Shown piece after piece: positions 1-39,535 of a stretch of DNA of 39,535 bases. The position numbers and the translations under genes were made by a program. The stretch is from Nocardiopsis salina YIM 90010 (lineage in GTDB: Bacteria; Actinomycetota; Actinomycetes; Streptosporangiales; Streptosporangiaceae), in assembly GCF_000341025.1 (NCBI RefSeq), contig NZ_ANBF01000153.1:1-39535 (forward strand), in the 5' to 3' direction. A model generated the notes under the pieces. That model saw only the letters and a list, made by a program, of their open reading frames with translations. It had not been told where the DNA came from and ran no database searches. The first letter of the stretch is position 1. Each line of letters starts with the position of its first letter.

Positions 1-1495
1 TCACGCACGACGCCGCGTTCCGGACACTGGCCGAGGTGCGGGTCCGGGTCTACGAGCGGCTCGCAGCGACGGAACCGTTCGGCCGGTTCCGCACCGGCGA
101 CCTCGTCTCGCGCCTGGTCAACGACACCGAGGCCACCCTGGACCTGCTCGTCCGCGGTCTCACCCCTCCACTGGTGTCGGTGGTGACCGGCGGCGCGACC
201 GTGCTCGTTCTGACGGCCGTGTACGTGCCCGGCGGAGCACTGCTTGCGGCCGGACTCCTGTTGGCCGGGCTCGCGGTTCCGCTCGCGATGGCGCTCCTCG
301 GCCGGGGCCCGGGCAAGCGGCAGGCCGAAGCGCGCGGCGCCCTGTCCACGACGCTCGTCGACACCCTGCACGGCGCACCGGACCTGGTGGCCTACGGGGC
401 GATGGACCGCCAGGTCGCGCGTGTGCACGAGGCCGACGGCGTGCTCACGCGGGTGGAACAGCGCGATTCTGCGGTCCTGGGGCTGGGCGCCGGGGCCACC
501 GCGCTCATCACCGGGCTCACCGTGTGGGGCGTCCTGTTCCTTGGCGTGCTCGCGGTTGAGGACGGCAGCATCGGCGCCGTCTCCCTGGCGGTGCTGGTCC
601 TGACAACGCTGGCCGCGTTCGAGATCGTGGCGCCGCTGCCCGCGGTGGCCGCCAAGCTGGGCGCCATCCGGGCGAGCGGCGAGCGCCTGTTCGGGGGCCT
701 GGACACCCCCGCCTGGACACCCCCGCCCAGACCGCGCCCGCACGGGAGGAGGACCTGTCCGGGAAGGTCGCCTCCCAGGGTTCCTCCGTCTCCGTACGCG
801 GCCTGCGCGTGCGTTACGGGCCGGAGGAACCGTGGGCCCTCGACGGGGTCGATCTCGACGTGCCCGAGGGCGAGACCGTCGCAGTGATCGGTCCGAGCGG
901 GGCCGGCAAGAGCACGCTCGCGTCCGTGCTGCTGCGGTTCCTGGACCCGGCCGAGGGGCGCGTGGAGCTCGGTGGCGCCGACATCACCGACCATCCCGCG
1001 GACGAGGTTCGCGCGCTGGTCTCCGGTGTTCCCCAGGATCCGCACGTCTTCGCCTCGACCGTGCGTGAGAACCTGCGCCTGGCCCGCCCCGACGCCACCG
1101 ACGACGACCTGTGGGAAGCCCTGACCCGGGTGAGCCTGGCCGACGAGGTCCGCACCATGCCACGGGGCCTGGACACCGAGGTCGGCACGCACGGGACGGG
1201 GCTCAGCGGCGGCATGGTGCAGCGCCTGGCCCTGGCCCGTGCGGTGCTCGCCTCCCCGCGGGTGCTCGTCCTGGACGAACCCACCGCCCACCTGGACGCC
1301 GACACCCGCGATGCGGTGGTCGCCGACCTGTTGGACGCAGCGGAGGGCTACTCGACACTGCTCATCACGCACGACCTCACCGGCCTCGACCGGGTCGACC
1401 GCATCCACGTGGTGCGCGAGGGGCGTGTGCTCCAGTCCGGTACCCACGCCGAGCTCCTCGCCCAGGAGGGGTGGTACCGCGACGTGGCCGGCTGA
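1..1495 (+). pseudogene. cydC: CydC-type thiol reductant ABC exporter subunit, 5' truncated by the window and frameshifted
   Basis: This is the C-terminal part of a fused membrane/ATPase ABC half-transporter of the CydDC family, which exports cysteine or glutathione-type thiols and supports cytochrome bd assembly. The first frame (codons from base 3) gives the membrane domain, with the RTGDLVSRLVNDTEATLDL stretch typical of CydC and several hydrophobic helices. The ATPase domain lies in another frame from about base 770 to 1495, with Walker A GPSGAGKS, signature LSGGM and Walker B VLVLDEPT. A 14-bp tandem duplication at 697-727 separates the two frames. Removing one copy joins them as GLDTPA-QTAPAREEDL with no other change. 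The gene is therefore broken as sequenced, either by a recent real mutation or by a sequencing or assembly error. The start lies outside the window. CydC is preferred over CydD from sequence feel, not proof. Confidence 0.82.
697..727. repeat. 14-bp tandem duplication that frameshifts cydC
   Basis: The unit GCCTGGACACCCCC occurs twice in a row (697-710 and 711-724) and the period continues three more bases. Because 14 is not a multiple of three, the duplication moves the reading frame at the linker between the membrane and ATPase domains. Confidence 0.9.
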
Positions 1496-1584
1496 CCCCG
1501 CTGTCCCAGGCTGCGCGGGTCCGGTCCGGACCCGCGCACCCCGCCCGGGGACACGCCCCGCGCCGACCGGTTAGGGTTCGCCCC

Positions 1585-2361
1585 GTGAGCAATCCTGTGC
1601 GTGAGATCTTCGGCGGGTTCGGATACCTGCTCCGCGGCGTCGGGCTCCTGCTGCGCAGGCCCCGGCTGTTCGTGCTGGGCGCCCTGCCCGCGGTGTTCGT
1701 GTGGCTGGTCTTCCTCGGGATCTTCGTCGCCCTGCTGGTCAACATCGAGGAGCTCGTGGGGTGGGCGACCCCGTTCGCGTCGGACTGGGACGAGGTCTGG
1801 CAGACGGTCGTGCGCGGGGCTGTCACCCTGGCGGTGCTCCTGGGTGCGCTCCTGCTGTTCGTCGTCTCGTTCACGACGGTGACGCTGGCAGTCGGCTCCC
1901 CGGTCTACGACAAGATCGCCGAGCTCGTGGAGAACGAACTGGGCGGTGCCCCGGAGGAGGCCGACGACCCGCTGCTCGCATCGGTGACCCGCTCGGTGCG
2001 CCAGACCGCGGGGATCGTGCTGGTCTCGCTCACGGTGACGGTCACGGTCTTCGCGCTCGGGCTCGTGCCGTTCGTCGGATGGATGGTCGCCCCCGTGCTC
2101 GCGGCCGTGGTCGGCGGGTGGCTGCTGGGGATCGAGCTGGTCGCCAACGCCTTCGACCGGCGCGGACTGTTCCGGGTCAAGGACCGCCGCCGGTACATGG
2201 CCACCCGGCGTCTGCGGGTGCTGGGGTTCGCGGTCCCGACGTACTTCCTGCTGGCGGTGCCGTTCCTGGCAGTGGTGGTGTTCCCGGCCGCGGCGGCGGG
2301 TGCGACCGTGCTCGCACGAGACCTGCTGCCCGCCGCTCCCCCGGAAGCCGACTCCTCCTGA
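1585..2361 (+). CDS. EI24 domain-containing (CysZ-like) membrane protein
   Basis: A 258-residue integral membrane protein of the EI24/CysZ family (PF07264). The GTG start at 1585 was chosen because the protein then begins MSNPVREIFGGFGYLLRG, the usual start of this family; the open frame upstream runs antisense-like through cydC. Hydrophobic segments lie around residues 28-52, 72-98, 133-175 and 212-240. The family includes sulfate uptake protein CysZ, but actinobacterial members are mostly uncharacterised, so the substrate is unknown. It lies 89 bases after cydC on the same strand and ends three bases before the stop of the convergent Uma2 gene. No terminator is seen between the two. Confidence 0.85.
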   Translation: MSNPVREIFGGFGYLLRGVGLLLRRPRLFVLGALPAVFVWLVFLGIFVALLVNIEELVGWATPFASDWDEVWQTVVRGAVTLAVLLGALLLFVVSFTTVTLAVGSPVYDKIAELVENELGGAPEEADDPLLASVTRSVRQTAGIVLVSLTVTVTVFALGLVPFVGWMVAPVLAAVVGGWLLGIELVANAFDRRGLFRVKDRRRYMATRRLRVLGFAVPTYFLLAVPFLAVVVFPAAAAGATVLARDLLPAAPPEADSS

Positions 2362-2364
2362 GCC

Positions 2365-2948
2365 CTACTTCAGGAGCGCGGCCGCCTCCACCTCGAACCC
2401 GAACGGTTCCCCCGGACGCACCGCTGCGCCGGGCACGGCCCGCTCCACCGTGCGGGACGCACCCTCCCCGGGGTCGGAGAACAGAGCGATCTCGCACTTG
2501 AGCGGATCGACGACCAGGTAATACGGGACCGCTGCGCGAGCGTTCCCCGCTGTCTTGGCCCCCAGTCGTACCGAACGCTGCTGCGGGAGACGACCTCCAC
2601 GGCCAGTTCGAGGTCCTCGGTGGAGCGCAGCCAGTCCGGCCCGTCCCACCCTTCGCCGTCCACCACAGCGGTGGGCAGCACAGAGAGGTCGGGCACGAAA
2701 CGGTCCTCGTCCTGCGGGATCTCGACGGTCACCCACTGCAAGGCCTCGAGTCCTTCGGGGCCGTTCTGGTCGAGTATGCGTTCGACCGACCGGATGATGC
2801 GGGCGTGCCGGTAGGAGGGCGTGGGCGACACGACGAGGCTCCCCTCGATGATCTCCGTGCGGTAACCATCGGGGATTGCGAGGTTCTCGGCCAGCGTCGG
2901 CAGATCCATCACCGTCTCCACCATCCGCGTGTCAGTTGCACACACCAT
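2365..2948 (-). pseudogene. Uma2 family endonuclease (DUF820), frameshifted
   Basis: Uma2/DUF820 proteins have a PD-(D/E)XK nuclease-like fold and are common in actinomycetes and cyanobacteria, mostly with unknown roles. The N-terminal two thirds (MDLPTLAENLAIPDGYRTEI, then EIPQDEDRFVPDLSVLP and LAVEVVSRSS) is in one frame from the start at 2948. The C-terminal part (AGNARAAVPYYLVVDP to the stop at 2365) is in another. The break falls at a run of five C (plus strand) at 2559-2563. One extra C there restores the continuous reading YDWGAKTAGNARAAVPYYL. A one-base homopolymer error or a real recent mutation are both possible. The start may instead be the internal ATG at about 2924 or 2909. Confidence 0.78.
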
Positions 2949-2957
2949 GCTGTGCCC

Positions 2958-2984
2958 CCTTCGGTGTTCGGAACACGCCGAAGG
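2958..2984. promoter_or_regulatory. Inverted repeat upstream of the Uma2 gene, possible operator
   Basis: The arms CCTTCGG-TGTTC and GAACA-CGCCGAAGG flank a single central G, giving an almost perfect 27-bp palindrome 9 bases before the Uma2 start. Its position fits a repressor site, but it could also be a stem in the 5' leader. No clear promoter hexamers were identified. Confidence 0.4.
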
Positions 2985-3022
2985 TAGCGCTTCGAGGGCC
3001 GCCGCGAAGGGTTTTCCACAGA

Positions 3023-3065
3023 CGTGGGAGCCAGGCCGGGGAACTCCCCCGGCCTGGGTCCCACG
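3023..3065 (-). terminator. Terminator after ddl
   Basis: Arms of about 19 bp (CGTGGGAGCCAGGCCGGGG and its complement, one mismatch) enclose a short AACT-type loop, 7 bases past the ddl stop. There is no T-run, which is common for actinomycete terminators. Confidence 0.7.
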
Positions 3066-3071
3066 TACGCG

Positions 3072-4193
3072 TCAGCGCAGGCCGGCCGAGCGCTTGAGCG
3101 CAGTGCTGATCATGCGTTCCACGAGCGCCGCGTAGTCCACGCCGCTGGCCGCCCACATCTGCGGGAACGCCGAGGAGGGCGTGAAACCGGGCATCGTGTT
3201 GAGCTCGTTGACGAGGACCCGGCCGTCGTCGGTGTAGAAGAAGTCGACGCGGGCCAGCCCCTCGCAGCCCATCGCCTCGAAGACGTCGGCGGCCATGGCA
3301 CGCAGGCGCCCGATGGCCTCCTCGGGGATCTCCGCGGGGATGGTCAGGCTGCTGGTCGACAGGTACTTGGCCTCGAAGTCGTAGAAGTCGAAACCGTCCG
3401 CGACGTGGATCTCCGCGGGCTGGGACACGTCCGGCAGCCCGCCGTCCTCGGCCTCCAGCACCCCGCACTCGATCTCGCGCCCGCTCACCTCGGCCTCCAC
3501 GAGCACCTTCGGGTCGTGCTCGCGGGCGGCGTCCACAGCGGCGACGACGGCATCGGTGTCGGCGGAGTCCGGAACCCGGCTGATGCCGACACTGCTGCCT
3601 GCCCGCGCGGGCTTGACGAAGACCGCACCGCCGAGCGCGGCGATGTCGTCGAGCACCCGCTTGCGCTCCTGCTCCCACTGGCGCCCGGTGACGGCCACGT
3701 ACTCGATGGTGGGGATGCCGTTGCCCAGGAGCATGGACTTCATGAAGACCTTGTCCATGGCGGCGGCGCTGGAGAAGACCCCGGCGCCCGCGTAGCGCAC
3801 GCCCATCATCTCGAACAGCCCCTGCACGGTGCCGTCCTCGCCGAACGGACCGTGCAGCAGCGGCAGGACGACGTCGACCTCGGCCAGCCGCGCGGGCGCC
3901 CGGCCGGGCTCGACGACCATGAGTTGGCCGGCGGTGTCGAAGGGCAGCGCCAGCTCGGAGCCCTGACCGACGCTGGGCAGCGCCTTGCTGTCCGCGTCGA
4001 TGCGCAGTTCGTCTGGGTCGCCGGAGGTCAGGACCCAGTTCCCGTCCGGGGTGATGCCGACGGGAACGACCTCGTACTTGTCGCGGTCGATGACGGACAT
4101 CACGCTGCCCGCCGTGACACAGGAGATCTCGTGTTCGGAACTGCGTCCGCCGAAGACGACGGCGACCCTGGTCTTGCGCTGCTCGGACGACAT
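3072..4193 (-). CDS. ddl: D-alanine--D-alanine ligase
   Basis: A cytoplasmic ATP-grasp ligase joining two D-alanines for peptidoglycan precursors; 373 residues, normal for the family. Recognisable elements are the N-terminal VAVVFGGRSSEHEIS, the HGPFGEDGTVQG loop, FVKPARAGSSVGIS in the ATP-grasp fold, the omega-loop segment FEAKYL, and ARVDFFYTDDGRVLVNELNTMPGFTP with the Mg-binding residues. The KY pair in FEAKYL is what D-Ala-D-Ala ligases carry, in contrast to D-lactate-type resistance ligases. It is the last gene of a minus-strand run plsC - gpsA - PLP enzyme - ddl, 54 bases after the PLP enzyme, and is followed by a strong hairpin. A start a few codons further in is possible. Confidence 0.97.
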   Translation of the reverse strand: MSSEQRKTRVAVVFGGRSSEHEISCVTAGSVMSVIDRDKYEVVPVGITPDGNWVLTSGDPDELRIDADSKALPSVGQGSELALPFDTAGQLMVVEPGRAPARLAEVDVVLPLLHGPFGEDGTVQGLFEMMGVRYAGAGVFSSAAAMDKVFMKSMLLGNGIPTIEYVAVTGRQWEQERKRVLDDIAALGGAVFVKPARAGSSVGISRVPDSADTDAVVAAVDAAREHDPKVLVEAEVSGREIECGVLEAEDGGLPDVSQPAEIHVADGFDFYDFEAKYLSTSSLTIPAEIPEEAIGRLRAMAADVFEAMGCEGLARVDFFYTDDGRVLVNELNTMPGFTPSSAFPQMWAASGVDYAALVERMISTALKRSAGLR

Positions 4194-4247
4194 ACTGCCT
4201 GCCCTCGTGTCTCGCCTGTGGATGGAAAACCGCCCCGCAAACGGGGT

Positions 4248-5462
4248 CTACCCGTTGTCGAGCGCCTGGAGCGCGTCCTCGACGAGGTCCTCCGGATCCT
4301 CCAGGCCGATGGAGAAGCGTACCGCGCCGGAGGAGATGCCCGCTGCGTCCAGTTCTTCCTGGTTCATGGTGCGGTGCGTCGTGGTGGCCACGTGCCCGGC
4401 GAGGGTGTGGGTGCCGCCGAGGGATGCGGCGATGGTGCTGACCCGCAGGCGGTCGGCGAATGCCATCCCGGCGTCCCACCCGCCCTCGGGGTGGATGGTG
4501 ACCACGCCGCCGCAGCGCCCGTGGTCGAAGAGCTTCCCGGCCAGATCGTGCTGGGGGTGGGAGGCCAGCGACGGATGGTCCACCCGCTCGACGGCGGGGT
4601 GGCCCTCCAGCGCGGCGGCGAAGGCGGCGGCGGACTCGCTCTGGCGCGCCACCCGCAGCGGCAGGGTCTCCAGGCCGCGGTGGAGCATGTAGGCCTCGTC
4701 CGGGGCCAGGCATGGACCGAGGTCCACACGCGCTGCGCGCACACGGTCGATGAGGGCGGGCGCGGCCACGGCCACGCCGCCGGTGGTGTCGCTGTGTCCG
4801 CCGATGTATTTGGTGGCCGAGTGCACGACGACGTCGGCGCCGAACTCCAGCGGTCGGCAGATCGCCGGCGAGGCGAACGTGGAGTCGACCACGAGCGAGG
4901 CCCCGGCCCCCTGTGCGATCCCGGCGAGCGCGGGCAGGTCGGAGACGGTCATGGTCGGGTTGGACAGCGTCTCGGTGAAGACCACCCGCGTCTCGGGGCG
5001 CACGGCCGCGCGCACGGCGTCCAGGTCGGTGATGTCGACGAAGTCCGTGCTCACCCCGAACCTGCGCAGCAACCCGTCCAGGAGCGAGTAGGTGTTGCCG
5101 TAGATGGACCGGGACGCGACCACGTGCGCCCCGGCCTCGGTGAGCGCCATGAACACGGTACTGAGCGCGCCCATGCCGGAGGAGAAGGACTGCCCCCGAA
5201 CCTGGGTGTCCAGCCCCGCGCCCTCCAGGGCCGCGACCGCCTCGGCGAACGCGTCGACGGTCGGGCTGTCGATGCGCGCGTAGGAGTACCCGCCCTGCGC
5301 CCCCGAGAGCACGTCCGCGAAGTCCTGCGAGGTGTCGAACGCGTACGTGGTGGCCCGGTGCACGGGCATCCGCAAGGGGCGTTCGGCGGGGGCGGGTGCC
5401 TCGGGCAGGGACAGCGCCCTGGTGTTCTCCCCGACGCGCCCGGACCCTGGTGTGTGTGGCAT
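4248..5462 (-). CDS. Cys/Met metabolism PLP-dependent enzyme (cystathionine gamma-synthase/lyase family)
   Basis: A 404-residue PLP enzyme of the trans-sulfuration family. The PLP lysine is K218 in HSATKYIGGHSD and the cofactor-ring aspartate is D193 in VVDSTF. YARIDSPT (from Y61) matches the phosphate-binding Y-x-R of the neighbouring subunit, and SSGMGA (from S94) is the glycine turn. Substrate choice among cystathionine gamma-synthase, gamma-lyase, methionine gamma-lyase and O-acylhomoserine sulfhydrylase cannot be decided from sequence by eye. The gene sits between gpsA (31 bases upstream) and ddl in an apparent operon. It may supply sulfur amino acids or pyruvate-family metabolites, but no link to its neighbours is proven. 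Confidence 0.9.
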   Translation of the reverse strand: MPHTPGSGRVGENTRALSLPEAPAPAERPLRMPVHRATTYAFDTSQDFADVLSGAQGGYSYARIDSPTVDAFAEAVAALEGAGLDTQVRGQSFSSGMGALSTVFMALTEAGAHVVASRSIYGNTYSLLDGLLRRFGVSTDFVDITDLDAVRAAVRPETRVVFTETLSNPTMTVSDLPALAGIAQGAGASLVVDSTFASPAICRPLEFGADVVVHSATKYIGGHSDTTGGVAVAAPALIDRVRAARVDLGPCLAPDEAYMLHRGLETLPLRVARQSESAAAFAAALEGHPAVERVDHPSLASHPQHDLAGKLFDHGRCGGVVTIHPEGGWDAGMAFADRLRVSTIAASLGGTHTLAGHVATTTHRTMNQEELDAAGISSGAVRFSIGLEDPEDLVEDALQALDNG

Positions 5463-5493
5463 GGTGCTCGCTCTCAGCCTGCGTGAGCCCGGC

Positions 5494-6549
5494 TCAGACC
5501 CCGTAGCGTTCCGGTTTGGTGCTGCGGGACATGAAGCCGACCAGCGCCTCGGCCGGGCTCAGGTCGTGGTGCATCATCCTGACGACGGACTCGGTGATCG
5601 GCATGTCGACCCCGTGGGCCCATCCGAGGCCGAGAACGGACTCGGAGGACTTGACCCCCTCGGCGGTCTGTTTCGTCTGCGCGACGACCTCGTCGAGGGT
5701 GAGTCCGGCGCCCAGTTTCTCACCGAAGGTCCGGTTCCGCGACAGCGGGGAAGAACATGTCGCCACGAGGTCGCCCATCCCGGCCAGGCCGGACAGCGTG
5801 TGCTCATCGGCTCCGAGGGCCACCGCCAGGCGGGTGGTCTCTGCCAGGCCGCGGGTGATGAGAGAGGCCTTGGTGTTGTCCTTGAAACCCATGCCCTCGG
5901 CCACGCCCACGGCCAGCGCGATCACGTTCTTCATGGCGCCGCCGATCTCCACGCCCACCAGGTCGGTGCTGGTGTAGGGGCGGAAGTAGGCGGACTTGAA
6001 CAGCTTCTGCAGCCGGACCGCGGTCTCCTCGTGCGGGCAGGCGACCACGGCCGTCGCGGGCTGGCGCGCGGCGATCTCCCGCGCCAGGTTGGGCCCCGAC
6101 ACCACGGCCACCCGCTCGGAGGAGCACTCCAGGACCTCGGAGATGATCTCGCTGACCCGCATGCGCGTGCCGAGCTCGACCCCCTTCATGAGGCTGACCA
6201 CGACAGCGTCCTCGCGCAGGTGCGGCTTCCACGCCGCGAGGTTGTCGCGCAAGGACTGCGAGGGCACGGCCAGGACCACCACGTCGGCCCGGGCGACGGC
6301 CTCGTCGGCGTCGGTGGTGGCCCGCAGGCGCGGGTTGAGCTTCATCCCCGGGAAGTAGTCCGGGTTCTCGTGCTCGTCGTTGACCGTGTCGACGACGGAG
6401 GCGCGGCGTCCCCACAGCACGACGTCGACGGCCGGGGCCGCGGGGTCCTCGTCGCGCACCAGGTCGGCTGCGTCGGCGATGACGTTCGCGAACACCGTCC
6501 CCCACGAGCCGGCGCCCAGGACCGCGATCCGCACGTTGTCGGTTCCCAT
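5494..6549 (-). CDS. gpsA: Glycerol-3-phosphate dehydrogenase [NAD(P)+]
   Basis: Cytosolic enzyme reducing dihydroxyacetone phosphate to sn-glycerol-3-phosphate, the backbone for phospholipids. The 351-residue protein starts at the ATG at 6549 (MGTDNVRIAVLGAGSWGT), just ahead of the Rossmann motif GAGSWG at residues 12-17. A longer open frame upstream overlaps plsC and is not plausible. Further family motifs are LMKGVELGT, VVSGPNLAREIA, GGAMKNVIALAVGVAEGMG with the catalytic lysine, and GMGDLVATCSSPLSRN. The start is only 7 bases from the plsC stop. Together they cover consecutive steps: GpsA makes the acceptor and PlsC handles the second acylation. Confidence 0.96.
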   Translation of the reverse strand: MGTDNVRIAVLGAGSWGTVFANVIADAADLVRDEDPAAPAVDVVLWGRRASVVDTVNDEHENPDYFPGMKLNPRLRATTDADEAVARADVVVLAVPSQSLRDNLAAWKPHLREDAVVVSLMKGVELGTRMRVSEIISEVLECSSERVAVVSGPNLAREIAARQPATAVVACPHEETAVRLQKLFKSAYFRPYTSTDLVGVEIGGAMKNVIALAVGVAEGMGFKDNTKASLITRGLAETTRLAVALGADEHTLSGLAGMGDLVATCSSPLSRNRTFGEKLGAGLTLDEVVAQTKQTAEGVKSSESVLGLGWAHGVDMPITESVVRMMHHDLSPAEALVGFMSRSTKPERYGV

Positions 6550-6556
6550 GGTGGTG

Positions 6557-7363
6557 CTAGGCCTCCGCGTCGTTCTTGCCCTGGGACTCGCCGTTGCCGG
6601 TGTCCTCGTCGTTCTCGGCGCGCTCGGCGGCCTCACGCTCGGCCTTGCGCGCCTTCTTCATGTCGAACGGCTCGACGGGGGGCTCCTCGCCGCGGATCTC
6701 GGCCTGCAGGGCGGTGATGTCGGCCATGATCGCCTCCGTGGCCTCCTGCAGGACCGTGTTGGTCAGGGGCTTGTCGCGGAAGCGGTCCAGGTCGACGGGC
6801 GGGCCTGCCTTGAACTGGACCTTCTTGCGCGGGGGCAGCAGATGGGGCTTCTTCTCCCCGTAGGGCAGCAGCTGCTGCTCACCCCAGTGCGCGACGGGGA
6901 CGACCGGGACCCCGGTGGACAGCGCGATACGGGCGACACCCGTCTTGGCGGTCATCGGCCACAGGTTCGGGTCGCGGGTGCAGGTGCCCTCGGGGTAGAA
7001 GATGACCGAGGAACCGTCGCGGGTGAGGGCCGTCTCGACCTCCTCCAGCGCCCTGACGGCGTCGGCGCTGCCGCGCTTGATGGGGATCTGGCCGGTGGAA
7101 CTGGCGACCGAGCGCACCACGGGGATGTTCATGACCGCGTCCTTCATGGTGAAGGTCGGCCAGCGGCGCCCGCCGATGTAGAGGAAGTGCGCCACGGTCA
7201 GCGGGTCCAGCACGGACAGGTGGTTGAACGCGACGATGGTCCCGCCCTTGGCGGGCACGTGCTCGGTGCCCTTCCACTCGGGTTTGGTGACCAGCCACAG
7301 CGCGAACCGGACGATCCGCGACACGACCCACTTGACCCAGGCTGATTCTCGTTTCTTGGCCAC
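6557..7363 (-). CDS. plsC: 1-acyl-sn-glycerol-3-phosphate acyltransferase
   Basis: Membrane-associated acyltransferase making phosphatidic acid from lysophosphatidic acid. The catalytic HX4D motif is H48-D53 in NHLSVLDP. The later acceptor-binding motifs are the FPEG-like YPEGTCTRDP and VPVVPVAHWG. The GTG at 7363 is used as start because GAGGAG lies 5 bases upstream (7368-7374); an ATG 16 codons earlier lacks a good ribosome site. The C-terminus (about residues 225-268) is very rich in E, D and K and looks disordered, an extension common in actinobacterial homologs. First gene of the plsC-gpsA-PLP enzyme-ddl run. Confidence 0.93.
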   Translation of the reverse strand: MAKKRESAWVKWVVSRIVRFALWLVTKPEWKGTEHVPAKGGTIVAFNHLSVLDPLTVAHFLYIGGRRWPTFTMKDAVMNIPVVRSVASSTGQIPIKRGSADAVRALEEVETALTRDGSSVIFYPEGTCTRDPNLWPMTAKTGVARIALSTGVPVVPVAHWGEQQLLPYGEKKPHLLPPRKKVQFKAGPPVDLDRFRDKPLTNTVLQEATEAIMADITALQAEIRGEEPPVEPFDMKKARKAEREAAERAENDEDTGNGESQGKNDAEA

Positions 7364-7591
7364 GGGACTCCTCTTGATCCATCGACCCCGGCCCGGTCGG
7401 ACCGCAGGCACAACCTACGCATTCTAGGCGGGGTCGGGCCCGGCGGAACCAGCCCGACCTGCTCACTCGCCGCACCGGAGGCCGCCCGTCGAAAAAGGGC
7501 CCCGGCCGACACACCCAGGGCTCCCGCGCCGCGCCGACCCCGACCGCCTACGCTCGTGTCCACCGCCGTCGCCGACGCCCGGGGGAGAGAC

Positions 7592-8380
7592 GTGACCGGC
7601 CCTGCAGAACGAGGCGAACAGACGCGCGGGGAGCGCTGGTCCCTGATCGTCCCAGTCAAGCATCTCGGCCGGGCCAAGTCGCGCCTGGCCCGTGCCGCAG
7701 GGCCCCACCGGGCGGACCTGGCGCTGGCGATCGCCTGCGATACCGTGGCCGCGGCGCTGGAGTGCCCGGCGGTGGAGAGGGTCCTGGCGGTCACCGACGA
7801 CCCCCGTGCGGGCACGGCACTGGAGGAGTTGGGGGCGCTCGTGGTCCCCGGAGAGCCGGGAACCGGCCTCAACCCCGCACTGGAGCACGGGGAGGCGGAG
7901 GCCCGGGAACGGGCCCAGGTGTGGGGTCTGTGCGCGCTCTCGGCCGACCTCCCGGCGCTGCGGCCGTCGGAACTGGCGCTCGTGCTGGGGGCGGCCGGCC
8001 GGCACCGGCGTGCGTTCCTGGCCGACGCCCCCGGAATCGGGACCACACTGCTGGCGGCCACCGGCGGCGCCCGCCTGCGCCCGGCCTTCGAGGGGGCCTC
8101 TCGTGCACGCCATGTGCGCTCGGGCGCCCGCGAACTGATGGTGTCCGGGGCGGGATCGGTACGGCGCGACGTCGACACCCCTCAGGACCTGCGGGCCGCC
8201 GCAGAGCTCGGGCTGGGCCCGCGCACCGCCGGGTGGCTCGAACGCGCGGGCGGGCAGGACACCGCTTCGGCCCTGCCGCTCGGGCCCGGACACAGCTCCG
8301 CCCGGGTCCCCTCGTGGGGTGACCCGGGCGGTGGCAGTCCTTCGCCGCCGGGCGACGAGGCTACTTCTTGTCCCCGTTGA
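7592..8380 (+). CDS. cofC: 2-phospho-L-lactate / phosphoenolpyruvate guanylyltransferase (F420 biosynthesis)
   Basis: CofC (FbiD in mycobacteria) joins GTP to 2-phospholactate or phosphoenolpyruvate in the first committed step to coenzyme F420. Diagnostic segments are SLIVPVKHLGRAKSRLA near the N-terminus, ERVLAVTDDP, ALSADLPALRPSEL with the metal-binding aspartate, DAPGIGTTLLAA and RRDVDTPQDLRAA. The GTG at 7592 is preferred because GGGGGAGA stands 4-10 bases ahead; the open frame reaches back to a GTG at 7556. The domain should end near 8250. The remaining 40 residues are G/P/S-rich, run through the terminator hairpin at 8299-8330 and overlap the 3' end of hup by 20 bases, so the tail may result from loss of the original stop. 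Confidence 0.9.
   Translation: MTGPAERGEQTRGERWSLIVPVKHLGRAKSRLARAAGPHRADLALAIACDTVAAALECPAVERVLAVTDDPRAGTALEELGALVVPGEPGTGLNPALEHGEAEARERAQVWGLCALSADLPALRPSELALVLGAAGRHRRAFLADAPGIGTTLLAATGGARLRPAFEGASRARHVRSGARELMVSGAGSVRRDVDTPQDLRAAAELGLGPRTAGWLERAGGQDTASALPLGPGHSSARVPSWGDPGGGSPSPPGDEATSCPR
8299..8330. terminator. Hairpin between convergent cofC and hup
   Basis: The 10-bp arms CGCCCGGGTC and GACCCGGGCG enclose an inner CCCC/GGGG pairing. It lies inside the tail of the cofC frame and 31 bases past the hup stop, so it can end transcription from both sides. Confidence 0.7.
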
Positions 8381-8642
8381 CCAGAGCCTTGAAGTCGGCA
8401 CCGGCACGGAACTTCGGCACGAAGCTGGCCGGAACGTTGATCGTGGCGCCGGTGGCGGGGTTCCGCGCCGTACGGGCCGCGCGCTCGGACTTCTCGAAAA
8501 CACCGAAGCCGGTGATGGCGACCTTGTCGCCGGAGGCCACGGTGGTCTGAATGGTCTCGAGCACAGCGTTGACCGCTTCGGTCGCGGTCTTCTTGTCTCC
8601 GAGTCGATCGGAGATTGCGTCGATCAGGTCACGCTTGTTCAT
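8361..8642 (-). CDS. hup: HU family DNA-binding protein
   Basis: A 93-residue nucleoid protein that binds and bends DNA as a dimer. It begins MNKRDLIDAISDRLGDKK and contains the HU signature GFGVFEKSERAARTARNPATG (residues about 50-70) with the DNA-intercalating proline of RNPATG. The ATG at 8642 is preferred, with GAGGAACC just upstream; the ten-codon extension has no counterpart in HU. It lacks the long lysine-rich tail of the second actinobacterial HU (HupS type), so it is the short, HupA-like form. It is convergent with cofC and overlaps its tail by 20 bases. Confidence 0.96.
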   Translation of the reverse strand: MNKRDLIDAISDRLGDKKTATEAVNAVLETIQTTVASGDKVAITGFGVFEKSERAARTARNPATGATINVPASFVPKFRAGADFKALVNGDKK

Positions 8643-8673
8643 AAGGTTCCTCCGGTTCCCCCTTGCTCGCACG

Positions 8674-8703
8674 AAATTAGGGGAAGCAGAGCCCGTTACA
8701 CAA
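8674..8703 (-). promoter_or_regulatory. Candidate hup promoter
   Basis: On the minus strand TTGTGT (8698-8703) and TAATTT (8674-8679) are separated by 18 bases. This predicts transcription starting about 25 bases before the hup start codon. Confidence 0.35.
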
Positions 8704-9089
8704 ATACAAACGCCCCGGGAGAAGGCGTGTCGAGGCCTTCCCGACCTGCACGGTCACTCCCTGTTGACGGTGCGGCACACCCCGCACCCCGGCCGAGGAC
8801 CCCCTTTTATCCCCTTCTGGGGGCCTCAAATGCCTACGTATAACCGGATTCCGGGCTCCAGGCGCGACGAACCCGGGGACTTGGCGGTGGTGAGCACATA
8901 CTCACCCCGCGTAAAGGTAAAATCTTTCGACGAAGGGCGTGCTCTGGCTCACAGAGGCCGTGATCGCCCCACCAGAAGGTGATCCAGCACCCGGAACCCA
9001 GCCCGGTCGACCGACCTGTGAGGCATCCGATGACCGGTCCGCCCGGGCGGTTCCTCACCATGTGTGACCATCGCTCCCGTAACGACGAC

Positions 9090-9123
9090 GGGGCGCCCCG
9101 GAGCGGTGCTCCGGCGACGCCCC
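9090..9123 (-). terminator. Terminator after leuD
   Basis: The arms GGGGCGCCCCGGAGC and GCTCCGGCGACGCCCC pair around a GGT loop, 18 bases past the leuD stop on the minus strand. No T-run follows. Confidence 0.7.
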
Positions 9124-9141
9124 GCAGGCCTCAGGGCCCGG

Positions 9142-9729
9142 TCAGAGGGTGACCGGGGCCCAGGAGCGCCGACCCGACTCGAACTCGGTGATCTCGTCGG
9201 TGTGGCGCAGGGTCAGGGCGATGTCGTCCAGCCCCTCCATGAGCCGCCAGCGCGTGTAGTCGTCCAGCTCGAAGGACTCGTGCACGCCGGGGGCGCGCAC
9301 CTCGCGCTCGACCAGGTCCACGGTGATCTCCGTGGCCGGGTCGTCCTCCACGGTCTTCCACAGGTGGTCGATGACCTCCTGCGGCAGCAGCACGGTGAGC
9401 AGGCCGCCCTTGAGCGAGTTGCCGTAGAAGATGTCGGCGAAGCGGGACGAGAGCACGACCCGGAAACCGTAGTCCTGCAGCGCCCAGACGGCGTGCTCAC
9501 GCGAGGAACCCGTACCGAAGTCGGGGCCGGCGATCAGGACCGTGGCGCCCTCGTGCTCGGGGCGGTTGAGGACGAAGTCGTCCTCCTTGCGCCACTCGGC
9601 GAACAGGCCGTCCTCGAACCCGGTGCGGCTGACCCGCTTGAGGTAGACGGCGGGGATGATCTGGTCGGTGTCGACGTTGCTCGCGCGCAGCGGCACGGCC
9701 CGACCGGTGTGGACGTCGAACTTCTCCAT
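9142..9729 (-). CDS. leuD: 3-isopropylmalate dehydratase small subunit
   Basis: Small subunit (195 residues) of isopropylmalate isomerase, which converts 2- to 3-isopropylmalate in leucine synthesis; it pairs with LeuC. It carries the swivelling-domain motifs [37 protein letters not shown] and [16 protein letters not shown]. The ATG at 9729 follows AGGAG by 9 bases. The ribosome site sits inside a 12-bp palindrome (GAGCTGCAGCTC, 9730-9741) and just behind a GC hairpin, so its translation may depend on structure. It lies 195 bases after leuC, an unusually wide gap for this pair, but on the same strand. Confidence 0.96.
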
Positions 9730-9924
9730 GAGCTGCAGCTCCTACTCGTTTCTGGGCCGCCGCTCGGCGGCCCCCGCTCCGGCCCGGGGTCGGCCGCCCC
9801 GAGGGCACGTGCTCCGGCCCCTCCGCGGTCGCGCTCGCTTCCCGCGCTCCCGCTCCGAGCCCTCCAGCGACGTGCCGGCGGCCTCACCTGCACCGGTGCG
9901 GCCCGTGAACATCGTGTGGGTCGG

Positions 9925-11328
9925 TTATTCGACCAGGTCGGCGGGCGAGGACAGCGTGCCGCGCACGGCCGTGGCAGCGGCGACCAGCGGCGAGACCAGG
10001 TGCGTGCGACCGCCGCGGCCCTGACGGCCCTCGAAGTTGCGGTTGGAGGTCGAGGCGCTGCGCTCGCCCGGGGCGAGCTGGTCGGGGTTCATGCCCAGGC
10101 ACATCGAGCACCCGGCCTCGCGCCACTCGGCCCCGGCCTCCTCGAAGACGGCACCCAGGCCCTCCTCGTTGGCCTGCTCCTTGACGCGCATGGAACCGGG
10201 CACGACGAGCATGCGCACATTGTCGGCGACCCTGCGTCCGCGTACGATCTCGGCGGCCGCGCGCAGGTCCTCGATCCGGCCGTTGGTGCAGGAACCGAGG
10301 AAGACGGTGTCCACCGCGACCTCGCGCATCGGGGTACCGGCCTCCAGGTCCATGTAGGACAGGGCCTTCTCCGCTGCTGCCCGCGCGGACGGGTCCTCGA
10401 AGGAGGCGGGGTCGGGCACGGACGAGTCCAGCGAGACGCCCTGGCCGGGGTTGGTGCCCCAGGTGACGAACGGGCTGATCTCGTCGGCGTGCAGCACGAC
10501 CTCGGTGTCGAACTCGGCGCCCTCGTCGGTGGCCAGGCTCTTCCAGTACTCGACCGCGGCGTCGAAGTCGGCGCCCTGCGGGGCGTGCGGGCGGCCCTGG
10601 ACGTAGTCGAACGTGGTCCGGTCCGGCGCGATCATCCCCGCCCGGGCGCCCGCTTCGATGGACATGTTGCACACGGTCATGCGGGCCTCCATCGAGAGCG
10701 ATTCGATGGCCTCGCCGCGGTACTCGATCACGTAACCCTGGCCGCCGCCGGTGCCGATGCGGGCGATGACGGCGAGGATGATGTCCTTGGCGGTCACGCC
10801 CGGCTTGAGCTGCCCGTCCACGGTCACGGCCATGGTCTTGAAGGGCTGCATGGGCAGGGTCTGGGTCGCGAGCACGTGCTCGACCTGGCTGGTGCCGATG
10901 CCGAACGCCAGTGCACCGAAGGCACCGTGGGTACTGGTGTGGCTGTCACCGCAGACCACGGTCATCCCGGGCTGGGTCAGGCCGAGCTGGGGACCGACCA
11001 CGTGCACCACGCCCTGGTCGATGTCGCCCATCGGGTGCAGGCGCACCCCGAAGTCGGAGCAGTTCTTGCGCAGCGTCTCGACCTGCTTGCGCGAGACCGG
11101 GTCGGAGATGGGCGCGAGCAGGTTCTGCGTGGGGACGTTGTGGTCCTCGGTGGCGATGGTGAGGTCGGGGCGGCGCACGGAGCGGCCGGCCAGGCGCAGC
11201 CCTTCGAAGGCCTGCGGGCTGGTCACCTCGTGCACGAGGTGGAGGTCGATGTAGAGCAGGTCGGGCTCACCGTCGGCACGTCGGACGACGTGCTCCTCCC
11301 AGACCTTCTCGGCCATCGTGCGTGCCAT
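9925..11328 (-). CDS. leuC: 3-isopropylmalate dehydratase large subunit
   Basis: Large, 4Fe-4S-containing subunit of isopropylmalate isomerase (467 residues, typical length). The cluster cysteines are C347 (FLGSCTNGR), C407 and C410 ([12 protein letters not shown]). Other aconitase-family segments are [33 protein letters not shown] and VLATQTLPM. The start at 11328 has AGAGAGGCG seven bases upstream; an ATG four codons in is an alternative. It is transcribed divergently from ndgR across 104 bases, the arrangement in which NdgR-type regulators control leuCD in Streptomyces. Confidence 0.97.
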
Positions 11329-11397
11329 GGGCGATCGCCTCTCTCGTGATTGCTGTCGTGCTGCTCCGTGCGGGGCACCTCGTCTTCGCGACCTGAC

Positions 11398-11426
11398 TTG
11401 CGTTTCATATTTCGAGACGGCAATAT
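11398..11426 (+). promoter_or_regulatory. Candidate ndgR promoter, leaderless
   Basis: TTGCGT (11398-11403) and CAATAT (11421-11426) are 17 bases apart. The predicted start falls at or one base before the ATG at 11433, which fits the absence of any ribosome site there. The -10 match is weak. Confidence 0.35.
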
Positions 11427-11428
11427 CA
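11405..11428. promoter_or_regulatory. Operator-like inverted repeat between leuC and ndgR
   Basis: The 10-base halves TCATATTTCG and GGCAATATCA, around a 4-base centre, match each other inverted at 7 of 10 positions. Location between an IclR regulator and its likely target leuC suggests an NdgR site. It covers the -10 region of ndgR itself, so it could also mediate autoregulation. Confidence 0.45.
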
Positions 11429-11432
11429 AGCC

Positions 11433-12167
11433 ATGGACAACTCTAGCTCATCCAGCGGCGTCGGTGTCCTGGACAAGACGATGTCCGTCCTCGATGCCCT
11501 GGAGTCGGGGCCCGCATCCCTGGCCCAACTGGTGCAGACCACGGGGCTGGCCCGCCCGACCGCCCACCGCCTGGCCGTGGCCCTGGAGCGCCACCGCATG
11601 GTCACGCGCGACAGCCAGGGACGGTTCGTCCTGGGCCCACGCCTGGGCGAGCTATCGGTCGCCACCGGCGAGGACCGCCTGCTCGCGGTCGCCGCCCCCG
11701 TTCTGGTGCAGCTGCGCGACCTCACCGGGGAGAGCGCCCAGCTCTACCGCCGCCAGGGTGACCTGCGGGTCTGCGTGGCCGCCTCCGAGCGCAGCAGCGG
11801 CCTGCGCGACACCGTCCCCGTGGGCAGCGAACTGCCGATGAACGCGGGCTCGGCCGCCCAGGCCCTGCTGGCCTGGGAGGACTCCGACCGGATCCGGCGT
11901 TCCCTCGTGGGCGCACGCTTCACAGCGGCGAGCCTGGCCCAGGTGCGCCGCCGCCGATGGGCCCAGAGCGTCGCCGAGCGCGAGCAGGGCGTGGCCTCGG
12001 TCTCGGCCCCGGTGTCGGGCCCCGGCGGCCGGGTCATCGCCGCCGTCTCCGTCTCGGGCCCCATCGAGCGCCTGACCCGCTCCCCCGGCCGCGTGCACTC
12101 CCAAGCAGTGCTGTCGGCGTCGGAGAAGATCAGCGAGTCGCTGCACACCTACGAGGGTGCGCCCTGA
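11433..12167 (+). CDS. ndgR: IclR family regulator of leucine biosynthesis (NdgR/AreB type)
   Basis: A 244-residue IclR-family transcription factor. The N-terminal winged helix-turn-helix covers about residues 10-70 ([20 protein letters not shown] and [20 protein letters not shown]). The effector domain follows, with [25 protein letters not shown] and [25 protein letters not shown]. Divergent placement to leuC is the conserved context of Streptomyces NdgR and its orthologs, which control leuCD and other amino-acid genes. No Shine-Dalgarno sequence precedes the ATG, so the mRNA may be leaderless. A strong hairpin follows 33 bases after the stop. Confidence 0.92.
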
Positions 12168-12200
12168 TCCACGGCGCCTGAACCCTCCACCGCCGCCACA

Positions 12201-12228
12201 GGGGCGGCCCCGACGCCGGGGCCGCCCC
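12201..12228 (+). terminator. Terminator after ndgR
   Basis: A perfect 12-bp stem (GGGGCGGCCCCG / CGGGGCCGCCCC) with a 4-base ACGC loop, followed by GTCGTCGTT. Confidence 0.8.
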
Positions 12229-12747
12229 GTCGTCGTTCCGGAGGCCCTCCCCTGATCGTCACTCTCAGTGACACGGAAACCGCATTTGAATACGGGGGAG
12301 GCTGCCGGAGAAATCAAGAACGCGAAGGGAGGCATCTTCTTTTCGTTTTTCACTCCGTTCCGGAGTGCCTTCACTTCTCCCTCTCGGACAGAACTCGCGT
12401 AGTGCACATTTGACACCGATCAACTTCTTGCCCCGCCCGGAACCCTCTCCGGACCCTCCCCGACACCCGGACCCGAGACCTTCCCTGTCCCTCCGGAAGC
12501 CCGGAAGCCCGACACCACAACGGATCCCGCAGGCGCCCGACCCCGGCGCCACCGCACGCGCCGAGCCTGCCCCTCCGCCCCGCCCACCCACACGCGCAAC
12601 GCCCCCAGCGCCCCCATCGGCCACGATCCGCCTTCGGGCCGTAGGTCCCGAAACCCGCCCGGAGGCCGCACCCCTCCCCTCGTCGCCGCAGCTCACCCGC
12701 CTCTGCCCACGCTCTCGTGCACGCCGACTCGTGTTCGGGGGCCACTG

Positions 12748-12776
12748 TGGACACTTACTGACACGGTGTCTAACAT
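12748..12776 (+). promoter_or_regulatory. Promoter of the M24/di-iron operon
   Basis: TGGACA (12748-12753) and TAACAT (12771-12776) are exactly 17 bases apart. The predicted start is at the A of the ATG at 12783, giving a leaderless transcript. Confidence 0.6.
12760..12770. promoter_or_regulatory. Palindromic operator in the promoter spacer
   Basis: GACACGGTGTC is an 11-bp inverted repeat (GACAC-G-GTGTC) filling the right half of the -35/-10 spacer. This is a classic place for a TetR-type repressor, and the operon ends with a tetR gene. Confidence 0.5.
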
Positions 12777-12782
12777 GACGGC

Positions 12783-13652
12783 ATGTCTCACACGAACGTG
12801 ACTGCGGGCACACTCCCCCCGGGCGACCTGTCGGGTTTCCGCGAACTCCAACAGCTCGCCCACGAAGCCGTCGAAACCGTCGCCGAAGGCCTCGAACCCG
12901 GCGTCACCGAACGGGAGGCGGCCCGCCGCATCCGCGAGCACCTCACCGAACGCGGGGTCCAGGACTGGTTCCACACGCCCTTCGCGTGGTTCGGCGACCG
13001 CACCGCCTTCCGCCGCTTCCGCACACCCCTGCAGTTCTTCCCGACCGACCGCAGGCTCGAGGAGGACATGCCCTTCATCCTCGACTGCGCGCCCGTGCGC
13101 GACGGTTTCGTCGCCGACATCGGCTACTCCGGCTACCTCGGCGACAACCCCCTCCACGACCAGCTGATGGACGACCTGTACGCCCATCGGCAGCTGATCC
13201 TGGATCAGGTCCGCGCCGGGGACACCCTCCAGGACGTCTACCGCGGCGTCGACGGGCTCCTGCGCGAGCAGGGCTACGACAACCGGCACCAGGTCTACCC
13301 CGGCCGTGTCATCGCCCACCAGGTCGGCAAGGTCCGCTCGCGCCTGCCGCGCGCGATCGTGGCCGGGTTCGGGATCCGCTCCCTCCAGACCCTCTTCGGC
13401 GACCTGGTCGTCGAACGCCTGCACAACCGTTCGCCCCTGTGGGCCGACGGGGAGATCTCCGCCCACCCCGCGACCCCCGGTATGTGGGCGGTCGAGCCCC
13501 ACCTGGGCTTCCGCGACATGGGCGTGAAGTTCGAGGAGATCCTCGTCGTCACCGAGGACGACGCCTTCTGGCTCGACGACGACCTGCCCCACGTGCGCCG
13601 GTGGGAGAGGCGCGCTCCCACCGCCGCCGGAACCACCCAGGAGACCCGATGA
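12783..13652 (+). CDS. M24 family metallopeptidase-like protein
   Basis: A 289-residue protein with the pita-bread fold of methionine aminopeptidase, Xaa-Pro peptidase and creatinase. All five metal ligands are present in order: D101 (FILDCAPV), D112 (FVADIGYSG), H179 (VIAHQVG), E238 (WAVEPHLG) and E251 or E252 (KFEEILVV). It is too short to be a classical Xaa-Pro dipeptidase with the extra N-terminal domain, so the substrate is unknown. It opens an operon with the following hydrolase-SDR fusion (ATGA overlap), a di-iron protein, a reductase and a TetR regulator. There is no ribosome site; the promoter places the start of transcription at the ATG. A hydrolase acting on a non-peptide substrate is equally possible. 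Confidence 0.85.
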   Translation: MSHTNVTAGTLPPGDLSGFRELQQLAHEAVETVAEGLEPGVTEREAARRIREHLTERGVQDWFHTPFAWFGDRTAFRRFRTPLQFFPTDRRLEEDMPFILDCAPVRDGFVADIGYSGYLGDNPLHDQLMDDLYAHRQLILDQVRAGDTLQDVYRGVDGLLREQGYDNRHQVYPGRVIAHQVGKVRSRLPRAIVAGFGIRSLQTLFGDLVVERLHNRSPLWADGEISAHPATPGMWAVEPHLGFRDMGVKFEEILVVTEDDAFWLDDDLPHVRRWERRAPTAAGTTQETR

Positions 13653-15379
13653 CCACCACCCCCCTCTACGTCACCGCCACCGACGGCCAGCGCCTGGCCG
13701 TCTACACCGAGGGCCGCACCGACGCCCCCACGCTGCTGCTCGTGCACGGTTACCCCGACAACGCCACCGTGTGGGACGCCCTCGCCGAGGAGCTCTCCGA
13801 CACGTACCGGATCGTGCGCTACGACGTGCGCGGCGCCGGGCGTTCGACCGCTCCCGAGCAGCGCTCCGGGTACCTGGTCGACCAGCTCGGCGAGGACCTG
13901 ATCACCGTCGCCGACGCCGTCAGCCCCGACCGGCCCGTGCACGTGGTCGGCCACGACTGGGGCTCCATCCAGAGCTGGCACGCGGTCACCGAACCCGCCT
14001 ACGCCGAGCGCCTGGCCTCCTTCACCGCGGTCTCGGGCCCGAACCTGGACCATGCGGGCCACTGGCTGCAGAAGGCCCCGGACGGCGTACGCAACGTGCT
14101 GCGCCAGTTCGTGCGCTCCAGCTACATCGGCTTCTTCAGCACACCCGGCGTACCCGAGGCGGCGTGGCTGTCCGGCATCGGCGGGCTCGTCCTGTCCGGC
14201 CTGGAGCGCATCGGCGGCGGACCGCACGAGCGCGCCCGCCGGAGCACCCGCGACCACCTCAACGGCCTCGAGCTGTACCGCGCCAACATGCTGCACCGCT
14301 TCACCCGCCCGGTCGAACGCCGCACGAGCGTGCCGGTGCAGGCGCTGGCACCCACCCACGACGCGTTCATGATCGACCAGGTGCAGTCCGACGCCGGGCG
14401 CTGGGTGGAGGACTTCCGCTTCCACCGGTTCCAGGGCGGGCACTGGTCGGTGCGTTCACGCCCGGGCCCCGTCGCCGCCCGCATCCGCGCGTTCGTCGAC
14501 GAGATCGAGTCCGGAGCACCGCGGCCCCGGCGCGCACTCACCGCCCAACAGGCCCGACGCCACGGGGGCGCGTTCGCCGGGCAGCTCGCCGTGGTCACCG
14601 GCGCGGGCAGCGGGATCGGCCGCGCCGTCAGCTTCGAACTCGCCGAACGCGGTACCCGCGTCATCGCAGTGGACATCGACGAGGACGCCGCGAGCCGCAC
14701 CGCCCACCTGTGCGGTCACCTGACCCCCGGTTCCGACTTCCGCAAGGCCGACGTGGGCGACTCCGAGACCATGGAGAAGCTGGCCGCGTGGGTGCGCTCC
14801 GAACACGGGGTCCCCGACCTGGTCGTCAACAACGCCGGCATCGGTGTGGCCGGCCCGTTCCTGGAGACCGGCGAGAAGGACTGGGACCGGGTCGTGCGCG
14901 TCAACCTCTGGGGCGTCATCAACGGCTGCCGCGCCTTCGCGCCCATGCTCGTCGAGGCCGGCGGAGGCGGCCGCATCGTCAACACCGCCTCGGCCGCCGC
15001 GTTCATCCCCTCGCGCGTGTTCGGCCCTTACGCCACCACCAAGGCCGCCGTGCTCATGCTCAGCCGCACCCTGCGCGGCGAGCTCGCCGACCGGGGTGTG
15101 AGCGTGACCGCCGTCTGCCCAGGCCTGATCAACACCGGGATCATCGACAACGCCCATCTGTCCGGCATGGGCAAGGAGAGCGCCGCCAAGAAGCGCATCA
15201 ACCGTCTCTACCGGCTGCGCGGGTACACACCGGAGAAGGCTGCCGTGCGCATCGTGAACGCCGTCGAGAACGACCCCGAGATCGTCCCGGTCACGGCCGA
15301 GGCGCACCTGGGCCTGGCGCTCAGCCGGTTCGCGCCCAAGGCCCTGAGCCGAGGCGCCCGCGTTTCCCCGCCCCTGTAG
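13649..15379 (+). CDS. Alpha/beta hydrolase - short-chain dehydrogenase fusion (EphD-like)
   Basis: A 576-residue two-domain protein. Residues about 5-300 form an alpha/beta hydrolase with the oxyanion HGYPDN and the nucleophile elbow GHDWGS (D103). Aspartate at that place, followed by W, is the epoxide-hydrolase pattern. Residues about 308-576 form an SDR with the TGAGSGIG cofactor loop (near 316-323), NNAGIG, and the catalytic pair Y461-K465 in YATTK. The same architecture is found in mycobacterial EphD, linked there to mycolic-acid metabolism. Its start overlaps the M24 stop (ATGA), so the two are probably translationally coupled. The pairing suggests epoxide opening followed by oxidation of the alcohol; the substrate is unknown. 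Confidence 0.93.
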   Translation: MTTTPLYVTATDGQRLAVYTEGRTDAPTLLLVHGYPDNATVWDALAEELSDTYRIVRYDVRGAGRSTAPEQRSGYLVDQLGEDLITVADAVSPDRPVHVVGHDWGSIQSWHAVTEPAYAERLASFTAVSGPNLDHAGHWLQKAPDGVRNVLRQFVRSSYIGFFSTPGVPEAAWLSGIGGLVLSGLERIGGGPHERARRSTRDHLNGLELYRANMLHRFTRPVERRTSVPVQALAPTHDAFMIDQVQSDAGRWVEDFRFHRFQGGHWSVRSRPGPVAARIRAFVDEIESGAPRPRRALTAQQARRHGGAFAGQLAVVTGAGSGIGRAVSFELAERGTRVIAVDIDEDAASRTAHLCGHLTPGSDFRKADVGDSETMEKLAAWVRSEHGVPDLVVNNAGIGVAGPFLETGEKDWDRVVRVNLWGVINGCRAFAPMLVEAGGGGRIVNTASAAAFIPSRVFGPYATTKAAVLMLSRTLRGELADRGVSVTAVCPGLINTGIIDNAHLSGMGKESAAKKRINRLYRLRGYTPEKAAVRIVNAVENDPEIVPVTAEAHLGLALSRFAPKALSRGARVSPPL

Positions 15380-15446
15380 GGAACACCGCCGGACCGCCGC
15401 ACCCCACGCCCCGACCGTTGTCCCACCGCCCCTTCCAGGAGACGCC

Positions 15447-16373
15447 ATGAGCACCGGCGCAGAGACCCCACCGCTGCCCGACGAACCCGACCGCCTCGTC
15501 CTGCACGCGCGCGACGTCGAGTTCGACTGGAGCAGCCTCGACCTGCACTGGATCCCCGGCGAACCCTTCGCCACGCACGTCATCAACGTCCTGCACCTGC
15601 TGCTGCCCGAGGGCGAGCGTTGGTTCGTCGAGGTCTTCAAGCAGGCGGTCCCGCACATCACCGACGAGGAGCTGCGCCAACAGGTCCTCGGTTTCATCGG
15701 CCAGGAGGCCGTGCACGCCGAAGCGCACGCGGGCGTACTCGACCACATGGATGCCCACGGCCTCGACCCGACGCCCTACGTCGAGCAGATCGCGTGGATG
15801 TTCCGGGTCGTGCTGGGCGACCGCGACCTCGACGGCCGCCGCGAGTGGGCGTGGTTGCGCACCAGGCTCGCGGTCGTCGCCGGCATCGAGCACTACACCG
15901 CCGTGCTGGGCCAGTGGGTGCTCGACGCCCGGAAACTGGACGAGGCCGGCGCCGACCCGACCATGCTGGACCTGCTTCGCTGGCACGGCGCCGAGGAGGT
16001 CGAACACCGGGCGGTGGCCTACGACCTCTTCATGCACCTGGACGGCGGGTACCCGCGCCGCGCCCTCGCCATGGGCGTGGCAGCCACCGCCCTGGCGGTG
16101 CTGTGGGTGCGCGGGGTCCGGTTCCTCGTCGCCAACGATCCCTACCTGCGCGGGCGCATCGGCGGTGAGCGCCCCAGAGCCCGCTGGGCGTTGCGCGACG
16201 GCCGCCGCGGCCTGATCCCGCACCTTGCCCGCCTGGCCGGTGCGATCCCCGAGTACCTGCGCCGCAAGTACCACCCCTCCCACTACGGCTCCACCAGTCA
16301 GGCCGTGGCCTACCTGGCCTCCTCCCCCGCGGCCCGTGCCGCCGAGGCCGCAGAACAGGGGGCGCACCGGTGA
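15447..16373 (+). CDS. PF10118-type 'metal-dependent hydrolase', ferritin-like di-iron protein
   Basis: A 308-residue protein of the family named predicted metal-dependent hydrolase. Its motifs look instead like a four-helix di-iron site: E57 (GERWF), E87 and H90 (GQEAVHAEAH), E148 (GIEHYT), then E184 and H187 (AEEVEHRAVAYD). This is two E...ExxH half-sites, as in di-iron oxygenases and desaturases. A hydrophobic stretch follows at about 207-226, so it may be membrane-associated. AGGAGA precedes the ATG. It overlaps (GTGA) the reductase gene downstream, which could supply its electrons. I therefore favour an oxygenase or hydroxylase over a hydrolase, as inference from motif and context. Confidence 0.87.
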   Translation: MSTGAETPPLPDEPDRLVLHARDVEFDWSSLDLHWIPGEPFATHVINVLHLLLPEGERWFVEVFKQAVPHITDEELRQQVLGFIGQEAVHAEAHAGVLDHMDAHGLDPTPYVEQIAWMFRVVLGDRDLDGRREWAWLRTRLAVVAGIEHYTAVLGQWVLDARKLDEAGADPTMLDLLRWHGAEEVEHRAVAYDLFMHLDGGYPRRALAMGVAATALAVLWVRGVRFLVANDPYLRGRIGGERPRARWALRDGRRGLIPHLARLAGAIPEYLRRKYHPSHYGSTSQAVAYLASSPAARAAEAAEQGAHR

Positions 16374-17464
16374 GCGGCACGGCCAGGAAGGGAGTCAAGC
16401 ACAGCAGCGAGTACTACGCCCGACCGCGGCCCCCTGTCTCGTTGCGGGGCGGGCGGGGCCCGGACCGGTTCATGCTGGCTCTGGAGCGGGTCGCACGCGG
16501 TATCGAACCGTTGACGGCCAAGCTGCGCCCCGGCCACCCCGTCCCGGCACCAGCGGGCGACCGCACCGTGCGGGTGGACCGGGTCGAGCACCCGGCCGAG
16601 GGTGTGGCCCAGCTGACGCTCGTGCCCGCGCGCCCGGGTGAGCCCCTGCCCGCGTGGCAGCCCGGCCAGCACGTGGACGTGCTGCTCGGCGGCGGGATCC
16701 TGCGCCAGTACTCCCTCACCGGCGACCCCTCCGACCGGTCGGCGTACCGGATCGCGGTGCGCCGCATACCCCACGGTGTGGGCTCAGGGCTCGTGCACGG
16801 GCTCCGCGAGGGCGACACCGTCGGGCTGCGCGGGCCCCGCAACGCGTTCCCGTTCACCCGGGCCGAGCGGTACCTGTTCGTGGCCGGCGGGATCGGCATC
16901 ACCCCGATCCTGCCGATGGTGCTGAGCGCCCACCGCGCGGGGGTGCCCGCCCGCACCGTCCACACCGGACGGTCCCGGGCGACGATGCCTTTCACCGACC
17001 TGCTCCCGGGCGAGGTCTCCGTGCGCCCCGACGACGAGTACGGGCCGCCCGACCCGGCCGCGATCGTGGAGGGCCTCACTCCCGGCACAGCCGTGTACGT
17101 GTGCGGCCCGTCCCCGCTCATCGAGGCGGTGTGGTCCCGGACCCCGGAGGACGCCCCGTTCTTCTCCGAACGGTTCGCACCCGCGCCCGTCGTGGACGGC
17201 GAGCCCTTCGAGGTGCAGCTCGGCGAGGACGGCCCCGTCGTGCCGGTGCCGGCCGACGAGAGCGCCCTGGAGGTCATGCGCCGGGTGCGCCCGGCGACCG
17301 CCTACTCGTGCCGGCAGGGCTTCTGCGGCACGTGCAGGCTGACCCTGCTCTCGGGTGAGGCCAACCACCGCGACCGGCCCACGGGCGGTTCACCACGGGG
17401 GGAGGAGTTCGCACCGTGTGTCTCCCGAGCAGCGGCGGGCGAGCGCCTGGTCCTCGACGTGTAG
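16370..17464 (+). CDS. Phthalate-dioxygenase-reductase-like ferredoxin reductase (FMN, NADH, 2Fe-2S)
   Basis: A 364-residue single-chain reductase. Residues about 60-160 are the flavin domain with RQYSLTGDP (from R112). Residues 165-275 are the NAD(P)H domain with VAGGIGITPI and VYVCGPSPL. Residues 278-364 are a plant-type 2Fe-2S domain with C314, C319, C322 and C350. The domain order matches phthalate dioxygenase reductase and VanB, which pass electrons from NADH to an oxygenase. The first 55 residues are an extra basic segment. The GTG start overlaps the stop of the di-iron gene by 4 bases, so the two are probably translated together as an electron-transfer pair. Confidence 0.94.
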   Translation: MSGTARKGVKHSSEYYARPRPPVSLRGGRGPDRFMLALERVARGIEPLTAKLRPGHPVPAPAGDRTVRVDRVEHPAEGVAQLTLVPARPGEPLPAWQPGQHVDVLLGGGILRQYSLTGDPSDRSAYRIAVRRIPHGVGSGLVHGLREGDTVGLRGPRNAFPFTRAERYLFVAGGIGITPILPMVLSAHRAGVPARTVHTGRSRATMPFTDLLPGEVSVRPDDEYGPPDPAAIVEGLTPGTAVYVCGPSPLIEAVWSRTPEDAPFFSERFAPAPVVDGEPFEVQLGEDGPVVPVPADESALEVMRRVRPATAYSCRQGFCGTCRLTLLSGEANHRDRPTGGSPRGEEFAPCVSRAAAGERLVLDV

Positions 17465-17509
17465 GTTCGAAACGAGACAACGGTCGGCGATCCGGAGGAC
17501 GATGCGACG

Positions 17510-18208
17510 GTGGTGTCCCACAGCACCGACCACCACCAGGCGCGCAGGACACAGCGGCCGGGCCCACCCCCCGTCGGTGGGGCCCGGAACCGGCGTCCGC
17601 GCAGGATGGCCCCGCACGAGCGCAGGGACGACCTGATCCGGTCGGCCCTGCGGGTCTTCGCGCGCCGCCCCCCGGCTGAGGTGACCCCGGAGGAGATCGC
17701 GGCCGAGGCCGATGTCTCCCGTGCGCTGGTCTACCGCTACTTCCCGAACATGGCCGAGCTGCGCCGTGCCACCCTGCAACACGCGATGGGCGAGCTGCTG
17801 GCGGAACTGGAACCGCCCGAGGACCTGCCGACCCTGGAGCAGTTGCGGGTGGCGCTGCGCACGTTCATCTCCTTCGCGCACTCCTACGCCCCCGCCTACC
17901 CGGCGCTGATGGGCGGGGGCTCGGTCATCGCCACGGAGGAGACCGAGGCCGAGATCGACCGGGTGCGCGAGGGTGTGCGGGACCTGTTGCTGGACCGCAG
18001 CGGTGTCGAGAAGCCCTCTCCGCAGCTGTCCCTGGCGATCCGGTGCTGGGTGGCGTCGGTGGAGACGGCGGTCATGCTGTGGCTGTCGGAGCCGGTGATG
18101 GAGCGCGACGCCCTCGCCGACTGGCTCCTGGACCAGCTCGTGGCCATGGTCGCCGCGGCGGGCGGACCGCAGGAGGAGATGGAGCACCTGATCGCACGCG
18201 TGGAGTGA
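17510..18208 (+). CDS. TetR/AcrR family transcriptional regulator
   Basis: A 232-residue TetR-type repressor. The helix-turn-helix lies at about residues 38-82 (RDDLIRSALRVFARRPP, then EEIAAEADVSRALVYRYFPN), and the rest is the helical ligand-binding domain. A 30-residue arginine/proline-rich N-terminal extension precedes it and depends on the GTG start at 17510; initiation nearer MAPHERRDD (about 17606) is also possible. It is the last gene of the operon, 45 bases after the reductase. It most likely represses the operon through the palindrome at 12760-12770, responding to a pathway substrate. This is inference from context. Confidence 0.9.
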   Translation: MVSHSTDHHQARRTQRPGPPPVGGARNRRPRRMAPHERRDDLIRSALRVFARRPPAEVTPEEIAAEADVSRALVYRYFPNMAELRRATLQHAMGELLAELEPPEDLPTLEQLRVALRTFISFAHSYAPAYPALMGGGSVIATEETEAEIDRVREGVRDLLLDRSGVEKPSPQLSLAIRCWVASVETAVMLWLSEPVMERDALADWLLDQLVAMVAAAGGPQEEMEHLIARVE

Positions 18209-18260
18209 GCGGGGCGGGGTACCGGACTGCCCTCACCCCGCGACCGCACACCGCGCGCAC

Positions 18261-18289
18261 GAAAAAGGCCCCATCCGAGGATGGAGCCT
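18261..18289 (-). terminator. Terminator after the tRNA genes
   Basis: On the minus strand the stem AGGCTCCATC / GATGGGGCCT with a CTCG loop is followed by TTTTTC, a canonical intrinsic terminator. Confidence 0.9.
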
Positions 18290-18298
18290 GTTCTCTGG

Positions 18299-18371
18299 TA
18301 CCCCCGAGCGGATTCGAACCGCCGTTACCGCCTTGAGAGGGCGGCGTCCTGGGCCACTAGACGACGGGGGC
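18299..18371 (-). tRNA. tRNA-Glu (CTC), copy 1, CCA encoded
   Basis: A 73-nt cloverleaf on the minus strand. The anticodon stem CCGCC/GGCGG holds the loop CTCTCAA, giving anticodon CTC. The T-loop is GTTCGAATC. The acceptor stem GCCCCCG pairs with CGGGGGT, with a G-T end pair. The bases after position 73 are CCA. Identical to the copy at 18492-18564. Confidence 0.95.
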
Positions 18372-18450
18372 CCGTGGTCTGCCGTGTGCGATGCGCTGGA
18401 AAGCCATCGTACCCGGCCGAACCGGACATCGGCACCGTGTGCCGACCGAC

Positions 18451-18476
18451 AAGAAGGCTCCCACGGCGTGGGAGCC
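18451..18476 (-). terminator. Terminator between the two tRNA-Glu genes
   Basis: A perfect 9-bp stem GGCTCCCAC / GTGGGAGCC with a 3-base loop, followed on the minus strand by TTCTTGT. It implies that copy 1 has its own promoter; ATCGTA at 18406-18411 (TACGAT on the minus strand) is a possible -10. Confidence 0.75.
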
Positions 18477-18491
18477 ACCCCTGCACTTCCG

Positions 18492-18564
18492 TACCCCCGA
18501 GCGGATTCGAACCGCCGTTACCGCCTTGAGAGGGCGGCGTCCTGGGCCACTAGACGACGGGGGC
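18492..18564 (-). tRNA. tRNA-Glu (CTC), copy 2
   Basis: The same 73 bases as the copy at 18299-18371, including anticodon CTC. The bases after position 73 read CGG, so CCA must be added after transcription. Confidence 0.95.
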
Positions 18565-18628
18565 CTTCTGCGGAACCCGAGGGTTCCTCGTTCTCTCCCG
18601 AGGCCCGGAGGCCGTTCGGTGGAACGTG

Positions 18629-18700
18629 CTGGGGTACCAGGACTCGAACCTAGACTAAGTGAACCAGAATCACTCGTGCTGCCGATTACACCATACCCCA
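18629..18700 (-). tRNA. tRNA-Gln (CTG)
   Basis: A 72-nt cloverleaf on the minus strand with acceptor stem TGGGGTA/TACCCCA. The anticodon arm is AGTGA-TTCTGGT-TCACT, anticodon CTG. The T-loop is GTTCGAGTC and the discriminator base is G. CCA is not encoded. First gene of the minus-strand tRNA group. Confidence 0.95.
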
Positions 18701-18756
18701 GTGCTTTCGGGGGGCCGGGCCGCTTCCGCTTCCCTGTCCCCTCGGCGACGTCCACA

Positions 18757-18786
18757 ACTCTAGCGGACTTTCCGAGTGCTCGCGAA
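18757..18786 (-). promoter_or_regulatory. Candidate promoter of the tRNA group
   Basis: On the minus strand TTCGCG (18781-18786) and TAGAGT (18757-18762) are separated by 18 bases, about 55 bases before tRNA-Gln and after the gltX terminator. Confidence 0.4.
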
Positions 18787-18794
18787 CTGAATCC

Positions 18795-18824
18795 GGGGTG
18801 GCCGGCTGTGGCCCCGACCACCCC
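18795..18824 (-). terminator. Hairpin after gltX
   Basis: GGGGTGG pairs with CCACCCC, extended by CGG/CCG across a mismatch, 7 bases beyond the gltX stop. No T-run. Confidence 0.5.
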
Positions 18825-18830
18825 GCCCCG

Positions 18831-20285
18831 TCACGTCTCGGAGGCGGCTTCGGCAGCCTCTTCGGCACGCGCCTTCTCCAGGGCCGCGACGACCCGGGCG
18901 ACGGTGCGCTCCCGGCCCAGCAGTTCCAGGGACTCGAACAGCGGCAGGCCGACGGTCCGCCCGGTCACGGCCACGCGCACAGGAGCCTGAGCCTTGCCGA
19001 GCTTGAGGCCCAGTCCGGCTCCGGCCTCCTCGGTGACGGCCTTGAGGGTGTCGGTGTCCCACGACAGCCCCTCGTCGGAGAAGCGCTCCAGGGCCGCCTC
19101 GAGCATCGGGACGCCGATGCCGGGCTTCATGGCCTTCTTCCAGCTCTTGTCGTCGGTCTCGGGCTCGTCGAGGAACAGGAAGTCGACGTTGGGCACGATG
19201 TCGGCCAGCACCGCCACCCGGCTCTGCGCCAGCGGAGCGACCCGGGCGAAGACCTCGCGGTCGAAGTTCTCGGCCGGCCAGGGGGCCTCCCCCGCGGTCA
19301 GCCACGGCTCGCAGCGCTCGATGAAGTCGGCGAGCTCCAGCGAACGGATGTAGTCGCCGTTGAAGGCACGCAGCTTCTTCTCGTCGAAGAACGCGCTGGA
19401 GCTGTTGACGTCGGCGATGTCGAAGAGCGGGACCATCTGCGTCCACGGCATGATCTCGCGGTCGTCACCCGGGGCCCAGCCCAGCAGCATGAGGTAGTTG
19501 ACCATCGCCTCGGGAAGGTAGCCCTCCTCCTGGTAGGACTCCAGTGCGACCTTGTCCCGGCGCTTGGACAGCTTCTTGCGCTGCTCGTTGACGATCACGG
19601 GCAGGTGCGCCCACACGGGCGCCCGCAGACCGAGGGCCTCCCACAGCAGCTGCTGCTTGGGGGTGTTGGACAGGTGCTCCTCGCCGCGGACGACGTGCGT
19701 GATGTCCATCTCCACGTCGTCGACGACGTTGGCGAGCACGAACAGCGGGCTGCCGTTGGAGCGCACGATCACGAAGTCCTCGATGGAGGCGTGGTCGAAC
19801 TCCACCCGGCCGCGGATACGGTCCTCCACGACGGTGGGACCGCCCTCGGGCACGCGGAAGCGCAGCGCACGGCCCGGGCCGGGCTCCAGACCGCGGTCGC
19901 GGCAGAAGCCGTCGTAGCCCAGGTTCGGGTTGTCCCGCCGCGCCTGGACCTGCTCGCCGCTGCAGTCGCAGTAGTAGGCGCGGCCCTTGGCGTGGAGCTC
20001 TTCGGCGGTCTCCCGGTGCTTGCCGGCGTAGTCCGACTGGAAGTAGGGCCCCTCGAAGGCCGGATCGTCGGTGTGGATGCCCAACCAGGACATCGCGCGC
20101 ACGATGCCGTCGGTCCACTCGGGTTTGTTGCGGGCCTCGTCGGTGTCCTCCACACGCAGCACCATCCGGCCGCCGGGACTCTGCTGGGCCATGGCCCAGT
20201 TGAAGAGCGCGGACCGGGCTCCACCGACGTGGAACATGCCCGTGGGGGACGGAGCGAAGCGGGTTCGAATCGAAGTCTCAGTCAC
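18831..20285 (-). CDS. gltX: Glutamate--tRNA ligase
   Basis: Class I aminoacyl-tRNA synthetase charging tRNA-Glu (and in actinomycetes normally also tRNA-Gln, later amidated). The 484-residue protein starts at GTG 20285, just before the catalytic domain: [18 protein letters not shown] carries the HIGH-type motif at H19. The KMSKS-type motif is KLSKR in [29 protein letters not shown] corresponds to the insertion that binds zinc in some family members. The open frame continues 60 codons upstream through a palindromic repeat and is not coding there. The tRNA-Glu and tRNA-Gln genes follow directly on the same strand, an association conserved in actinobacteria. Confidence 0.97.
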
Positions 20286-20370
20286 GGCCCCAGGGTATCC
20301 GTGCTGCCCGGTCACCCGGGGTGTCCCGAGTCCGCCCCCGGCCCGCTCACACACCGCTCCGGACCCCTCC

Positions 20371-20428
20371 GGGATCTTGCTACCAGAGCAGGGTTCAGCG
20401 CCGATATTGGCTCTGGTAGCAAGATCCC
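20371..20428. repeat. 58-bp palindromic repeat element, copy 1
   Basis: The perfect 19-bp arms GGGATCTTGCTACCAGAGC (20371-20389) and their complement (20410-20428) flank a 20-base centre containing TTCAGCGCCGATA. The same element, 49 of 58 bases identical and of identical length, occurs at 24014-24071. This copy lies between the SGNH gene and gltX, both on the minus strand, so it may also terminate the SGNH transcript. Confidence 0.85.
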
Positions 20429-20468
20429 CGACCACCCGTGTCACCAACCTCCCGGGACAGGACACCAG

Positions 20469-21536
20469 CTAGGGGCTGATGGGCAGCGGCCGCGGGTACC
20501 CCGGACCGATGCCGTACCCGCGGGAGAGCGCGTCGGCGAAGGCGGCGGCGATCTTGAGCTCACCGTCGGCGTTGGGGTGGGTGCCGTCGTAGGTGTCGCT
20601 CTCCACGTCCCACTTCTCGGCGTTGGCCACGTCGAGGCTGATGACGGGCGAGGCCTTGGTGGACATGTCCTGCGCCACCTCCCGCACGATCTCGTTGTAG
20701 GCGTACACCCGTAGGGCGAAACCGTCGTCGGAATCGGCCAGGGCGATCGGTACCACCTCTGCCAGCACCACACGCAGGTTGGGGTTGCCAGCACGCGCGG
20801 CCTCGACGTACCCGCGCAGGCGCTGCTCCATCTCCTCCATGGAGACCGGCCAGAGCAGGTCGTTGACCCCGATCATGGCCAGCAGCACGTCCGGCTCGTG
20901 GGTGCGCACCTCCTCACCGATGGAAGCGGAGGCGTCGCGCAGGGTGCGGCCCCACAGAGCGTTGTGGGCGTGGTCGAAATCGGGGTCCTCGTAGGCGGCC
21001 TCGCCGGGCGCTGCGGTGCCGGGCCATTGGGACCCGCCGGTCTCGCCGTCGCCCTCCCCGGCCCCGCCCTCGTCGGGTGAGGCGTCCTCGTCAGGGCTCG
21101 CGCCGCCGGTGGGAGAAGGATCCTGCCCGGAACCGGGTTCGGGGCCGGAGGGGTCCTCACCCTCGGTCGTCGGCACCGGGAGGATCATGTCCGAGGACGC
21201 CGGTTCGCTGTAGGGGCCCACGAAGTCGAGCCCCTCCACGTGCGGGGACAGGTGGTTCCACAGGTGGTACCGCCACGTCCGGTCGCCGTCGGCTCCCTGG
21301 GTCATGGAGTCGCCGGAGAGCATGATGCGCTGGGGATCGCTCACGGGCCGCTCTTCCGCTTCGGTCTGGGGGTCGCCTGGATCGGCGCTGGTCGTAGCCC
21401 AGTATCCGACGGCGCCCACGATCAGCAGAACCAGGGCGAGGGTTCCGCAGACCAGGAGGGGACCGGGGCGGCGGCGCTGGGGACCGCTCATCCGGGTGGT
21501 GGGGTGCCGGCCTGTGGGGAAGCGGGGGAACTGCAC
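20469..21536 (-). CDS. SGNH/GDSL hydrolase, membrane-anchored
   Basis: A 355-residue esterase/lipase-type hydrolase. A single transmembrane helix at about residues 26-47 (LLVCGTLALVLLIVGAVGYW) should place the enzyme outside the cell. SGNH blocks: nucleophile S77 in LSGDSMTQG, asparagine in IGVNDLLW, and the catalytic D/H pair in DGTHPN. Unusually, an acidic stretch rich in G, P, S, E and D (around TTEGEDPSGPEPGSGQDP) interrupts the domain between the first two blocks. The GTG at 21536 is used because AAAGGAGA lies 3-10 bases upstream; an ATG 16 codons in (MSGPQRRRPGP) is the alternative. Substrate unknown; cell-envelope ester bonds are plausible. Confidence 0.88.
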   Translation of the reverse strand: MQFPRFPTGRHPTTRMSGPQRRRPGPLLVCGTLALVLLIVGAVGYWATTSADPGDPQTEAEERPVSDPQRIMLSGDSMTQGADGDRTWRYHLWNHLSPHVEGLDFVGPYSEPASSDMILPVPTTEGEDPSGPEPGSGQDPSPTGGASPDEDASPDEGGAGEGDGETGGSQWPGTAAPGEAAYEDPDFDHAHNALWGRTLRDASASIGEEVRTHEPDVLLAMIGVNDLLWPVSMEEMEQRLRGYVEAARAGNPNLRVVLAEVVPIALADSDDGFALRVYAYNEIVREVAQDMSTKASPVISLDVANAEKWDVESDTYDGTHPNADGELKIAAAFADALSRGYGIGPGYPRPLPISP

Positions 21537-21684
21537 CCGTCTCCTTTCTCGGTTGTCCGCTGGGAACGGGACGCGTCCCGGGGGTGGGGACGTGCACCGG
21601 TCGGAGGAGGCACCGCACGGCTGGACCCGCGGGCTCGGGGGAGGCGGTGCGGGACGGCCTGGGTGGCCGCCCCGCACACGTGCG

Positions 21685-22485
21685 TCATTCGCGGGAGATG
21701 ACGCGGTTGTCGATGGAACCCAGCCCCTCGATGGAGACCGAGACCTCCTGGCCCTCACGGACCGGGCCGACACCGGCGGGGGTGCCGGTGAGCACCACGT
21801 CGCCGGGCAGCAGGGTCATGAACGAGGACACGTACGAGACGATCGCCGGGATGTCGTGGATGAACTGCGAGGTCCGGCCCTCCTGCGTGACCTCGCCATC
21901 GACCGTGGTGGTCAACGCGAGGTCCTGGGCCTCCTCGATGCTCAGCCCGGTGGTGATCCACGGCCCGAGCGGGCAGAAGGAGTCGAACCCCTTGGCGCGG
22001 GTCCACTGCTTGTCCTTCTTCTGCAGGTCGCGGGCGGTGACGTCGTTGGCGACGGTGTAGCCGAAGATGACGTCCTTGACCCGCTCCCTGGGTACCTCGC
22101 GGCACGGCCGGGCGATGACGATGGCGAGCTCGCCCTCGTGGTCGACCTGCTCCGAGACGGTCGGATGGAAGATGGGGTCCTGCGGGCCGGTGACGGCGGT
22201 GGAGGGCTTGAGGAAGACGACCGGATCGTCCGTGGACTCACCGGTGACGTCCTTCATCTCCTCGACGTGCTCGGCGTAGTTCTTGCCGATGCAGACCACC
22301 TTCGTGGGCAGCACCGGCGAGAGCAGACGCACGTCGTCGAGCTTGGCACGCTCCCCCGCCAGTTTGACCTCACCCAGCAGGGGGTGACCGCTCAGACGGG
22401 AGACGTAGTCCTCCCCCGTGTCCGAATCGGCCTCCACCAGGCCGAATCCGACGTCGTCCCCAGACGCGAAGCGTGCGATGCGCAC
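21685..22485 (-). CDS. Fumarylacetoacetate hydrolase family protein
   Basis: A 266-residue FAH-family enzyme, a group that includes acylpyruvate hydrolase, oxaloacetate decarboxylase and 2-hydroxyhepta-2,4-diene-1,7-dioate isomerase. Diagnostic segments are VVCIGKNYAEHVEEM, FLKPSTAVTGPQDPI, DHEGELAIVI with two metal-binding glutamates, YTVANDVTARDLQ with the metal-binding aspartate, and DVVLTGTPAGVGPV. The GTG at 22485 has GGGGAGG upstream; the longer open frame is shadow sequence. It lies 148 bases upstream of the SGNH gene and two genes from gltX. The exact substrate cannot be assigned by sequence. Confidence 0.93.
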   Translation of the reverse strand: MRIARFASGDDVGFGLVEADSDTGEDYVSRLSGHPLLGEVKLAGERAKLDDVRLLSPVLPTKVVCIGKNYAEHVEEMKDVTGESTDDPVVFLKPSTAVTGPQDPIFHPTVSEQVDHEGELAIVIARPCREVPRERVKDVIFGYTVANDVTARDLQKKDKQWTRAKGFDSFCPLGPWITTGLSIEEAQDLALTTTVDGEVTQEGRTSQFIHDIPAIVSYVSSFMTLLPGDVVLTGTPAGVGPVREGQEVSVSIEGLGSIDNRVISRE

Positions 22486-22653
22486 CCGTTGCCTCCCCTG
22501 TTGTTCGCTTGCCGTTGCAGGGTATCCGGGTGCGCGGACCGGGGCGGTGGCACCCGGCCCGCGGTGGCCCGCCGGGTGGGTGCGTCCTGGCCGTGGTCCG
22601 GGGGATTTCTGGCATGCTGGGGGCCGTCGTCCTACGTCGAGAGGTCCACGCCC

Positions 22654-23484
22654 GTGCCCACATCGCGTGCCAGGCACCGCCGCCGACGCCGCCGCTACCC
22701 CATGGGGATCGCGCTCGGACTGTGCGTGGTGTCCGGGGCCGCCACCGTGCTGATGGTGAGCGTTCCGGAGGATTCCGACGCTCCTCCGTCGGCGGACTCG
22801 GCCGCCCCGCCCGCCGGCGACGGTGTGCCGGAGAGCGACGAACGCCGCCACGCCCCCGACGGCGACCCCACCGGGGCAGCCACCCCGAGCCCGTCACCGA
22901 CAGTGCCCGAGGAGGACGAGGACAACGTCCTCCTGCGCTCCATCGAGGACGAGGTCGACACCGCCGACGGCGACATCGAGACCGTCCCCGGAGAGGGCGA
23001 GGTCATGGGCGACGGTCCGCTGACCACCTTCGCCGTGGAGACGGAGGCGGGCCTTCCCGGTGAGGACGAGGACTTCGCCGAGGCGGTCGAGCTGATCCTC
23101 GGCGACCCCCGAAGCTGGGGCGAGGGCGGTGACCGTTCCCTGCAACGGGTCGACGACGCCGACGACGCGGACATCCGTGTACTGCTGGCGGCCCCCGACA
23201 CCGTCGACGACCTGTGCGCCCCGCTCAGCACCAACGGCTACGTCTCCTGCGCCCAGGGCAATCGGGCCATCATCAACCAGAACCGGTGGGTGTCCGGCGT
23301 CGACCACTTCGACGACGACCTGGAGACCTACCGCATCTACCTCATCAATCACGAAGTGGGCCACACCTTCGGACACGGCCACGTGGACTGCCCCGAGGAC
23401 GGCGAGCCCGCGCCGGTCATGCAGCAGCAGACCCTCGGTCTGCAGGGCTGCGAGCCCAACGGGTGGGTCGACCCCGACGCGTGA
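22654..23484 (+). CDS. DUF3152 domain protein, secreted zincin-like metalloprotease candidate
   Basis: A 276-residue protein with an arginine-rich N-terminus and one transmembrane or signal segment (MGIALGLCVVSGAATVLMVS). A long acidic, disordered linker follows, then the DUF3152 domain from about residue 120. The domain contains H233-E234-VG-H237-TFG-H241-G-H243, which fits the zinc-binding HExxHxxGxxH of metzincins. VDCPEDGEPAPVMQQQTLGLQGC follows, with two cysteines that may pair. The family is actinobacterial and largely uncharacterised, so protease function is inference from the motif. GTG at 22654 is chosen with GAGAGG nine bases upstream; ATG at 22702 would remove the arginine cluster. 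Divergent from the FAH gene. Confidence 0.85.
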   Translation: MPTSRARHRRRRRRYPMGIALGLCVVSGAATVLMVSVPEDSDAPPSADSAAPPAGDGVPESDERRHAPDGDPTGAATPSPSPTVPEEDEDNVLLRSIEDEVDTADGDIETVPGEGEVMGDGPLTTFAVETEAGLPGEDEDFAEAVELILGDPRSWGEGGDRSLQRVDDADDADIRVLLAAPDTVDDLCAPLSTNGYVSCAQGNRAIINQNRWVSGVDHFDDDLETYRIYLINHEVGHTFGHGHVDCPEDGEPAPVMQQQTLGLQGCEPNGWVDPDA

Positions 23485-23567
23485 TCCGTCCGAACGGGGA
23501 CCCGTCCGCGGGCCCACCGGCGACGAATACTGTCCGAGTCAGTGCAGGCCGACAGGAGCGAGAGCGC

Positions 23568-24002
23568 ATGTGCAACTGCAGTCCGTCCCGCCGTACCGCT
23601 TTCGGTGCCCTGGGCGCCGGGGCCGTGACCACGGGCCTGGCCGCGTGCGGCGGGCCCAGCGGCGGCGACGGCGCCGAGGAGGATCCCGGGACGCCGTCGC
23701 CGGCGCCCGAGACCGGCGAGGTACTCACCTCGGCCGAGGACGTACCGGTCGGAGGCGGGACGGTGCTGGAGGATCACCAGGTCGTGGTCACCCAGCCGGA
23801 GGAAGGGCAGTTCCGGGCCTTCTCCACCGCGTGCACGCACGAGGGTTGCCCGGTCGACGCGGTCGAGGACGGCCATATCGTGTGCCCGTGCCACGACAGC
23901 CGGTTCTCGGTGGCGGACGGTGCTCCCCAGAGCGGGCCGGCGCAGTCCCCGCTGGAGGAGTTCGAGGTCACCGTGGACGGGAACGACGTCGTGTTCGCCT
24001 GA
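23568..24002 (+). CDS. Rieske 2Fe-2S lipoprotein, Tat-exported
   Basis: A 144-residue protein with a twin-arginine signal (SRRTAFGALGAGAVTTG) and a lipobox LAAC with C27. It is thus expected to be folded with its cluster inside and anchored outside as a lipoprotein. The Rieske ligands are C89/H91 (ACTHEGC) and C106/H109 (CPCHDSRF). C94 and C108 probably form the usual disulfide. Such small Rieske proteins are widespread in actinobacteria with no firm role; electron transfer at the membrane surface is the reasonable guess. AGGAG lies 10 bases before the ATG. It follows the DUF3152 gene by 83 bases. Confidence 0.92.
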   Translation: MCNCSPSRRTAFGALGAGAVTTGLAACGGPSGGDGAEEDPGTPSPAPETGEVLTSAEDVPVGGGTVLEDHQVVVTQPEEGQFRAFSTACTHEGCPVDAVEDGHIVCPCHDSRFSVADGAPQSGPAQSPLEEFEVTVDGNDVVFA

Positions 24003-24012
24003 CCCCAACTGC

Positions 24013-24072
24013 GGGGATCTTGCTACTGGAGCCGGTTTCGGCGCCGAAGTCGGCGCTGGTAGCAAGATCCCC
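24013..24072. repeat. 58-bp palindromic repeat element, copy 2
   Basis: GGGATCTTGCTAC and its complement form perfect 13-bp outer arms, extended by one G/C pair. The inner arm pairs imperfectly. The centre is TTCGGCGCCGAA, itself a 12-bp palindrome. It is 49/58 identical to the copy at 20371-20428 and lies between convergent genes (Rieske and the ABC binding protein), where it could act as a two-way terminator. Confidence 0.85.
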
Positions 24073-24103
24073 GGGCTCTTCCTTCTGCCCCCTCAGCCCT
24101 GGG

Positions 24104-25504
24104 TCACTCGTCCACGGAGGCGTTGTACTCCTCGATGGTGCCGCCGACCCGGTCCGCCGCCTCCGACATCGCCTCCTCGGGGGTGGCGTCGCTGGTGAGC
24201 GTGGCCTCCCAGCCCTCCTCCGCGGCGGCGCGGGCCTCCGACATCACGCCCATCATGCAGCCGGCGGTGTTCTCGTTGACCTCGGACTCGGCGAGCTGCT
24301 CGGCGGCGAGCTCGAACTGCGGGAACTCCTCGGCCCGCTCGACCGCCTCGGGGCCCCCGTACCCTTCGGTGTTGACCGCCAAGTACCCCGTCCCCGCGTG
24401 CCAGGTCGACTGCGCCTCCGGGGTGAGCAGGTACTGGACGAACTCCCAGGAGCCCCGCACCTCCTCGTCGGTGTGACCCTCCCCGTTGATCCACAGGGAG
24501 GCGCCGCCGATGATCGAGCCGCCCGGGTCGTCGGCACCGATGAGCGGGAAGTACCCGGCCCCGACCTCGAAGTCCGAAGCCTCGATGTAGTTGCTCAGCG
24601 CGCCGGTGGACTCCAGGGTCATCGCGGCGCGGCCGGAGGTGAAGGCGGCCATCCCGTCGTCGACGTTGCGGCCGATCTGCAGGGCGAGGTCGTCCTCGAT
24701 CATCGCCTCCCACCACTCGACGAGCTCGACGCCCTCGGGGCCGTCGAAGAGCACCTCGGTGGCGCGGTCGGAGCGCCCGTTCGCACCGTCGCAGTACGGA
24801 GCGGCGGCGCGGGCCATGAACTGCTCGATGTACCAGCCGTACAGCGGAGCCCCGAAGCCGTACTGGACGATCTCGCCGTCGTCGTCGGTGACGGTGAGCT
24901 CCTCGGCGGCCTCGCGGATCGAGGCGAGGTCGCTGGGCGGATCGTCGGGGTCGAGCCCGGCCTCCTCGAAGGCGTCCCGGTTGATGTACATGAGCGGGGT
25001 CGAGTTGTTGAACGGGAACGACCGGAGCTCGTCGTCGACGGTGAAGTAGTTGAGGAGGGCGTCCTCGATGTCGCCCGTGTCGTACCCGTCCTCGTCGATG
25101 AAGGACTGCGCGGGCACGGTCTGGCCGGAGTCGATCATGAACTGGGTGCCCAGGTCGAAGATCATGATGAGCTCGGCGGTGTCGCCCTGCTGGATGGCGG
25201 CGCGGTGGTTGGCGAGGGCGTCGTCGTACTCCCCCTGGAAGGAGCCGGTGACCTCGATCCGTCCTTCGTTCTCGGCGTTGAAGTCGTCGATGAGCTGGTC
25301 GAGGACCTGCCCGTTGGCGGCGTCCATGCTGTGCCAGAACTCGACCTGCACGGCCTCGTCGAGGTCGTCGAGCACCTCGGGGCCCGGGGCGGTGAGGTCG
25401 CCCTCGCCGCCGGTGTCGCCGTTACCGCACGCGCTGAGGACCAGCCCCAGGCTCATGAACAGGGCCGCGGCGCCGATGCCGCGCCCCTGGGGGGAGAGTC
25501 GCAT
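24104..25504 (-). CDS. Carbohydrate ABC transporter substrate-binding lipoprotein (UgpB/MalE type)
   Basis: A 466-residue extracellular binding protein of solute-binding family 1. The N-terminus is a lipoprotein signal ending in LSAC (C26). The mature part begins VQVEFWHSMDAANGQVLDQLIDDFN, the typical opening of sugar-binding proteins of this class. PFNNSTPLMYINRDAFEEAGLDP and GGASLWINGEGHTDEEVRGSWEFVQYLLTPEAQ are further family segments. Similarity to glycerol-3-phosphate binder UgpB is suggested, but the sugar is not known. It is the third gene of a permease-permease-binding protein operon, 51 bases after the second permease; binding proteins more often come first. Confidence 0.92.
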   Translation of the reverse strand: MRLSPQGRGIGAAALFMSLGLVLSACGNGDTGGEGDLTAPGPEVLDDLDEAVQVEFWHSMDAANGQVLDQLIDDFNAENEGRIEVTGSFQGEYDDALANHRAAIQQGDTAELIMIFDLGTQFMIDSGQTVPAQSFIDEDGYDTGDIEDALLNYFTVDDELRSFPFNNSTPLMYINRDAFEEAGLDPDDPPSDLASIREAAEELTVTDDDGEIVQYGFGAPLYGWYIEQFMARAAAPYCDGANGRSDRATEVLFDGPEGVELVEWWEAMIEDDLALQIGRNVDDGMAAFTSGRAAMTLESTGALSNYIEASDFEVGAGYFPLIGADDPGGSIIGGASLWINGEGHTDEEVRGSWEFVQYLLTPEAQSTWHAGTGYLAVNTEGYGGPEAVERAEEFPQFELAAEQLAESEVNENTAGCMMGVMSEARAAAEEGWEATLTSDATPEEAMSEAADRVGGTIEEYNASVDE

Positions 25505-25555
25505 GCCGTCTCGCTTTCCTCGGGGTGGGGGTGGGGCGGGGTCGGGACCGGCGGC

Positions 25556-26437
25556 CTACTTGACGGCCCCGGCGGTGAGCCCGCGGACGATGAAGCGCTG
25601 GCCGAGGACGACCAGGGCCAGGGTGGGGACGACCGACAGCGCGGCGCCGGCCAGGAGCAGTCCGGGGTTGGCGGCCTCGCCGACCCTGAGGCTGTTGAGG
25701 CCGATCTGGAGGGTCTGCATCTCGGTGCTGCGGGTGATGATGAGCGGCCAGAAGTACATGTTCCAGCTGGTGATGAAGACGTACATGCCGACGGCGGTCA
25801 GGGCCGGTTTGTTGAGCGGGACGAGGATCGTCCAGAGGAATCTGAGGTGTCCCATGCCGTCGATGCGGGCGGCGTCGAAGAGCTCCACGGGGAACTGCTT
25901 GAAGCTCTGGCGCAGCAGGAACGTGCCGAACGCGTAGGCCAGGAACGGCAGCACCAGCCCGGCGTAGCTGTCACCCATCCCCCACTGGGTGAGGGTGAGG
26001 TAGTTGGGGATGAACGTGGCCTCCTGCGGGACCATGAGCGTAGACAGGAACAGCGCGAAGACGATCGCGCTGAACCGGAACCGCAGAAACACGAACGCGT
26101 ACGCGGCCAGCGCGGAGGTGGCGAGCTGGCAGGCGGTGATGACACCGGCCATGACCACCGAGTTCCCGTACATGCGTATGAGGGGGACCGCGTCGAGCGC
26201 GCCCCGGATGCTGTCGGTGGTCACCCCGGTGGGCAGCAGCCGCGCGGGGAAGGTGGACAGCTCCCGGGGTTCCATGACCGCGCCGACGAAGACGTAGTAG
26301 ACGGGGAAGAGCACCGGGACCAGGAACAGCGCCAGGAGCGTGTGGAGCAGGACCCGTCCGGCCCAGAACCCGGGGCCGCGGCGGTAGCGGCGCACGGGGG
26401 CCTGGGCGGCGGTGTCGCGGGCGGGTGCGCGGGTCAT
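25556..26437 (-). CDS. Carbohydrate ABC transporter permease (MalG/UgpE type)
   Basis: A 293-residue inner-membrane permease with six predicted helices. The EAA loop, which docks on the ATPase, is DAARIDGMGHLRFLWTILVPL at about residues 190-210. Family segments LMVPQEATFIPNYLTL and SWNMYFWPLIITRS are present. It starts at the ATG at 26437, overlapping the stop of the first permease by 4 bases (ATGA), so the two are co-translated as a heterodimer. No ATPase gene is nearby; actinomycete sugar importers often share a multipurpose ATPase (MsiK type) encoded elsewhere. Confidence 0.94.
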   Translation of the reverse strand: MTRAPARDTAAQAPVRRYRRGPGFWAGRVLLHTLLALFLVPVLFPVYYVFVGAVMEPRELSTFPARLLPTGVTTDSIRGALDAVPLIRMYGNSVVMAGVITACQLATSALAAYAFVFLRFRFSAIVFALFLSTLMVPQEATFIPNYLTLTQWGMGDSYAGLVLPFLAYAFGTFLLRQSFKQFPVELFDAARIDGMGHLRFLWTILVPLNKPALTAVGMYVFITSWNMYFWPLIITRSTEMQTLQIGLNSLRVGEAANPGLLLAGAALSVVPTLALVVLGQRFIVRGLTAGAVK

Positions 26438-27390
26438 GAGTAGTGCACCTTCCGCTCGATGACGCCGAACTGGATCGCGGTGCACACGAGCACGACCACG
26501 AGCAGTACCAGGGCCTGGGCGCTGGCGCGGCCGAAGTCGCTGGTGCCGAACGCGAAGGCGTCCTGGTAGACGGAGTAGACGAGGGTGGTCGTAGAGCCGA
26601 CCGGCCCGCCCATGGTGAGGATGTGGATCTGTCCGAAGCTCTGCAGCGCGTTGATCGTGGAGATCACGATGAGGAAGAACAGCTGGGGACCGAGCAGGGG
26701 TACGGTGACGTTCCAGGCGAGCCTGGGCCCGGTGGCCCCGTCGATGCGGGCGGCCTCGTTGATCTCCCGCTGGATCGAACCGATGCCGGCGGCGAGCACG
26801 AGCACCCCGTATCCGAGGTTCATCCACACGGTGGTGATGCACACCGACCAGAGCGCGATCTCCTGGGAGGTCAGCCACGGCACCTGGTCGAGGCCGAGCC
26901 GGTACAGGACCCCGTTGAGCACGCTGTTGCCGGGGCTGAAGAAGACGACGAAGACGACCGAGGCGCTCGCGACCGAGAACGCGAAGGGCAGGGCGAAGGC
27001 GCCCCGGAAGAACTTCTGGCCGCGGATGACGCCCTCGAGCAGGAGCACGACGGCCAGGGCGCCGACGACTCCGGGGACGACCACCCCGAGGGTGAAGAGC
27101 AGCGTGGTGACCAGCACCTGCATGTAGGCGGGCGAGGCCATCTCGGCGAAGTGGGAGAGCCCGACGAAGCGGTTGGGTTCGCCGATGATGTCGTTGCCGT
27201 GCATCGACAGGTAGACGGTGCGTCCGAGCGGATACACGAGGAAGACCGCGAAGACCAGTACGGACGGCGCGAGGAAGGCCCAGGCGAGGCGGGCCTCACG
27301 GCTGCGTTCCCGGCTGTGGCGCGGGCGTCCGTGCGGTCCACCGCGTTCCGACGGCCCTGGTCCTGGGCGTGTGGAGGTCGGCTCCGGCAT
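26434..27390 (-). CDS. Carbohydrate ABC transporter permease (MalF/UgpA type)
   Basis: A 318-residue permease, partner of the preceding one. After a basic, proline-rich cytoplasmic tail (residues 1-33) come six helices starting at LAWAFLAPSVLVFAVFLVYPL. The EAA loop is EAARIDGATGPRLAWNVTVPL. It opens the minus-strand operon. The start at 27390 has only a weak ribosome site, and a second ATG four bases upstream is in another frame. The 180 bases between it and cimA hold the cimA terminator and a weak inverted repeat around 27430-27450 that could bind a regulator. No regulator gene adjoins the operon. Confidence 0.93.
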   Translation of the reverse strand: MPEPTSTRPGPGPSERGGPHGRPRHSRERSREARLAWAFLAPSVLVFAVFLVYPLGRTVYLSMHGNDIIGEPNRFVGLSHFAEMASPAYMQVLVTTLLFTLGVVVPGVVGALAVVLLLEGVIRGQKFFRGAFALPFAFSVASASVVFVVFFSPGNSVLNGVLYRLGLDQVPWLTSQEIALWSVCITTVWMNLGYGVLVLAAGIGSIQREINEAARIDGATGPRLAWNVTVPLLGPQLFFLIVISTINALQSFGQIHILTMGGPVGSTTTLVYSVYQDAFAFGTSDFGRASAQALVLLVVVLVCTAIQFGVIERKVHYS

Positions 27391-27498
27391 CCATCACCAC
27401 TTGCGCTCGGGGGATCAGCAGCGGTTCGCAGTATCGAGTGATGCGGAGCGCGGTCGCTATGGCCCCGAGGGCAGGGATCCCTGACCACGAGGGAAGAT

Positions 27499-27523
27499 CG
27501 CGGCCCCAGGTCCTGGGGCCGCG
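27499..27523 (-). terminator. Terminator after cimA
   Basis: A perfect 11-bp stem CGCGGCCCCAG / CTGGGGCCGCG with a 3-base loop, 50 bases past the cimA stop. Confidence 0.75.
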
Positions 27524-27573
27524 GAGGCCCGGCCCGGTACACGCGGGCCGCCGTGCGTCCGGGCCGGTTCCGG

Positions 27574-29187
27574 TCATCGGATCTGCGGGTACCCCTGGCG
27601 CAGGAGCCCGTAGGTGACGGCCTGCTCCAAGGCCACCCAGGAGGCGTCGACGACGTTGGGGCCCACGCCCACGGTCGTCCACTCCCCCGTGCCGTCGCTG
27701 AAGGTGATGAGGATGCGGGTGATGGCGTTGGTGCCCGAGGTTCCCTCGAGGATGCGGACCTTGTAGTCGGTCAGCTCCAGGCCGCCGAGCGCCGTGTAGA
27801 CGTTCTCCAGGGAGTTGCGCAGGGCGCGGTCCAGGGCGTTGACCGGGCCGTTGCCCTCCTCGGTGGCGATGATGCGCTCGCCCTTGACGCCGAGCTTCAC
27901 CGTCGCCTCGGTCAGGCTCTCGTCGGCTCCGCCGAGCAGGCCCACACCCTCGGAGGGGCGGCGTTCGGTGATCACACGCCAGGACTCGGTCTCGAAGTAG
28001 CGCACGGGGCGCCCCATCTCCTCGAGCACGAGCAGCTCCAGGGAGGCGTCGGCTGATTCGAAACTGTATCCGGACAGTTCCAGACCCTTGACCCGTTCGA
28101 CGATGCGGCCGGAGACCGCGCGGTCCTCGGACAGGTCGAGCCCGAGCTCCTGGGCCTTGAGTTCGATGGAGGCGCGCCCGGCCATGTCGGAGACGAGCAT
28201 GCGCATGCGGTTGCCGACCAGCTCGGGCTCGGTGTGCTGGTACAGGTCCGGGTCGACCTTGATCGCCGAGGCGTGGAGCCCGGCCTTGTGGGCGAAGGCG
28301 GACACCCCGACGTAGGGCTGGTGGGTGTCGGGGGCCAGGTTGACCAGGTCCGCGATGGCGGTGGAGACGCGGGTCATCTCCTCCAGGCAGCCCTCGGGCA
28401 GTACGTCGCGCCCCTGCTTGAGGGCGAGGGCCCCGACGACGGAGAAGAGGTTGGCGTTCCCGACGCGCTCGCCGTAACCGTTGGCGGTGCACTGCACGTG
28501 GGTGGCGCCGCCGTCGACGGCGGCGAGGGTGTTGGCGACCGCGCAGCCGGTGTCGTCCTGGGCATGGATGCCCAGTCGGGCCCCGGTGGCCTCGGCGACC
28601 TCGGAGACCACACGCGTGACGTCGGTGGGAAGCATCCCGCCGTTGGTGTCGCACAGGACGACGACGTCGGCGCCCGCCTCGGAGGCGGCGCGGACCACGT
28701 CGAGCGCATGGCCGGGGTCGTGGTGGTAGCCGTCGAAGAAGTGCTCGCAGTCCACGAACACCCGCTGCCCGTGCTCTCGCAGGTGGGCGACGGTGTCGGC
28801 GATCATGGCGAGGTTCTCGTCAGGGGTCGTGCGCAGGGCGCGCTCGACGTGTCGGGTGTCGCTCTTGGCGACGAGGGTGACGACCGGGGCACCGCTGTCT
28901 CGCAGGGCGGTCACCTGGGGGTCGTCGGCGGCCCGGACCCCGGCACGGCGGGTCGCGCCGAACGCGGTGAGGCGGGCGTGCTTCAGCGTCAGCTCTTGTG
29001 CGGCGCGCTCGAAGAACTCGGTGTCCTTGGGGTTGGCCCCCGGCCACCCTCCCTCGATGAAGGCGACCCCGAAGTCGTCGAGCAGCTTCGCGATGGCCAG
29101 CTTGTCGGACACACGGAGGTTGATGCCCTCGCGCTGGGCCCCGTCGCGCAGCGTGGTGTCGAAGACGTGGAAACTGTCGTCCCTCAT
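27574..29187 (-). CDS. cimA: Citramalate synthase
   Basis: A 537-residue enzyme of the LeuA/homocitrate synthase superfamily. It condenses pyruvate and acetyl-CoA to citramalate, a threonine-independent entry to isoleucine. The N-terminal TIM barrel has FDTTLRDGAQREGINL, VLCDTNGGMLPTDV, HAQDDTGCAVANTLAAV, and CTANGYGERVGNANL. A C-terminal regulatory domain follows from about residue 400, the allosteric site for isoleucine or leucine. The length and FDTTLRDGAQ start match the CimA branch rather than LeuA. The start is the ATG at 29187 with GGGAG nine bases before; the upstream 19 codons of open frame lie in the attenuator leader. It is controlled by a leader peptide and terminator upstream. 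Confidence 0.95.
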   Translation of the reverse strand: MRDDSFHVFDTTLRDGAQREGINLRVSDKLAIAKLLDDFGVAFIEGGWPGANPKDTEFFERAAQELTLKHARLTAFGATRRAGVRAADDPQVTALRDSGAPVVTLVAKSDTRHVERALRTTPDENLAMIADTVAHLREHGQRVFVDCEHFFDGYHHDPGHALDVVRAASEAGADVVVLCDTNGGMLPTDVTRVVSEVAEATGARLGIHAQDDTGCAVANTLAAVDGGATHVQCTANGYGERVGNANLFSVVGALALKQGRDVLPEGCLEEMTRVSTAIADLVNLAPDTHQPYVGVSAFAHKAGLHASAIKVDPDLYQHTEPELVGNRMRMLVSDMAGRASIELKAQELGLDLSEDRAVSGRIVERVKGLELSGYSFESADASLELLVLEEMGRPVRYFETESWRVITERRPSEGVGLLGGADESLTEATVKLGVKGERIIATEEGNGPVNALDRALRNSLENVYTALGGLELTDYKVRILEGTSGTNAITRILITFSDGTGEWTTVGVGPNVVDASWVALEQAVTYGLLRQGYPQIR

Positions 29188-29247
29188 GGGTGGATACTCC
29201 CGAAGGTGGATGCTGTGGTGTGGCCGATCCACCCCCGCCAACAAAAA

Positions 29248-29309
29248 AGACCCCTCGTGGACACGAGAGGTCTGCGCGCCGGCGGGGTCCGAATCGTCAG
29301 CCGGCGCGC
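29248..29309 (-). promoter_or_regulatory. Attenuator hairpins in the cimA leader
   Basis: Hairpin 1 pairs GCGCGCCGGC (29300-29309) with GCCGGCGCGC (29274-29283), perfect over 10 bp. The terminator pairs AGACCTCTCGTG with CACGAGGGGTCT (29248-29273, one G-T pair) and runs straight into TTTTTT (29243-29248). GACCCC in the loop of hairpin 1 (29284-29289) can pair with GGGGTC in the 3' arm of the terminator, a candidate antiterminator. Confidence 0.75.
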
Positions 29310-29338
29310 CTCACGATAATGAGTACCTGAGACGGCAT
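29297..29338 (-). CDS. Leader peptide of the cimA attenuator (13 residues, VLIIV)
   Basis: Minus-strand frame of 14 codons reading MPSQVLIIVRRAG and stop. Five consecutive codons (GTA CTC ATT ATC GTG) specify valine, leucine, isoleucine, isoleucine and valine, the end products of the pathway in which CimA acts. Arg-Arg-Ala-Gly codons and the stop form the 5' arm of a GC hairpin, followed by a T6 terminator and then cimA. This is the layout of ribosome-mediated attenuation: stalling at the branched-chain codons when these amino acids are scarce would favour read-through. No good ribosome site is seen, so it could be leaderless, with CAGACT as a -10 twelve bases before the ATG. Confidence 0.75.
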   Translation of the reverse strand: MPSQVLIIVRRAG

Positions 29339-29409
29339 GGTTTCAGTCTGCCACACGGTCGCGGGCTCCCCGCCCACCGGGGCCACCTGTCTCACCTGGT
29401 GAAACGAGA

Positions 29410-29445
29410 ACCGCCCGGGTCCAGGCATTCCGGACACCGGGCGGT
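29410..29445 (-). terminator. Terminator after ilvE
   Basis: ACCGCCCGGGTCC and GGACACCGGGCGGT pair with one bulged base around a 9-base loop, 59 bases past the ilvE stop. It separates ilvE from the cimA leader transcript. Confidence 0.7.
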
Positions 29446-29503
29446 GCTGCGTCCCACTGCGGGACGGGCGAAGGATGGGGCCCGACCGGGCAGGGCACGA
29501 TGG

Positions 29504-30619
<1,116 letters not shown>

Positions 30620-30644
30620 GTCGTAGGTCCTCTCGGGTGCATCG

Positions 30645-30664
30645 GGCCGGCAACGCCGCCGGCC
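30645..30664 (-). promoter_or_regulatory. Hairpin in the ilvE leader
   Basis: The 7-bp stem GGCCGGC / GCCGGCC with a 6-base loop lies about 13 bases before the ilvE ribosome site. There is no T-run; it may affect translation or mRNA stability. Confidence 0.4.
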
Positions 30665-30782
30665 TGAGATCCAGTCTGTCGGATGAGCGCACCCGGTGCC
30701 AGAGTGGATGCTTCACACACCAATGGCTTCGAATGCATACAAGCGTCGACAGGCACGCTCCGGGTGATGGTCCGGGAGTACG

Positions 30783-30842
30783 CCACGCGGCCGTGCGTCC
30801 GTTGAGGGTGGACCACGCCGCCAGGCGTCCGTCGAGGGCGGT
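30783..30842. repeat. Imperfect 30-bp direct repeat upstream of ilvE
   Basis: Two adjacent 30-base units, both beginning CCACGC and containing GCGTCCGT-GAGGG-GG, match at 24 of 30 positions. They lie between leuB and ilvE. This may be an old duplication or a pair of protein-binding sites. Confidence 0.55.
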
Positions 30843-30986
30843 GGCGGGTGACGGGTGGGCGCAGCCAGTGGTGCTGCCGCAAGGCCGAAGAAGGGTCGGC
30901 CCGGATGTGCCGTCGACCGATGAGAACGCAGCGAGAGTGCCGCTGGCGCGCCGCGCAGCAGGTGAACGGTGTTCGCCACACAGGCC

Positions 30987-32045
30987 CTAGCCCTGCTCGA
31001 CCACTCGTGCGGCGAGGTCGTCGCCGATACGGGAGGTGGAACGCTCCTCGCCTCCGCGGGTCTTGAGGTCGGCGGCGACGGCGTTCTCGAGCTTGCGGGC
31101 GGCCTCGGGGACGCCCAGGTGCTCGAGCATGGTCGCGGCGGAGAGCACGGTGGCGGTGGGGTCGGCCTTGCCCTGGCCGGCGATGTCGGGGGCCGATCCG
31201 TGGACCGGCTCGAACATGCTCGGGAAGGTGCGGTCGGGGTTGATGTTCCCGCTGGCGGCCAGGCCGATGCCGCCGGTGATGGCGGCACCGATGTCGGTGA
31301 TGATGTCGCCGAACAGGTTGTCGGTGACGACCACGTCGAAGCGGCCGGGCTGGTTGACGAAGAACATCGAGGCGGCGTCGACGTGGCAGTAGTCCACGGA
31401 CACCTGCGGGTACTCCTCGCCGACCTCCTTGAGCACACGCTGGTAGAGCTCGCCGGCGAAGGTGAGCACGTTGTCCTTGTGCACCAGGGTGAGCTTCTTG
31501 CGGGGGCGCTCGGCGGCCTTGGCGAAGGCGAAGCGAATGAGGCGCTCCACGCCCAGGCGGGTGTTGACGCTGTCCTGGGTGGCGACCTCGTGGGCGGTTC
31601 CCTTGCGCAGCACACCGCCCGCGCCGGCGTAGGGGCCCTCGGTGCCTTCGCGCACGACGAGCATGTCGATGTCCTCGGGGGCCACGCCCGCCAGGGGGGT
31701 GGTCACGCCGGGGTAGAGGCGCACGGGGCGCAGGTTCACGTAGTGGTCGAAGTCAAAGCGGAGCTTGAGCAGCAGGCCGCGCTCCAGCACACCGCTGGGC
31801 ACCGACGGGTCGCCGACAGCACCGAGGTAGACGGCCTCCTGCTGGGCGAGCTCGGCCTCGACCGACTCGGGCAGGGTCTCACCGGTGCGGTGCCAGAGCT
31901 TGGCGCCGAGCTCGTACTCGGTGGTCTCGAAGGCCAGGTCGTGCTGGGCTGCGACGGCGTCCAGCACCTTGAGGCCTTCGCCGACGACCTCGGGTCCGAT
32001 CCCGTCGCCGGGGATGACGGCCAGTTTCACGGTGCGCGCTGCCAT
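30987..32045 (-). CDS. leuB: 3-isopropylmalate dehydrogenase
   Basis: A 352-residue NAD-dependent oxidative decarboxylase for the third dedicated step of leucine synthesis. It has [22 protein letters not shown] at the N-terminus and the [23 protein letters not shown] substrate arginines. [43 protein letters not shown] (Mg-binding aspartates) and [20 protein letters not shown] follow. The start is at 32045. The leader 25-48 bases upstream contains a strong TCTCAT/ATGAGA palindrome. It is separate from leuCD, which lie 20 kb away. Confidence 0.97.
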
Positions 32046-32069
32046 ACGGACTGCCTCTAACTCGGACGC

Positions 32070-32093
32070 GATCTCATCTCATCTAATGAGATC
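32070..32093. promoter_or_regulatory. Operator-like palindrome upstream of leuB
   Basis: GATCTCAT and ATGAGATC are perfect 8-bp arms. Inside them TCTCAT-CTA-ATGAGA is a perfect 6-bp pair, because the TCTCAT word is repeated. A further TCTCAT on the minus strand lies at about 32110. The cluster of copies suggests a repressor or activator of leuB. Confidence 0.5.
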
Positions 32094-32229
32094 CGAATGA
32101 ACACTGGATGAGACAACTCTACAGTCTCAGCAGGATGCCCGTGTCCGGACCCTGCACGGGAACCAGGGAGCGGGAGCGGACGGGGCCGCACGCCCGGGGA
32201 GAGCGCGTGATCCGGGCCGATTCGGGGGG

Positions 32230-32258
32230 TTGACGCCCTCCCCGGGGATTCTTACCGT
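32230..32258 (+). promoter_or_regulatory. Promoter of the dehydratase gene
   Basis: TTGACG (32230-32235) and TACCGT (32253-32258) are 17 bases apart, predicting a leader of about 95 bases that contains the operator at 32278-32295. Confidence 0.6.
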
Positions 32259-32277
32259 TTTTCGAGATCCTGATCAC

Positions 32278-32295
32278 TGTTCAAAATACCGAACA
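32278..32295. promoter_or_regulatory. IclR-type operator, site A (dehydratase)
   Basis: TGTTCAAAATACCGAACA has perfect 5-bp arms around an 8-base centre. It begins 20 bases after the -10 box, the same offset as the sites at 36511-36528 and 36683-36700. Confidence 0.6.
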
Positions 32296-32359
32296 CCCCC
32301 GCGTCCCCCGGCTCGTGACCCGCCCCGCGCGTTCCGCGTACCCCCCGAAGGAGCCCCCG

Positions 32360-34129
32360 ATGCCGCACCAGGACCCCGCGACGACCGGAGGCGACCGCCC
32401 CCGCCGAACCGACGAACTGCGCAGCCGACACTGGTTCGGCGCCGGAGGCCGCTCCGGCATGCTCTACCGCTCCTGGATGCGCAACCAGGGTTTCGCCGAC
32501 GACGTCTTCGACGGCCGCCCGGTCATCGGGATCGCCGTCTCGGGCTCCGAGCTCGCCCCCTGCAACGCGCACCTGTCCCGACTCGCGGAATCGGTCGGGC
32601 GCGGCGTCTGGGAGGCGGGCGGGTTCCCGCTCGAGTTCCCCGTGATGGCGCTCGGCGAGACCGTGCTGCGCCCGACCGCGATGCTCTACCGCAACCTCCT
32701 GGCGATGGAGGCCGAGGAGCTCTTCCGCGCCAACCCCCTCGACGGCGTCGTCCTGCTGTCGGGCTGCGACAAGACCACCCCCGGGCTCCTCATGGCCGCG
32801 GCCAGCGCCGATCTGCCCGCCCTCATGCTCACCGGCGGGCCCATGCTCAACGGCAAGTTCCGGGGCGAGGACGTCGGCTCGGGCACCCACGTGTGGAAGT
32901 TCGAGGAGGAGGTACGGGCCGGGCGCATGACCGAGGCCGAGTGCGGTTTCGCGGAGGCCTGCATGTCGCGCTCCAACGGCCACTGCATGACCATGGGGAC
33001 CGCCTCGACCATGGCGTGCATGGCCGAGGCCCTCGGCATGCAGCCCGCCTACGGCGCCACGTGGCCCGCGGTCGACGCCCGCCGGTACGCGATGGCGCAG
33101 AAATCGGGGCGCCGCATCGTCGACCTCGTCCACCAGGACGTGCGCCCCTCCTCGATCATGACCCGCGAGGCCTTCGAGAACGCCGTCCGGGTCAACGCGG
33201 CCATCGGCGGTTCCACCAACGCGGTCATCCACCTCACCGCGATCGCCGGGCGTCTGGGCGTGGACCTCGGCCTGGACGACTTCGACACACTGGTCCGCGA
33301 CGTGCCGACCCTGCTCGACCTCATGCCCAGCGGCCGGTTCCTCATGGAGGACTTCTGTTACGCGGGCGGGCTCCCCGCCGTGATCGCCGAGCTCGGCGAC
33401 CTGCTCCACACCGACGCGGTCACCGTCACGGGCGATCCCGTCGACGCACCCGCCCGCGCCGGGGCAGCCGAGTGCCACGACCGCGAGGTGATCCGGCCCC
33501 TGGACGATCCCCTCCAGGAGGCGGGCAGCGGAACGGCGGTGCTGCGCGGCAACCTCGCGCCCGGCGGGGCGGTGCTCAAGCAGTCGGCCGCGAGCGAGCA
33601 CCTGATGGTGCACCGGGGTCGGGCCAAGGTCTTCGACTCCCCGGAGGAGTACTACGCCGTGGCCGACGATCCCGACCTCGACGTGGACGCCGACACCGTG
33701 CTCGTCGTGCGCAACTGCGGACCGGCCGGGTACCCGGGCATGCCCGAGGTCAGCAACGTGGCTCTGCCGTCCAAGCTCCTGGCCGCGGGCATCACCGACA
33801 TGGTGCGCGTGTGCGACGGGCGCATGTCCGGCACCGCCTACGGGACCGTCGTGCTGCACACCTCGCCGGAGGCGGCGGTCGGCGGCCCTCTCGCGCTCGT
33901 GCAGGACGGCGACACGGTCTCCCTCGACGTTCCGGGCCGCTCGCTGGCCCTCGAGGTCGACCCCGCGGAACTGGAGCGCCGCGCCGCCGCGTGGAAACCG
34001 CCGGAGCCGCACAGCCCCCGCGGGTGGACCAAGCTGTACTGCGACACGGTCCTGCAGGCCGAACACGGCGCCGACCTGGACTTCCTGGTGGGCCGCAGCG
34101 GCCACGAGGTCCCGCGCGAATCGCACTGA
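32360..34129 (+). CDS. IlvD/Edd family dehydratase (sugar-acid dehydratase type)
   Basis: A 589-residue iron-sulfur dehydratase. Cluster cysteines are C68 (ELAPCNAHL), C136 (SGCDKTTPG) and C209 (SNGHCMTMGTAST), with K138 in the conserved CDK. The length, the GAGGRSGMLYRSWMRNQGF start and the SGSELAPCN motif resemble L-arabonate/D-xylonate dehydratases more than the biosynthetic dihydroxy-acid dehydratase IlvD. Context agrees: IclR regulator, gluconate-type permease and a U32-like protein under the same operator. It should convert an aldonic acid to its 2-keto-3-deoxy form; the sugar is unknown. GAAGGAG precedes the ATG at 32360; the longer frame to 32315 lacks one. Confidence 0.88.
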   Translation: MPHQDPATTGGDRPRRTDELRSRHWFGAGGRSGMLYRSWMRNQGFADDVFDGRPVIGIAVSGSELAPCNAHLSRLAESVGRGVWEAGGFPLEFPVMALGETVLRPTAMLYRNLLAMEAEELFRANPLDGVVLLSGCDKTTPGLLMAAASADLPALMLTGGPMLNGKFRGEDVGSGTHVWKFEEEVRAGRMTEAECGFAEACMSRSNGHCMTMGTASTMACMAEALGMQPAYGATWPAVDARRYAMAQKSGRRIVDLVHQDVRPSSIMTREAFENAVRVNAAIGGSTNAVIHLTAIAGRLGVDLGLDDFDTLVRDVPTLLDLMPSGRFLMEDFCYAGGLPAVIAELGDLLHTDAVTVTGDPVDAPARAGAAECHDREVIRPLDDPLQEAGSGTAVLRGNLAPGGAVLKQSAASEHLMVHRGRAKVFDSPEEYYAVADDPDLDVDADTVLVVRNCGPAGYPGMPEVSNVALPSKLLAAGITDMVRVCDGRMSGTAYGTVVLHTSPEAAVGGPLALVQDGDTVSLDVPGRSLALEVDPAELERRAAAWKPPEPHSPRGWTKLYCDTVLQAEHGADLDFLVGRSGHEVPRESH

Positions 34130-34198
34130 CCCCGTCAGCGCCGGGCACCCCGGTACTCTGGCGGTCGACCGGGCAGGGAGACGACGAGGAGGTCGGCC

Positions 34199-34966
34199 GT
34201 GGCACGCCGCACACCGGCTCTGCAGAGGGGTCTGGACATCCTCGAGCTGTTCACCGACGGCCGCGAGTCGGTCAGCGCGCCCGAGGTGGTGGCCGAACTC
34301 GGCCTGCCGCGCACCACCGTGCACGAGCTGCTGCACACCCTGTCCGCCCGCCACTACCTGACGCGGCACCCGGAGATCCCCGGGCGGTACCGCCCGGGCC
34401 TCCAGCTCTTCCGTCTCGGCAGCGCCTACACCGACGGCCTCGACCTGCCCACCCTGGGGCGCGAGGCCGCACGGGAGATGGTCGAGGAGTGCAACGAGAC
34501 CTCGCACGTGGCCGTCCTCGACGGCGCGCACGTCGTCTACCTGGCGAAGGTCGACAGCTCGCACGCGGTCCGGATGGTCTCCAGCCTGGGCCGGCGCCTG
34601 CCCGCGCACTGCACCGCGCTCGGGAAGGTGCTGCTGGCGGCCCTGCCCGACGAGGAGGTGCTACGCCGCCTGGGTCGGGAGCGTCTGGAACCGATGAGCG
34701 CCGACAGCATCACCGACCCCGGCGAGCTCGTGCACGAGCTCGCCGGGGTACGGGAGTCGGGCTCGGCGGTGGAGGTGTGCGCGGCCAACCCGGACGTGTC
34801 CTGTGTCAGCGCCCCGGTGCGCGACCGCACGGGCCAGGTCGTGGCAGCACTGAGCATCTCCGTACCCCAGTACCGGTGGTCGGACGAGCGCTGCGCCCGA
34901 CTGCGCGAGTTGGTGCGGGACGGAGCGCGCCGGTTCTCCCTCCGGCTCGGGGCGAGCGGGGCCTGA
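34199..34966 (+). CDS. IclR family transcriptional regulator
   Basis: A 255-residue regulator with an N-terminal winged helix (LQRGLDILELFTDGRESVSAPEVV then LGLPRTTVHELLHTL, residues about 8-55) and a C-terminal effector domain (VRMVSSLGRRLPAHCTALGKVLLAAL, ANPDVSCVSAPVRDRTGQVVAALSIS). GAGGAGG precedes the GTG. It lies 69 bases after the dehydratase and is probably co-transcribed. It likely binds the TGTTC-N8-GAACA sites before the dehydratase, GntP and U32-like genes and responds to a sugar acid or its product. It is unlike ndgR in the same window and presumably has a separate regulon. Confidence 0.9.
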   Translation: MARRTPALQRGLDILELFTDGRESVSAPEVVAELGLPRTTVHELLHTLSARHYLTRHPEIPGRYRPGLQLFRLGSAYTDGLDLPTLGREAAREMVEECNETSHVAVLDGAHVVYLAKVDSSHAVRMVSSLGRRLPAHCTALGKVLLAALPDEEVLRRLGRERLEPMSADSITDPGELVHELAGVRESGSAVEVCAANPDVSCVSAPVRDRTGQVVAALSISVPQYRWSDERCARLRELVRDGARRFSLRLGASGA

Positions 34967-35054
34967 CCCCAGCGCCGGGAGGCCCCGCCCCGACAAGGGA
35001 AGGACTGCCCCGGAGCCGGGATCCCCTGTTCTCCGCGCCACAGAACCCTTCTCG

Positions 35055-36434
35055 TCACGTCAGCAGGTAGAGCAGACAGACCAGAGCGAAGGACAGCAGC
35101 CCGACCACAGTCCCTTGGAGGGTCCACGTCTTGAGCGTCGTCGCGGTGTCCATCTCCAGGAACCCGCGCACGAGCCAGAACCCGGAGTCGTTGACGTGTG
35201 AGAGCACGATCGAACCGGCCGCCATGGCCAGCACGATCAGCACGAGCTGGACCCCTGTGAAGTCCCCTGCGGCCACCACCGGCCCGACCAACCCCGCCGC
35301 CGTCGTCACGGCGACCGTCGCCGAACCCTGTGCGACCCGCATGACCACCGAGACCAGGAACGCCGCCAGGAGCACGGGGATCCCCATGCGGTCCAGGCTC
35401 TGGGTCATGGCGTCGCCGACCCCGCTGAGGCTGAGCACGTGGCCGAACATCCCGCCTGCCCCGGTCAGCACGATGATGCTGCACACCGGCGCCAGCGCGC
35501 GGTCGATGATCCGGTCGAGGGCGTTGCCGCTGTGCCTGCGCCGCCACCCCAGGAGCCACATCGCCATGAACACGGTGATGAACAGCGCCGCGGGGGTCTG
35601 CCCGACGGCCTGGAGCGCCTGGACCCATCCGGCGTCGGCATCGACGGTCCCGGTCGCGGCGAGGGTGGACAGACCGGTGTCCATGAAGATGAGCAGCAAC
35701 GGCAGCAGTAGCAGGAAGAGCAGGACGCCGAGGCCGGGCGGGGGCCCGAGGCGGTCGTCGTCCTGGCCCCCGCCGCCGAGGATCTCGGGCACGGGCAGGT
35801 GGAAGCGGTGGCCGAGCCAGAGTCCGAGCAGGTACCCGGCCAGGTACCAGGCGGGGATGCCGACCACGAGCCCGAACACGATGACCAGCCCCATGTCGGC
35901 CCCGACGATCTCGGTCGCTGCCACCGGCCCCGGGTGCGGAGGCAGCAGTGCGTGCATGACGACGAAGGCGCCGGTGGCGGGCAGGGCGTAGACGAGCACG
36001 GAGCCGCCCATGCGCCGGGCGACGGAGAAGATCACCGGCAGCATGACGACGAACGCGGCGTCGAGGAAGATCGGGAACCCGAAGAGCAGGGAGGCCACGC
36101 TCAGCGCGAGGGGGGCTCGGCGTTCGCCGAAGAGGCGTAGGAGGCCGCCGGCGAGGACCTCGGCACCGCCGGACACCTCGATCATCCGGCCGAGCATGGC
36201 GCCGAAGCCGATGAGCAGGACGACGGAGCCGAGGGTCTCGCCCATACCCTCGGTGAGGGTGGGCACGAGGTCGGCGACGGGGACGCCGGTTGCGAGGGCA
36301 GTCGCTGCGCTGACCAGGATCAGGGCCAGGATCGGGTTGAGGCGCACCCTGATGATGAGGAACAGCAGGGTGGCGACGGAGAGCACGGCGATGGCCATGA
36401 GCCATCCGACGGGAAGGGTCGCGGTGTCGAGCAT
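35055..36434 (-). CDS. GntP family permease (gluconate/sugar-acid:H+ symporter)
   Basis: A 459-residue membrane protein with about 12 hydrophobic segments. Family segments are RVRLNPILALILVSAATALATG, GFGAMLGRMIEVSGGAEVLAGGLL, GFPIFLDAAFVVMLPV, LLPPHPGPVAATEIVGADMG and MRVAQGSATVAVTTAAGLVGP. GntP proteins import gluconate, fructuronate or related acids with protons. The ATG at 36434 starts the family-like MLDTATLPVGWLMAIAVLSVA; the open frame reaches to 36527 but crosses the operator. Convergent with the IclR gene and divergent from the U32-like gene, sharing a 296-base control region with the latter. Confidence 0.93.
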   Translation of the reverse strand: MLDTATLPVGWLMAIAVLSVATLLFLIIRVRLNPILALILVSAATALATGVPVADLVPTLTEGMGETLGSVVLLIGFGAMLGRMIEVSGGAEVLAGGLLRLFGERRAPLALSVASLLFGFPIFLDAAFVVMLPVIFSVARRMGGSVLVYALPATGAFVVMHALLPPHPGPVAATEIVGADMGLVIVFGLVVGIPAWYLAGYLLGLWLGHRFHLPVPEILGGGGQDDDRLGPPPGLGVLLFLLLLPLLLIFMDTGLSTLAATGTVDADAGWVQALQAVGQTPAALFITVFMAMWLLGWRRRHSGNALDRIIDRALAPVCSIIVLTGAGGMFGHVLSLSGVGDAMTQSLDRMGIPVLLAAFLVSVVMRVAQGSATVAVTTAAGLVGPVVAAGDFTGVQLVLIVLAMAAGSIVLSHVNDSGFWLVRGFLEMDTATTLKTWTLQGTVVGLLSFALVCLLYLLT

Positions 36435-36510
36435 GGGGGACCTGCCTGTCCGGGCCTGGGCGCGCGTCGGGGCACTGCGCCGTCGGGAGGAGGGGTGACT
36501 GCAAGCCGCT

Positions 36511-36528
36511 TGTTCGATATTTCGCACG
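36511..36528. promoter_or_regulatory. IclR-type operator, site C (GntP)
   Basis: TGTTCGATATTTCGCACG matches site B over its first ten bases, while the far half (GCACG for GAACA) is weaker. It begins about 20 bases past the -10 of the GntP promoter. A second weak inverted repeat, GTCTC-N8-AAGAC, lies at about 36531-36548. Confidence 0.5.
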
Positions 36529-36548
36529 TTGTCTCTGATTTCGAAGAC

Positions 36549-36576
36549 ATTCTGCCACTCGTGTGATCCAGGTCAA
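36549..36576 (-). promoter_or_regulatory. GntP promoter
   Basis: On the minus strand TTGACC (36571-36576) and CAGAAT (36549-36554) are separated by 16 bases. Confidence 0.5.
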
Positions 36577-36633
36577 TGGATGAAGTGATGTGAGCCACTG
36601 ACGGGGCCGACGAGCGTGCACCCCCGATCGCCG

Positions 36634-36662
36634 TTGACCGCCGACCCCGCACGCTCTAGCCT
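36634..36662 (+). promoter_or_regulatory. Promoter of the U32-like gene
   Basis: TTGACC (36634-36639) and TAGCCT (36657-36662) are exactly 17 bases apart. Confidence 0.65.
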
Positions 36663-36682
36663 GAATCCGAAATAAGAAACGC

Positions 36683-36700
36683 TGTTCGATATACAGAACA
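36683..36700. promoter_or_regulatory. IclR-type operator, site B (U32-like gene)
   Basis: TGTTCGATATACAGAACA is an 18-bp palindrome with perfect outer arms, starting 20 bases after the -10 box. It is the best-matching member of the three sites. Confidence 0.65.
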
Positions 36701-36730
36701 AACCGCGCTGTCGCCCGAGAGGACCCCCCG

Positions 36731-37699
36731 ATGCGTGCGCGCGAACACCCCCGCCCACCCGGACACAGCACCCTGGAAGAGTTCGGCCTGGCGGGCCCGC
36801 CGACTCCCCCTCCCCCGTCCGAACAGGCCTTCCCCGACAGTGGCAGCTGGCGGGTGGAGATTCCCAGCGTCGAAGGGCCGGCCGCCCTGGAGGCCGTGTT
36901 CGAGGCCTCCGAAGACCTCGGTGTTCCCGTGCACCGGATATCGCAAGGTTCGGGGATCGGCATGCTGACCGACACTGAGATCGCCGCGATGGTCGGCCTG
37001 TGCCGGGAGAAGGGCGCCGAACTGTGCCTGTTCGTACGTCCCGGCGCGGACTGGGACACCGGCGCGGGCCGCACGGCCGGCACCGGTTCCGCCGCGAGCC
37101 GGAGCAGGGGCGCGGGCCAACTCGCCGCCGGCGTGGCCCAGGCCGAGCGCGCCGCAGCCCTCGGGGTGGACAGCCTGCTCGTCGCCGACGAAGGACTGCT
37201 GTGGCTCCTGCACCGGATGCGCGTGCGGGGTGACCTTCCCTCCGGGATCCGCTTCAAGGTCTCGGCGACCGCAGCTCCGGCCAACCCGGCGGCGTTCCGG
37301 GTCCAGGAGCTCCTCGGGGCCGACACCGTCAACGCCCCGCCCGACCTGGCCGTGCACCGGCTATCGGAGCTGCGCGCGGCAGGAACCGCCGCACTCGACG
37401 TCTACGTGGAGTCCCCCGACGACACCGGTGGGTTCGTGCGCCACCACGAGATCGCGGAGATCGTGCAGGCCTGCGCGCCGGTCCACGTCAAGTTCGGGTT
37501 GCGCAACGCACCCGGGCTGTACCCGTCGGGCGAACACCTGGCGCCTGCGGTCGTGGCCTCGGCCCGCGAGCGGGTACGGCGGGCCCGGCTGGGACTGGAC
37601 GAGCTGGCACGGGCAGAAGGGGTTCCGGAGATGTCCCCGGTGGGTTCGCGCGGCCTCGCGGAGCCGGAGCGTTTCGCCCTGCCCGACCGGGAGGGCTGA
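36731..37699 (+). CDS. Peptidase U32-like (TIM-barrel) protein of unknown activity
   Basis: A 322-residue protein. From about residue 38 it resembles actinobacterial proteins annotated as U32 family peptidases: WRVEIPSVEGPAALEAVFEASEDLGVPVHRISQGSG, LFVRPGADWD, LDVYVESPDDTGGFVRHHEIAEIV and VHVKFGLRNAPGLYPSGEH. The barrel-like repeats suggest a TIM fold. Only three cysteines are present (in GLCREKGAELCLF and VQACAPV). The four-cysteine iron-sulfur set of the UbiU/RlhA/TrhP branch is therefore absent, and proteolysis is not established for the family. Co-regulation with a dehydratase and a GntP permease hints at a role in sugar-acid breakdown, for example as lyase or isomerase (inference). GAGAGGACC precedes the ATG. 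Confidence 0.75.
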   Translation: MRAREHPRPPGHSTLEEFGLAGPPTPPPPSEQAFPDSGSWRVEIPSVEGPAALEAVFEASEDLGVPVHRISQGSGIGMLTDTEIAAMVGLCREKGAELCLFVRPGADWDTGAGRTAGTGSAASRSRGAGQLAAGVAQAERAAALGVDSLLVADEGLLWLLHRMRVRGDLPSGIRFKVSATAAPANPAAFRVQELLGADTVNAPPDLAVHRLSELRAAGTAALDVYVESPDDTGGFVRHHEIAEIVQACAPVHVKFGLRNAPGLYPSGEHLAPAVVASARERVRRARLGLDELARAEGVPEMSPVGSRGLAEPERFALPDREG

Positions 37700-37740
37700 C
37701 GCGGCGCGGCCCCCGGGCCTGTGGGCGGTGGCCGCACAGG

Positions 37741-37778
37741 CGAGGACCCGCACCCCGACCGCGGGGCGCGGGTCCTCG
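37741..37778. terminator. Bidirectional terminator
   Basis: The perfect 11-bp arms CGAGGACCCGC / GCGGGTCCTCG, plus an inner CCCC/GGGG pairing, lie between the convergent U32-like gene and the small minus-strand gene. Confidence 0.75.
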
Positions 37779-37788
37779 ATGCGTTGCC

Positions 37789-37986
37789 TCAGCCCCGCCG
37801 GTCGAGGGCCTCCTGCAGGGCGCGCTGCAGTTCCTCGTCCTCGGCGTGCTCGAGCTTGTCGTACATGGCAGTCTCCAGGATCGCGACGTCACCGGCGTGC
37901 GGCCGGTGGGCGGGTTGGAAGGACCGCGGGGCCCGATCCGTGGGCGGCGCGGTGGAAACGCGGGCGACACTGTCCGCGCGGAACAT
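37789..37986 (-). CDS. Small hypothetical protein (65 residues)
   Basis: Not recognised. The frame from ATG 37986 gives a basic, proline-containing N-terminal half and a charged, helix-prone C-terminus (MYDKLEHAEDEELQRALQEALDRRG). An upstream ATG at 38049 would add 21 glycine/arginine-rich residues; an internal start at MYDKLEH would leave only the helix. A plausible promoter lies upstream (38109-38137) and a terminator just downstream, which supports a real transcript. It follows the glycosyltransferase gene on the same strand. Could be a small regulatory or structural protein, or not translated at all. Confidence 0.45.
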   Translation of the reverse strand: MFRADSVARVSTAPPTDRAPRSFQPAHRPHAGDVAILETAMYDKLEHAEDEELQRALQEALDRRG

Positions 37987-38108
37987 GGGGAGCTCAGCAG
38001 CCGGGCCGGTTCGGCCGGGCCCGCCCCGCGCCTCCGGTCGGAGGCGCATGGGGCGCCGGGCGGCGGCGCCGGCCTGTGGGGCCGGGCGCCGCTGACTCCT
38101 TGGACGCC

Positions 38109-38137
38109 AGACTATCGGATGTCCAACTATGTGGCCA
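38109..38137 (-). promoter_or_regulatory. Candidate promoter before the small gene
   Basis: On the minus strand TGGCCA (38132-38137) and TAGTCT (38109-38114) are 17 bases apart. Just upstream (38143-38157) TCTC-N7-GAGA may be a protein site. Confidence 0.4.
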
Positions 38138-38214
38138 GATCATCTCACGATACGAGACGAGGTGTGCGGTGCCGCCGGCCGATCGTGGCCCCCACCCTCG
38201 GGAGGGCCGAGCGG

Positions 38215-39535
38215 TCAGCCCCGGACCGCTCCCCGCCCCAGCAACAGCCGCGTCCACCGGCCCCCGGTCAAGGAGCTGATCCGGCGTTCCCACCGCACCG
38301 CTTCGCGACGCGCCTTGTCCCGGTCCTTCTCCGCCCGGCGCATCTGTGCGTGCCAGTCGGCCGGCGCGGTGTCCTCCCCCTGCAGCAGCAGATCGGGCTC
38401 CATCGTGTGCTCACCCCAGACCTGGACCACACCGTCGTCCCTATCGGCCCCGTCTCCCCAGAGCCGGCGAGCACGTGCGAGCGCCGAGACACGGACCAGG
38501 ACGGGGCCGACACACCCCCGGGCCCGGACGATGCCGGCCTGCTGCGCGTCGGCCGCACCGGTCGTCCTCGCCACGATCCGGGGATGCGGAGCGACCCCGG
38601 ACGGGACCGACAGGACGAACGGCACGTCAGGGTCGACCTCCGGGGCGTGCGACGCGCACCTGACCCTGGGCTCACAGCGGTAGTGCTCGTGGAGCAGCCT
38701 GAGATCGACATCGGGGTCGTCCACGCCGCCGTTCCGGCCCGGCGTGACGCGCTCCCACGACCCGACGAGGGTGACACGTATGTCCCAGGGGTCCTCCGCC
38801 AGTAGGCGGTCCACCTTCCCCGCCACTGCGTCGTAGGGCTCCCCGCCGGTCTCGACCACCACGTCGACGAACGGCACTTGCCAGGAGCGCACCGGTGCGG
38901 CGCGGCGCGTGAAGTGCCGTGGGACCCGGTTCTCCATGAAGGGCCGGGCAGCCCTCTGGGCCTCTTCCTGCCTGTCCTCCGTGCGGGGACGGCCCTGGTG
39001 CCAAGCGACGGTTTCGAGCTCCGGAACGACGACGGCCCCGTGCTGGACCAGGCGGTGGGCGAGCTCGCTGTCCTCACCGAGGACCATCGAGGTGTCGACC
39101 CCGCCGGCCTCGTCGAACAACGCCCGGGAGACCGAGAGCGAGGCGCCGATGCAGACCTCCCAAGCCCTGGGGCCTGCCTCGCGCAAGGTGTCCGTCCGCG
39201 CGAGGATGCGTTCGATCCAGGACATGGTCCCCCGGTCCGCTCCGACCAGGTTCTCCACGCCTTCCGCCCTCACCTGCCGGTGGAGTTCCTCGGGAGCGAC
39301 ACCGTGCAGGGCCCCGGTGTACACGAGCCGGCCGGTGACCGCCGCAAGGCGCGTGCGATGGTGCCACCGCATGTGCGCCTCGACATGGCGGTACCCCGCC
39401 ACCACGTCCGCGTCCAGGCGCAGGACCACCGTGCCCGACGTGGCCGCCACCCCTGCCGCGAAGGCGTGGCCGGGACCCCAGCCGTTCTGCGGTGCACGCA
39501 CCAGCCGGGTGCGCTCCGGACACAGAGCGGGCAGC
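38215..39535 (-). CDS. Family 2 glycosyltransferase, 5' part outside the window
   Basis: The frame is open to the window edge, so the start is missing; about 439 residues are visible. The GT-A catalytic core shows NGWGPGHAFAAGVAATSGTVVLRLDADVV with the metal-binding D-x-D (DAD). WEVCIGASLSVSRALFDEAGGVDTSMVLGEDSELAHRLVQHGA follows, with the acidic ED motif of the acceptor site. A second region of about 200 residues follows (VDVVVETGGEPYDAVAGKVDRLL), resembling another nucleotide-sugar domain without an evident D-x-D. A basic, charged C-terminal helix (MRRAEKDRDKARREAVRWERR) ends the protein. Such enzymes build surface polysaccharide or glycosylated metabolites; donor and acceptor are unknown. 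Confidence 0.87.
   Translation of the reverse strand, partial: LPALCPERTRLVRAPQNGWGPGHAFAAGVAATSGTVVLRLDADVVAGYRHVEAHMRWHHRTRLAAVTGRLVYTGALHGVAPEELHRQVRAEGVENLVGADRGTMSWIERILARTDTLREAGPRAWEVCIGASLSVSRALFDEAGGVDTSMVLGEDSELAHRLVQHGAVVVPELETVAWHQGRPRTEDRQEEAQRAARPFMENRVPRHFTRRAAPVRSWQVPFVDVVVETGGEPYDAVAGKVDRLLAEDPWDIRVTLVGSWERVTPGRNGGVDDPDVDLRLLHEHYRCEPRVRCASHAPEVDPDVPFVLSVPSGVAPHPRIVARTTGAADAQQAGIVRARGCVGPVLVRVSALARARRLWGDGADRDDGVVQVWGEHTMEPDLLLQGEDTAPADWHAQMRRAEKDRDKARREAVRWERRISSLTGGRWTRLLLGRGAVRG

Follow-up and report, generated by a model that had tools for sequence, protein, structure and literature searches.

The citramalate synthase gene cimA of this Nocardiopsis is very likely governed by a ribosome-mediated transcription attenuator, in which, as read from the sequence, the supply of isoleucyl-tRNA would set the level of cimA expression. 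The element occupies positions 29338-29243 on the minus strand of the window (the whole stretch of 39,535 nucleotides that was analysed) and comprises a leader ORF, a GC-rich 10-bp hairpin (P1) and, running into six U, a second hairpin (T) that resembles a terminator; from the end of the U tract to the start of cimA there are 55 nt. The features of the locus are as follows.

29504-30619, minus strand: ilvE, upstream neighbour ending at 29504, outside the element (PRK13357, 504.5 bits, cut-off 307)
29345-29350, minus strand: -10-like hexamer CAGACT, 6 nt 5′ of the leader start codon, as in a leaderless-type promoter
29297-29338, minus strand: predicted leader ORF MPSQVLIIVRRAG, with ATG at 29338 and stop TGA at 29299-29297; in-frame Ile leader in 156/156 cimA-linked sequences
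29315-29320, minus strand: putative control codons ATT ATC (Ile7-Ile8); Ile-Ile conserved in 145/156
29274-29309, minus strand: hairpin P1, perfect 10 bp, arms 29309-29300 (GCGCGCCGGC) and 29283-29274 (GCCGGCGCGC); two-sided changes in 7/11 pairs (76 homologues)
29243-29273, minus strand: T, intrinsic-terminator-like hairpin, arms 29273-29263 and 29258-29248, U tract 29248-29243; two-sided changes in 6/10 pairs
27574-29187, minus strand: cimA, citramalate synthase, start ATG at 29187, the predicted controlled gene (TIGR00977, 611.5 bits, cut-off 450)

The TIGR00977 score confirmed the downstream gene as cimA, as the initial annotation had proposed, and the leader ORF with five consecutive Val/Leu/Ile codons reported there was present, these being codons 5-9 (GTA CTC ATT ATC GTG; V L I I V). 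A leader ORF of this kind (ATG/GTG start, 6-20 codons) occurred a single time in the window, at the cimA leader, while a first-order Markov simulation (100 runs) gave an expected number of 0.07 per window. The first hairpin had been described as a perfect 10-bp stem overlapping the stop codon. The 10 bp were recovered, but the stop forms the start of the P1 loop and lies outside the stem, because the P1 5′ arm ends just upstream of it. For the terminator, the run of six T was located at 29248-29243, whereas the stem, previously given as 12 bp, contained 11 bp including one G-U, with a 4-nt loop (RNAfold); a twelfth pair would have to form across a 2-nt loop. The 116-nt region folded with -61.1 kcal/mol (z -4.09), and 0/200 shuffles were equally good.

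Conservation of the leader and its stems

All 80 of the nearest cimA loci matched a search pattern that covers T and the run of Ile codons; their records are named Nocardiopsis, Glycomyces, Streptomonospora, Murinocardiopsis, Thermobifida, Streptomyces and Actinacidiphila. The initial annotation had stated that codons and stems not conserved among close relatives would argue against an attenuator, and no such loss was seen. In the 79 nearest loci analysed (duplicate L003 dropped), ATG or GTG stood exactly 18 nt upstream of the ATT ATY pair or its variant. The record labelled Glycomyces fuscus (L002 and L003) holds identical cimA leaders on two contigs and a protein 88% identical to the Nocardiopsis one, a case of duplicated contigs or a label problem.

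A covariance model (R1), built from an alignment of 33 sequences (A1), matched 177/394 genomes of the class (E 0.01; the tool itself describes its model E-values as rough), and a cimA relative (E 1e-120) was found in 310/394. Among the R1 matches listed, 80 from 21 families were retrieved, with family f18 (taken as Streptomyces) and the window's genus excluded. All 80 were recovered on re-search, and cimA lay downstream on the same strand in 76/80; the cimA call at L190 comes from a contig that stops after 35 residues. The four matches without cimA were two ilvB leaders (L188 and L195) and two elements preceding a small ORF (L170 and L172). The latter (L170, G183:C37; L172, G102:C6) resemble a second Ile-coded attenuator copy, with leaders MFALVIIM and MFTPRIII, each before a stop, and the ORF that follows (~105 aa) matched an ACT domain weakly (Pfam ACT_4, E-values 0.0014 and 0.0037, neither reaching the cut-off). 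A second model (R2), built solely from the 76 cimA leaders, matched 254/394 class genomes, cimA and other genes being counted together. Twenty cimA loci were taken from genomes that R1 had not matched, and 11 of them had no R2 match either, so the element is not universal, and these loci suggest that the control is widespread yet dispensable. Among these 11, no R2 match was found upstream of cimA in 8/8 genomes looked at from family f17 (L208-L211, L214, L220-L222), or at the single f25-family cimA locus looked at.

Together, 156 cimA-linked leaders were available: the window, 79 of L001-L080 (L003 being the duplicate) and 76 of L119-L198. The sequence [TC]ANNNT ended 4-8 nt 5′ of the start codon in 123/156 of them, against a mean of 8.65 and a maximum of 18 in shuffles, and a Shine-Dalgarno-like sequence preceded the leader start in 1/156. 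By these sequence features the cimA leader ORF is of the leaderless type, in agreement with the leaderless leaders reported in S. lividans (PMC8079986).

We assessed the covariation of both stems in two alignments. In A1, 95.1% of the cells paired and 30 cells carried two-sided changes (0/500 shuffles), which fell in 3/21 pairs, a number that was not unusual (332/500 shuffles had as many). In A3, which holds 76 sequences fitted to the covariance model and is hence biased towards the model structure, 96.0% of the cells paired, 13/21 pairs changed on both sides (10/500 shuffles had as many) and 143 cells showed two-sided changes (0/500 shuffles). When the 3′ partners were shifted by 1-3 columns as a control, 32-64% of the cells paired. 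The changes in A3 were spread over both stems (7/11 pairs of P1 and 6/10 of T), and 4/11 pairs of P1 and 3/10 of T were invariant.

T could also simply end transcription of the preceding gene (ilvE in this genome), with the leader ORF merely incidental. In the window ilvE does lie upstream on the same strand, but among the 155 homologues it was the direct upstream neighbour in only 39. In another 41 it lay at a greater distance upstream, and in 75 no ilvE was found in the sequence covered, which for 5 of them was shorter than 1000 nt. Leader, P1 and T stay with cimA regardless, and both the Ile codons and the leaderless spacing are conserved. T as an ilvE terminator was rejected on the 39/155 count, and we consider this explanation very improbable.

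Isoleucine control codons

In-frame Ile was present in 156/156 leaders, as Ile-Ile in 145, Ile-Thr in 6 and Ile-Met in 5. Neither Leu (5.9%) nor Val (8.0%) was fixed in these leaders, and more than half of the Val was the GTG start counted as Val. The initial annotation had proposed sensing of all three branched-chain amino acids, which we rejected because Ile alone is conserved among the 156 leaders. The alignment of relatives that it had called for thus gave stem covariation and conserved Ile codons, but not conserved Val or Leu codons. As aligned here, the conserved codons read isoleucine, not all three amino acids, and with covarying stems and conserved Ile control codons the assignment of a leader-peptide attenuator to cimA appears sound.

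The counts carry some selection: 79 leaders were located by the pattern ATTA[TC][TCG], biased towards Ile codons though not towards any reading frame, and the other 76 came from a covariance model that includes the Ile-codon bases. As an independent check, nine cimA leaders used in neither model were inspected; all carried Ile, eight of them Ile-Ile. The leaders used AUU 223 times and AUC 114 times, whereas six window ORFs contained ATC 85 times and ATT once, which suggests that the locally rare Ile synonym is favoured. Seven Streptomyces loci (L015, L029, L037, L041, L043, L047 and L066) had one base fewer after the Ile codons, and their shifted frames met another stop a few codons on, so that the leader is kept short. 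At L169, L177, L179, L192 and L198 the cimA leader carries Ile-Thr in place of Ile-Ile (LITH, CITT, CITP); threonine is the precursor in the other isoleucine route.

Two explanations that dispense with codon reading were weighed against these data. The element might be a trans-acting or ligand-binding cis element (T-box, riboswitch or protein-binding RNA) with no translated leader, and the invariant pairs of P1 and T, more than pairing alone requires, would suit such an RNA. The start codon and in-frame Ile persist in 156/156 leaders despite a diverging peptide, however, and the seven base-deficient Streptomyces leaders regain a stop. One Rfam scan gave only tRNAs, elsewhere in the window, and nothing on the element; with E up to 5, Rfam 15 likewise gave nothing on the element and one match elsewhere, below its family's threshold, and 11 related cimA loci had no match. 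A riboswitch or T-box was rejected because no Rfam 15 family matched the element or these loci, and we regard the broader explanation as improbable. The tRNAs are three successive genes at window positions 18299-18700, minus strand (RF00005). Alternatively, the leader might encode a conserved small protein that is itself active, in keeping with the likeness of the peptides within Nocardiopsaceae and within Streptomyces. Across families, though, the Ile positions alone remain, and the 156 leaders comprise 99 distinct peptides; a conserved peptide was rejected on that ground and seems to us hardly credible.

Kindred leaders of ilvB, leuS and other genes

In 12 class genomes, R2 gave 19 loci (L237-L255), mostly lower-scoring, which included 8 before ilvB, 8 before leuS, 1 before cimA and 1 that fell in no class. 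The ilvB leaders among them included MRTRIVVLGLRAG and VRFGILVLH, and the leuS leaders MRHGLLLTGPR and VRGLLLLIGPR. The window genome's own ilvB is preceded by the leader VQSNNTLILVLGRRAAH, ending in a stop, a GCGCGC hairpin and a T tract (by eye), and scored 20.5 bits with R2. The codons carried on the common scaffold were thus Val/Leu/Ile before ilvB and Leu before leuS. Since a model built on cimA leaders matched those of ilvB and leuS, cimA can be regarded as a further member of a known attenuator kind, its codons suited to the amino acid that its product helps to make.

In a phylum sample of in-class and out-of-class genomes, R2 matched 49/296, and 37 of the 49 lay outside the class. The 18 R2 loci examined outside the class comprised 11 before ilvB, 2 before cimA relatives, 1 before a distant LeuA/CimA-like gene and 4 before neither. 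The two cimA relatives (52-54% identity) had in-frame leaders, MSASIIIIA at L275 and SIIIIR at L288, running to a stop, and the out-of-class genome with MSASIIIIA before cimA also carried MTTTSFVLILM, stop-terminated, before ilvB. By eye, other leaders outside the class, also ending in a stop, seem to be VIIIE at L284 before a 3-isopropylmalate dehydrogenase-like gene and MSQNLLLT at L272 before a LeuA-like gene, the latter gene having 28% identity to CimA; likewise by eye, those at L280 and L281 seem to precede prephenate dehydratase-like (VLLIT, then stop) and isocitrate lyase-like genes.

In E. coli trp and ilv attenuation, translation of the leader selects the hairpin, and the antiterminator is established there. 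The logic is common to the cimA element, in that leader translation would decide between hairpins, but the cimA leader is of the leaderless type. A close likeness is to the actinobacterial ilvB(N)C leaders (C. glutamicum ilvBNC, the ilvB-II motif, M. tuberculosis ilvB1, S. lividans ilvL), which share an ORF with control codons, a first hairpin and a U-tract terminator, several of them being leaderless; they differ in the gene controlled and in their mixed Val/Leu/Ile codons, where the cimA element has conserved Ile only. PMC10272879, PMC11857589 and PMC13236596 describe ilvB leaders of comparable architecture that respond to the growth medium, to their valine codons or to inhibition of the pathway. 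Control-codon mutations in the ilvB leader of S. coelicolor are reported to be without effect (PMC1262725), a result that counts against the codon-reading proposal.

The Streptomyces leuS attenuators (Seliverstov 2005; LeuL2 of S. lividans) have the same scaffold by R2 and differ from the cimA element in their Leu codons and their tRNA-synthetase gene; at the leuS locus L245, an ATG just upstream of the model start reads MRAVRLLLSEPR (by eye), which is the LeuL2 peptide given in PMC8079986. The LEU element upstream of leuA (Seliverstov 2005), compared by description, is likewise actinobacterial and has a leader ORF and a branched-chain pathway gene. It was set apart by its description as a conserved pseudoknot (PMC1262725), unlike the cimA element. 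The S. lividans leuA leader is said to be without a typical Rho-independent terminator (PMC8079986).

The initial annotation knew of no described case for citramalate synthase, and we likewise found no description of a cimA or citramalate synthase leader in the open literature or in Rfam; subscription papers and preprints lay outside the scope, and an earlier report may exist. In PMC8079986 the tally of leader peptides is eight, with cimA not among their genes, and the terms 'cima' and 'citramalate' do not occur there. What is new is the gene controlled and how widely the element occurs; the principle is already known.

Proposed switch and its meaning for isoleucine synthesis

We infer that the leader is translated, that T terminates transcription, that control runs in the direction given here and that P1 acts as antiterminator. 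For translation there is indirect evidence, in that the leaders conserve their start codon, frame and stop. Transcription would start at or beside the leader start codon, and a ribosome would load on the leaderless 5′ end. With isoleucine ample, the ribosome would clear AUU AUC, reach the stop and cover the P1 5′ arm; with P1 blocked in this way, T would fold and transcription would end upstream of cimA. With isoleucine scarce, the ribosome would stall on the Ile codons with its downstream edge at about the start of P1, P1 would form against the base of T, and RNA polymerase would continue into cimA. In the window, P1 could in addition extend into the T 5′ arm via GAG:CUC, and it did reach into that arm when the fold omitted the T 3′ arm.

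The spacing is consistent with this proposal. The last Ile codon started 8-11 nt 5′ of P1 in 141/155 homologues and T started 0-1 nt past P1 in 152/155 (L136 was skipped in the spacing and flank permutation analysis). By this geometry, a ribosome at the stop would mask part of the P1 5′ arm, while one at the Ile codons need not. The weakest point is the role of P1 as antiterminator, which was chosen because of the analogy with the M. tuberculosis ilvB1 and C. glutamicum models; the reverse role would fit almost as well. In the M. tuberculosis ilvB1 model (PMC13236596) the antiterminator is hidden by a ribosome that has reached the stop and can form when the ribosome stalls, and for C. glutamicum PMC11857589 describes a boundary trinucleotide common to antiterminator and terminator.

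A reversed version of the same attenuator, in which P1 is an anti-antiterminator (classical 1:2 pairing), is a serious possibility, though we hold it to be the less probable arrangement. A ribosome on the last Ile codon would then mask the start of the P1 5′ arm, so that the P1 3′ arm would be free to capture the T 5′ arm (2:3) and keep T from forming, and quick release of the ribosome would let both P1 and T form. The 8-11 nt spacing lies within the ribosome's downstream reach, pairing of the P1 3′ arm with the T 5′ arm appeared in many displayed folds when P1 was blocked, and P1 and T seem to change together in one family (L187 versus L193, by eye). The alternative helix is weak, however (mean -3.5 kcal/mol, against about -12 to -21 for T), and the permutation of the arms runs the wrong way overall: the own P1 3′ arm/T 5′ arm combinations gave -3.51 versus -3.84 kcal/mol for permuted ones, with 4988/5000 permutations at least as stable (one sequence, L171, was parsed wrongly in this test).

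For P1 as antiterminator, the co-adaptation test of the flank plus P1 with the T 5′ arm likewise ran the wrong way (own -30.76, permuted -31.32; 3000/3000 permutations at least as stable), and both permutation results count against this role. In masked folding of the 156 sequences, a ribosome on the Ile codons did not leave the T 5′ arm sequestered; the mean sequestered fraction was 0.23 without a ribosome and 0.36 with one at the stop, against 0.03 and 0.13 with the ribosome on the next-to-last and the last Ile codon, respectively. A conserved antiterminator was therefore found neither by ribosome-masked folding nor by arm permutation. The initial annotation had also proposed that a loop segment, GACCCC, can compete with the terminator arm GGGGTC. 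The sequence is present at 29289-29284, yet it was kept in only 5/11 distinct Nocardiopsaceae loci (L001, L002, L004-L012; by eye), with GACGCC in L002 and GACATC in L006, and this competition was rejected.

Tentatively, and with rather less confidence than we place in either role for P1, the leaders may represent one modular scaffold of the Actinomycetota (leaderless ORF, P1 and a terminator abutting it at 0-1 nt), re-used before cimA, ilvB, leuS, probably leuA and leuB, and a few other genes, with only the control codons swapped to fit the product. Such a scaffold would switch without a conserved separate antiterminator, P1 pressing on the base of the terminator.

CimA converts pyruvate and acetyl-CoA to citramalate and opens a threonine-independent isoleucine route. 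In the window's genome no place passed the cut-off for the threonine deaminase families TIGR01127 (best 255 bits) and TIGR02079 (best 173), the best threonine-deaminase-like place being G000:C89:18292-19248. These cut-offs are strict (of 14 control genomes, 5 reach the first and 3 the second), so the lack of a passing match no more than hints at citramalate as a possible main way to isoleucine in this Nocardiopsis.

The attenuator would extend a known type of amino-acid control to the citramalate synthase gene, in this Nocardiopsis and in many other actinobacteria, and it constitutes an RNA family with a covariance model that is absent from Rfam 15. The leaders form a natural set for studying the fit between codons and pathway on a single RNA scaffold, and may offer a handle on isoleucine-pathway engineering in Streptomyces. 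If the control is class-wide and isoleucine-only, it would provide a dedicated end-product switch for the CimA route beside the mixed-codon switch of ilvB.
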